The notes under the pieces: model-generated
What the model saw: only the letters and a program-made list of their open reading frames with translations
Databases searched by the model: none
What the model was told of the DNA's origin: nothing
Origin: Gavia stellata
Taxonomy: Eukaryota > Chordata > Aves > Gaviiformes > Gaviidae
Length of the DNA stretch: 64,000 nt
Assembly (NCBI RefSeq): GCF_030936135.1
Contig: NC_082596.1
Span: forward strand, 15,538,155-15,602,154
Direction of reading: 5' to 3'
Made by a program: the position numbers and the translations under genes
Part shown: one piece after another, positions 1-64,000 of the stretch
Position numbering within the stretch: position 1 is the stretch's first letter
Layout of the letters: every line of letters starts with the position of its first letter

Positions 1-2415
1 AAGGGTGGAGCTTTGCAACTCTATAGGACAGTACTACAGTATTGTTATTCAGGAGATAGGCTTGTCAGACTTGCTCTGTCTGAGCTTGCCTTGCCCTGCC
101 TGGAGCTTTGTTGTCACCTGATTTATCTTCGATGGCAATTGTTCTTCTGACCAGGTAGCTATGCCTTATTTGTTTTACTTTTGCTTATCTCTGTGTGGTA
201 CAGCAACAGTTTTACACAGACGGTCGTAACAAGCAGTTATTCTGTGTAGAACAAGATACTTATGTTTCTGACATAAAAATGCAGTACAAAGAAATACAGG
301 CCAGGTATGACAGCAGAGGACTTGAGAAGTGGGTATACAGGGCATTGTGAAGTGGTTACAGGCAGGGGATGGTAAGGGATGGGGCACAGGCTGGAACTGG
401 AGACCCAATGGCTGTAACAGCTCACCCACCATCACTTAAAGAAATGCAGACCAGGAGATGGATAAAACCAGTTTTGGGGGGTAACAAGAAAAAAAAAGAA
501 CAATTATCTAACATATGTAAAACACACCACATATAGTAAACTTGGATGTAACATGGACTTGCAGACCAATGAATAAAGAGCAAGTTATAAAAATGTGTTA
601 GAAAACATATAAAGATGATGCTTTAGGAGATCCTAGAGTGAGGAAGAAAAATCCATCAACATCATACTCCTCCTGGCAAAGGACTCCAGATGCTGATGCT
701 TCACCATAACACTCCCACAAGCACCAGGCTGAATCCAGGGATCTGAGGATCCAGTGGGACAGTGGAAGGGTGAGCATAACACCAGGAAAAGGTGTAGGAA
801 CTGGGAAATGTATGGAAAACAATTTTAACTGTATTATTATTATTATTATCATCACCACTTCATTTCTGTATAAAATATTCATTTTTTATTATTCTTTCTT
901 TTTCTGCAATACTTGAATCTGGACTGATAGTGATTCTCGGATGAATCTATAAAGACTTCAAATGTAAAAACAATAAATTCTTGACTTTACATATAAGGTG
1001 TGTTTCCTCGTTATCCATAGACAAGATTTTGACTCTAACTAATTGCACAGCCTTTTTGGACAATTGTTTGAATGCTTCTCAGAAATGTTGTCCATGTTTT
1101 TCAATAAATAGTCCAAAATCCAATATTGCTTGGATGGTTTGGTTTTTTTTTTTTACTTTACTTTATTTTACTTTACTTTACTTTACTTTACTTTACTTTA
1201 TATGAAAAGAATACAGAAGCACAAGCAGTAAGGGCACAGATCATCTTATACTGCATCAAGCTCAACAGGACAGAAGCTGAACTTTGCCAGATGACCCTTC
1301 AGATGGAGAGAATAATATTTTCTTAGGAATATAATTTTTCCAGCAGGACCAGAATCTAATCTTGCCATTACAAAGAAATAGCTTGCAGGTATCAAAGTTT
1401 AGAACTGCCAGAAAAATGACAGGCATACTGTTTATTACATAGACTTATTTCTTGCATGTTGTTAAAGAAACTTTATCCTTACCTCTGCTTGAGGTGTAAA
1501 TCAGCACCACTTCAGAGAATCTCAAGCCTGCCCTGGGCAGACCTTGCAGAAACCAGCAGAAACAGTGAAATCCCGGATCATAAGTAGCACAACATCTGCC
1601 TTATTTCATCTTGTACTACTGCAGCACTGATTCCTGATGCCTCAGACTATGAAGTCAGAGCTCTGCTTACTTAAGCCCTTTGGGATAATAGTAAGGCCAC
1701 TATATTTGAGGCAAGAACACTTAATAAAACCAAGAGAGAGTATGTTGCTGTTGAAAGACTTACACATAAAAATAGAGAAACTACCCTTCAAGCCATAAAT
1801 GCAAAAAGCATACAGATTATTTTGTTCTGTGAACAAAAGAAGGATTCAAATGAGCAGATATATAAAATGCCTAATGGTCAGTGAGGTAACTTGAATTTAC
1901 AGGCCTAAATTCAGATCTTTACTGACATAAAAAGCAGATCAGAAACTGAACACAGGACAGCTGTTTCACCAGTCTTTATCTTCACTAGGTGTCTGCACAA
2001 AGACAAGTAATTGTCGGGAGTGCTGGAATGGTTAGTACAATTATTTGAAAGAGATTCCTCATCACATCTGATTCAACAGAAGTGGCTTTCTGGCAACAAG
2101 GTGGCCTAACTATCCTAAGCATCTTAATTTGAGATAGTAAAGGAATTTTCCCCAAATGCAGTTGTGCAGTGTAAGTTACTCACTATCTTGTTATTCCATT
2201 AAAATGAAACACAAAATATGTACAATTGGCTCATGCTAAACCTCAACTCATTTTCAAAAGAAAAACCTGACAGTGGAGTGTGTATTGGATACTGTAGTTT
2301 GAATTAACATGAAGTACTTGATTACTTACAGAATTCCTAAGAAGATAACAGTGACCAATATGCTGCCCTTCCATGGTTGCTGACTTACATGGTTCAGCAT
2401 GACACGGTTGACATG
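1..2415. other. intergenic sequence upstream of SAMD12
   Basis: I see no gene here. Open frames are short, lack family features and overlap on both strands. The stretch holds a short TTA/ATT trinucleotide run at 832-849 and a TTTAC pentanucleotide run at 1152-1201, listed separately. The rest is unique-looking AT-rich sequence with no recognisable repeat. Confidence 0.7.
1143..1201 (+). repeat. poly-T followed by a TTTAC pentanucleotide microsatellite
   Basis: Twelve Ts (1143-1154) run into ten 5-base units (1152-1201). Eight units are TTTAC; the third and tenth are TTTAT. The structure resembles a poly-A tail of an old retroposed element, read on the opposite strand, that later grew a pentanucleotide array. 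Confidence 0.9.
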
Positions 2416-3354
2416 GAATCATAGAATCATAGAATTATTTAGGTTGCAAAAGACCTTTAAGATCATCAAGTCCAACCGTTAACCTAACACTAAGTCCACC
2501 ACTAAACCATGACCCTAAGCGCCTCATCCACACGTCTTTTAAATACCTCCAGGGATGGTGACTCCACCACTTCCCTGGGCAGCATGGTCCAATGCTTGAT
2601 AACCCTTTCAGTGAAGAATTTTTTCCCAGTAGCCAATCTAAACCTTCCCTGACACAACTTGTGGCCATTTCCTCTTGTCCTATCACTTGTTGCTTGGGAG
2701 AAGAGACCAACACCCACCTCTCTGCAACCCCCTTGCAGGTAGTTGGAGAGGCCAGTAAGGTCTCCTCCAGACTAAACAACCCCAGCTCTCTCAATCACTC
2801 CTCATAAGACTTGTGCTCCAGACCCCTCACCAGCTTCGTTGCGCTTCTCTGGACACGCTCCAGCACCTCAATGTCTTTCTTGTACTGAGGGGCCCAAAAC
2901 TGAACACAGTATTCGAGGTGTGGCCTCACCAGAGCCGAGTACAGAGGCATGATCACCTCCCTGCTCCTGCTGGCCACACTATTTCTGATACAGGCCAGGA
3001 TGCCGTTGGCCTTCTTGGCCACCTGGGCACACTGCTGGCTCATCTTCAGCCAGTTGTCAATCAACACCCCCAGGTCCTTTTCTGCCAGGCAGCTCTCCAG
3101 CCACTTGTCCCCAGGCCTGTAGCGTTGCATGGGGTTGTTGTGACCAAAGTGTAGAACCCGGCACTTGGCCTTGTTGAACCTCATACAATTGGCCTCAGCC
3201 CATCGATCCAGCCTGTCCAGATCCCTCTGCAGAGCCTTCCTACCCTCAAGCAGAGCAACACACCCACCCAACTTGGTGTCGTCTGCGAACTTACCGACGG
3301 TGCACTCAATCCCCTCATCCAGATCATTGATAAAGAAAGATATTAAACAAGACC
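2416..3354 (-). mobile_element. CR1 LINE, 5'-truncated
   Basis: The element is in minus orientation, with its 3' end at the low coordinate where GAATCATAGAATCATAGAAT gives the CR1 octamer tail on the minus strand. The minus-strand frame encodes the C-terminal half of CR1 reverse transcriptase, including [12 protein letters not shown], the catalytic [10 protein letters not shown] and the region through [19 protein letters not shown]. The frame then breaks, so the element is dead. The 5' truncation point is about 3354, where similarity to the other CR1 copies ends. It has no A/C-rich block in its 3' UTR, unlike the copies at 9388 and 60384. Confidence 0.92.
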
Positions 3355-4153
3355 CATGACAGACCCATGAGCTGATGCACCATTTAACTGCTGCTCTGCT
3401 CTTCTCCTGGTAGGAAATGCACAGAAATAGCAGTAATGTCACAAGTTGCACCTGCTACTGTAGCTCATTTTTCTCTCTACTGTTTTCAGCCAGGAAGAAA
3501 ATCTCAGAGAATCAATATCTGACCAAGGATCACAATTGACCGTCTTAGGATTTGAACAACTTCTTAAGGGAGAAAAGCACAATGCAGGGGCATCACTGGA
3601 AGCTTACCTTCAGGCAAGCCAGGGAACCTGAAAATGTCAGTAGAATTTTGAAAGAAACTGTTAACTGAAGGAAAGAGGCAAAATCTTCACTGGCAACTTT
3701 CTATAAACCCTTTTATGGCATAATAGTAAGAGCATGTTAATATGTGGCTTGCCAAATATTTTTGAAAGACCTATTCAGCCCTCAGTCAGTGAAAGATTCC
3801 TTGCTTCTGACATGGGCTGAACTCACCACGGGGCAGAAGGCCACCACAAAGCAGTATTGATAGCTCGTTTGGAGGCCTTTTTAAAGGCATGTCCTTGCGC
3901 AGGCTCTCAGCAAAAGGGTAGATTTCGTTTTGTGGAAGATATCACGTCTTTCTGTGCTTGTGAGATTTGCATACACTGTATTGCCGTGTACTGCTTTGCC
4001 TTCCTGATATGGTGTCATCAGATAAGAAAAGACACTGTTGTAAAACACGCATACCAGCAAACATCATCCATGTTGTGGTAGGAAGCTTGTGTCTACATGC
4101 TGCAGCTAATACGTATTTAGCTCTAAAGGCTTTTTAGTGTAGTTCTGGAATAG

Positions 4154-4312
4154 GCAGAGGTGAAATACAGAATTAAGGACTTAAAACTTACACAAAGAAG
4201 ACTTAAGAATTCACTCAGAGTACAAATAGCAGCAGCAACAGAGGAGCAGTTCAGAGCACAAAGGGAAAATGAAGCAGTCTTATGAGAGAAACTGAAGGAG
4301 GCAGATGGCAAT
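4154..4312 (+). pseudogene. possible decayed coding remnant of a coiled-coil protein
   Basis: The plus strand has 43 open codons rich in K, R, E and Q (for example KYRIKDLKLTQRRLKNSL and AAATEEQFRAQRENEAVL), then TGA at 4283-4285, then nine more codons in the same frame (EKLKEADGN) before TAG. The composition and heptad-like spacing are coiled-coil-like and continue past the stop, as expected of a retrocopy or old exon with one nonsense change. I do not recognise the parent protein. No poly-A tail or clear splice sites bound it, so chance remains possible. Confidence 0.3.
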
Positions 4313-4894
4313 TAGATGCCAGTAAGTTCTCATTAAAAGTGGATGGTTTCCAGACTCAATTAAAAGAAAACTCTTCGAAAAGATCTTTTGGAGCCGTAGA
4401 GAGGAAAGAGAAGCATTAAAACCCTTACAAGGCTGTTGTGTATTATAAAATCTTTTCTTTTGTTGTTTTTTGGGAAAAGGGTGAAAAAGTCATATTTGGA
4501 ATCTGTAGTTCTGTCACATAATAACTCAGCTTTCTGATGCTATAAGCTTGCAAAACAGATGTGTTCAAACTAGTAGAAAAAAGGGAATAAAGTGGAAAAA
4601 TAAAAGCATAACTAAAACAATGTGCTTTGTTTTCTTCCTATGTGTTAAAAATAATGAACTCATTACAACTTACATTCTTAAAAATAACCTACATAGGAAT
4701 CTTAGGAGAAAGCACAGATTTCTTACCCGTAAGACACACAGTGAAAGAATACTTTTGCCTGTTATGTTGGGGAAATAATGCTATGAAAGCCATTAGGCTC
4801 AGAGTTTGGTTGCTTACTGCCCTCAGTAGTCACACCAGTCACACCAGCTCGGGCTACAGTTCCAAGTCGAGTGGGTTGAACCAATAGCATCCCC

Positions 4895-5400
4895 GTGGCT
4901 GACTGCAGTTCATTCCTGGTCTGCACACCTGTGCTCAGAACGTATTCATTGGGACTGAGCGTGGGTCAGAACTCTGCCCGTGTGCACTGTGACCTCCAGC
5001 AGGTTTTGCCATTGCATGACCACGCCGAATGCACTGCGCTGCCCCAGCATTGGGGATAAGCGTGGCCTCCAGCTCCTCTGCGATGCACGCGGGGTGGAGT
5101 GCAGGCTGACAAGGCTGAAGGCTGCCAGCACCTTCCACATGGGGCTGAGGAGGAGGGGGCTGAGCGGTTCCCCGGTCTCTGTTATTCCTGGCAGGCATTT
5201 CCATGCAGCTGGGACAACAAATGGTAAGTACACAACTGCTGGGTGTAGGCTCCATCCCAGGACCCAGGAGGACAGCCACACCAGCTCCTGCCACTCGGTA
5301 GGAAGCCAGACTGTGATGGAAAAGTCCACCACAAGGACTGTCAGAGATGTCATTGAAAGAATCTCAAAGGGTACCAGACGCTTGTGTTTAGACAGCTGAA
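4895..5400. other. GC-richer block with overlapping open frames, unidentified
   Basis: This segment is clearly richer in G, C and CpG than its surroundings. It carries a 139-codon open frame on the plus strand (4980-5399) and a 135-codon frame on the minus strand (4946-5353). Neither resembles a family I know, and mutual overlap argues for a compositional effect. A donor-like GTAAGTAC lies at 5224-5231. It may be a remnant of an old element or a small CpG-rich regulatory region. Confidence 0.35.
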
Positions 5401-6489
5401 TTGATGCTGGAACATCTATGTGCCAGAGTCACAAATACCACTTGCATTTCTGGGCTTACTGCAGGTTTCAGAGCTTCTCCATTGCCATGTGTCAGAGCAG
5501 GGCACTCGGGGACACCTTCACGCAGTTTGGTACAGCTGCATAACGTCTGCAGGGGCACTTAAGTAACGTACTTGTCCTGCAACACCGTCTGGCACTTCCA
5601 TAATTTCCTTCTTTTTCCCTCTTCTCTTCTTTTCTCCAAGGCTTCTCAGAAGCTCAGGCAAAGCCACTTGCAAAGATGAGCACAAAATAACTTACAACTT
5701 AGTTTGCGCTCATCTTTGGGGTGGCAAAATCCAGCTTTGCAATGGAATGGGATTTTGGGGTTACCGTAAAATGCTGGGTTACGGAAGCAAAATGTCAAGG
5801 GATTGTGGGAGGTTCTACGGTCATACAGATGGAAATGGAAGAATTTCATGTTCTTCTCTCACTAACATTCCTCCATCTCACTATCAATTCTGCACTGAAG
5901 AAACCTCCTCCCCTTGTCCCCAGACAGACCATGTTCACCTCCACATAACTATGCAACAGAGAGAGACAGCAGGCTTCTGCAGCCACAGGGAAGCATGAAA
6001 AGGGGCCAGTGAGCTAGAGTGACAACTCAGAAGAACGTTGCTGAGCTGGTCTTGTTGCTTTTGCTGTTGGGTGACAGTGGGAAAGGTGTACTTCTCCCCC
6101 AGAAACCAACACTTCTCACATCCCCGTTCCCAGCCAGGCAGCAGTAAGTGCCTAAGCTGGGCATGTAGCTATGTGCTGTTCCCCAAACTGGTCTTTTCTC
6201 CTGCTAGGATAGGCAAATAAGTATCACAGGGCATTATTTGGGTTATTTAACTACCCTCAGCAGTCTGTTACCTACCCTTGGCCCTGACAGCAAGACCCAC
6301 ATACAGCCACTTCAGTCAGTGTGAACAGAAATTTCTGTTTTCCTGAGCTGTGGGTCAACTGAACCATGCTAGATATGGCAATCAGATCCTCTCTTTTCTT
6401 CTACCCCAACCTAATCCAAAATATCTCCATTCATGTTCCTGGAATGATGCTTTGTGGGTGCGAGAAAGTAGGAATTGAGGACTTGGCAC

Positions 6490-6800
6490 TCCCAAAGCTT
6501 GTCTTCATTTGCAATCATTAGTTTAAGTTAATACACCTGCATGACTTAATTCATGCTTAGCTTAGTTTTAACAAGTGCTAGCATTCAGGAAACGCTACTC
6601 CAGCTCCTGGAGTGATTTGATTAGCAGTGCTGAGTGATTAGATTAGCAGAGTGGCTGGACAGAGCCGTTAATTACTTCTTGTCATTCCAGCTGATGTATC
6701 ACCTCTGCACTGACAGCTCGAGCTATGCATTTGCATAGATAAAACCCGTGCATGCTTATCTCCTGCTGCTTATTTGTAATTTACAGCCTTGCCTCCTGTC
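6490..6800. promoter_or_regulatory. candidate distal enhancer or conserved noncoding element
   Basis: The segment is dense in transcription-factor-like sites: TTAATTA (6668-6674), an ATTTGCAT octamer (6729-6736), GATA-type AGATAA/TTATCT sites and a direct duplication of GTGATTWGATTAGCAG (6612-6627 and 6634-6649) spaced 22 bases apart. No open frame or repeat explains it. It lies about 11.6 kb upstream of the SAMD12 start. This is an inference from motif density; conservation was not tested. Confidence 0.35.
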
Positions 6801-7924
6801 AGTGCTTCTAGTCCCTTAGCTTACATGGTGGAGGTCTGTACTAGCTCTAAGCTTGGTTAGCCTGTACTGGAGATCATTGTACGGTACTGAAAATGTCAGC
6901 AAGAGAAACCATTGGTTCTTTGTCGAAACTCCAGCGGAGATGTATGTCAGATTCTCTGGGTAATGCTCTTTCTGGAGTGGTGTTTCTTGGCATACAACAG
7001 TGCCTCATTGCAGAAATACTATAGTTTTGTGATGCTGTTGCAAACAGCAGTAGTTTTCACTGTCTCTTAAGTTCTGTTGAGTTCCACATTGTGGCAAAAA
7101 AGCTTCCTAGGAAATAACCCTAGTTTTAAGGATGAAGCTCTGGAGAGGTGGGTGCCCACTTGCTATTTGTGAGCATTTCTGTTCAAGGACAAATGAAAAT
7201 AAAGCAAGGCAGTGAGAGTAGGATTTCTCTATGAGTTACATGTTTCAGCTCACTGGTCTTCTGTGCTACTGCTGCTGTCAGGAGAGAGGATGACAAGCAC
7301 CTTCAATGAATGCTGCTTTTCCTCCCTTTGGTGACTTCTAGGAAACGTAGCCTTATTGAGTGCTTGATGCTTTGATAGATAAAGTTCAGTGAGATGAATC
7401 CTACCCTTCCTACTCCCAGCCAAGAGGAAGCAGACCTATGCTGCTGCTCCTCTGCCAAGAAATAGCAGACGTTATGTTTGCCCATATGGAAGCAGTGCTC
7501 GAAATTCTTGTGCTTGGAATATGTGTGGAATTCCCTTTCTATTAAAAAGCAAAACAAAACAACCTGCTCAGAAATAAGTGGAAGGCTTTTAGGAATGTGG
7601 AATAGGTGTTCTTTCCTGGATGCCAGGGACAATATAATGTTCTGTTGGGTCACCATGAATTCCCTTGTCCCTCTGGGTAGTAAAAGCATGCAAAGTATAA
7701 AGGGAAAACATAAAGTAATGCTGTATGAATGATCTCAAAATAAAAAAAAAATGATGAGGAAAAGTAACACAAGAAAGGGGATAGAGCTGTGATGCTTTGC
7801 ATTGCTGATCACAGTTGATGTTTGCATAGCAACAGTGTCAAATCCTTCAATACTGGACCTACACCTCCTCTGCACTGAGAATTTTCACTATATGAGGTGT
7901 AAGGCAATGAAAAATCAGGGTCAT

Positions 7925-8240
7925 AATATCCCACTGAGTTTCTGAGTCATCTTATTGCACTGAAATAAAAGCACTTTAGAAAATACAAGCCATCTGTGAT
8001 GTTAAATGCAATTATCTGATTTGCCTTAATAAATGCTCACAAATCACCGCCAACCACTTGAATTTTTCAACTGTTCTGAGTCATTCATAAGCAGGTAAAG
8101 GTCATCATGATAAGACATTATCAACTCTGATCATTATCAAGTTATTATTATCTGCAATAACACAACTGCTTCCATCCAAACCCAGCACATAAAAGAATTT
8201 TAAAGAAAGAGACAGTTTATTTTTTTAGCTCTGACCTTCA
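7925..8240. promoter_or_regulatory. candidate conserved noncoding element
   Basis: An AT-rich block with clustered homeodomain-like and GATA-like sites, including TGATAAG at 8108-8114, next to AGGTAAAGGTCA at 8093-8104, which contains a nuclear-receptor half-site. It has no coding frame and no recognisable repeat. The call rests on motif clustering only. Confidence 0.25.
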
Positions 8241-8944
8241 GAAGATCACAGTAGGTATGTTATTACACTGAAATCTACGCAGTATTGATTATTACTTATA
8301 GTTTCATCCTAGTGGTACTGAGGTAAGTGACAAATATTACTGCTGTTAAAGGTCAGATCCAAGCTCTATGCGCCAGATTCCCCATGGCTGGGGCTTCCCC
8401 AGGTATGTCCTTTTTTCCATTTGCCCAGTAATTTTGCCCAAGTGTGATAGGGACACTGTGACTGTACAAATTAAATGTTCTGGTTGTAAGTGCACTATGC
8501 TCAGGATGTAGCCGCCCTATTGTGCATGCACAGAGCATGTTCTAGACAGGCTCTGTACAGGTCCACATGTATTTCTCTCTGGGGAGACCCAGAAGAGCTA
8601 TGGTAATGCTACCTAAAACTTTCTCAGATGTTATTGACACCTGTAGCAAAAGCTACAAATATGAATTTAAAATCTATTTTGCATAAGTGTAAATATTTGT
8701 AGCTGCCCATCAGGAGGAGCTGCATGTGTGTTACCCAAATATGAGCACACTGAGGCTCCACAATACAAACATCTGTGCATACACCAGTCAATGTCTAATG
8801 TGTAAGTGTAGCAGGAGTGGTTTGAATGCTCAGCCAGTAAAAACCAGTGTAGAATTACCAAAATAAAGACCCTATGTAAGCAGAATTGACTTAGCTCCAC
8901 AGCAGACCTGGTCCAGGATCCTCAGAACAGTGGAGAATAAAATT

Positions 8945-9387
8945 GTTATAACCAGGAGGAATACACAGATACTGTCCAGTCATGCAGAGGTGGTGTTAGG
9001 AAAGCCAAAGCCCACCTGGGGACATATCTGGTGAGGGACATGGAGAGCAACAAGAAGAGCTTCTACATCTGTGTCAATAGGAAGACTAGGGAAAATGTGC
9101 GCCAGCTGCTGAATGGGGCAGGGGCCCTAGTGACAAAGGAAATGGAAAAAGCCAAGGTACTCAATACCTTCTTCACTTCATCTTTCCTGGTAAAACCAGC
9201 CTTCAGGAATCCCAGTTCCCTGAGAGCAGTGGGAAAGTCTGGAGCAAGGAAGACATACCCTTAGTGGATGAGGCTCAGGTTAGGGAACATTTAAACAAAC
9301 TGGACATATATAAACCCACAGGACCTGGTGGGTTGCATCCAGCAAGTGCTGAGGGAGCTAGCTGACATCATTGCAAGATGATTCTCA
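8945..9387 (+). mobile_element. older CR1 LINE, left part, interrupted by a younger CR1
   Basis: The plus strand encodes CR1 ORF2 sequence upstream of the reverse-transcriptase core: KAKAHLGTYLVRDMESNKKS, then a NRKTREN segment, LLNGAGALVTKEMEKAKVL and FFTSSF. It continues to the insertion of a minus-strand CR1 at 9388. The short repeat TCTCA (9383-9387) at this edge recurs at 10515-10519, a target-site duplication. The left boundary near 8945 is approximate. Confidence 0.85.
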
Positions 9388-10514
9388 CAGAATCACAGAA
9401 TCACTAAGGTTGGAAAAGACCTGTAAGATCATCAAGTCCAACCATAAAAAAAAACCCCAAAAAACCAAAAACCAAACCAAAACAAAAAACACAAAACACC
9501 CAAAAAACACAAACCACCCACAACCACAAAACACACCACAACCCACACCAAAAACAACCCACCCACACCACACAGCACCATACCCATCAAGCCACATCCC
9601 ACAATGCCATATCCACACGCTCCTTGAATACCTCCAGGGAGGGTGACTCCACCACCTCCCTGGGCAGCCTGTTCCAGTGCTTCACCACTCTCTCAGTAAA
9701 GAAATCTTTCCTAATATCCAGCCTAAACCTCCCCTGGCACAACTTGAGGCCATTTACTCTAGTCCTGTCACTAGTCACTTGGGAGAAGAGACCAACACCC
9801 ACCTCTCTGCAACCCCCTTTCAGGTAGTTGTAGAGAGCGATAAGGTCTCCCCTCAGCCTCCTCTTCTCCAGACTGAACAACCCCAGTTCCCTCAGCCGCT
9901 CCTCATAAGACTTGTGTTCCAGACCCCTCACCAGCTTTGTCGCCCTTCTCTGGACACACTCCAGCACCTCAATGTCCTTCTTGTAGGGAGGGGCCCAAAA
10001 CTGAACACAGGTTTCGAGGTGCGGCCTCACCAGAGCCGAGTACAGGGGCACGATCACCTCCCTACTCCTGCTGGCCACACTGTTTCTGATACAGGCCAGG
10101 ATGCCGTTGGCCTTCTTGGCCACCTGGGCACACTGCTGGCTCACCTTCAGCCGGCTGTCAATCAACACCCCCAGGTCCTTTTCAGCCAGGCAGCTTTCCA
10201 GCCACTCGTCCCCAAGCCTGTAGCGTTGCATGGGGTTGTTGTGGCCAAAGTGTAGGACGCGGCACTTGGCCTTATTGAACTTCATCCAATTGGCCTGGGC
10301 CCATCCATCCAGCCTGTCCAGATCCCTCTGCAGAGCCTTCCTACCCTCAAGCAGATCAACACTCCCGCCCAACTTGGTGTCGTCTGCAAACTTGCTGAGG
10401 GTGCACTCAATCCCCTCATCCAGATCATCAATAAAGATACTAAACAAGACCGGTCCCAAAACTGAGCCCTGGGGGACTCCGCTTGTGACCGGCCGCCAAC
10501 TGGATTTCACCCCC
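9388..10514 (-). mobile_element. younger CR1 LINE nested in an older CR1
   Basis: The element is in minus orientation; its octamer tail (CAGAATCACAGAATCAC on the plus strand) abuts the target site at 9388. An uninterrupted 307-codon frame (9587-10510) covers the second half of reverse transcriptase, with [15 protein letters not shown], the catalytic [10 protein letters not shown], and the C-terminal region ending [12 protein letters not shown]. It is 5'-truncated and has no natural start codon. It is flanked by TCTCA on both sides and interrupts a plus-strand CR1 that resumes at 10520. The intact frame and clear duplication suggest a fairly recent insertion. Its 3' UTR has an A/C-rich block at about 9447-9590. 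Confidence 0.95.
9447..9590 (-). repeat. A/C-rich low-complexity block in the CR1 3' UTR
   Basis: About 140 bases made almost only of A and C on the plus strand (T/G-rich on the element's sense strand) lie between the conserved 3' terminal segment and the end of the reverse-transcriptase frame. The same position in the CR1 at 60384 carries a similar block, while the CR1 at 2416 does not. It is a subfamily trait or a parallel expansion. Confidence 0.85.
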
Positions 10515-11616
10515 TCTCAATTACCTTTGAAAGGTCATGGTAATTTGGGAAGATTCTTGATGACCGGAAAAGAGCTAACGTCACTCCTATCTTCAAGAAG
10601 GGCACGGAGGATCTGGAGAACTACAGACCAGTCAGCCTCGCTTCGATCCTTGTGAAGGTGATGGAGCAACTAACCCTGGAAACCATTTCCCATATTTAGG
10701 ATGGGAATGTCATTGGCATGGAATCGATGGTCAAAATGGATTTACACAGGGAAATCGTGCCTGTCTAACCTGAGAGCCTTCTACAATGAAATGACTAGCT
10801 TGATGGACAAGTAAGGCTTTCAACACTGTGTCCCATAACACCTTCTTAGAAAAACTGATGAGATAGAGGCTCGATAAGTGGTTGGTGAGGTGAATTGAAA
10901 ACTGGCTGATATGCTGGACTCAAGGGGTTGTGATCAGCAGCACAAAGTCCATTTAGAAGCCAGATATGAGTGGTATGCCCCAGTGGTTGATACGGGGTTC
11001 AATACTGTTCTGTCATCTTCATTAATGACGTACTGGGATGATGGGACAGTGTGCACCCTCAGCAAGTGTGCTGATAATACAAAACTGGGAGGAGTGGCTG
11101 ATATACTGAATGGTTGTACTGCCATTCAGAGGATCCTGGACAGGCTGGAGAACATGGACATACTGGAGTGCATCCATTGCAGGGCCATTAAGATGATTAA
11201 GGGATCAATGTACTTCTCATACAAGGAGAAGTTGAGAAAGCTGGGCCTGTTCAGCTTGTAAAAGAAAAGGCTTGGGGGGACCTCATCAATGTGTATAAAT
11301 ACCTGATGAGGGAGAGTAAAGAATATGGAGCCAGACTCTTCTCAGCAGTGCCCAGTGAAAAGAAACGAAGCAATGGCCACAAGCCAAAATACAGGAAATT
11401 CCATTTAAATGGAAAAAGAAATTGTGAGGAGTCACCAAACACTGGAGCAGGTTGCCCAGATAGGTTGTGGAGTCTCCACGCTGGGCAATATTCAAACCTG
11501 ACTGGATACGACCCTGAGCAACCTGCTCTAGTTGCCCCTCCTCTGAGCAGGGGGTTGGACTAGGTGATCTCCAGAGCTGCCTTCCAGCCCCAATGGCTCT
11601 GTGATTCTGTGATTGT
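10515..11616 (+). mobile_element. older CR1 LINE, right part with 3' end
   Basis: Plus-strand CR1 coding similarity resumes after the nested insertion: [20 protein letters not shown] and the YRPVSLA motif of reverse transcriptase, then a degraded region with LSKCADNTKLGGV (altered catalytic motif, FADD to CADN). The 3' end is GGCTCTGTGATTCTGTGATTGTG near 11616, the plus-sense octamer tail. The frame has several breaks and an internal deletion, consistent with greater age than the inserted copy. Confidence 0.88.
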
Positions 11617-12258
11617 GGGTTACTGAGAGCACTGAATTGTTCCAGCCCACATCACGTTGCAGTTCAGCAAATAATAGCAGAAGTCAGGGTTGTTTAAACA
11701 AGGTACCCAACTATTTGCCAACTGGTCACATGGACCTGCTATGGTAGACTGTTTCTCTAGCTCTGTTTACATATACATCCTCTGTTAGGTATGGCTCTTT
11801 CATTTTCTATGAGGAATGCTTATGCAGTAAGGCTCAGTGATTCACAATCTCCAATCAAGAGCAGGGAGGGGACTCAATGTTTTACTTTTCTCTGAAGAAA
11901 AGGGACCCAAGCATTTTTCAGGAAACCATAAATCTCATTCATTGCTCTCAGATCTCCAGTACAAACTCACCTGAGCCTATCACTGAAACAGCCAAGTTCT
12001 GCATTGGTGAGACTACCCTCGCTTGTTTGTTCCCACCTCACAGTGCCCAATTCCTTGTGCTACCATGTGCGTTTGGGCAGTCACCAGTGAATGAGAGCAG
12101 GTAACTGATGGGGGTAACACTCAACAGGCTTTGTGCCATGTTAGTTTGCAGTAAAAAGGAAGGCTGTTTGAAGCTAATGACAGCAGCAGAGGGCGGGAAG
12201 GTAAACCACTGCTTTAGATATCAGTGCTAGCCCAGGGTAGATAAGAGAGTTCATAATA
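11617..12258. other. intergenic sequence, nothing recognised
   Basis: I see no gene, structured repeat or obvious regulatory cluster. The 75-codon frame at 11877-12104 has no family features. Confidence 0.6.
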
Positions 12259-12520
12259 TCACAGGATGATTCAGGGTGGAAGGTACCTCAGGAGGTCTAT
12301 AGCCCAACCTCCTGCTCCAAGCAGGGTCAGGTGTGAGATCAGAGCAGGTTGCTCAGTTTGGGCTGGGAAATCACAAAGCATGGTGACTGCAAAACCTTTC
12401 TGAGCAACCAACCTGGCTCCAACCCATAACCATCCACCTAGTGAAAAAGGTTTTCCTTACACCCAGCCTGAACCTCTCTTTTTTTCAGTTTATGCTTGAT
12501 TTCTCCCAACCTTTCACCAT
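12259..12520 (-). mobile_element. old, diverged CR1 3' fragment
   Basis: Bases from TCACAGGATGATTCAGG onward follow the minus-strand pattern of CR1 3' ends: 'acctcaggaggtct', then 'ccaacctcctgctccaagca', 'agatcagagcaggttgctca' and 'ttttccttacacccagcctg'. The copy is much more diverged than the others and lacks an open frame. The right edge is approximate. Confidence 0.8.
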
Positions 12521-15500
12521 GCACCACTGTGAAAAGCCTGACTCAAAAAGCTGTCGTCCAAGGCAGCCACAGCTGTGGTCTATGCATGCAGCCCCACTGC
12601 TGATTTTGGATTGTCGTGCTGGGCAAGTTGTCACAAACTTGCTTCAGGAGGAAAACATGTGGCATGTTTCCACAGTTGCGTAAAACTTCTCTTTAGTTTA
12701 CCACAAAGCAATGACTGAAATAAACAACTCATCAAATCATGTGATGATGGCAGAAGTCAGTACCGCTCTCTGTGCATGACTTAAGACGTACACGTTACTA
12801 GAGAGCGGAATTAACCTCATGCTTCTAACAGGATAGACACTTGTATATACACTGCTGTCTGCCCCAGACATGTACAGATCACATTAACCCATCTGCTTCC
12901 CTTCCCCAGTTTTCTATCATAAGAAATAAAACATAATAAATTCTATGAAACTTCTGAGTATTTTAACACTAAAATTCCATTTTTTCCTTCCAACTAAGAG
13001 TGGAAGACATTGGCTATTTAAGAATATAACTTTTTATTAAAAAAACAATCAATTACTGAACAGACAGAGTAAGAGAAAACACCAGAAATTGCAACATTAA
13101 TGATAAAAATACACCTTGAAGACATCCTACAACCTTTTCTGAGACTCCTACAGATCCCCAAATACACTTCCTGTAGTATTATGGATTATCATGCAAGATA
13201 TTTTTGACAATAAGGGAATATAAGTGTGTAAGATAAACAATACTCAAAGTGTACTTCAGCAATAGTAGAGACAAAGTATATTAATTATACAATTACACTA
13301 CTTCACTATTAAAACCTGCTTTTCAGTGCCTTAATGGCATACTGTTGAAAACATATTGCATACATTTTAAAAAAGTTTATTATATTTTTGGGCAAACTAC
13401 AGCCTGCGTACCTAACAGCTCTTCTGAAGTAATTCTCAGCCCCCAGAAAACTGCTTCTGAATATTGATTTACACTTTAACATGTAGCTTATCTTGGTTCA
13501 TTTTGTGATGGTAGGGGATCCACACAAGCATAAGAAGCTGCTTCCATGAATCAGAGCATGGGACTTAAGGCTAAACTCGGTTTCTCCCCTTTTCTCGGTA
13601 TATGCTTAGTTGAGTTATAAAGCACCTTTTTCTTTTAAAATCAAACCCCTGCAGAACATTAATAACATAAATTTGGATATTGAAAAAAACCCCAAGCAAT
13701 GCACCTAGCATTTTCTCCCCGTGGCTTTCAGGTATTTGCATGAGACTCAGCAGGTCATCTTCTCAGGAAATGCCACTTCCTACAGCAAAAAAGAGAATTC
13801 ATAGAAACTCCTCACCCTCCTTCTCTCACTCCAGATCTGGCACCCAGTACCCCTGAGGCTGTTTTTCCAGCCATGTGGCTGGCTCTGACAAAGGGAGGAG
13901 AATTGGATGGGAATTCTTTACTTACTGCTTTCATACCTGAACTTCCAGCTACCTCCTACACTGTAGTGTCCATAAAATTTCCGCTGAAACTTCCTTGTTT
14001 TTCATTACTAAACCAGTGCAGCTCGTGGCCTAGGGCATGTGCTGAGAGTGTGCCTGAACCGCCGCACAGCCCCTCCCTCTTCCTCTTCCAGTGCTTAGTA
14101 CTGGCAGAGGTACTGAAGTGGAAAACCCTATTTCTTCTTCCCCATCAATATCAAATCTGTATAGTCCTATCCATGTTCCTCCCACGCCTTCCTCCAATCT
14201 AAATGCATTAATCATCAGTTACCTTTGAAAAAACCCACCCATTTCCATGTACTACTTCCCAGCAATATGCAAGGCAATGCAAGAGTCCAGATACTGAGTT
14301 GTTAGGCAGGTGGGATGGTCCTGTGATAGGGCTATTTCTGTCACACTTGAGTTTGACGACAAACTTTGAATGGTTTTAATTTCATCATCACAGCTAAGCG
14401 AATCCCAGCCAAAAACATTCTGTCATGGCTGTGATGCTGTTCACTGCCAGAGACACTTGGTGCCTGACTTGAGGTCAATGATTTTCAGATGTTTTTTCCA
14501 CCGTCCCTGAAAGATGGCTCTACATGTGTGTTTGGGCACCCAAAATAATTAATCATGTTTGAAAATCCTGGGTCACAATGATATGGCCAAAGTACCACAC
14601 TAACAAGGTCATCAGATGAAGATGAGTGAGAATTTCACTATGTTTTACAGAAAGGACTTAAGAGCACAAAGGGATGCTTAAAGCTTAATGACTGTTGAAT
14701 TTCTGTAGGGTGAAAGGGGAATAAAAAGGGAAAAATGATGATGGATGATAGTGTAGTGAAGCATACAAGCCTAACATCTTGTTTAGACTTCAGAGCTCTC
14801 CTAGTAGAGCTACGCTGTTGATGGATGTACTTTCATCTAATGTTAGCTGGCAGAAGTCCTACCTAGAAATAATTTGAATGGCTAAGGAGCCTCTGGTCAC
14901 TATTGCTTATTTCATCCAGTGACCTAGGGCAAAGTACACAGCAAATTGACTTTGGCTGTGACAAACCAAGTCTGTTTAAAGGGAGTTTGCTACACTTTTA
15001 AGAGAAAGTTTAGAAGAAACCTGTCTGAAGAGAGACAAGGTAAAAAGAGAAGCAAGAAAGCAAGGAAGCGTGATGAGATAGCTCTTTCTGAGCAGAGAAA
15101 GCTGGTCTTTTTCTACTCTATAATTTAGCAGGGTGTTTTTAGAAAGGTAGCTCGCTCTCACAGATGTTTTTGAAAGCTCTGCTCAAAACAGATTGTACTT
15201 TACCACAGATTAATTGAATCAATTTACAGCCTATTTTCTCTAATGAGTGACATACATTAAATTACAATTTGCCTAGTCTTGACCAGAATTTGAGAAGTTT
15301 CTGATGTTTTTAGATACTGCTAAATACTAGGTTTCACTAGCTATCATGTAACATTGGGTATCAAACACTACACCTTTTACCATCTGTCATGCCCTATTTG
15401 TTATCTAGTCACAGCCATAATTTTGCTGTTCTTCAGCAGGAACAAAGTCGTAATTAAAAACTACAGGGCTGTTTAAAGGGCTTGGTAAAATTGTACTCAC

Positions 15501-16792
15501 TGGGGATGTCCTCAGGGCCCACAGCTGAAATGTAGTTACCAGTCAGAAATTCAGCATACTAATGGAGATAGGACTCCATCTCTCCACATCCATGCCACTT
15601 GAACTCTGAGCCTTGATTTATTCACTTTGTGGCTTCTAACTCATTCTAACCAAGAAAGCACTGCTTCACATATGCATTAGCCAGGTCTCTAACATACCTC
15701 CAAATATTGTAATGATTAAATAGATGATTAATAATTAATTGAATACAACAGCTTAATACAAAATGTCATCAAAATCACAAAAGTTTATGTACTGATGTTG
15801 AGAAGGAACTGCTGAAGGTTGTATGTGTGTATTACATATATTTGGAAACTGTGAAATCAAGGAACACCTTATTTTCTTGACAGAAAGTTTATGAATACCA
15901 GCCCATTTCACCCAGTGTATGGGATCAGGTGTGTGATTGTATTGCGCTTGGGAATACCAGCATATCCTCTCAATTGTTGTTACTTATAATGCACTGTGAG
16001 TATGCCTACCACTTTGCAAATAAGTCAAAGACAAGGCTGCTGCTCCAGGGAGCTTGTATCTTGACTCATACACAACACAAAGGCTAATAGTTCAACTGCA
16101 TATGAGAGCAAAGAACAAGTGAGGTCTTCAGGGCAAAGTTGGTAATAGAAGGCTTCAGGAAAGAGTTGGGCTTTAAGGCTGTTCTGTATAGGTCCTTGTT
16201 TTCCTTCATAAAATAAATAATGAAGACCCCATTTTATTTTAATTAGTTTAGATATTTCAAGAATGTCACAAATCCTGAGGTTTATGAAGGCCTTATTAAT
16301 TTGCACATTGTATGTTCTTGCACTCTAATTTGAACTCATGGAGGTTTGTTTTGCAAAAATAACCTGTCATGAATAACACTTATTAGCCGCAATAACCACT
16401 GCTAACAAACAAAAAGAACACGTGAAAATGTTTTCACACCCTATCTGTATTTGCTCTTGTATACTGGGTCCCTCTGCTGTTCCTCTCAATTTTAGTAATG
16501 ACATAACTTTGGTGAGTGAAGGAACTCATAGACTCTTTCTGGGTAGGTTAATATTGTTGATACTTTTAAAACAAAAAAATGGGTATTTTTGAAGGAGAAA
16601 AATCTTCAGAACTTTTTTGATCTCTCAAAATGAAACTGAAAAGGGTACAAACCCACAGCTGTTTTTTGGATAGCAAACATTTTAGGACAGATCTTAAGGG
16701 TGCCAGGTTGTTTGGTGTAAGATTTGTGAGGAGTTGAAGTACAGGCTCAGTTATTGTATCCCTAATTGCCTTAATTTTCTGGATTCTTCATG
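12521..16792. other. intergenic sequence, nothing recognised
   Basis: This is AT-rich, unique-looking sequence. Open frames are short, and none shows domains, splice sites in series or a codon pattern suggesting a gene. No CR1 tail or tandem array was noticed. A distant regulatory role cannot be excluded by eye. Confidence 0.6.
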
Positions 16793-17780
16793 GAATCATA
16801 GAATGGTTTGGGTTGGAAGGGACCTTAAAGATCATCTAGTTCCAACCCCCCTGCCATGGGCAAGGACACCTTCCACTAGAACAGGTTGCTCAAAGCCCCA
16901 TCCAACCTGGCCTTGAACACTTCCAGGGATGGGGCATCCACAACTTCTCTGGGCAACCTGCTCCAGTGCCTCACCACCCTCATGGTGAAGAATTGCTTCC
17001 TTATATCTAATCTAAATCTTCCCTCTTTCAACTTAAATCCATTACCCCTTGTCCTATCACTACATGCCCTTGCAAGAAGTCCCTCTCCAGCTTTCTTGTA
17101 GGCCTGCTTCAGGTACTAGAAGGCTGCTCTAAGGTCTCCCCAGAGCCTTCTCTTCTGCAGGCTGAACAACCCCAACTCTCTCAGCCTGTCATCATAGGAG
17201 AAGTGCTCCAGCCCTCTGATCATCTTTGTGGCCCTCCTCTGGACCAGCTCCAACAGGTCCATGTCCTTCTTGTGTTGGGGGCCCAGAGCTGGATGCAGTA
17301 CTCCAGGTGGGGTCTCATGAGAGCAGAGTAGAGGGGGAGAATCGCCTCCCTTGACCTGCTGGTCACACTTCTTTTGATGCAGCCCAGCATACAGTTGGCT
17401 TTCTGGGCTGCAAGCGTGCACTGCCATGTCATGTTGAGCTTCTCATCAACCAACACTCCCAAGTCCTTCTCCTCAGGGCTGCTCTCAATCCATTCTCTGC
17501 CCAGGCTGTATTTGTGCTGGGGATTGCCCCGACCCAGGTGCAGGACCTTGCACTTGGCCTTGTTGAACTTCATGAGGTTCACATGAGCCCACCTCTCGAG
17601 CCTGTCAAGGTGAGGTCCCTCTGGATGGCATCCCTTCTCTCCAGCATGTTGACTGCACCACACAGCTTGGTGTCATCAGCAAACTTGCTGAGGGTGCACT
17701 CAGTTTTTTGGACAATCTGTCAAGAGTTGGACAGGATAAAGATGGTGAATGGAGGAAGACTGAGGGCTGCACTCTGGGGT
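16793..17780 (-). mobile_element. CR1 LINE, 5'-truncated, older subfamily
   Basis: In minus orientation, the 3' end at GAATCATAGAATGGTTTGGG is followed by 'ggaagggaccttaaagatcatct'. Two minus-strand frames shifted relative to each other encode CR1 reverse-transcriptase C-terminal sequence: [20 protein letters not shown] and [20 protein letters not shown] in one, [20 protein letters not shown] in the other. The QHKYSLG and DEKLNM signatures differ from the [13 protein letters not shown] form of the other copies, so it is a different, older subfamily. Similarity weakens after 17700 and fades near 17780, next to the CpG island. Confidence 0.88.
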
Positions 17781-18235
17781 GAGGTGCTGACGGGAAGTTC
17801 CCAGTGCTCCTTGTGTGCCTTTCTCCTTCCCCGTGGAAAAGCTTCTGCAGTGCTAGGGAGAGCAGTAGGACGGTCTGACACCTGAGTCCCCTGGAGCTGT
17901 CAGGCTGGAAGTCGCAGCGACTGAAATACCGTGACTGAAATATCCTGTGCACCTGCGAAATGGCGTTTTCTGTTGGCTCAGCGCCTTCTTCCCACACCTC
18001 GTGGTGGTCACCATCCCTTCAGCCTCCCGCAGCCCAACCAACGCCACTGGCCGCTCCCTGCCCCCCGCGCCGCCCTCCCTGCTCGGCAGCTAAACGCAGA
18101 GGCGTCCGACGCCGCCAAGTCCCCCCAGGGGGCTGCGGGGCCTCTCCGGCCGCAGGGGAAGCCGGTGCCTCGGCCAGGCGCTCAGCAGCCCCGCGGGCAC
18201 GGCGGGCCTCAGGCAGGCCGGGCGGGCCGGCCGGG

Positions 18236-18255
18236 ACTACGTTTCCCAGGGTGCC
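18236..18255 (+). promoter_or_regulatory. ZNF143/SBS-like element in the SAMD12 promoter
   Basis: The sequence ACTACGTTTCCCAGGGTGCC closely resembles the vertebrate ZNF143 (Staf) site of the form ACTACAATTCCCAGCATGCC, often found near transcription starts of CpG-island promoters. It lies 160-180 bases upstream of the start codon. Function is inferred from motif similarity and location only. Confidence 0.6.
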
Positions 18256-18257
18256 GC

Positions 18258-18280
18258 GGGGCGGGCGCGCGGCCCCGCCC
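18258..18280. promoter_or_regulatory. pair of GC boxes (SP/KLF-type sites)
   Basis: GGGGCGGG at 18258-18265 and CCCCGCCC at 18273-18280 form two opposed GC boxes immediately downstream of the ZNF143-like element. Such clusters are usual in CpG-island promoters and fit a TATA-less start between here and 18414. Confidence 0.5.
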
Positions 18281-18342
18281 GCCTGTCAGCGGGAGCGCTG
18301 CAGGTTGATCGCCGCGGCTGCAGATGAGCGGAGCCCGCGCGC

Positions 18343-18362
18343 GGGCGGGGGGGCGGCCGGGG
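18343..18362 (+). promoter_or_regulatory. potential G-quadruplex in the presumed 5' UTR/promoter
   Basis: GGG, a seven-G run that can supply two G-triplets, and GGGG are separated by short loops over 20 bases. That satisfies the usual four-run pattern. It falls inside the upstream ORF, about 55-70 bases before the SAMD12 start codon. Confidence 0.4.
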
Positions 18363-18414
18363 CAGCGCCGCCGGGGCCGGGTCGGCGGCCGACGCACTAT
18401 GCGAGGCCGGGAGG

Positions 18415-18427
18415 ATGGCGGTGGAAG
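18415..18427 (+). CDS. SAMD12: SAMD12 coding exon 1 (start codon, MAVE plus first base of codon 5)
   Basis: The exon reads ATG GCG GTG GAA G and is followed directly by the donor GTAAGG. The start has a good Kozak context, with A at -3 and G at +4. The last base pairs with CT at the start of exon 2 to make an alanine codon, giving M-A-V-E-A, the N-terminus I know for human SAMD12. The exon lies in a CpG island. Because only 13 coding bases are present, gene predictors that work from open frames will usually miss it. Two upstream ATGs (18324 and 18399) are out of frame with this one. Confidence 0.9.
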
Positions 18428-18792
18428 GTAAGGGCTCCGCGTCCCCTGCCCGCCGCCCCCGGGGTCCCTCCCCTGTCTCCTCCCCCGGGCACTCACCTGC
18501 GCCGCGGCGGGGCCGGCCCGGCTCGGCGGCGGCGGGGGGGAGTTGTGCCCGCCGGCGGAGCTTGAGGCGGCGGCGGCGGGGCCGCTCTGCAGCCCGCTGC
18601 ACCGGCCTCGCCCGCGGGGCGCCCGGCTGCCTCCCGCCCCCCTCGGCCCGGCCGCCCCCAGCGCCGCGCCTGCCCCCGGGCCAGGTGGCGCGGGGTCGGG
18701 GGGCCGGCGGCGGCGGGGGAGATAGCGGGGGCTGCCCGCGCAGCCTGCGGCAGCCGGAGGCTTCGGTCCGGCAACTTCCCGGCGGGCCCGGA

Positions 18793-18992
18793 NNNNNNNN
18801 NNNNNNNNNNNNNNNNNNNNNNNNNNNNNNNNNNNNNNNNNNNNNNNNNNNNNNNNNNNNNNNNNNNNNNNNNNNNNNNNNNNNNNNNNNNNNNNNNNNN
18901 NNNNNNNNNNNNNNNNNNNNNNNNNNNNNNNNNNNNNNNNNNNNNNNNNNNNNNNNNNNNNNNNNNNNNNNNNNNNNNNNNNNNNNNNNNNN
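18793..18992. other. assembly gap, exactly 200 Ns
   Basis: The run of N is exactly 200 bases long, which suggests a placeholder, not a measured size. It begins inside the extremely GC-rich CpG island and ends in AT-normal sequence, the usual pattern where GC-rich avian DNA failed to assemble. An unknown amount of the island, and possibly an alternative first exon, may be missing. Confidence 0.98.
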
Positions 18993-21900
18993 GGTGCTCG
19001 TCTTGAGACCACCTTGATCTTTGTTTCTCAGATATGCTGAGATCTACAGTGCCATCAGAGGCCACTTACTTTATTGCTGAACATCATGCTGAAGCTGTCT
19101 TTTGCTCAGTACCCAAGTGAGCAGTCCAAATGATAGTCCAGCAAAAACTTGGGCTTACTGAAGGCAGTGGGCAGCTTAACATCCCTGAAAACCAGCTTCC
19201 TAGACAAACTCAGATAAAGCTAAATAAAACCATCATGTCTCAAAAGGTGTCTGTGTACATCCAAAGTTGTCCATCCTAAGCCGTAAGCCTCTCCATGAGT
19301 CAAACAGATTTCTTATGCACAGGCTGCTTTACTGAATAGCAGTTTTGAAGACTGTAATAATATAAAGAAGGAAGGGAGTGGTCCTGAATAAAAGCATTGC
19401 TTCTTTGGTGGGAAGAACTTAGCAACGCGAACTGGGCATGCGTGCCCAGTAGTGGGTAAGTAAATGAAACGGACTGCCATGCACCAGATGGTTCATATGC
19501 CAGCAGCAACCCCTATTTTGGTGCGCGCTCTAATGTCATTCTCCTTTCTTCACTTGAAGTCCTTCTCAGTCTGTTTGCTAGATTTTTCAGGTCTGTAATA
19601 ATTCCTGTCATATCTGCAGTGCCTTCCATCTGAGAATCTCTAAAAGCTTTGTAAATATTAATGAAGGAAAGCTCTGCTAAAGCTTTGGGAAGCAGTGCCT
19701 TTCCCTTCTCCTGAGATGGGATTTTTTTCTTTAACTCCTTCTTCCCATTTCCTTCCCCCAGGATGCATCCCTGCTATGGTCTCTCAGAACAGGCTTTCTT
19801 GTCTGTATGTTCTGCTTTCCTCCCATTTTGGGTTTTTCTCCCTCAACTTTCTTGCCTTTGCATAACTCTATTCCCCTCACACAAGCACAGCAAGATGACT
19901 GCTTACTTCATCAGCACAAGTAGCTGTGTGGCTGTGACTGCTTTGTGTGAACGTAGTGCGTGCACATTTAAGGCCTTTTCTTATCAATCATTTTCTATTG
20001 GAACTATGTTTCTTTATGTGACTGTGCTTAAAAGCATGCTTTTATCTTAATGCATCTTCTGCTGTATTGGAGCCCTGGGTGTGAGCCATCTTCTTTTCAC
20101 GAACTGTGACTTTCAGCAGGTAACATGTGGCATTACAGCTTCTGTTTGGGAAGCTGGGAGGTGACTTGTCCCTCATGGCTCTGATCACCACAGTGTGCGG
20201 ATCCTACTCTGTTCAAAAGTAAAGTTGCCATCGGATCTTGTAAATGGATAGTTTTGTAGAAAAATGCCAATTTGTTGAACTCAAAATGTTTTGGACTCAG
20301 GAAACACAGACTTTTTTTTTTTCCTAGTTGTTTGATTTGTTTGCTTTCATTGGAAAAACATTTTCCTGGTTTGCTGCTTAGGATCTCGAGAGCGTAACCT
20401 GCTGTACATCAGCTCTGGAAGCTTGGAAATAAGGAGAGCTCTGAAAACCTGGTTTAAGCTGAGGTTGTCTGGCCTTCCAGTCTCTGCGGTAGTCGTCTGG
20501 GGGCTTGGCTAGAAGGGGCTTCCTGGGTCTTCAGACCTTTTTAGAGTGTAGCAAGGCTTCTGGACGGCTGGGCCAACTGGCTTCTTGTGCAAACTCACAA
20601 GTGGCTGGCTCTGGAATGCAACTGGCAGGGAGTAGAGAGGTCCCTGGAGCACAAGGGAACCATGGATCCTGGAGCATGGGAGTTCCTGGCCGGAGCCAAC
20701 ATCCGCTGCCCCACCAGCTCCACCATGGCTATTGTTCTGTGGAAACAGCCCGTTTGTCAGCCTCAGCCATGAGCCCAGAGGCTCTTTGTTTCTCCTTTCA
20801 GAAATGCTCTGTGTGTCTAAAGTGAAAGTATTTTGTAACTTCTTGTTTGTGGAGAATCTTTGAAAAATTCTGGTTTCATTTTATCTGACAAACTGTTGAA
20901 ATCTTCCTCAAATTTGATTATTTTAATGCTGTCTTAGCATGGAGTGCTGGAGTTTAGTTATGGCAACAAACGTCCAGCAGTTTACTTAAAGAAAATATCC
21001 CAAATTTTTTACTGGGATAGCTGACAGCGATGGATTTGAAAATATGCAATAGGAATTTGGAAGTCACTACAGTTCCTTGCCAGTTATATAGAATACATAC
21101 CTGAGTGTCCCAAAAGAGATTGTGTGGACTGGGAGGTCCTTTGGGCTGCATAGTACCAGTGCTTCCTGATTGATGAAAGGATTGGTGTGTATATGAGGAA
21201 AGTGAGTTTGCACTCCTTAACATTAGCCCATCTAGATGGGAGCGCTGCCAAGGTAAGTCTATTTTTAGACCTAACAGTTTTGACAATGTTCCTTTAAGTG
21301 GGTTTTTTTTCCCTCTAGTAAGAATGAAAGAACTAGGTCAGTGCCAGTAGAAAAAGGCTTTTGATCTCTGCAACAGTGTTCTCAAATTTTTTTTTTTATT
21401 TTTGCTATTGTGCAGCAGAGGTAAAGGGGAACAGAGAAGTGGTGATTTCTCCCCCCCAGTGTTTATTGCACAGGAAAGTGAGAGACTGACAGCACCCACC
21501 AGATAATGTATGCATGCAGGTAATCCCACGGAGTTCTGCTGGATTCCCTGCAGCTCTGACCTGTGGTGTCTTTGAGATTTCTGAGCAAAAAAGTGCTAAT
21601 TATATCATGGAGTTCTTTCATAGTAAGTGTTTAATGAAGTTTGGTGTAATGCCTTTCCTGCTGCGTATAGGCTTTGGAAAGTGCATACATACATTCGTTG
21701 CTGGTCTCCTCCTGAAAATTTATGTGAACTTCTACTGTCCTGTGTCTCTTCGGTAGTGGGCTCGTGCTACTGAGACCCTGGATCTACCTATGGGAGAATA
21801 TTTTACTGGGAAGTGGAGCCTTGCTGATGTAAAATGACAATGACTCTGGTCTTGCCCCTTGGGAGTCCTCAGGGGAACTAGATACTCGAAGGAGGGTAGA

Positions 21901-23266
21901 GCATTCTGGTGTGTGGGATCAAGGTTAACTGCCACAAGACTGGAGTTATTTGCAGCTTGTAACCAATTTCTATCATAGTGATCCTCTGAATTTCAGCAAT
22001 GTGATATACCTTAGTGGAAAGCCTTCAGTGCCTAGCCAACTCTGAAGGATATTGAATGCTGCCAAGTGTTTCCTCAGAGGCTTGAGATATGGTGAGCTCA
22101 TAGATGTGCTATGCCAACTCTTCCAGGAACGTTAAAGTGAGCTCAGGACCATTTGAAGGACAGCTTTGAAGCAGGTTTCAGTGTAGGTACCTATCATGCA
22201 GTTTCCAGGGTGTGCCCAAAAGTACAACTCTTTTGACAGGTATTCAGTTGTTCAACTTTGTCTTATTCCTACACCCACTCCAGGCTCAGACTACATGTCT
22301 CCACATCTAAATTTCCAGGGAATGTGATTTAATAGATGGATTTTCAGCACACTTAATTGCCTGTGGACCAAAGAAGTAACAAACCCTGTCATTCAAAAAT
22401 AGCATGTGCTTCCATCAATGCTCTTGTTTTCTTCAAGGATAAAACTTGTCAGGTGGTGGTGATGTAAGGGCAAAGGGAAGGAATGGTGCTTTGAAAGTTC
22501 ACGTGTTTTCTCCACCAAGAAGAGAAGGCAAGTGAGCAAATAACAAGAGTTAGACATTAGATGCATTTCCTAACATACTGCTGTAAAGTATTGACAAAGT
22601 CTCTAGTGACATTGTAAGATCCCATGTTTACTGCTTAAATGGGAATTACAAAAATAGAATTCTACTTGAGAGGTTTTTGGTGGGGTTTTTTGTGAGATGT
22701 CCAAGCATGGCGGGTAACATCCAAGGAGGTTGTGTAGCTTTGTTCCTCTTGTTGTATGGCTCAGTGTATGAGGCCAAGGTGTTTGGAGCCAGTCTTTTGT
22801 GCTTCCCCGTATTGCTGTGTCACGAGGGTTAGGGCAGGAGAGCAGCAGTGGGAAGCTCAGAGTAAAGCACTGTAGCCAGGTGGTGTCAGTGTTGCAGATT
22901 GGTGCAGGCTGTTCAGCTGATGACCCTGGAGAGGTTTCTGTCCAAAACATCATCTGTGCAGGCTTGCTAGTGAGTGCAGACCTAGGTATCTGGATAACAC
23001 CATCAGTTTTTGTTTTGCCCATTAAACTTTGAAAGTTCAAAGCTTTCAAAACTAGCTACAGCTAGTTTGCAGAGGTAGTAGAGCTGTTGGATGGCTGCTG
23101 CTCAGTGCACTGAGTATTGAGTTTCTGGGTTTGTTAGGGATACTGTGTCTGGTTCTGGTGCCAACTTTCTCTGCTGTCCTGGCTGAGACAGCTTTACCCT
23201 CTTGTGCTCTGTCCCATCTCTCTGGTGTCTCTCTTTATGTCCAAACTGTATGATCAACTGTATGAT
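18993..23266 (+). other. SAMD12: SAMD12 intron 1, first part after the gap
   Basis: Intronic sequence of ordinary composition. I found no supported coding exon. An exon-like stretch at 21154-21252 was considered and rejected. Poly-T tracts occur near 20312 and 21390. Confidence 0.7.
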
Positions 23267-24380
23267 TCCCATAGTATTCTCCTGGAGAAGCTGGCGACTC
23301 GTGGCTTAGACAGGTGCATTCTTCGCTGGGTAAAAAACTGGCTGGGTGGCCGAGCCCAGAGAGTTGTGGCGAATGGAGCGAAATCCAGTTGGCGGCTGGT
23401 CACAAGCAGAGTCCCCCAGGGCTCAGTTTTGGGGCCGGTCTTGTTTAATATATTAATCGATGACCTGGATGAGGGGATCGAGTGCTCCCTCAGCAAGTTT
23501 GCAGATGACACCAAGTTGGGCGGGAGTGTTGATCTGCTTGAGGGTAGGAAGGCTCTGCAGAGGGATCTGGACAGGCTGGATCGATGGGCCGAGGCCAATT
23601 GTATGAAGTTCAACAAGGCCAAGTGCCGGGTCCTGCACTTGGGTCACAACAACCCCATGCAACGCTACAGGCTTGGGGAAGAGTGGCTGGAAAGCTGCCT
23701 GTCGGAAAAGGACCTGTGGGTGCTTATTGACAGCCGCAAATATATGAATATGAGCCAGCAGTGTGCCCAGGTGGCCAAGAAGGCCAATGGCATCCTGGCC
23801 TGTATCAGAAATAGTGTGGCCAGCAGGAGTAGGGAGGTGATCGTGCCCCTGTACTCGGTGCTGGTGAGGCCACACCTCGAATACTGTGTTCAGTTTTGGG
23901 CCCCTCACTTAACGAGAAGGACATTGAGGTGCTGGAGCATGTCCAGAGAAGGGCAACGAAGCTGGTGAGGGGTCTGGAGCACAAGTCTTATGAGGAGCAG
24001 CTGAGGGAACTGGGGGTTGTTCAGTCTGCAGAAGAGGAGGCTGAGGGGAGACCTTATCACTCTCTACAATTACCTGAAAGGGGGTTGCAGAGAGGTGGGT
24101 GTTGGTCTCTTCTCCCAAGTGACTAGCGACAGAACAAGAGTAAATGGCCTCAAGTTGTGCCAGGGGAGGTTTAGGCTGGATATTAGGAAAGATTTCTTTC
24201 CTGAGAGAGTGGTGAAGCACTGGAACAGGCTGCCCAGGGAGGTGGTGGAGTCACCCTCACTTGGAGGTGTTCAAGGAACGTGTGGACATGGCATTGTGGG
24301 ACATGGTTTAGTGGGCATCGTGGTGTTGTGTTTATGGTTGGACTTGGTGATCTTTTCCAACCTTAGTGATTCTGTGATCT
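23267..24380 (+). mobile_element. CR1 LINE in intron 1, sense orientation
   Basis: The plus strand encodes CR1 reverse transcriptase from [19 protein letters not shown] through [18 protein letters not shown], the catalytic [10 protein letters not shown] and on to the C-terminal end. A frameshift near 23905-23915, in the segment after VQFWAPH, splits the frame. Coding similarity continues in another frame from about 24017 ([20 protein letters not shown]). The 3' end is TGATTCTGTGAT at 24368-24379. It is 5'-truncated near 23267. A small direct duplication of ACTGTATGATCA-like sequence lies just before the 5' end. Confidence 0.93.
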
Positions 24381-24794
24381 CTGAGGCTAGGACTCCCCTT
24401 TCTGTGCACAGTAGATACTCAGAGGTTGGGACTGAGCAATCCTATTGTGGGTTATTTCTCATGAAAGCTGATGCCTTTGAATGGATACCAGTATTTACCC
24501 TTGCAGATTAACAGTTGAACAACTCAGCCCTCAATTATTTGCTCAAAGCATGCAGAGAATGTAGAGGGAGTAGTTCTGGAAGGTGCCAAAGGCAAAGGTG
24601 GAGAAAAGGGCTAGAAAATGGAATAATTTTTAAGTCTTCTGAAACTGTCTGGTTGGTCATGGTCAAAATAGCAAATAGGATTTCGGGAACTACGAGGAAG
24701 AGCTCAGAACAAGGCAAGAAAGATCTTTGTTTCTGTATCATTGCATATTGCTCTTACATTTTGAATGCTCCCTGCAGTTTTGCTTGCCACGCCC

Positions 24795-25200
24795 CAAAAA
24801 AGGAACAGGACTGGAAAGAATACAGAAAAGGGCAGTTGGCTAGTCAGAGATGCATTTTGTTCTCTAAGGGCAGGTTACAGAGATTCTGATTCTTTAGCTT
24901 GGAAAAGATGACTGTGGAGAGAATCCTTAGACATTGATAAATGGTTTGGAGAAGGTGAAAAAGGAACTAGGTCATAAGGAAGAACCATGAAGCTGTAAGG
25001 TTTTGTGCTTAAAATAAAAAAAGGAAATAGTTTTTCATATAACGCACAGTTCCCCAGGTACAGCTTTCAACCTTGGGTCATTCCTAACCTTCCAAGGAAG
25101 GATCAATTCGTGTATGCCCTACTCTCACACCGTTTCCTTAAGCAGCAGCATAAAGGGCTAGACTTCTGATCTGACCCAGCCTGATCACTTCTATGACAAA
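24795..25200 (+). mobile_element. ancient L3/CR1-like LINE remnant
   Basis: Several short segments in order follow the 3' region of old amniote CR1/L3 LINEs: 'ctggaaagaatacagaaaagggca', 'gcttggaaaagatgactg', 'aaaggaaatagtttttcatataacgcacagt', and 'gggctagacttctgatctgacccagcctgatcacttctatga' near the 3' end. No frame remains. The call comes from recognising this order of segments; a repeat search would be needed for the exact family. Confidence 0.55.
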
Positions 25201-28200
25201 GTCTAGCTCATCTTGTGTGCATCCAGAACAATTCCACTCGCCACAAGAGCTTGATTTGCATTAAGTAACTGAGAGGAGAATTCAGCCAGGACAACCCAGA
25301 AACATAGAGAGGAGATGAGGAGTTGGGCACTGAGCTATAAAAACATTAACAGACAGGGTTGTGATGTATAAGATACGTAGCTCTCTTTTTCCCAGTGTGT
25401 GAGAACTGATACTGTTCTGTAGGAGGAACTGTCTGCCATGTCAGGTCAATGGGATTGGGGGGAAGGAGGGGCCCCACATTAGGCTGCAGCTGTAGTAATG
25501 CCATCCTGGAAAATACCAGTTCCCCACAGCAGGTAGGGTTGGAAACTGCTGTACTGACCTGCATAAATGAGGTGAAATGTGGTCTGAGAGAGACCTTCAG
25601 GAGAGCCTGATGCAGATTAGATCTACAGATCTCACCCTTAGTGACTTCTGCCTTGGATAGTCTGTATGTTCCCTCACTTTTGCTTAAGGTCCTCTTTCTC
25701 TCTCCAGAAGCATCCTGTGGCAGAAGGACTACAAAGAGAATGATGAGGGAGTTGCAGTCAGTAGCTGCATGTTCTCTGTGCAGCATGAGCTAAACTTGGT
25801 ATTAAAGAGCAGGTTCATTACTTGGAACAGCAAGAATTCACCCTAATATGTGCTACTCCTGGATGAAGCAAGCAGATGGGCAGGGGGACTAAACTTGGGC
25901 TGAAGTGAACTCTGCATTCAGTTACAGGATCTAATATGCTTGCAGGGAGTATCTGACTAAACAGGAAAAGGGTGTGAGGAAGACATTTGGTGTGGATTGT
26001 AGCTTGTCTTTAGTGCAGTCCTATCTGTATCTATATAATATGGAACCTTGCTAGCTCATGCTCTTTGGCTGAATGTTCAGATCGTTACTTCTCCCCATTC
26101 CCCCACTCATTTGCTCTCCTCTGCCCTGTTTTTGTGGCTTTTTATTTTTTCCCCAGAAGGGATTTTGGTTGGGTTGATTTGCTTCTCTGCAAATAACCTA
26201 GTAAAAGCAAGATAGAGACTTTTAATAATGCTGTTTCAGAAACATAAAGAAAGAAGAATTGTAATGTGTGTAAATAGAAGCTTTCTCCTCGATTTTCCTC
26301 TAGCAAAATAATTGCATGCTCTCGGCTAACGGTTTGTCGCTACACAAATCAGCTGGGGTACTAGAGTGAGTAGGATACAGTGGTATGAGTAAGCAGTAGG
26401 AGGTGAAGAATTTTACTGGGGGAAGGAAAGAAGGCATTTCCAGGCTCTTCAGCTAAATGTGCAAGGGAAGGGGTAGCCTCGAACAATTATAAAGGAGGTA
26501 ACTTTTAGGCAGTTGAGAGAAAGCCAGGACTGAAAACAGAAGTCAACTGCCAGATTTCAAACTAGTTATGCTAGTGAGAATGAATAAATATATTTTCCTT
26601 TGCATTTTGATGACTTTGTGCATCATTCATGGGACAAGAAATAAAGCCGGGATTCATAGCTCAATTGCAGCTGTTTGTGCCGCATGTTCAGCAGACACCG
26701 ACTTTCATGAGTAGGGCAAAGGCAGAGATCTGTGGTGCATGTCTGGGGCAGTGCACCTCTGATGCTGTAATAAAGACTCAACCTGTATGTCTGAGCTGTT
26801 CTTTGTATGCTGGATAGGCTCACTAGTGTTTAGAAAAGATTTCTGATGTAATGCTGGCTGATTATAGAATTGAATAGTAGTGCTATTAGGACTTGAGATG
26901 AGGCACTCTTAGAAATACAATTTGCAGCAGAGCGTGGCTAGCTAATCTCCTAAGCAGTGATTGCAAGACAAGTTTCTTTCAGGAATAGTGGAACTAATGA
27001 AGACTTGTTTCTTATCCAGGTGTGTTCTTTATCTTTTCTGTCTTCTACTTATCTATGTTCACTGTCAAATCCTCAGAGAGCAACAGTGGTGCCTAAGCCA
27101 GTTGGTGACTGACAATTGCAATGTACGGTGGATACTTTTCCTTCAGAGAAGGCATTATTTTAGGTCTCTTCCTCTCTATCTACCCATTGATTTTTTTTTT
27201 GTTGTTTTCGTTTTTGTACTTACGCCTCATATCTCCTGTAGCACGCTCTTTGATTGCAAGTCTGTGCATCTCACAAACTTGAAATCCAGAGGAGTTGCTT
27301 CACTTTTCAGGAGAAGCTTTGTAGGTGCTCGCACAAGCCTTCTTATTAACAGAGGATGAAATTAGTTTGCAAAACAAATTACTAACTATTTTGTACTGTA
27401 ATCCATTGCTCAAATTATGTTCCTGTATACATGTGATGCATGTTACTTACTGACCTTTCTTAGTTTGTTCACTAAGATCCATTTTGCTCTGAGCTAATTG
27501 CATAGCTCACTAGTCCCCTTCTTTGCCAATATTCTCCTCTTCCTCTATACCTGTACAGGATTTGTGATAGACTTGCCTTACTTATTCACTGAATTGGTCC
27601 ATTTTTCAATAAGCCTATCTGTTGCTAGTGTGAATTCAAGAGCTGCTTGTACCAACTGTACTTTTATTAAAATGGAATAAGAAAATGTTTCAGAAATAAT
27701 TCGGCTTTCCAGTCATTGTGCCTGCTTTTTATCATGAAATCCCGTTGCTGTTACAAAGGCAGAACTTGCATTGCTGAGGCTCCAAGGTCTATCTAGCATA
27801 GTGTTAATACGCAGTCTGTCTCCTGAAGAGCAGGTGTAACAGAAACTGTCTTTTATGTTTACAGCATTTGCTAAAGTCTGTAAGATAAGAGATGGCACGT
27901 GGATATTGCCATACATAAAAATAAATAGTTTCCAGTAGGAAAACTGTCAAAAATATGCAAGTAAATTTCTTAGCTGAGTAAACTAAAGTACATATGTATT
28001 CCGGTGGGGTGAGGGTATTGAAAGGCAAACTAAACCCATACAAGAAGAGGATTTCTTATTCTGGGCTTAGCATTTTTGTTCTGGAGACAACTAAGGAGAC
28101 TTTCTTCTCTCTGTACGCTCAAGATTTGCATTGCCTTCAACCAAATTATGAGTATAGTTTAATTCCAGATGAAACTGCTAAGTTACTCATTCTGGTTTCT

Positions 28201-31200
28201 TGATCTATTTCTGATGCTGTACAAGACTATCTACCACCAGCTACGTCTTACAGCTGAGATGTGTGTAAGAGATGTATGTGGAGTGTAGTAGATTGTCTCA
28301 CATTTTTTCTCTTTCTGTATTTGTCTTTGGCTTTAGTTTTGGGCACTTTTTCATTGTTTCTGGAGAGAGTGAATGGCTTGTAGTACTAATTGGCTTGGTA
28401 CTGTGGGATGGCTACCCTGTTGCCCAGCTAGAGATGTTCAGGGATAGTTGCATCAGGAGTGCAGTAAGTTTAAATTTTGGTTTGCTGATGATAATTCTAA
28501 AGGGGTAAAAAAGGCAAAAGCCCCGTAATTTACAGTTACAAACTAAAATGAACACCCCTCTGCTGAACCCTTTATCCCCTTCTGCCTCTATCCTCTTCCT
28601 ACACCTGTCTCCCCTTTGCTCTGCCCTGCTCATCTTGACCAGGTTCAATGTCTGCTTCCTTGCTGCAGAGCTGTCTCTTGTCCTGCCCTTCAAGATACCT
28701 CCCAGCTGGAGGGCACTGCTTGAACAAATTCTTGATTGTAAAATTCATATGTTGTAAGAAGTTTATTGTGTGTTAAATTGATTAATCTAGTAGGTGTTTA
28801 ATAGTCAGAATAAAGAGAGGCTGGAAAGACAAGCAACTCTCTGGAGGGACCTGAAGGCTGTGTCTGCCAAGTCTTGCTGTCTATGTCTGTCTGAACTTTG
28901 AACTCAAACCTACGGGTACAGCTCGTCAGTAGCAGCAGTTTACAAAGCACCCCACAGCTCAGCACTGGCCTGGCTTTTGTCACAGCCTATTTGTAATTGC
29001 TTAATGCTGTTTTTGATGATGACCAACAGAATCGGATAGCTAGACACCGATATTACTTCAGCTAAGTACTTTGGGACTTCAGCTTTAGAGGAGGTTTCTG
29101 ATAAATTCATGTTATCTGTGCTGAAGTAGAAAAGGTCCTGACTGATTTGGTGGGCTTCTTTGCTCTGTGTGAAAGCTGCTGATTTGGTGGCCATTAGATA
29201 GGCAGTTCTGAGAAGCAGGGTGGGCAAGATCTTGAAGCTACTTCCCAGCAGGTTGCCAGCAGTATTTACTAGGTGGAAACATAAGTAGCAGGTTGTATTC
29301 ACGTGGACTTTCACTGCAGTTTCAGCTGGTCCAAAGGGATGGGTTGGGGGAACTGTGCTGATTTACGTTAGCTGGAGATAGGACTGTATGGAGAAGTAAT
29401 TCCTATAGGCGAAAGCCAGACAGCTTCTCAAAGCTAGAAACTGATTGGTGAGGCAGATGGGGCATCCATAGGAGTTACAGAAACTTACTACTGTGGAAAA
29501 ACTTTCTGCCAGATAAAGTAGTCAAAATAATCCTAAATTTTATGGTGCATCTATATTATTATTTTATGGTCATCTTTATTAGCTGTTTTTAATCTTGTTT
29601 TTTAGTATTGCAGAAGTGGTACTAACTGCTCAGGTCAGATACAGTCTTTGAAATAATCCCATGTTTTCTACAGATATTTAGAGTCACCAATGAAGTACAA
29701 GCTTCTGGAAATATGGGACGGGCTTTTCAGTGCAGATCCTTCTTGCTCGTTTGGTCAGTGTGAGCAGCCGTCTCAGTCTGGAATGAGATCTCAATGTTCT
29801 GAATGTGAATGTCTCTTCTCTGATCAGCCCAGTTAAAGCGGGTTGTGAATGATGGCAAGCAAAAAGCCCCAGAGATGTTGTTTGACTACTCACTATTGAA
29901 ATGCAACATCTGGAAGCGTATAGAAGTCTGACTGAAAGCGCTGACTGCAAAAATTTGATGTGGTTGGTGATTTGATTTGCTTTTGACAAAGAACTAGGCA
30001 GAGATGGAAGGAAGTTGCTGTCCAAAGATCTTGTAGGATCTTCTTTCCTGGAAATATCTGTTAAATCTTCATGACCTTCATGAAGACTTGAGATGACTGA
30101 AGAGAAATTTGGATCCTTTTTATAAGGTCCCTGCTATGTTCAACCTGAGTTTGTTAATGCTGCAGCTGTACGGACTAACTTCTGTCTGTCTTTTTCAACA
30201 ACATGGCATTTTATGGTGCGAATAGCAGGTAGATTGTATGGACTTACCCCTTAGCATTGTGCATCTAAGTCTGTGGCACGAATACATAAAATGGAGCTTG
30301 CATGTTTGCCAGTATTTGACACATGAAAGTTTTCTAAGGATTGTTAGAGGTTGGATGGGTATCTCCTGTGCCTGCTTTTTGTCTCCGAATAGCAAAAGCT
30401 AGCATATGACTGTGATGCACACAGAACAGGGCACATGAGTAAGAAGATGCTATTTTTACTCGATCGCTTTTTAGAATAGAGCAATTGTTATTGCATGTAT
30501 CTTAAGTACTTGCCAAATATGCTTTAATGTGGCCTTAATTGATCTGCTTAAAATTTTAAGCAGCTAGCAGTATTCCCACTGAAACAAGTAGTTATGAAAT
30601 GTTTGACGCAGTAGAGTGCACAGAGGTAGCAATTGATCATAGATTTGATCTGCTAAGCCTTGAGCCTACAGATGGAGAGACAAAGGCTTTCCATCTGCCT
30701 GTGCAAAACTTTGGATATATCAAGGCTGTGTTTTGAAGAGTGCCTTCAGGCTTTTCTCAAGACAGGATTCACAGAGTACCCTCTAGTAAAAGGCAAGGTT
30801 GCCCCCAGATGCCAGTAACTTACTATGGCTCTTGGTGACTTTTGTGTACCATCAAGCGTGCTCAGACAAGCTGTCTCTTGGCTGCTTGCCGTCTGGGAGG
30901 CAGGCATGTATGGGAGGGGGGTAGCAAGGGGAGTGGAGCATTGACATTGCCCTGTGAGCTTTCCTTTCGAACTGCATACGCATGCCATAAGGGATCTGCG
31001 TGGGCACAGAGCTCGGCTCGCACATATCAGCTTCTGCAGGCAACAATTTCTCTTGCTCTATATACATGGAAAGGACTTGGGTTTGTGTTCTAGCATGTGG
31101 AAAAAATACACTGTGTATTGCATTAATAATGTTCCTTCCCTAGTTTTTTAGGACAGACGTGGTCATTTTTCCATTTTGAGTGCTGCACTTACTATTTTAT

Positions 31201-34200
31201 CACAGAGTTTTTTACTCTCATAACTTGGCAGATCTGAGCAGTCTTTTCTTTAAAGTTCTGGAAAAGTGGATATTTTCCTGTAGATTCAGCTCTACCATTG
31301 AGCTAGGAGTACAAGAGCACTTAAGTACCTTTGCTTTAAATAATAGTTTGTTTCATGAATGCAATCTGTGGATCTGTGTTATTGTGTCTGTCAGCACCAT
31401 TTGTCATGTACTTATGGCTGTGCAGTCAGAGCTGTACAGAATATCCACCCTCCCGCCTCAAAGAAAACAAGTTCCCAACACAGAAAGCTTTCAATCCAAG
31501 TTAAGTGACAATTGTTGAGAAGCATGGAGACACACAGCATTAATCAAGTGTTAGGTGGGGTTTTCAGCAGGGAAAGGAGAATAAATGCTCTGAAACTGGA
31601 TGAAGAGGTGTATTACTGAGACATATGGATGATACGAAAAATGAGATTGTATGGAAGAATATTGGAAGAGGTTCTGTTCCAAAAATCTAATTATACTGCT
31701 GATATCTAGTGGTAGTAGGCTGATACTATGAGCTGATTTGGAGGTAGGGTTTGATGTCTTGATGGACTTTTAAAGTCTGGGAATGCTGAGGTGGATGTAA
31801 TTTGGTAGAGTGAAGAGGTGCTGAGACAGTAGGGATATTGTCAAAGCAGTGGTGTGGGAAAATAGTCTGAATGCAGAGGGTGGGGTGAGCTAGTGTTAGC
31901 TAATAACAGGGTAATGAGGAGTAAGAGCCTGGACAAGTATTTTAGCAAAAAACCTATGTCTCTAAGTAGAAACTTTTCCAGACAAATGCCATTAAGTCCT
32001 GAAAGACATTTAAGAATAATCAGCTAAGAGGGTCAGAGCACCTGAGTTGTGGTAAAGTTGGTGATTTGTGATTTTTTTGTAAGAGCTGCTTAGACTCAGT
32101 TCTACAGGACGTCAGCCCTGGGTGCTGTCAGCCCCCCAGCCCCTTTAGTTTTGCATAATCGATCCTGAGTTTAGAGCTGGTCTTACCTAGCTAAAATTAT
32201 ATAAGGTGCTGATTTAAGAAGAGAATATGTTATTATTGACCAAGCCTTGACCTCTTTCCCTGCTTTTAACAAATCTTGAAGGGAGCAATTATGGTTTGTA
32301 TTGACAGTTAAAAAGAGGCAAGAGCTCCACCTCTGTGTGCCAGAGATGGAAATATGTATTTCTGTGTGGTAACTAGGGGATAACAATAGAGCTGACTACC
32401 TGAAGATGGCTCATGACAAAGAGAGATTAGCTTTGCCAAGTGACTGAGATACTTATCCTCACCTCTGCTTTTTTTCCTTCTGCCCTTCAGTCTGCCTTTT
32501 TCCCCTCTGAGGCTTTTCTAGATTTGTCTTCTTTAAGGAACATATTCAGTCCAGGTGTATGGTAAGCCAAGACTGTGATGGGGGTGAAGGAGAGAGATGA
32601 ACTCTTTCCTTCTCCCCCTACCCCTAGGAAATAAAAAAAGTTGTTTTCCCCCATCCCCTCCAATATCAGCAACTTTGGAAAAGTCTTTCCTGAGGCAGCC
32701 TGCGTTTCTTTTAAACAGTCACCTCTTTTCAATAAAAAGGTAATGGGCATGTATGTGATTGCTAGCAGCCTCTCTGATTTTTTTTCTCACTTTTGTATCC
32801 TGAAGGAGCCCAATATAAAGCATTGCTGAAACAGCACTAACATTCATTACTCTTGAAAGAATGATGGGCTAAGAGTCAAGCAGCATCTTGCCATGTGACT
32901 TATTTCTTTTTTTAAGCCATCCAGGTGATGCTTATGCTACCACGTTATCAGAAATCTGGATCATTTGCTCCTTGTAATGCATGGTAAATCAATGCTGTAA
33001 TCCAGAAGGCCTTCCTTGTCCATACCCTACCACCTTCCTCCCGAATGTGCATTGTTTGGGGGCACTGGGAAGGGAGGAGTTGCAATCCACAGGAAGCTTC
33101 CTGCTGGCAATGTTCTTCCAGACAGTATTAAGTCCCACTGTGCTTTGTGATTTCTCTCTAGTGAGCACTGGAAGGGTGCTGAGAGCCAAAAACTGCCTGT
33201 TTCTGGATGCTGCTGAGGTGTGTTAGTGTTTCAAAGGTGTATGCAGGACTCTTCCTATTCAGCTAGGTAAGATCCTTGCAGAAGACCGTTGGAGGGATTT
33301 TTATGGACTGCATTCCATACCAAGTGTCTTTCGCTGCTGATTTCCAGCCTTTGCTAGAGTAGGGTGTGCTGGGAGTACTTTTACAGGTTGGTCTCTCATT
33401 TTTTGTGAAGGAGGGAATTAGCTTGGCTACTAACAGAACAGTTTCCATCCTCATCGGGCTGCAAAAAAGTCTGTCTTGGTGATCACATCCATCTCTTCTG
33501 TGGTCTGGAGGATAAGCAAAGTAGTCATTAGTAATTACTTGTTTCTTTCAGGTAGGTAAATATGATCTAGAGGAGATAGGTGATGATAGCTGGATATGAT
33601 CTAGGAGAGAGAGAAAAAATTTTTTGGTGTCTTAAGACACATTGATGTAAATACCAACCACAAAAAATATCCCTTTGAAACCTCCCATGGGAGCTTAGAA
33701 GCCCCAGAGACTCCCTTCATCATAACAGCTTGGCAGGTTCTGGATGCCTCCCCACAATGGCCATACAGCCAGAGCAGGTGAAGCCTGTTAGCTTTGCTGC
33801 AGAAGTAAAAAGGATTTTGAATTTTCTCTGACACAGAAAGAGGTCCTGCAAGGTCAAAAATCAAGCAGCAGCTGTGTTCAAGTTCAGTTCCATTGTAGTC
33901 TTGTAGCCATGACAAAACTGAAGTCCAGGAAGGGGTAGGTATGGAGTGTACTTAGAAATAAAGGACTCAAAAGTTAGGAAATGCCTCTACTAGCATTATT
34001 AAAGTTTAAGTACTTATGTTTTGGATTGACTCAGTGGTGTGGCTGGGAAAACCAGTAGGAGGAAAGGGGAGTAACTTGAAGAGAGTCATCTATGTTTTTC
34101 CCTCCTCACCAGTGAGAGGCAATGCCAGAATTATGGGGTTTGGTTTGCATTGCCTTCAGCCAACCTACAGAATTGGTTTGAAACAGGGAAGAAAGACTTG

Positions 34201-36378
34201 CAAGTAGAAGACCTGCACCTAGACTTAGGGAAGAGCTCCTTAGAGTTGGTTTGGGAAACGAGGCTCTGTAGCAGCTCTCTAGGTATCAGGAAGAAATTGC
34301 AGATGCCTGCCCTACTAAAATGAGACAGAAAGATGACAGATAAGGACAACAGCCACACAAACTGCTGCAGACCCCTTTTCCTTATGTGCTTTTTTTTCCC
34401 TATTAAAATAAAAAATGCTCTTATTTTTTGAGAAATTGGTGCCTGAAGGGGAAACCCAGGAGTTCCCAAAAAATTCTCAAAAGGTTTTCAGTGCTTTTAA
34501 AGCAAAACTACAAGTCTCTATGCAAGGCCTAAGCAGATGGTGGATTCCTTTCTCAAAAGAAGGCATTTTTAGCTGGAAATCCTTCTCCTGCGATCGTCTC
34601 TGGGGTAGCCAGTAGAAACCCTGCCTCACTTCCAGAAGCTCTGCATTGTTGACCTCTTCTGTTTCCTTCCCCAGAAGGATGTCTCTGCAGGGCTCAGCTG
34701 TGGATGTGATGTAGTCTAGTGATTCCTCCTCCTCCTCTTCCTCTCATGCTGTCTGCTAAAGAATTGACTATTTGGAGAGGGATCTCTGCCTCTTTTACAT
34801 ACTTCTGAAAGAAGTCCAGGACTAATCCCCTATAGCTACTCACAGTGAGACTGAAATTTAGTTCCCTTCCTGTTTTTAGTTTCATTTACTAGTTTTCTGT
34901 GGGCCAGTGACATATTGTTCTATTCTTCTATACAAAATGGCTGCAGCTTGTAATAAAACACGTTGTAATTTTTTACTGCTTTTCATCACTCAGTGTTGTT
35001 AATGAATTATCCTTTATAATGCTCCTTTGACTTGAAAATAGGAGGTGTTTCTATCCCTAGCTTGCAGATGTAGGTATTGTAGTGCTTGGACAGATCACTT
35101 ATCTTTTACAAATATTTGGATGTTTTTAAAAATCCCAAGGAGAAAAGGCCAACTTCCTGGCCTTCGCTTTAATTCTGCACCAAGAAATTGCTGTAATTTA
35201 GGCTTAAAGTTTTCAATTAAGACTCTGGGATTTCAGTTGAGTGGATTTTTCAAAAGGCGCTGTAGTTGAAGGACCCTTTGCCTTCTCTGGCTGCTTGAGC
35301 CTGTTTCCCGTGAGAGGCTTTCAAGGGCTGATCTGTAGCTGGTAGAAACTGGCAGTTCTCATTCCTTCCCCTGCTCCCCACCCTTTGCTTCTAAGCCAAG
35401 CAAGAGTAAAAGGGCAGCTTTTATTTTGACTTTACATTGTGTTTTGCGTTTCTATTCAGGTCTGTCAAACATTTCACTACAGTATCTGAGCAAAGTGCTT
35501 TCGCATACAGGGGAAGTTAGGACCATTAATTGTGAGTAGTGCTAAAAGTAGTGCAGTTGCCCAGGAACATGCATGCAAAAATCGGATACTCGCATGAAGG
35601 GGAAGTTGCCTCAGGATCCACACGTTTTAAAAGTGCTACACCTGCCAAGAAGGTTGTTCAGGCTGCTCTCTATGTCGGTGCTGGAAGTGTGAAATTTCAG
35701 ACAGAAAATGAAGAAACTGTTGCCATAGTTCTAAATGTGCATTTCTGGTTTGCATTTGTTTTATTTTTTCCACTGGCTGCTTTCCTTATTCTGCAGTCAT
35801 TAGTCCACACTTCGTTAAGTGCTCCTAGGAAGTATGTCCCTCTTGCTTGTTAGGGTGGTGTCGGTGGTAATTTGCAGTGGTACAAAGTGCTGAAGGAGAG
35901 ATAATCAGCTGTCTAAGTCATTACTCTGTGCAGAGACCGACTTGCTGTGCATAGCTTACTTATCCCACATTGTTCAGGACCTGGAATGTTGTAGTAATTG
36001 AAAATGATATAGAAAAACTTCCACTTGCTTGCCTAGAAAAGAAAAAAAGGTATGGCTGAATGATGAATATATGGGATATATTGTCCTACCCTGGTAAAAG
36101 CTGTAAGTTGAGGGTCTTGGACGCTGTAGTGAATCCAGTAGAGCACAGTTCAATATAGTAGCCTGCATTAAATAGCCTTATACTGTACTGCATTGCCTGT
36201 CATTTTCTTTCTCAAATATCTCACCCCGAATCTATGCCAAGTTACAGACAGTTCTTTTGCCATGATCTGACATAGCTCTGGCTACCACGTGGCACTTCTT
36301 AGTACTTTGTGATAAATGTTTGTAACATTGGGTTCTTCTCTCCTAAGCAGTGTTTTCTTTCTCATATTTTTTTCCCAG
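25201..36378 (+). other. SAMD12: SAMD12 intron 1, remaining part
   Basis: About 11 kb of intronic sequence up to the exon 2 acceptor. Open frames on both strands are short and without family features. I noticed no CR1 copy, tandem array or RNA gene. The longest frame, 25346-25786 on the minus strand, shows no domain. Confidence 0.65.
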
Positions 36379-36554
36379 CTATCCATTGCAATCTGAATCC
36401 AAATGGTATTGATCACCCTGTCCCCACAGAAGGTATTAATCTGCAGCTTGAAGGTGAAGGAGTTGAATCACCCTCTGTTAAGAACACTAGTACTCCAAAA
36501 GGGCCTGAGTCAAAAGAGACACCCAAGAGGCAAGTGGAGCCAGAAATATCTAAG
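36379..36554 (+). CDS. SAMD12: SAMD12 coding exon 2 (N-terminal linker)
   Basis: The acceptor is a pyrimidine run ending TTTTTTTCCCAG at 36378; the donor is AAG followed by GTAGGT at 36555. The exon is 176 bases: two bases finishing codon 5, then 58 codons (residues 6-63). It enters in phase 1 and leaves in phase 0. Recognisable pieces are NPNGIDHP, EGINLQLEGEGVES, and a lysine/proline-rich stretch with KGPESKETPKR. The region looks hydrophilic and probably disordered, with no transmembrane segment. It corresponds to the human SAMD12 linker before the SAM domain, with moderate divergence typical of such linkers. A longer open frame starting at 36309 is only read-through from the intron. Confidence 0.93.
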
Positions 36555-38544
36555 GTAGGTAGGACTGGGTTATTTATTTTGGTGAGTCTTAAAGAATCCA
36601 GGCTTCTTGAAGTCCTGCCTACTGCTTAAAAAGCATTTATCATCCTGTTAAAGACATACAAAAGTGCAAAAGTAACAGTCTGAGGAAGCGGGTGTTACAG
36701 AATCAAGGTATTGCCATGGAGTTTTAGCCCACACACACCTTGGACATTGCACTATTTTATTTTTCTCTAAATGAAGATAATTAAAATAATGGAATCTCTT
36801 TTTCAGGCACTGTGGAGACTGTTTTTCCAAATGACTTGGGTAACAACCAGAATGGGAATAGATATGTTTTTCTTGAGTGTTTTTTGTTTGCTTGTTTATT
36901 TTTTCTGGGGCAGGTAAAGGAAGAGAAAGGTTCTATGGATATATGAATATACGGATTTTTATATGGGTGACTGAGTTTAATAAACTCTTAACTAATTTTA
37001 GGTAAAATACCAGGTCAATTCTTCTGTGTCTGGTATGTCAGTGAATAAACATACTTCAGAGGTGAATTCCTAAAGATAAGTGTCTATTCTCATTCATAAG
37101 CTGCTGTTTCTTGTTTGTGTGCGACAGACATGACTACCAAGTGCAGGTGAGTGTGTGTGCTCCAGACATTTTGGGTATAGGACAATAATTTGTCATATTA
37201 GTAACTAGAACGAAAAATAAGAGAACGTTTAAAAAAAAAAAATTGGGAGACATTCTTTAAAAACCTTATCAGTCTTCTTGATCTTTAAAGGCCTAAACCC
37301 AGGGTTTTCAGGGTGATTTCTGCAGAGTGGAAAATTGAGTTTTTACTGAATCTGACACTTTGGGAGTTAATAGAGCAAATAAAATGCATGTGCTTTTTTA
37401 AAGGTCCAAAAGAGGGAATAAGAATTAATCCAATGACTGAACAAATAAGAGTATTTCCTACTGTCATCAGTACAATAAATTTAACAAATAATACGCATAA
37501 AGTTGTGATGTATTTCCTTTTTAGAATAAAATAGCATTAAACATTTTGAGCAGTAGCCTTGACAATAAAGGTTTGGTGTGAATTCTCCATTCTGATTTTT
37601 ATCTAAAACATCTCATTTTAAATGAGTACAATTTAAACTAATTTCATTTTGTCTTAAGCCATTGAACTAGATCCAGTACAGTTTGGCATTGATCAAAATC
37701 ACTACTACTTGCAGTCTGTTTTGTGGCCAATTATCAAGCATGTTGCTGATTTCTCTTGAACTCTTGGAGAACAGGTTTGTGCTTATTGCTTTGAATCATC
37801 CGTTTGGTAACAAGATCACCAAATTTGGATGGGCTTTGAGACAAAGCTCGGCTAATAATGCATTTACCCAGCTTTTTGCAGAAAAAGGCAAGCTAACCCT
37901 GCCTGTGTTTCAACATCACTATATGAAAATCTGCCCTGTATTGAAAGCTAAGGAGGTATGTTAAGCTCAGAGGAGATCTTACAAGCTTGGACATGAAGAA
38001 GCTAAATGACACAATGGGGCTTCCACTTGACAATGGGCTCGCTAAACATTTTGCTTGAGGAATAAGCTTGGCATAATAGTATCAAGCTAATGAAGTGGAC
38101 TCGTTTTTTGAATGTATTGCTGCCTTGTTAGTAACTTTGGTTTTTATGCGTGGTATTAACTTAGTGACGTTTTTCATCTGGATTCATATGGTATAGCCTG
38201 AGGAGGCTTGTCTTTTCTGGCTTGTTCTGCCTTAAATTTAAAAATCATGTTGCTTTATCCTCTAAAATGTGAATATAGAGTTGGGTTTGTAACTTGTGTG
38301 GCTTTAGGAGTTGAATTAAGCTGTCATTATGAAACTTTATCCATGCAATCATATCTGTACAGTAGAAAGATGAGCAGGAATAGAGGAAAGTATTGTAAAT
38401 AAAACATTGTGGGCAGATCCATTTGTTTTATATTTCCTCATTGCTCAGTCGTTTTTAAAAAGTTTTCTTTGCCATCCTATGTATTCAAATAATGTTAATA
38501 CATACCTCATATCCGCAGTAGTGAGACTTATATGGTACAAAGCA

Positions 38545-38560
38545 ATGCAATGCATTGCAT
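38545..38560. repeat. 16-base perfect palindrome
   Basis: ATGCAATGCATTGCAT is its own reverse complement and contains ATTGCAT-type half-sites resembling C/EBP or POU targets. It lies in intron 2; no function is shown. Confidence 0.6.
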
Positions 38561-39165
38561 GCAATTTAAGATGCCTTATAGACCATCTTCTCTGCTTTCA
38601 GCTTTCTAATTTGTCTTCATTGGGACCAATTCTAGCACTTTAAACCCCTGGCTGCTTTAAGGTTTTGCTGTCCAAAGAAACAAACCAAATCTCTTTTCTG
38701 ATGAAGTGTGTCCTTCTTTTTCTGCCCTCAGCTACGGACTTGCAGAACAGTAGTAACTCATGGGCTACACATAGATTTAAAATTCTTTTTTATGTAGCTA
38801 CTGTAATGTAAATAGGGGAGTACAAGTATTTTTCTATATTTGGGATGCAGACAGCAGAAAGTGTAGTGTGAGTGAAGGATCACTCATTTAGAAGTTCCTG
38901 CTGAGTGTGGAATCTAATTTTTATAGGCTGGCTGAGGTAGGATTTTAATGGAAAATTGGGACAGTGATCTTAGTCTCCCTCAACTGGTTCCCTAAGGAAC
39001 CACATTGTTACAAATGTGAGCAAGTCCAGAAAAGGTCAAGATTATTCATGTCTAAACTGATGTGCACAATCCAGTGAGATTGTGATAATGTACAGGCTAT
39101 AATACAAATTAAGAAAATTGTATGACATGTAAAATACTTAGATTTTTGTTTTATACATGTATTTT

Positions 39166-39201
39166 AAAGTGTGTATTTATGTATATAAATATACACACTT
39201 T
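39166..39201. repeat. AT-rich inverted repeat (hairpin potential)
   Basis: AAAGTGTGTATTTAT is followed by a 4-base loop and its reverse complement with a two-base bulge (ATAAATATACACACTTT). The arms are about 15 bases. It could be a palindromic remnant of a small DNA element or a chance AT-rich hairpin. Confidence 0.6.
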
Positions 39202-42200
39202 CTTGGTCAGAAATTGATTTTTCAGTATTCATGGTATAGAAGAAAAATTCAGGCAGTTGAGTGGACACTTACAGAGCAGAAAAATTCATTGGAGAAAGCA
39301 AGGACAGTTTTTAATATACATTTTTAATATAAGTTATTTTTTTAACACCTTCTACATCTAACCTCTGTTGTGTGTGTTTTCTGGAATTCTTATCTTTTTT
39401 CATTAAAATGCTACTTCTGGCTCTTGTGCCGGGTCTGTTTGGTTTTAATATCATAGCTATCGCTAGATAAACACAATGAGTAAGAACATCTGGAGTTACA
39501 GAGTAGAGTTCTGTTAAAAAAAAAAATTAAGTTTTACTGTACTTTTGAAGTCCTGTACTTCTCTGAGTATAGGCTTTAGCAGAAGGCGACCTTCCTACCA
39601 AATCTGGTCTGTCACTTATTAGAAGAAGATTATTTATTCAGGGAGTTTTGATTCCGAAGTAAGGCATGCATATTTGGTGACACACTTTGTCTCATTATGT
39701 GGTAGCAGCAAATAATAAAGGCTTTTTAACGACAACCTCTACAGTTAGACTTTATCTTGTGTAGCAATGGCAGGTTTTTTTATCTGACTTGGAGACAAAT
39801 TAACAGTCCTTTAAAATGTTCATGAAAACGATGAAAAGAAACTGGTAAATGAAGTGAGAAGCTTTTTTATCTTGCCTTCTGTTGATAAGTGCTACGTAGA
39901 CACTAGTAGACTATACTTTTTGTTGCTGTGTAGCTCATTAATTCTTTTGGTTGCTTTTGCTTTCTTTAAAAAGAATGCTTTATTTCAAAATTACTTCGAA
40001 CAACACTGAAGGGCTGATCGAACTCAGTAACAAGAGGACAAGAATTTGTCTCGGCTTATTGGGCCCAGTTCAGGACTAACTGGGGTGGAAGCAGCTCCTG
40101 TGGCTTCCTGGGGAGTTCTGCTCTGCTCGGGAAGTATTTGGTGTGTGTGTCAAGTGTGTGATGAAAAGTCCAAGCACAAAAGAGTGAGGCTTCTGAGTAA
40201 TAAGGTTGTTATAAAATTCTTTTTAGAAATACAAAAGTGTGTTGTCACTTACTAAAAAAAAAAAAAAAAGTCCTGGTACTGTTCTCTAACAAGAGAATAG
40301 AAAAAGTAATTTCTAGAAGAATTCTCCAGGTTTTTTAGTCAGTGGCTTCTGCTTCACAGTGTTTATCCTTTTTGGTCAAGCTTATAAAATGAGTTGGATG
40401 AGAAAGACAGTATTTGCCAAGCAGGGGTCCTGGCAATGAGTATGATGTAACATATGCATTCATCAGCATAGCTGCTTGGTATGCTAAGACCATTTCATTT
40501 CCCCCACTTTTATTTTTTTCTTTTTTTTGCAATTGGTTGAGAAACACCAGTGGCCGCTGAACTGGGGCAATGAGGCTTTAGCGTTTTGCTTTGTCTTCCA
40601 ACTATCCCCCTCTTGTGAAACTTCTGCTGGCCACAGTATATGTGAACAAGAACCCAGATTGGACTGGCTAAAGTTAAACGTTTCGCCTGTTGAAGTGGAG
40701 GTTCAGCATAAGCCCAGCTGGGCTGTTCTACTTTTCCAGATTTTGCTTTAAAATTGTGCAGCGGGGTGGGAGGGTCTTTGAATTGCGGACCTCTACGTGT
40801 ATCCCAATGGAGGTGTGGACCCTGGATGGTGAAAAGTTACTATACTGACAGAAAGTTTGCTTTTCTTAGTTGATTTTTGTGGAGAAGTAGTTAACAGATT
40901 ACCAATGTCCACATCAGATTACCACAATGAAAGCCAACAGAGTGATGATTTTTGTGAGTGCGACATTTCTTTTAAATTCTTTTTTCTTTCTCCCCACTCT
41001 TTGACTGCAGTAGTGACAAAACACCATTTATTGCAATGGGTCTTTTTTATGACTAGCAAAACCAGGTACAGTATGTCTGAAGTGGATTTAAAAATATTTG
41101 GTAAATGTTAATATCAGACAGCTGAAATAATTACACTTCAGGGCAATGTGCCTTTCTAATGTCTCATTCTGTGGTTATTAGTAATACACAATAATTAGCG
41201 TGCTCGCTTCTATTTTCATTTTCAGTAGACCTTTTCTTCATGTGTTGTATAGGTAGAAGTATGCATGTTGCCTTGCTTTCAGGTGTCTAAACTGGGGACT
41301 GAAATATTTGGTGTGTATGTATATCTTCCTGTCTCAGCCTGTCATTCATGATTGTGACCTCTTGCTGAAGCCTGAAGTTTGAGAACCATGCAGTGAACAA
41401 ACCTTCTATCCTGAGTGGTGAAACGGGAGTGCTGGGTGACCCTGTACATTTCAAGCAGCTGAGGCTGATGTTTTGTTTATCACTCTGGGGATTTACTGAT
41501 GTAAATGAAGTGCTGGAGTAACCCTACCTGTAGTGCAGAATACAGCTGCTTGGTTCAGAATTTACATTGTCATGAGCCAGTCAAACAAGAAACGTCTCTC
41601 TCCATTGGGATCCTGTAAGCCAGCTTATCACAGGAGGACAAATGCCTGATTCAGAATCCAAGTGTATTCTTGCTGTAGCATGTTTTTTCCCATTGCTATA
41701 TCATCCATTCTTGTTATAAATAGTGTAATATGAAGGCCCACATTTTTGCAGCAAGATTTCTACATTCAGCATAAAAGATCTGGCTTCTCCTATTCATCCT
41801 GTTCGCCCTGACTGCATGCCTGGGGATTCTGAAAGATGATCTGCCCTGACAGTAGCCGTGTGTAAGTGGGAGATCTTGCCTGAGTTAGTTTGTTGTGCTC
41901 TGCCCAGGACAGTGAGGGGAAAAGAAGGGCATCTGCAAAGGATCATTATTCATTTCCTTCTCCTTCTCCCCCCCACCACAAGGTGGGATTATTTTCCTAT
42001 TGTTTCTCTTCTTTCTCCCCATAGGAAGTCAAAATAATTAGCTCAGAGTAATGCTTAGCTCGTTAAATGGGTATAAGTAGAACAGATGAAGTTCACTTAC
42101 AAAGACCACTATTGGTTGACCTTCCAAACTATTTAAAAGGTTCCTTTATGAAATTCATATGTACAAGCATGCTCTGTCTATGACTTCAGTCCATCAGATG

Positions 42201-42899
42201 GTAATAGAAGAGAAATTTCTGTTTGTCAGGCTTTTTACAGTTGGACTTTCACCAAAAAATCAACGATGAAAACATTTTCAGTGGTTGCATGCACACAGTG
42301 CATGCATGTGAAGGATGGTAAGGTGTTGGCCCATGGGAAACAGTGCAGTCTGTTACCCTGTGATGTGCTTGGGGCTGCACAAATGCACAGCAAAGTGGTG
42401 GTTTCCACTGCAGGGAGTGAATACAGTCCTCGTATAGGGCAGACAAGAGCAGATGGTTACAAAGAGGCAGCTGAGGGAGCATAAGGAGGGAAATGTAGTC
42501 TGATCTGGCTCCTGTTGTCCTGTGAAAGCTATCAAGGTGAAATTTGTGTTCTTTCCCATTACACTAGTGTGAAAAGGAGCAGCAATTGCAGTATGTATTA
42601 GCAAACATAAGCAGTAAAAAGCTGTGGTAGTACTCTAGAAATAAGTGGGATGTCTAATACTATAGACACATGTAGACACAGACACATTATTTAAAAGGAT
42701 TTCTACTCTTCGGGGAAAAAGAAATACAGATAAAAAGATGGAGCGGCTTTTAGAGGAAAAAGCAATTTCATACAGCGTGTGGATGCATAATGTACTTATA
42801 GTGCCAGTTCTCCTGCTTGCCTCGTTGTGAAGCTGCTCCACAAAGCCATCCAAACCCTCTGCTTTCACTTTGAAGCTACTTTAAGGGCTTCATAGAGAT

Positions 42900-43210
42900 T
42901 GCTTCAAAAATAAAGCAGTACTTTAATGTCACGGCTGCCTTGATGGGGAAGGAAAAGTATAGAATTGCCCAGTAAAGAAAATAATAGCATTGTGATTAAA
43001 GGGATTACAAAATGTATTATAGATCCAATTTAGCATTTAAAATGGGAAAGCAGTTTAATGCTCCACTGCTGGCACTGCAGGTTCTGCAAACAGTGCATCA
43101 CATCTGAGTTATAACAATAATTTAATTAATCTGCCATGTGTTCGCTGGACACTTCTGACAAAACTGATTAGCAGTTACTGTAGTCCACCGTTCGCTCTAT
43201 AAGTGGGAAC
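42900..43210. promoter_or_regulatory. candidate intronic enhancer
   Basis: A non-repetitive block with several homeodomain-like sites, including TTTAATTAAT (43121-43130), GTGATTAAAGGGATTA and CTGATTAGCAG, lying about 1.4 kb upstream of the candidate cassette exon. The call is motif density only. Confidence 0.25.
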
Positions 43211-44588
43211 TTTTTTCTTTTCCATTTTGAAAAATAACATAATTGCTGAGCACTGGGAGTGAAATGTGTCACAATCACAAAAGGGGTGTGGGACTGTAAT
43301 AGCCTTGATAATGTCTGAAGGGTGTTTCATGTGTTGGCAACCTGTCAAGCTTTCCCTCAGGGCAGAGGTGTACTAAGGAGGGAAGGGATTTCATTGGGAG
43401 AGTCTGGAAAAGGGTGGCTTGGGGCCAAGCGGAGTCTGTTTTCCCCTCAGTTACCATGGGTGGAATTGAGCTTGCTGATGAGGGCAACTTAATTTAAGTG
43501 TCTATATGTAAGCTAGGTGTCTAAACTCCTATTACATTTGGTGGAGATCTAGTCAGCATGCCTAGAGGAATGTAGAGGGGGAACAGACTCCATCTGAAGT
43601 GAGCACTGCTCAGCTGAATCTGTCAACGCTTTGGGGACTGCATTGACACTCTGGTTTAGGTACTCGGATCTTAAACTCATTCTGTCTTCTGCCTTACTAG
43701 CTAACCAGCCTCTGCATTTGATGTTGAAATGGTTATTAATGTCTGACGGAGGTGAAACCTTGTGTTAGGAGACTGTATTTCAGAAGCTGCATTTACTTCA
43801 AAAATCATGCTTTGAACACTTAGGATAGACTAGTCCCATGTATACAGCTACATTCAAGATAATCTTCTGGCAAGCAAATGCTGCTTAATCTGAAAAAAAA
43901 GTCTGTCTTTTGGATTAAAAGGAAGTGATTGGAGCGTGTGTGTTTCATTTTTCTCCTTTCTTTTAATTGTCTTGCACTTCAGAAGCCTATCATTCTTCAC
44001 TAGAAGTGAAATTCTTGCTCTGTGGTTCAGATTTTCCAACTGTAGAAGAATGATGATAATTAGGACCAATTAAAACTGTTGTTTCAGTAGAAAACTGAGA
44101 TTTGGAGTAAATTTGCCACCAAATTTTTTTTTTTTGCGTGTGTATGTATGTAAAATTGATTGTCCAAAAGCTCTGCAATCTGTCCCTTAAAACTGGAAAA
44201 CATTGGCTTGGTCAGGCTGCCTGAGAATAACAAATGCAGCAGCACGTTTGCTACCTGTTCCTCTCTACGGGACACATTCTCCAGCTGTTTTCTGAGGTGG
44301 GTAGTGGTGAAGGCCTCCACTGGTGTTTTGTCAGTGTCATGCCTCTGATTTTGATTGGAAGTATTTGGTGGATGGGGACTAACTTTACTAGAGTGTGCAT
44401 AGTGTTTGGCTCTGAGGGATATCTTGTCACATTTGGGGCCTCTAGTCACTGCAAAAATGCCAACAATAATGACCTCTGAAATCAAGGACGCTTTTCAGTA
44501 TGCTTTCATTTCAAATACTAGTTCTTTTTAGCTATTTCTGAATGTAGACTTCAGCCAGAAGTGTTTCTGTTTTATCTCTATTCCGCAG

Positions 44589-44705
44589 TCAGCTGCAGAT
44601 TATTTTGTAGCTGATGTGCCACTGCAGGGAGCAGGGAAACAACTCCCAAATGTAAAAGCAGACATTTTCTACAATGCCATGTATTATCAGTGGGGCAAGC
44701 AGAAG
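44589..44705 (+). CDS. candidate in-frame cassette exon in SAMD12 intron 2
   Basis: A 117-base open stretch of 39 codons is bounded by a pyrimidine-rich acceptor (TTCTGTTTTATCTCTATTCCGCAG, ending 44588) and a near-perfect donor (CAGAAG followed by GTAAGG at 44706). Both ends are phase 0. Exon 2 ends in phase 0 and exon 3 begins in phase 0, so inclusion adds 39 residues without changing the frame. The peptide begins SAADYFVADVPLQGAG and ends ADIFYNAMYYQWGKQK; it is rich in aromatic residues, with tyrosines at residues 5, 28, 32 and 33 and a tryptophan at 35. Inserted, it would sit between the linker and the SAM domain. I do not recognise the peptide from any family and do not recall it in human SAMD12. 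Alternatives are an exon of an unrelated nested transcript, or chance. The match of both splice sites, open frame and phase makes chance the less likely option. Confidence 0.55.
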
Positions 44706-45737
44706 GTAAGGAGAATGTTGTGTTTAGTGAGAGACAATTCTTCCCTTTCCCTCTTCAATTTTTTTGACCAACTGATCTGTAAGTAGCGTGGGGTTTCCTT
44801 GGCTATGAAGCCATTAAGTGAAACCTAGGCATAGTGATTCAGCCTGCGGTTGGCTTTAAGTGCCTGTGTCCTACTTCTAGTACTTCAGAGCTTGTAGTTG
44901 CATTGATGGGGTGCCTTTATATTGTCACTAACCACTCCGGGCATTTGCAGGGTTAGTTCAAAACTAAGACCGATATCCACATATGATGACTCTTAAACGA
45001 CAACAAATGCTGTACGTTTGCAATGGGGGAGCAGAGGGAGGGAGGGAGGAAGCAGTACAACAATGTTTCTTTAGAATTGGAAATGTCAGTGTTAGTGTGC
45101 AGCCAAGGCCTTCAGCACTCGGAGAAGACAAATGCTGTTGGTGATCAAGAGTGGGATCAAACATCACAAGTAATTTCCCTTTAAGAACATGAATACAATT
45201 CCTTCAACAAGTCCATGGTTTAAGAAGAGAAAAGAGATTACCTTTTGGTTTTAAGCTTATTTTAGCTTTTGAACTGTCTCTTGCTCTGTTCATGCAAACT
45301 TGTGATGTTTTCTTATTCTCAAAGTATACCAGTTGTCATCTTTAGTCTGCCAGCCCTGTGAGACCCTACAGACTGACACATGGCCATCTTCTGCCCACCA
45401 GTTTAATCTTCACTTTAACTGCCAAGCTGATCTTATTATCCCTAGAGCCTCTATCTTTTTTCCCTTCATCCATCCACCTATGGAGAGCAAAGAGTTCACT
45501 GGAGTCAAAAAGTTAGCTATGACCAGTTAAGACTGATGTAGTAGTATTCACTCTTGCTTTGCAAACTGTTGCCTGAAATGGGAGGTGCTGATCCTTGTCC
45601 CTGTGGTGCAGTGCTACCAGAGCCTGCCTATGCCTGATTCGGACTGAATAACCAGCAGAATCTGCTCAGGGCTTCCCACCAGTCTGACTGTGAGTTTGCA
45701 GCAGCAGAAGCTCAACATAGGTTTCAGGAGGCAGCTG

Positions 45738-45812
45738 TGCCCGTCTTTCTTGTGCCCGTCTTTCTTGTGCCCGTCTTTCTTGTGCCCGTCTTTCTTGTGC
45801 CCGTCTTTCTTG
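45738..45812. repeat. 15-bp minisatellite, five perfect units
   Basis: Five identical copies of TGCCCGTCTTTCTTG stand head to tail, with a partial sixth start (TGCCC). On the minus strand one frame reads the five-residue repeat GHKKD, within an 83-codon open frame (45614-45865). The array explains that frame; no gene is proposed. The lack of differences between units suggests recent expansion, so copy number is probably variable. Confidence 0.95.
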
Positions 45813-47850
45813 TGCCCCACAGCAGCTAACAGATGTGATCCTTCTTGCAACCTCAAGAGCTGCAACTAGAGAAAAAAAGAGAAGAAACTAGAGTGTGCAG
45901 CCTGGGCTGTTGGGGAGAGGGAGCAAGGCCACTGTTTTGGGTTATAGGAAACTGTTAAATTGGCCATTTCTCACAACATAAACCTTGCATTTCCTGCTTA
46001 CATGGAGGTCACCACACAACTGCTAGCAGTCATTGACACAGTCTGGAGCAACAATTCTTCCATCTCCTTTACCTCCTAGTTCCTTACTCAGAGATCGTAG
46101 TTATTGCTGGTAGGGGCTGTTCTCAGAAGATGTACTTGGTAGAATGAATATTTCTAATTTTACCAATGTCTAGGAATGAATATTGTGATGGTGCATCAAG
46201 CTGCACTTCTAGGGTTAAATGTGTCCTTGACATGCATATCTAAAAATAGAAAACCTTCAGCTCTGAACAAGGTAGAGTTACGGCACATCTTGAGGCCTTT
46301 TTTTCTATCCTTAACATAGAGAATCTCATAAGTGGGTATTATGTTCTGCCTATTTTCCTTTTTTCTCTAATGTCTGTAAGTGCATCCATCAACTACTGAT
46401 GACTTGGCTGACCTAGACACCCTCTACATTTTTTGCCTTTTTTTTCTTCGCTTTAAACAAAAGCATGACAATAGAGCCTGCATCTAATGGTTTTAGAACT
46501 GCTATTAATTCATCTTTCATTCAAGGCTGATTGCTTTCAATCTTAGCAGTACACTTTAGATTGCGAAGGATTTTGTGAATGTGTTTTCATTATGAAAAGG
46601 TAGATGCGACTGAACTTCAGCATACCTATGCTGATATACAGTCTTTTATCTAAATAAAGCTTATGTATAGGTTTGAAGATGTATTTTTAAATATCGGTAT
46701 CCTTGCTGATTAAATAGAAAAGCTTTTTCTGAAGATTAAGACTATCACAATAGTATGTTCTCTTTCAGATATAAGACTGTCTCAAACTTAATTCTCTTCC
46801 AGTAACTCAGAATTTTTGCTTTTTTTCAGGTTTGTCCTAAAGAAAAAATAACTTAATTGTCAACATTTCAGCATTAGATTGTGATTTGTGAAGTTGAGGA
46901 AAACAGAGAGCGTTATTCCATGTACTAAGCTTTCTTGAAACCTTTATTGTTGACTGTAGAAAAATAATCTGAAAATGAAGTGCTTGTTAAGGTTCATGCT
47001 TATTAAACTGTCAGTACTGTTTTCTTTTTCTGTAGGAAAGGCTACTTTATGGCTTGCAAACTATAGTTAATTGTCCATAGTAACTGGTAGTAGATTATTT
47101 AGGAAAAGTTTTTTTGCCTGAATATCAGCTTCGTTTTCCTTAGCTGTTTTTTCATGTTCCCTTACACTCTGAAATAATTTAGTATTGGAAGGGTTTCATT
47201 TTTAACAGTGTTTTTGAAGGGCTCAGATCAGGTAAGTGTTCAGCATGTTGATTAAACTCTCAAATTCATATAAAATTCAATTAGTTGTATGTGTCCATTA
47301 GAACATATTGCCCCTTCTGCCTTTTTCTGGAAGGAATACAGTGTAAGATACTACCTTTTGTGTTTTGTTTTTTTTTTTCCCTGTTGACTTTTTCTCCCCC
47401 GCACTGGTTTCCAGGTTCCAAAGGACACAAAAATGCTGATAAAAGCCAAAAAGAAGAATAACTGGAAAAGAAGTTGTCTTAGCTTTGGATTCTAAAAAGA
47501 ATACTGTAGAATGCAGTCAGGTTACATGAATAAGCCTGACATTTGGGGAAAAAAAACCCCACCACACCAGAGTGCATCCTATTGTTGTTCTCTGAAATAT
47601 TTTATGCAAATCGCAAATGATTCTAAAAACACAAACTGATGAAACTGCACCTGAAAATTAAATTAGCTGCTCTATATATGGCACAATGATGGCAAATAAA
47701 CCCGGGTCATTGTTAATGCAATTCTTATTTAACTCTTTTCTGCATGTTCGTCATCTTCTTCTTCCCATACTCCTCTCCTATCATTAGGTTTTTGTTCTGG
47801 GTTTGTGGGTTGGTTCCGGCCCCCCTCTTTTTTTTGTTTGGGTTTGTGTG

Positions 47851-47869
47851 TTTTTTTTTTTTTTTTTTT
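47851..47869 (+). repeat. poly-T tract (19 T)
   Basis: Nineteen consecutive Ts follow a T/G-rich stretch. This is a simple homopolymer with no attached recognisable element. Confidence 0.9.
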
Positions 47870-50800
47870 AATAAACCTGGTTTCCTTCAGGATATTACAG
47901 ACTTATACCAGGCTGGAGAGGGGGCAGGATGGAGTGCAAGTGCAAGTGTGTCTAGCTGAACTGATCTGATGATGGAGCACCCCATTTAGTGGTGTATTTC
48001 CTGCAGCACATTTCAGTCCCCAACCCCTGCTTTCTCTCACTTTATCGAGTTGACTGCTCAGTTCTTTGACTTCAGTGAGTTGATGATCAATTTATCATCC
48101 ACCTGAATTATCTCACTCTGGCTTTTATTAATGATAGAGTACTCTGTACTAGTTGGTCAAGAGCAATCAGTGAGAACTGTCCCCTTTGGGAGCATTTCCT
48201 TGCTAATTTGGCTTGTTTTAATCACTTTGCCCTGCTGGTAGTAGTTAGGCAGAGTATTGCTTTGCTGCTTTTGCTGCTGAGACAAAAGTCTGTGGAAGTG
48301 CAGTCTAAACAGAGCTAGGGGAAGACTGAATCAGATTAGGAGGAGGAACAGGAGGTATCAATCTAAAAAAGTAGTAACCTTAATAACCAAATGTGTTTTG
48401 ATTTTACACCACTTCACCAGCTTTACCAAATGCTTCAGTTTGTCCTAATGTGTAAGAGATGAGAACTGGGTGATCTTACAGTGAAATGGGAGATTGCAAA
48501 CATTTTTTGTTCAGAGAAATGTAGCAGCCCTCTGTGTCCAGTGCTATAATTACATGAGCAATAGAATGGGGAGCAGTGAAATTATCCATCTCGTAGCCTG
48601 GGATATATGACTGAGCTCAAAGGATCAAAAGAAAAAGCCGGGGAAGGCATAGGCTGCAGGGATAGTAGGTGGATGATGGAGAACAGGCAAAGTAATAGGA
48701 TATGTGCAGCAAAAAGGAATTTGAGAGGATGAAATATAGTGCAGAGGAAGAATAATTTCTAGGATGAGTCTGAATATCCCACTGTATTTATAAATCTTAG
48801 AATTGAGGAAGAGGTAAAACAAGAAAATTGTTGCTGCTGCATGCAAATACACTAGAAAAATAAAGCTTCTGTGCTGACACAAGCAAGTAGGGCTATAAAC
48901 CAAGGTAGAACCTGAAACTTTCCTACCTATTAGGAAGTTTCTCTCATAATTTTATTAATGCGTATTAATCTGCCACCTGTATAAACAGATTGACCACAAC
49001 CTCTCCCTTACCAAAGCTCATATAGGTTGTTTCTCTTTTAAACCTTTTCTGAACAGATTGACAAGGATTATTATATAAAAACAGTAAATTGAGTTTCATT
49101 GACCTCTGGAATCTGCATGAAATATAAAAATATAAGTCATGAGCTTTAGATGTGTTATTGATGTTTTAATCAGTGAAGCAAGACAAAGCAAAAACCGTAA
49201 GTCAATATTTCTTTTCTACTTTCACTTTCAAGATTATCACAAGTGGTTCTTATGTTTATTCATGAAGGCCTTTAGGACCAGTGAATTTTGACCAATTTGT
49301 TAGAAAAATTATTCTGATTTACTATATTTATTCTCTCCAAACATATATAAAAAATGTTCTAGCTTTTACTGTGTTGCAACACAAATCTTGCAGAGTAAGT
49401 AATTGTGATAGTGCTAGAAAGCACCTTCAGACAATGTGCCATAATAATTCGGTGCATTTCTGCTGTGTATTATGCCTGGGTTTAGAAGTGCTCAAGAAGT
49501 TAAACAACATTCTTAAAGGTTATTTCTGATTATACTAGACAAGAGAATAGCATCAGAACCATTTGTGGATATTGATAATATTTTCTTGTCTGTCAGGAAA
49601 CAGCCTTTTCTTACGTGCATCTGCTAATAATTTTGTGTAGTAAAATAATAAAAGGTTTTAGTACCGTGTTCAAAGAAATAAAACAGCAGTAGGATAAAAG
49701 TGAGGAAGAAACCTCCACCTCCAGGTAATCTCTTCCATAAGAGCATAGAAAGATATTTCATCTCATGAAGTAAACCTTGCAGCTTTAGGTAATCACGAGG
49801 TAATTGTGTCTCATCTAGGCACAGTTCAAAAGTGTTTGACTTCAGTGGAAAATCCTTCTTGACTAAGGAGGTTTTGGAAACACGTCCTCATGAATAGCTG
49901 GTAATAAAATGTTAATTTGTAATTGTAAAATGGTGGTATAGCAGCTATGTACAAGCTACACGTGGGAAGCTTCAATGACAAAGTGAAACGGAGGGTCCTG
50001 ACTGCTAGAACTGTGCTGCTGTGTCTTGGAGCAAATGGGCTGTCTTGTGAGTTGCGAGCAGGAGAACAGCTTAAATGGCATAGAAGAAACAGGACAGGTG
50101 AGAAAGAAAATGTGAAAAGTACTAGACGTCTCCGAGAGAAAGCTGAATTCCTGAGATGCAGCTAGATTATCTGGGAGCGCCATGCAGTGCCTTGCAAAAC
50201 TGTTTGGGTCTGTCAAAATGCTGCCTGTCAGTAGATGGTGCTCTTTATATCAGCTATTTACTCATGCTGCCTGTGTTTGGATGTGTTTTCATGTAAAAGG
50301 TCTGGTAACATTCCTTAACAGTTCATTTCTCTGAATTCTGATGTCTGGGAGATTAGAAAACGGAGGCTTTTGAGGGACTGCCAAAAAAAAAAAAAAGTGT
50401 TGACTAGGTTCCTTTGAAACATCCTCCATCCTTGAATTTTTTCAACAACTTCTTTTGCTTGTGCATATGTATTGTTTTGAACTTGGACAAATTCAGAAGC
50501 TTCCAGCATAAAAACCTTGAACAAACACTGTGGATTGAAGAATATATAGCAGACTAATTCAGTTTGGCAACTGACCTGTAAGACACTGCAATAACATGGT
50601 CTGAAATAAAACTGCAAAGCAGATTTGGCAAGTCATTTGCAGTTCTAAAGTTTTCTTTTGCATATTAACTTTGCAGTTTTACCTGCTGTTTCTAGAGAGA
50701 TAGAAATTAGTTTATTTTTAAATGTAATGCTTCTTAGAAAGGGCTTAAATGAATCAATGCAATTGTGAGTTTTACCTGGAGTCATTCATTCATTGGTAGT

Positions 50801-53800
50801 TGGATGGATATAAAAAGCTGCGTAAAAATGAAGATTTCCTTATTAATGTGATTGAAGTATTTTTGGACTGGCCTGCATTTTTATTATTCAGAAAATATGC
50901 CAGCTCTGGAGGAAAAGAAGTTAAATGTGTTAATTGTGTAAAAATATCCCTTGCCAAAGGCTGCTGTTGAGACAAAAGCCCTGATCTGGGCAGCAGAACA
51001 GCATGGTAGACCTAATGGGGAATTTGAGATGCTTAAAGTTATGTGTATCTTTATGCAGTGGTCTGTATATAGAACATCGACTACTTAACCAAGAGTTGAA
51101 TTTTGTCATGTAGGATGAATTTGCCCCTGGAGTGAATCTTGAGAACTGCCTGCTGTTCACTGACACTGTTGGTCTTTCTGCAAACAGAAACTGAAGGATT
51201 AGCATGAATTTTTCATGTAATACCAAAACGCAAGCAAATGATCCAAGAAAGAGAAGGTAACTGAGTTCCTTTCAGAAATGTAATTAAAATAGTTCTTATT
51301 CAGGGCTAGTTTGTCTTTCTAGCACACTAAGTGAGATCACAGATCTCTCTCCAGAAAGGATATATATTGTATGTTCTCAACGCATTACAGCAGATGAATA
51401 TTGTTCCTCACAATGCTTAATTTACCTTCTCTCAGCCCTTCCTTCACGTTTATCTGCTTACAACCCAAGTTCCTTATATTGAGGTCAGGTGGGCATAATA
51501 TTTTTGTTGAAAATCTCAACTCCACAATTTTAGGGACATCTCACAGCTGCCTTCCCCAGGAAGATGTTGCTGGAACATTTTGGGCTGGATTTACAAATGG
51601 TACCTGGAACCGAAGATGCAGATCTTCGCTTGACTGGCATTCCTGCCCAGCTTAGCCTGTCCGTGGTGCCTGCTGGGATGTTCCTGGGAAGTCTCATTTT
51701 CCCATGAATGGCCTGATCTAGGAGATATGTTCAGAGCATGGCAACAATATTAACCTCTGCCTTCTTTCCATCCCCCCCTTGAAGCTAGTCAGCCGAGTGC
51801 CATCTATGTGGGCTTTATAGCTCCAAATCTTCATGTTTTTGAGCAGAGACAGTGCTGCTGTCACATCCTTTTGTTTCCTTCTAAAATAAGGACAAGCTTC
51901 TGACCTTTCTTTTGCTTTCGAGTTTATTTGCTGCACTACAAGAAGAGTTGCTTCCTGTGAGTGAGAAGAGATGCCTCCCTTTGGCCTGGGCTGGCCTTGA
52001 TGTGAACATGGGACTTGTGCTCTGTGGCTTTTTCGGTATCTTCTTGTTGGCTAACTTAGGCTGCTTCCTAGCCAGGAGGGGCTGACCTTCATGAATCTCA
52101 GTTTGAGGCTTTTTGCTTTCTCTAATAAAGGGGATAAAGGGGCATTGTAGTGCTTAAGCTCTTTTTATGAATATAGGACTTCATAGGAATGATAAGAGAA
52201 TACAGGAATTCCCTGTATTAGGGAGAGAAGACTAGTTTCTCAAAAGTAATTAGCAAGAAGTTACATTGATGTCAGAAGTGCCCTGCTTGTTTTGAAAAAT
52301 AAGTAGTGTATCTGCCTTCTAGATATTTATGTTGAGAAATCCATTATGACCTTCTACTCAGGCATTACAATGTTTTGCATGAATCGAATGGCTGGGCTAA
52401 TCTGCCTCTTCTATCAACATTTGCCTTTTTTTCCTGCCTTTGCTGGAAGTGGAAGCAGTGTCTTATTGGGAAGCAAGAGGTTGACCTGTCAGCTGAGGCT
52501 CAGAGACCTTTTCTTATTCGTACTCATGTACAAGTCTGGCCTATAAAGTTGTTCTCCTCAAAATGTATTTGGCTCAGGAGAACATAGTTAAGAGTCAACT
52601 GGCAAAGATATCTAGAAAACTTTGGTTGCTGTTGGGGTATAAAATGCCTTGGCTGCTGCACTTGCCTTCTGCATATGAATAAGCCTATCCATGAAGACTG
52701 AAAGTTGGCATGGAAAGGTTATACTGCTTCTTACAGTACAAGCCTCTTAATTGGCACATCTGCTGGAAACAAAGGTGCCAAAAATGTGATTCACTCAGAA
52801 GGAGTAAACCTTGTAAGAGGGCACCATGTCATTATTTAATAGGGATTAAGGTCCTCTCAGGATGGTAGATGTTCTCCTTGTACAAATGTACTGTTGTTGA
52901 GCTAATGGCGGAATTAACCTCACTACCTGCTAACGCTGAAGTAACAATTTCTTTTATAGCTCTTCTCATATAGAAATGCTTCACTGTCTGTGTCTTTAGG
53001 ATCAAAAAAATGGACTGTACCCTTCACCTCTGACATACAGCAATTAAAAAAAATACTCAGCTACTTCTCAAACCCTAGGTTGTGACATGTTGAGTATCTT
53101 CTCAACAGAATACTGTAATTAGAAATAGAAGGATCAAGGTATGGTCTGTGCTGGACAGATTTATTATGTCAGGGTAACTTTACCAGTAGATCCCAAGAAT
53201 AAAAATATTCTGCCAGTATCATTAATGACAACTGCCCCAGAGAAAGGTACACTGCCTTAGCAAAAACAATATTATGCCATAGATGTGTTTTTCTTTAAAA
53301 AGCATGTCACCAAAAAGCACATAACCCCTACTGACACTGTAGGTACATGTTTCTGAGATTAGGCTTAGCTTGTATTTGAATAAACTTTTTATTATAATAT
53401 CCTGAACATTTAGAAATATAGGGAAGATTTTTTTTTAATTGCATTTGTAAGAAGGACTTGGGATTTTAGATATACATTTATGTTTTGTTACTAGTGTTAC
53501 CTGAAATCTCTGGAAAGACCAGAGTACTGCTCTGTACAACCTCTTCCCCCACCCCCCATTAAATAAAGATCTATTTGTATTATAGTAGTATTCCTAGTAA
53601 AGAAAATTAATCTTTATAAGCCTTAGAAAATTCTACCATTAAGCTACATGTCATAATTTTTAATTGACACATTTCTGTTCATATCCGTGTTAGTGTGGAT
53701 AACGTGAATATAAAACAGGTACATTTAAAACAGTCATGGTCCTGTCTAGTTCTTTTTATTTCAAGGCAGCCTGTTTTGTGGTTCTTATTGCTAACTATTG

Positions 53801-53979
53801 ATGATTGAGCTGTTTTTGAAAGAATCCAATTAAGTGACTGAAGAATTGCAGATAAGGCATCACCCAATATATGTGCTTATGAGTCAGAAGTATTCATATG
53901 ATCCACAAAACAAATACAGGCTGACCAACTTCCTTTAACTCTCATTACTGAATTCACAAGTATAAAATCAAAACTTTGT

Positions 53980-54180
53980 GCGCTCATTCTGATCTTTACA
54001 TTTTTAGCTCTTGTCTTTTGCTGTTTATTGTTCTGTAATAAAAGAGCAACAAGATTTCAGTGTATTATTGACATTTTCATGCAAATTAAGCATTTTTCCA
54101 GTCTAATTCATCCACAGGATTTTGTTGCTGCTATAGGCTGTATTTTAGCTAAATTCTTCTATATGACCTTCTTTAAATAA
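53980..54180. promoter_or_regulatory. candidate intronic regulatory element with octamer site
   Basis: A perfect POU octamer ATGCAAAT (54079-54086) lies in an AT-rich non-repetitive block with TTTATTGTTC (SOX-like) and TCTAATT sites. The evidence is motif clustering only. Confidence 0.22.
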
Positions 54181-54850
54181 GTATGTGAGAAATCCCAAGA
54201 AAATCAGTGGACCTACTTATACACCTGGTTTGTATTTATTTTAATGAAATTCCTGATAAGCAGTTTCGGTTTAGTTCAGCTGTAGATGTAACTGCCTAAG
54301 ATGCAACTTGCAGAGGTGCCAAGATTGGGTTAAAAAGAAAAAAAAGGGAACGGAGACCCCTTTGTAATGGTCAGTTTTGTAGTATAGGTAGGTTTTGGGT
54401 GGTGTTTTTTGTAATTATTTTTATTTTATTCTAGACCTGGAGAAAATACTTTTGATAAATACTGAACTTTGTCAGAAATGGAATTTCAGTTGCTCTGACA
54501 GCATTTCTGAGTTCAGGACAAACTGTTGGAAAAGGGGGAGCTACATTTCATCACTGTCTTAGTAATTAGATATTCCTGTTTGCTTTTCCACTTGTACCTG
54601 AATGGATTTGAACTTACAGCTTTCACCAAGATGGGGCACTCTTCTGTGCCTACTACCAGTCTGAATGGAGTATTCTGTGATGAAGACTTGTGCCATAAAT
54701 CTTCTTTGCAGAGGGTGTAATGCTTAGTCCTTAAGACGTGGTAAAAGATGAGCTAACCTGCAAGTTTATGTGTGCCATGTCGAGGGTGAACGTCTTGAAT
54801 TTTTATTCTTGCTGTAGTGTATGGCTAAGTGCTATAAACGACATGTGCTT

Positions 54851-55160
54851 GTAATGAAGTTTAGTTAATTACTTGTTGTAAGTTGCTGTTAATACAGGGC
54901 TGTTAATTGAAATTAATTCTGTTTCTTCTTTGACTCAATAGTGGTAACAAGCAGGCTACAGAAGTTCAAGGGGGAACCTTTTATCTTCATAGCTGCACAA
55001 GGTATGCTAGTAGGGTACCTGCTGTGTGAACAGAAATCGTCTGTTCTCCAGATCTATGCAGGATACAGAGTAGGTTTCCGTTTGTAAAAGCAGGAGGATT
55101 TGTATTTACTTGTGAAGACTGTAATCTGTGATATAAGATGGTGGTGGTTAGAGACCAGAC
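54851..55160 (+). repeat. unclassified interspersed repeat, copy A
   Basis: This stretch aligns by eye with 60201-60383 plus 61388-61470. Shared segments in order include 'agggct.tt.attgaaatt', 'tctttgactcaa.tag..gtaacaag.agg.ta.agaagttcaa', 'ttctccaga' and 'gggttt/aggttt'. It has no CR1 tail or coding frame. The family is not recognised; an LTR or DNA-transposon fragment, or a local duplication, would all fit. Edges are approximate. Confidence 0.6.
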
Positions 55161-58100
55161 CTGGACAGGTTTGAATTGTTTCAGGTAGAGAAGGGGAATC
55201 AAAGCCACATCAATGAAGAAGTATCGAACAATTGACCTATCTTGTGAAGTAGGAACCCTCACCCTGACAGAGCAACTCTCCCTCTCTCTGATTTCTCTGC
55301 AAATATCCCAAAGCAAATAATTTTTGGATTGGAAGGAGTCTTCTGCACTGAGTGAAATGGAACTTTAGTTTGGCAAGATTAAAAATTCAGTGCTTTTAGA
55401 TTAAGTAAATTTTAAAACATTACACTCTTTGATTTGGATTTGGCTGTCAAAACCTAAAATTGATTGTGCTCCTGGTCCTACTTGCAATTTTATTTTAAGC
55501 GTTGTTGGCCTGTCTGTCTTGGTTGTGGCTTTCAGGATTTTTGATAGCAATTAGAACGATGTCAGGCAAACTTCTTGACAATGCTGAGGAGTCCTCTGTC
55601 TTCTCCTTTCTTGTCCTGACATTTCAGTTCTTTACAGTTTGCTGATAATGCCACTGCTGTTTATATCAACACCGGCATCTGCCAGTCATGATTCTTGCTT
55701 TCAGAGTGCGATATCTCATTGAAAGAGAGTACTCTCACGGGAGATGTGTCACCTTATTTATGCTTGCTTGTTGTTTTGATACTGTCTTTATCCCAATCAG
55801 GATAATGCTCAGTGATACTTTATCCTTTCCTGTTGATGGTTATACTTGTGACAGCCTTAAGGAGTTAACTCCCTCTAACAACTTCTTACTTTCCAGATCA
55901 ATCTCATTATTTTTCATAATTTGTTTCCTTTTCCCCCCCTTTGCAGTCTGTTTGTAGTACACTTAAGCTTGTGGCACTGGTGCAGAAGGTACTGGATTGG
56001 GTCAATCCTGGTCTTGCTTGAAAGCCAGGTAAAACCTCCTTCTTCGTTCATTGGTTTTTGACCAAGTAGTGATGCTACACTGATTTGGGACCCTGGGATA
56101 GAAGTTTCTGCTTGTGCAAAGCTGGCTTTAAGCACTGCCAGAGCAGTCTCTTGGTAAGGACAGCAATTTACAGCAGTCTGCTGGGGGCAACAAAAAGAAG
56201 CCAGTGGCTGACTTGGCCCTTGGGGTTGCAAAAAGGTGAAGAGAAACTATGAGTGAGAGAGGTGGGAGGCTGTGGACCACTGCTGCTAATATAGGAGGGA
56301 GGCCCTTGTAGAAGTGGCATTTGTTCCTCTCCTTATCCTCCAGAAAGTGGGAGGATAGAAATAGCAAATCTACTTTACAGGACCTTTTCCACTTCTCTTT
56401 CACCTTCCATGGCTTCCCTGCCAGTCTCCGGTCGTTCCCCTGCCTGGTCCTTCCTGGAGACAGCTGACCCGGTCCTGTTCACCTTGTGCTCAGAGTGCTG
56501 CTCGGGTGCTCTCGGGTGTCCTTATCTCCCTCTTTAACTCTGCTCCCTCCTCTCTCCCCCATGATGTCAGAGGACCGATCCCATCTGCTCAGCGGCTGGA
56601 TCGAGGGGGTAGTGATCTCTCTGTACGTCAGGTTTGTGTCTCTCCTTGGTCTTCAGGTGTTTGAACTAGCTTGGAGTCAGTGAGGACATGGTTCTCCTGG
56701 GGCCTCAGGTACCTTGTCTGGACTTCATTTGTGCTCCTGCAAGACACAGTGAACTGGCTGCACTGAGTTGCTTATCTTAATAAACCAGCTCAGGGAATGC
56801 AAGGCGCTAGCTGACCATGCTTCCAGCACAATTTGGGAGCCTTGGTAGGTCTCCCATGTCTCTCTAGTTTTCATTCAAAGTGGACATTGTGTGTTGATCA
56901 GTCATAGGTGTATAACTTGCACGATAGCTGCTGTAGTGTCTCTGTTTTAATCCTTCCTGGGTGGCATTAGGGTTTATGTCTTGGCTAAACCAAAGTTGGT
57001 GCAAAGTTGGCCTTTAAAGTGTGCTTTAACTAAATTGAAATGATATTTTAGAAAATACATTTTATCTGCCATACTGATTTTTTTGATGTTCACGGTGACT
57101 TAAGTAATAAATTAGAATGTGACTGTTTGAATTTCTGATCCAATTAAAGCTTTAAACATTCACTTTTATCAACATACAAGGGAAGGTGTCTTACAGTATT
57201 TTCCTTGTTTTTTAAATATTTTTTTAAAATAAACACTTTTCCTTTGGCTTGTCATTTTCATCTCTTCTTAGTATTAAAATTCTCAGTAACACAGATGGGA
57301 ACCCAACACAATGGAGATTTCAGTGGTTTTATGGGGTGTCTGCTTATTACTGTAATTTTCTTCAGTCTTTGCTGGAAAAATCTGTAAGTATGACTATCTG
57401 AGAAAGTGTATTTCTGAACCAAAATGTGTCCTTTCCCGATTCTTCAATATTTTAAAATATCATATAAAAACTCATTCACAAGCCTGGCTCATTTCTTCTG
57501 TTCTTTCCAAACTGAAACTGGCTTTTATGTTAGTCATTGATTATGAATTCTATATAGGCAGTTTAATGTTGGAGAAGTAATTCAAAATATATGAAAAAGA
57601 TTCTTATTTTCTCAGCTTTAGAAATATAACCCAAGCATGTTTAAAAAAAAAAAAAATCATGCTTTTGAAATTCTTACTGGACATTGCTGCTCCTGCTGCT
57701 TCTTGTCATAAACAATGAAGATGATGCTGTTAGTCTTGCTTCCAGAGCAGCCTGAAAGATTTGATAGCTTTAGGTAGCTTTTGGGGCTGTGTAGTTTAAG
57801 TTCTCTGCTATATGTACCTATATCAGATACACATAAAATCTTATTTTTCTAATTTTTAAATATATCATTGGTCCTTTATAGTTTGCTTGCAGAAGACCTT
57901 ATGTTTTGATTTAAAAAATACTTCCTTCTCACCACCACGCATGAAGTGATCCCATTTCTTTCCTCCCAGTCTCTCTCTCTCTGATCACAGACACATCAAT
58001 GGTTTTCTGACACATTTTAATGTTTCCTGCCTCAGCTGACTCTGCATTATTCTGGGGGTGACAGCCACCCATCTCGCTCTCTCTGTCCCTACTAGGTGGC

Positions 58101-60200
58101 AGTGATCTTATTACTTCTTTCCTTTGCTCTTCCCATACCTCCCCTCATAGCTATCAGCCCCCTTTTCTCTTGAACTGCCTAACTGGGTTAACGTAATGGT
58201 TCAATATTGAGCAGTTGTACTCCACGTCTACTCCATGTGAAGATTTCTTCATGTCTGAAACACAGCTGGCAGAGCTCCACACTGCTGATCTAATTAAATG
58301 ATGGTGTTTCTCCTTGCAGCCATGCCTTGCTTATGTCCTTTGACCAACACAGCTATAACAAAATTGGTCCTGCGTTGTCTTTTTCTAATTAAATTGTAAA
58401 CTCCAGAGCAGAGTATCTTGTGGTGTGTGTTGGAGCAGAATCTGCCTTAATGATTTGAGCAGCACCTCTTTTATCCATCTGTGTTTCATACAAGCATTTT
58501 CTTAGGCAGAAACTGTAGGGTCTGACTTTGGATAAATTTGAATGTAAATATGCATTGACTTTGCTTATATGTCAGGATCAGTGTGTTGGCAAATTGGATG
58601 CTACAAATGGTATCAGGCAGCATTCTTCCAGCAGACTTGCAGCCCTGTTTGACTGAGGACCCCGATCTCCACAATCCCTGGATTTTGTAATCTGAGCAGA
58701 TTTGTAAATGCACAAAATGTTTGGGTTGGAGAAGCTCTTTTAAATAACTTGGCTCAGAGTATGAAAAGTATTTTTAATAATGAGATTGAATCCTGCATCA
58801 CTCAAAAATACAGAAGCCTTTCTTTCTTTTCTGGAGTAAATTACAATAAATAAAGACAAAGAAATTCTGGTGACTAAATTGACCTTCAGAATTGGCAGGC
58901 TTGGTAAACTGCACCTGGAAGGCTGAAGAGATAACTTGTATGTCATTGCTTAGGAAGAGCAGGGCTTGGTTGCTAATGCTATTCTGAACACTGAAATACA
59001 CTCTCTAGTAGTATGCAGGCTGCAAATTTGATTTGTTTATTTATTTATTCTTGAGTCGATGATTTTAAGTATTGCCTTTTCTGCATCATGGAACAAAGAG
59101 AGCGTGCAATTATGTCATACATTAAATATGCTATTTTTTTTTTTCTTGGGAGTCATTTTTATAGTTTGAGATACACATAACAAAAACTGGGGTTAGGCAA
59201 TTTAGAAGAAAGAGTTTGACACACAGTCATGAAGAAACAGGTTTTCCTTCAAATATACAAGAAAAGATGAGAATATTGAAGACTTTTATTCTCATTAGCT
59301 CTATATCTGGCACATGAGTTGGCATAGCATTTGGCAGGATTAAAACTATTAAAGTGTTGCCAGCAAAGGGTGATCTTAGAATGAGTTTATGTCAGGAAAA
59401 TGAAAGGGAAGGCTGGACCAAAGATATATATTTTTTTATATATATTATTTTATTTTAATCAGTTTGGACCTATTGTTTGACTGAGCTGATAAACAGAAAT
59501 AAAGTAAAACATACTATGTTTTCCACCTGTCTAGGTAGTCTATATATAGTTAGTGGCAGGGGACTCGTTTGGTAGGTATGCTTATGGTAAGGGTGATTTT
59601 CCTTGATTTACTGGGAATTTTTTTTAGTATAAGAACTAGCTTTAGAGCAGGGAAGAAACTAGCAAATTAATTTTCTGGGAGGGAAGCATATTTTTTAATA
59701 GCCTTTCATTTAGAGCATCTGGCTGAACAATACTCTGGGTATGATGTTCCAAAAATGAAAGCTACAACAATATACTTTTTATAACCATTGCTTTAAAAAC
59801 CCTATATTCCTCTAACTCATCAAGTCCCTATGAGTTAAAAAAGTAAACATAACACTTCATGGTGTAAATGTAAAAATGTCCTCTTTTGACTTAAACATAG
59901 AACTGCAGTCCAACATGTTTCAATCATAATTCTGAACACTGGACAGTAAAAATCATCATGTGTGTTTGCTGTGGAGGGATCTGTATATTGTATGACAGTC
60001 TTTCCCCTAGTCTTCAAAAATTCCAGTGTGCAAGAGATATCTTTAAATTTAAGCAGTAACTCATCTAAAGATACATGTTGAAGTCTTGACCCTGTTCTTC
60101 GGGGATTTCAATGGAATCAGAGAGAGTGCTTGTGTTATGGCTATTTTGACTTGGTTTTTTCTTTGATGTATTTGTGAAGGACACACATTTATATATACGT
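55161..60200 (+). other. SAMD12: SAMD12 intron 2, between the two copies of the unclassified repeat
   Basis: No supported coding exon. An exon-like stretch with good splice signals at 57272-57383 was rejected because it puts a stop in the SAMD12 frame. Short AT-rich runs and a poly-A tract near 57643 are present. Confidence 0.6.
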
Positions 60201-60383
60201 GTAATAAAAATCAGCTAACTGGTATCATAATATAGGGCTCTTCATTGAAATTCAGTTTATTCTTTGACTCAAATAGCAGTAACAAGTAGGTTAGAGAAGT
60301 TCAAAGAGGAGCCTTTGATCTTCCTAGTTGCATGAGGAACAGTTACAGGACACTTGCTCTCCCTACAGAGGTTGCCCCTTCTC
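60201..60383 (+). repeat. unclassified interspersed repeat, copy B, left part
   Basis: This is similar to 54851-55040 over its length and is cut by a minus-strand CR1 at 60384. The short duplication TTCTC (60379-60383) marks the insertion edge. The alignment with copy A continues on the far side of the CR1 at 61388. Confidence 0.6.
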
Positions 60384-61387
60384 AGAATCACAGAATCAGT
60401 ACGGTTGGAAAAGACCTGTAAGATCATCGAGTCCAACCTGTGGAAAAAAAAAAAAAAAAAACACACACAACATCAAAAAACCCACAAAAAAAAAACCCCA
60501 CAAAACCCACGCCACACAACAACAATAACAAGCCACAACCCACCCAACACCACACAGCACCATGTCCATCAAGCTACATCCGACAATGCCACATCCACAC
60601 GCTCCTTGAATACCTCCAGGGAGGGTGACTCTACCACCTCCCTGGGCAGCCTATTCCAATGTTTCACTACTCTCTCAGTAAAGAACTTTTTCCTAATGTC
60701 TAGCCTGAACCTCCCCTGTCGCAACTTGAGGCCATTTCCTCTAGTCCTGTCACTAGTCACTTGGGAGAAGAGACCAACACCCACCTCTCTGCAACCCCCT
60801 TTCAGGTAGTTGTAGAGAGCGATAAGGTCTCCCCTCAGCCTCCTCTTCTCCAGGCTAAACAACCCCAGCTCCCTCAGCCGCTCCTCATAAGACTTGTGTT
60901 CCAGACCCCTCACCAGCTTCGTCGCCCTTCTCTGGACACGCTCCAGCACCTCAATGTCCTTCTTGTAGTGAGGGGCCCAAAACTGAACACAGTATTCGAG
61001 GTGCGGCCTCACCAGAGCCGAGTACAGAGGCATGATCACCTCCCTGCTCCTGCTGGCCACACTATTTCTGATACAGGCCAGGATGGCGTTGGCCTTCTTG
61101 GCCACCTGGGCACACTGCTGGCTCATATTCAGCCGGCTGTCAATCAACACCCCCAGGTCCTTTTCTGCAGGGGAACTTTCCAGCCACTCGTCCCCAAGCC
61201 TGTAGCGTTGCCTGGGGTTGTTGTGGCCGAAGTGTAGAACCCGGCACTTGGCCTTATTGAACTTCATCCGGTTGGCCTCAGCCCATCCATCCAGCCTGTC
61301 CAGATCCCTCTGCAGAGCCTTCCTACCCTCAAGCAGATCAACACTCCCTCCCAACTTGGTGTCATCTGCAAACTTGCTGAGGGAGAG
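60384..61387 (-). mobile_element. young CR1 LINE inserted in repeat copy B
   Basis: In minus orientation, the tail AGAATCACAGAATCAG lies at 60384. The minus-strand frame (about 60569-61387) encodes [13 protein letters not shown], the [20 protein letters not shown] segment and the reverse-transcriptase C-terminus through [12 protein letters not shown] without interruption. The 5' truncation falls just before the FADD motif, at 61387; residues of that open frame beyond this point are flanking DNA. TTCTC occurs on both sides (60379-60383 and 61388-61392). An A/C-rich block follows the tail, as in the copy at 9388, to which this one is very similar. Confidence 0.95.
60442..60570 (-). repeat. A/C-rich low-complexity block in the CR1 3' UTR
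   Basis: A run of 18 As is followed by A/C-only sequence with scattered CACA and CCCAC words. It occupies the same place in the element as the block at 9447-9590. Confidence 0.85.
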
Positions 61388-61470
61388 TTCTCCAGACCTT
61401 ATGGTGTCCGGAGCGGGTTTGTGTATGTGCAGAAGACTAACGTGCTTCTCGGAAAGGATAGTGGTAGAGC
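61388..61470 (+). repeat. unclassified interspersed repeat, copy B, right part
   Basis: The sequence from TTCTCCAGACC onward resumes the alignment with copy A (TTCTCCAGATC at about 55042), then 'gagcgggtttgtgtatgtgcag' matches 'gagtaggtttccgtttgtaaaagcag'. Similarity fades near 61470. Confidence 0.55.
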
Positions 61471-63376
61471 AAGCGCTGTCCTTGTTATAGTGCACTGTCA
61501 ACACCTCTGAAAGTTTCTTTTTTTGTGCATGCCAAGTCTGTCAGTCAGGCTTCTACCTGCTGCAGGCTGCTGGGTGGCAGCAAAAGCTGAGAATCAATTA
61601 TTTGGGGTGGTTTTGTGAATTATTGTGATACCTCTAAATGTGGATGGTGCCTCTTCGTGTGTTTGAAACAGGATTCACGTTTCTGGTGAGTGTATTTTTG
61701 TTCAAAGCAAAAAAGGCTGAGCTAACGGATATGCATTGGATTATATATTCAACTATAATTTTCCTGCTGTTTATTTAACTTCTACCCAGGCAATGAAAAA
61801 GAGATAGGGAAAACTGGACATGAGAAATTCAAGACATGTTTGCCTGTTGGAATTTTAGCTATGCCATATTCCCTGGCCCTAACTTACTATCTTTGCATGA
61901 TGGACTTTATGAACTTAATACGAGATGCAAAGCACCAGCTTTAAAACTGCTTTGGTCCTTTGGGCTTCTAGTAATGAAAAATTTCAAAACAACTTTGAAA
62001 AGGTCTGTCTGACAAAGTACATCTGCATAAATGCTGGGATAAACCCTGGCTGGCAATATTGAGAGAATCCGCCATGAGTCCTAATGGAGAAGAATGGTTG
62101 AGATAACATCTTCCTTCACCTCAAATTTGTGCAGAAAGAATTCTCTTGAACCTTCTACACCACCAAGGAGCTGGAGGACAGGTATTCTACATGCATGGCG
62201 TAGGAACAAAGATACTTTGATTTTATTCCATAGACTCTGTTCTTTGACAAAATCATGAAGTAAATGGATACATTTATGTTCACACCTGCTTACACCAGCA
62301 ATTCCCAATGTTAAATATTGATTGTTGGTAATAACCGTCCATCTATTTAAGGTTTTCTTAATGCCCTGGGCAGACTGTGTTGCAAAATAAAAAAAAAAGA
62401 AGAAATCACTTTGAATATATTTTCTTTTTTTTTGTTGTTTTGCCTACTTTGACAAGAGGCTTTAAATCCCTGCAGTTCAGGTCGTCTAGAACTCAGCATT
62501 TTTGTATGGTTGAAACAGTGTATGTGCAAAGGTGAATTATTTGATTAAATGAAATATGACTTTATACATATGATATTGCAATTGAGTTAAATTATTAATG
62601 TTTTATGTATAAACTGTTAATCTATTTGTTCAGATAATCTTTACAAAACCGAATTTTCAGGCAAGTTTTGAACAGTGGTCTTTTATTTTTAAAGAAGCAA
62701 CTGTTTTAAGTAGGAGTCCTACTTACTTCACATGACGGTGATTATAGGAGAGTTAAAGGTAAAAAGGAAGCAGAAAAACTAAAACTGCTTGTAAACATCA
62801 CTCAAACTAGGAACGATATCAGCTGAAATGCCTGGTATGAACTGATATCACCAGCTCTATCTCCATTGGTGTGTAGTCTTCTTTTCCCGAGCAGAAACAG
62901 TCTTTAAGCTTGCTTGCTTTGTTGTAAGATCTTTTCTAATTGTAGTTGAGGAACATGCCTGGCCTGAGGATATTCCTGGTCTTCCATGGTTATATCCAAT
63001 TGGGACACAAACATACATCCCTCTTGTGAATTTGAAGGCTTCAAAGGCTGCAACTATTGCCATTCGGGCGCAGTCAGAGTTGGGTACTCTTTAAACTGTT
63101 ATTCAAGTTACACATGGTGCAGTATGTTTCTGTGATGCAAGGAGCATGTATACAATGCAAAATATTGTTAAAGAACCTTTCACCGTGTGTGATTCCTGCA
63201 TGATGTATTTGAATAGCTGGGTCTTGTGTAATGTGCTGGTGATTATTGGATATCTGCCAGTCAGAGCAGCTCCTATCTTGCATTTATTATTTTAATATCA
63301 TATATGGACGTCACAGATTAATATTTCTGAAACTTGTGTGTGAACTAAACATCATTTCTTCATTCTGTGTTTCTAG
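61471..63376 (+). other. SAMD12: SAMD12 intron 2, last part before exon 3
   Basis: AT-rich intronic sequence ending in the exon 3 acceptor. I noticed no repeat family, extra exon or RNA gene. Confidence 0.65.

Positions 63377-64000
<624 letters not shown>

Follow-up and report, generated by a model that had tools for sequence, protein, structure and literature searches.

The analysed window, a 64,000-nucleotide stretch of the Gavia stellata genome, contains the 5' part of SAMD12, with exons 1 to 3 on one strand (Table 1). The gene was identified by its exon order together with the SAM domain on the same strand. Exon 1 starts with MAVE, which is also the start of the SAMD12 proteins among the matches listed, and exon 3 matches SAMD12 chain 9k1l and the Aveugle chains 3bs5 and 8bw8. 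A protein search of the 1.32-Gb genome of the same bird gave matches to the next two segments of Harpia harpyja isoform X1 on the same contig and strand, the first about 42 kb and the second about 52 kb downstream. Two SAMD12-like exons with 66-71% identity were also found elsewhere in the genome (L025 and L026, G000:C20:2077554-2078939, minus strand); we take them to belong probably to the paralogue SAMD10. No Rfam match was obtained across the window. A run of 200 N (18793-18992) lies in a GC-rich stretch just 3' of exon 1.

Table 1. Features of the SAMD12 locus in the Gavia stellata window
Feature	Position	Strand	Remarks
SAMD12 exon 1, coding part	18415..18427	+	ATGGCGGTGGAAG then GTAAGG donor, phase 1
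SAMD12 exon 2	36379..36554	+	176 nt, AAG/GTAGGT end, phase 0; own-genome protein match
Homologue of Grus P0047 insert	36807-36839		11/11 identical
Homologue of Anas P0019 insert	36943-37032 (region 36914-37032)		20/30 identical, stop inside
Homologue of Numida P0039 insert	37875-37952		15/26 identical
Homologue of Pezoporus P0005 insert	38732-38794		14/21 identical, donor lost
ATG directly followed by TAG, at the place of the Haliaeetus X5 start (MWTS...)	44542..44547	+	eagle first-exon start broken in window
Pyrimidine-rich tract and CAG acceptor of the cassette exon	44562..44588	+	
Candidate cassette exon	44589..44705	+	117 nt, 39 aa, no stop, phase 0-0
Donor GTAAGG of the cassette exon, after AAG	44706..44711	+	
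SAMD12 exon 3, start of SAM domain	63377..63506	+	130 nt, phase 0 start; own-genome protein match

The candidate exon lies in intron 2. The sequence-only reading had described it as a 117-base open frame with an acceptor, an AAG/GTAAGG donor and phase 0 at both ends, and these features and the coordinates were all reproduced. The segment is thus open, phase-matched and bordered by consensus splice sites, as a cassette exon should be. Its acceptor reads TGTTTCTGTTTTATCTCTATTCCGCAG followed by T (a CCGCAG border). The weak point of this acceptor is that the nearest upstream AG is just 27 nt away, and the last 70 nt before it contain one branch-like yTnAy site, whose A is at -15. Because exon 2 ends (36554) and exon 3 starts (63377) in phase 0, inclusion of the cassette would keep the reading frame. 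A role as poison exon found no support, as inclusion of the 117 nt gives neither a stop nor a frame shift. The 39-residue peptide had no match in Pfam.

The splice signals were then compared with what intron DNA contains anyway. Simple splice matrices were used to score all in-phase open pairs enclosing exons of 50-250 nt. The cassette scored 5.3 bits at the acceptor and 7.2 bits at the donor, versus 4.4 and 1.4 bits for the constitutive exon 3. No other in-phase open pair of intron 2 equalled it in both scores, and one (60854-61000) exceeded it in summed score. Of 60 dinucleotide-shuffled versions of intron 2, 1 contained such a pair; none was found in the antisense intron or anywhere on the 64-kb minus strand of the window. 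One further pair with both scores as high (17505-17609) lies in the 36 kb that precede exon 2 in the window. As a second control, real DNA was scored on both strands at 20 loci of the same genome, each 10 kb long (400 kb in total). It yielded one pair with both scores as high, or 0.07 per 26.8 kb, the length of intron 2, and 11 pairs by summed score, or 0.74 per 26.8 kb; 4 of these 11 are one recurrent 147-nt form and 3 have a common donor. The rarity of the splice scores was therefore rejected as proof by this real-DNA control, and the splice signals suggest an exon without proving one.

The main evidence comes from protein records. The conceptual long protein of 145 aa retrieved 490 relatives, and the segment was present in 4 of the best 120 that were examined (P0002, P0003, P0004 and P0079). 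Isoforms X7 (P0002) and X1 (P0003) of Harpia harpyja contain the cassette with exactly the predicted junctions and align at 95% identity across 100% of the conceptual protein. Within the exon, 33 of 39 residues are identical, with C, T, G, C, D and V in the place of F, P, D, Y, N and M of the window. The eagle models are complete at the C-terminus, whereas the window ends after exon 3. In the model of the antbird Willisornis vidua (P0004) the cassette is also internal with exactly these junctions; the ends of this model are unrelated sequence, and it may be an ab initio prediction. The fourth protein is isoform X5 of Haliaeetus albicilla (P0079), in which the cassette is joined to exon 3 (31 of 39 residues identical). 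Two protein searches restricted to the exon region, with the best five proteins taken from each, added P0122, P0123 and P0124, which are unspliced: their alignment to the window continues into intron sequence on either side. In total, 7 of the 123 retrieved proteins carried the exon; these are counts of listed proteins, P0003 standing for a cluster of 8 and P0123 for one of 6.

The named carriers, Harpia and Haliaeetus (Accipitridae) and Willisornis (Thamnophilidae), are all Telluraves, and no mammal, reptile, fowl or ratite carrier appeared among the matches listed in the exon-restricted searches. The cassette was likewise in no mammalian protein among the matches listed, and no relative was found in viral contigs, bacterial and archaeal genome contigs or plasmids. 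Most SAMD12 proteins among the best 120 of 490 join exons 2 and 3 directly. Harpia X1 and X7 have the cassette and most of the listed bird proteins, such as that of Morphnus (P0006), lack it; among the matches listed, no single species showed both forms. A published account of the NCBI pipeline states that gene models with several variants needed a single long alignment or RNA-seq support from one sample (PMC5737279). By this rule the isoforms of Harpia and Haliaeetus probably rest on reads. With scarce evidence, Gnomon is described as depending more on intrinsic signals (PMC12605758). The protein records support the proposal that a cassette exon precedes the SAM domain and keeps the frame, since Harpia X1 and X7 have exactly such a structure, and as far as protein records reach the exon is bird-specific. 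It can no longer be called undescribed, because it is already in databases as predicted isoforms of other birds, although no title or abstract that we found in the SAMD12 literature describes it. The suggestion of an ancient exon lost in mammals found no support, the only named carriers being the three Telluraves.

In Haliaeetus X5 the segment is used differently, as a 5'-extended first coding exon without exon 2. X5 starts with MWTSVRSVCFISFPQ, and P0123 and P0124 have exactly these residues immediately before the exon. As these residues are intron-encoded, X5 begins inside intron 2, just upstream of the cassette. This raises the alternative that a promoter inside intron 2 and an alternative first exon are primary and cassette use is secondary. 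The shared N-terminus speaks for it, but the exon is internal in Harpia and Willisornis, and the matching ATG in Gavia stellata runs directly into a stop, which makes this start unusable in the window. We regard this order of events as very unlikely.

To judge constraint on the peptide, its divergence was compared with that of neighbouring sequences. Between the window and Harpia, 6 of 39 residues are changed in the cassette versus 1 of 106 in exons 1-3 (p 0.0016). Against Willisornis, with the unrelated ends of its model dropped, the numbers are 9 of 39 versus 3 of 92 in the neighbouring exons (p 0.0009). The unspliced frames P0122 and P0123 made it possible to use the flanking intron, translated alike, as a yardstick. 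For the window and P0122, 10 of 39 exon positions and 15 of 67 flanking positions were changed (p 0.81); of the 117 columns 11 were dropped (8 before a frame shift and 3 gapped), P0122 residues before 60 were left out, and the flank becomes 21/75 if the 8 columns before the frame shift are counted as aligned. For the window and P0123 the values were 6/39 and 10/50 (p 0.78), the flank consisting of three ungapped pieces with the remainder dropped; one piece was read in a different frame owing to an indel, and 2 of its 3 differences are stops of the window. P0122 and P0123 themselves differ at 8/39 exon and 8/26 flanking columns (p 0.39). In none of these three pairwise comparisons, all on small samples, did the exon change significantly more slowly than the flanking intron. 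The exon-to-flank ratio was below 1 in two of the three, and weak constraint on the peptide is possible. The peptide appears to evolve about as fast as the adjacent intron, within wide limits.

The seven aligned sequences including the window (P0002 and P0003 share one) contain no indel and keep the frame, but it was their openness that led to their being found. The aromatic character noticed earlier (FYNAMYYQW) is present in the window, but it is partly private to Gavia stellata: in place of F-6, Y-28, N-29 and M-31, each of the 6 other sequences has C, C, D and V. If N-29 and M-31 are single changes, both would be G-to-A changes after C, as in CpG decay.

The origin of the segment was examined in the same genome. 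A 401-bp region around the exon matched nothing but itself in 1.32 Gb, and a protein-level search found the cassette exon at this locus alone. Descent from a transposon, which might be considered given the reverse-transcriptase-like frames elsewhere in the window, seems extremely improbable for this single-copy region. A recent transposon origin was disfavoured in particular, as further genomic copies were not found. The reverse-transcriptase-like frames are presumably CR1.

Other in-frame inserts occur at the exon 2-3 junction in Pezoporus (P0005), Numida (P0039), Grus (P0047), Pitangus (P0062) and Anas (P0019), and in the mammals Perognathus (P0081) and Lepus (P0082). These seven are optional, in frame and at the same place as the cassette, but their sequences are unrelated to it. 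Four of the seven (Numida, Pezoporus, Grus and Anas) have homologues in intron 2 of the window. The Grus homologue encodes ALWRLFFQMTW, the 11-aa insert of Grus americana isoform X2, with an acceptor of 3.2 bits and a weak donor of -1.0 bits. The Numida homologue could form an in-frame exon of 84 nt (37872-37955) with a GAG/GTATGT donor of 4.7 bits and a weak acceptor of -1.2 bits. The Pezoporus relic (38732-38797) has a strong acceptor (8.8 bits), and its last codon is TAG. Intron 2 thus seems to yield in-frame exons again and again, which would fit a near-neutral view of the cassette.

As for the protein, both mammalian SAMD12 and Drosophila Aveugle/Hyphen are SAM-domain adaptors, like the product expected from the window. 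Human SAMD12 has been reported to bind the SAM domain of CNK2 and to support ARF6 activation in cancer cells (PMC10272126), and intronic repeat expansions of the human gene to cause familial adult myoclonic epilepsy (PMC6820781). Harpia X1 was modelled with AlphaFold2 from 20 rows chosen among the 123 retrieved proteins; the model is poor as a whole (mean pLDDT 49), and in it the insert scored about 31-48 and a weak helix spans residues 85-100. In Pfam, the SAM matches of the long conceptual protein were all sub-threshold, and its match to PlyB_C, which also failed to reach the cut-off (E 0.011), was attributed to chance. Optional inclusion would add the 39 residues to a low-confidence, probably flexible linker N-terminal to the SAM domain and would leave the SAM domain, the CNK-scaffold-binding part of the family, unchanged. 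Since there is so little constraint on the insert, an effect on CNK2 binding or ARF6 activation is unlikely.

We favour, with a probability of about 0.72, a lineage-restricted alternative cassette exon of SAMD12 that arose from unique intron DNA, is optionally spliced and is near neutral. Its presence in the annotated SAMD12 of two eagles and an antbird makes the stretch look like a genuine optional exon. It would be a young, non-repeat exon born from intron 2, so far seen in the eagles, Willisornis, Gavia stellata and the sources of P0122-P0124, and in eagles the same segment may double as a 5'-extended first coding exon. Gavia stellata would splice it into some transcripts, with inclusion predicted to be minor and the added peptide expected to have little or no selected function. 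As the rate of change of the peptide is close to that of the non-coding DNA nearby, the exon is probably a minor, little-constrained variant. There is a real, though minor, chance that Gavia stellata instead has an unused pseudo-exon, an open frame between decoy sites that eagles splice and this bird splices as noise or not at all. The short AG-free zone, the four private amino-acid changes and the presence of equally good pairs by summed score at about 0.7 per intron-2 length are in its favour; the frame and both splice sites are nevertheless intact in the window, and three other birds have this exon annotated with identical borders.

A functional bird exon, selectively kept for a peptide that tunes the SAM domain or its partners, would agree with the frame and splice sites common to eagles and antbird, which also make the exon older than the split between them, and with the described action of SAMD12 through its SAM domain with CNK2 (PMC10272126). 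However, divergence of the peptide far exceeds that of the neighbouring exons and is not significantly below that of flanking intron, most listed annotated bird SAMD12 proteins lack the exon, and intact frames are expected in sequences found because they are open. We consider selective maintenance unlikely. A broader proposal, that intron 2 of bird SAMD12 is a nursery of young in-frame exons from which this cassette, older than the split between eagles and passerines, was kept as a regulated insert tuning CNK2 and ARF6 and as an eagle first exon, also seems improbable to us.

On the preferred reading of a near-neutral cassette, the locus would offer a compact, testable case of how exons arise within a long phase-0 intron, where several different inserts arose at one junction in different birds. 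The exon was called from sequence alone, and the annotation of other birds reports the same exon independently. If inclusion is regulated, birds would possess an extended SAMD12 whose linker to the CNK-binding SAM domain is altered; if it is not, the case is ordinary.

Several further segments of the window resemble parts of alternative SAMD12 forms. Just upstream of exon 2, 35569-35745 is open and homologous to the N-termini of Athene P0026 (74% over 38) and Phaethornis P0073 (59% over 59), and may be an alternative first exon. The segment 34135-34281 is a homologue of the alternative N-terminus of Patagioenas P0056 (55% over 49 columns). About 15 kb upstream of exon 1, 3582-3707 is homologous to the N-terminus of Pitangus P0062, with a stop inside, and is a possible distal first exon. 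At 9872-10018, a 147-nt in-phase pseudo-exon with scores of 8.5 and 4.5 overlaps a reverse-transcriptase-like region, presumably CR1; the same pseudo-exon comes back, nearly equal in score, at 4 of the 20 control loci, and the repeat may carry ready-made splice sites.
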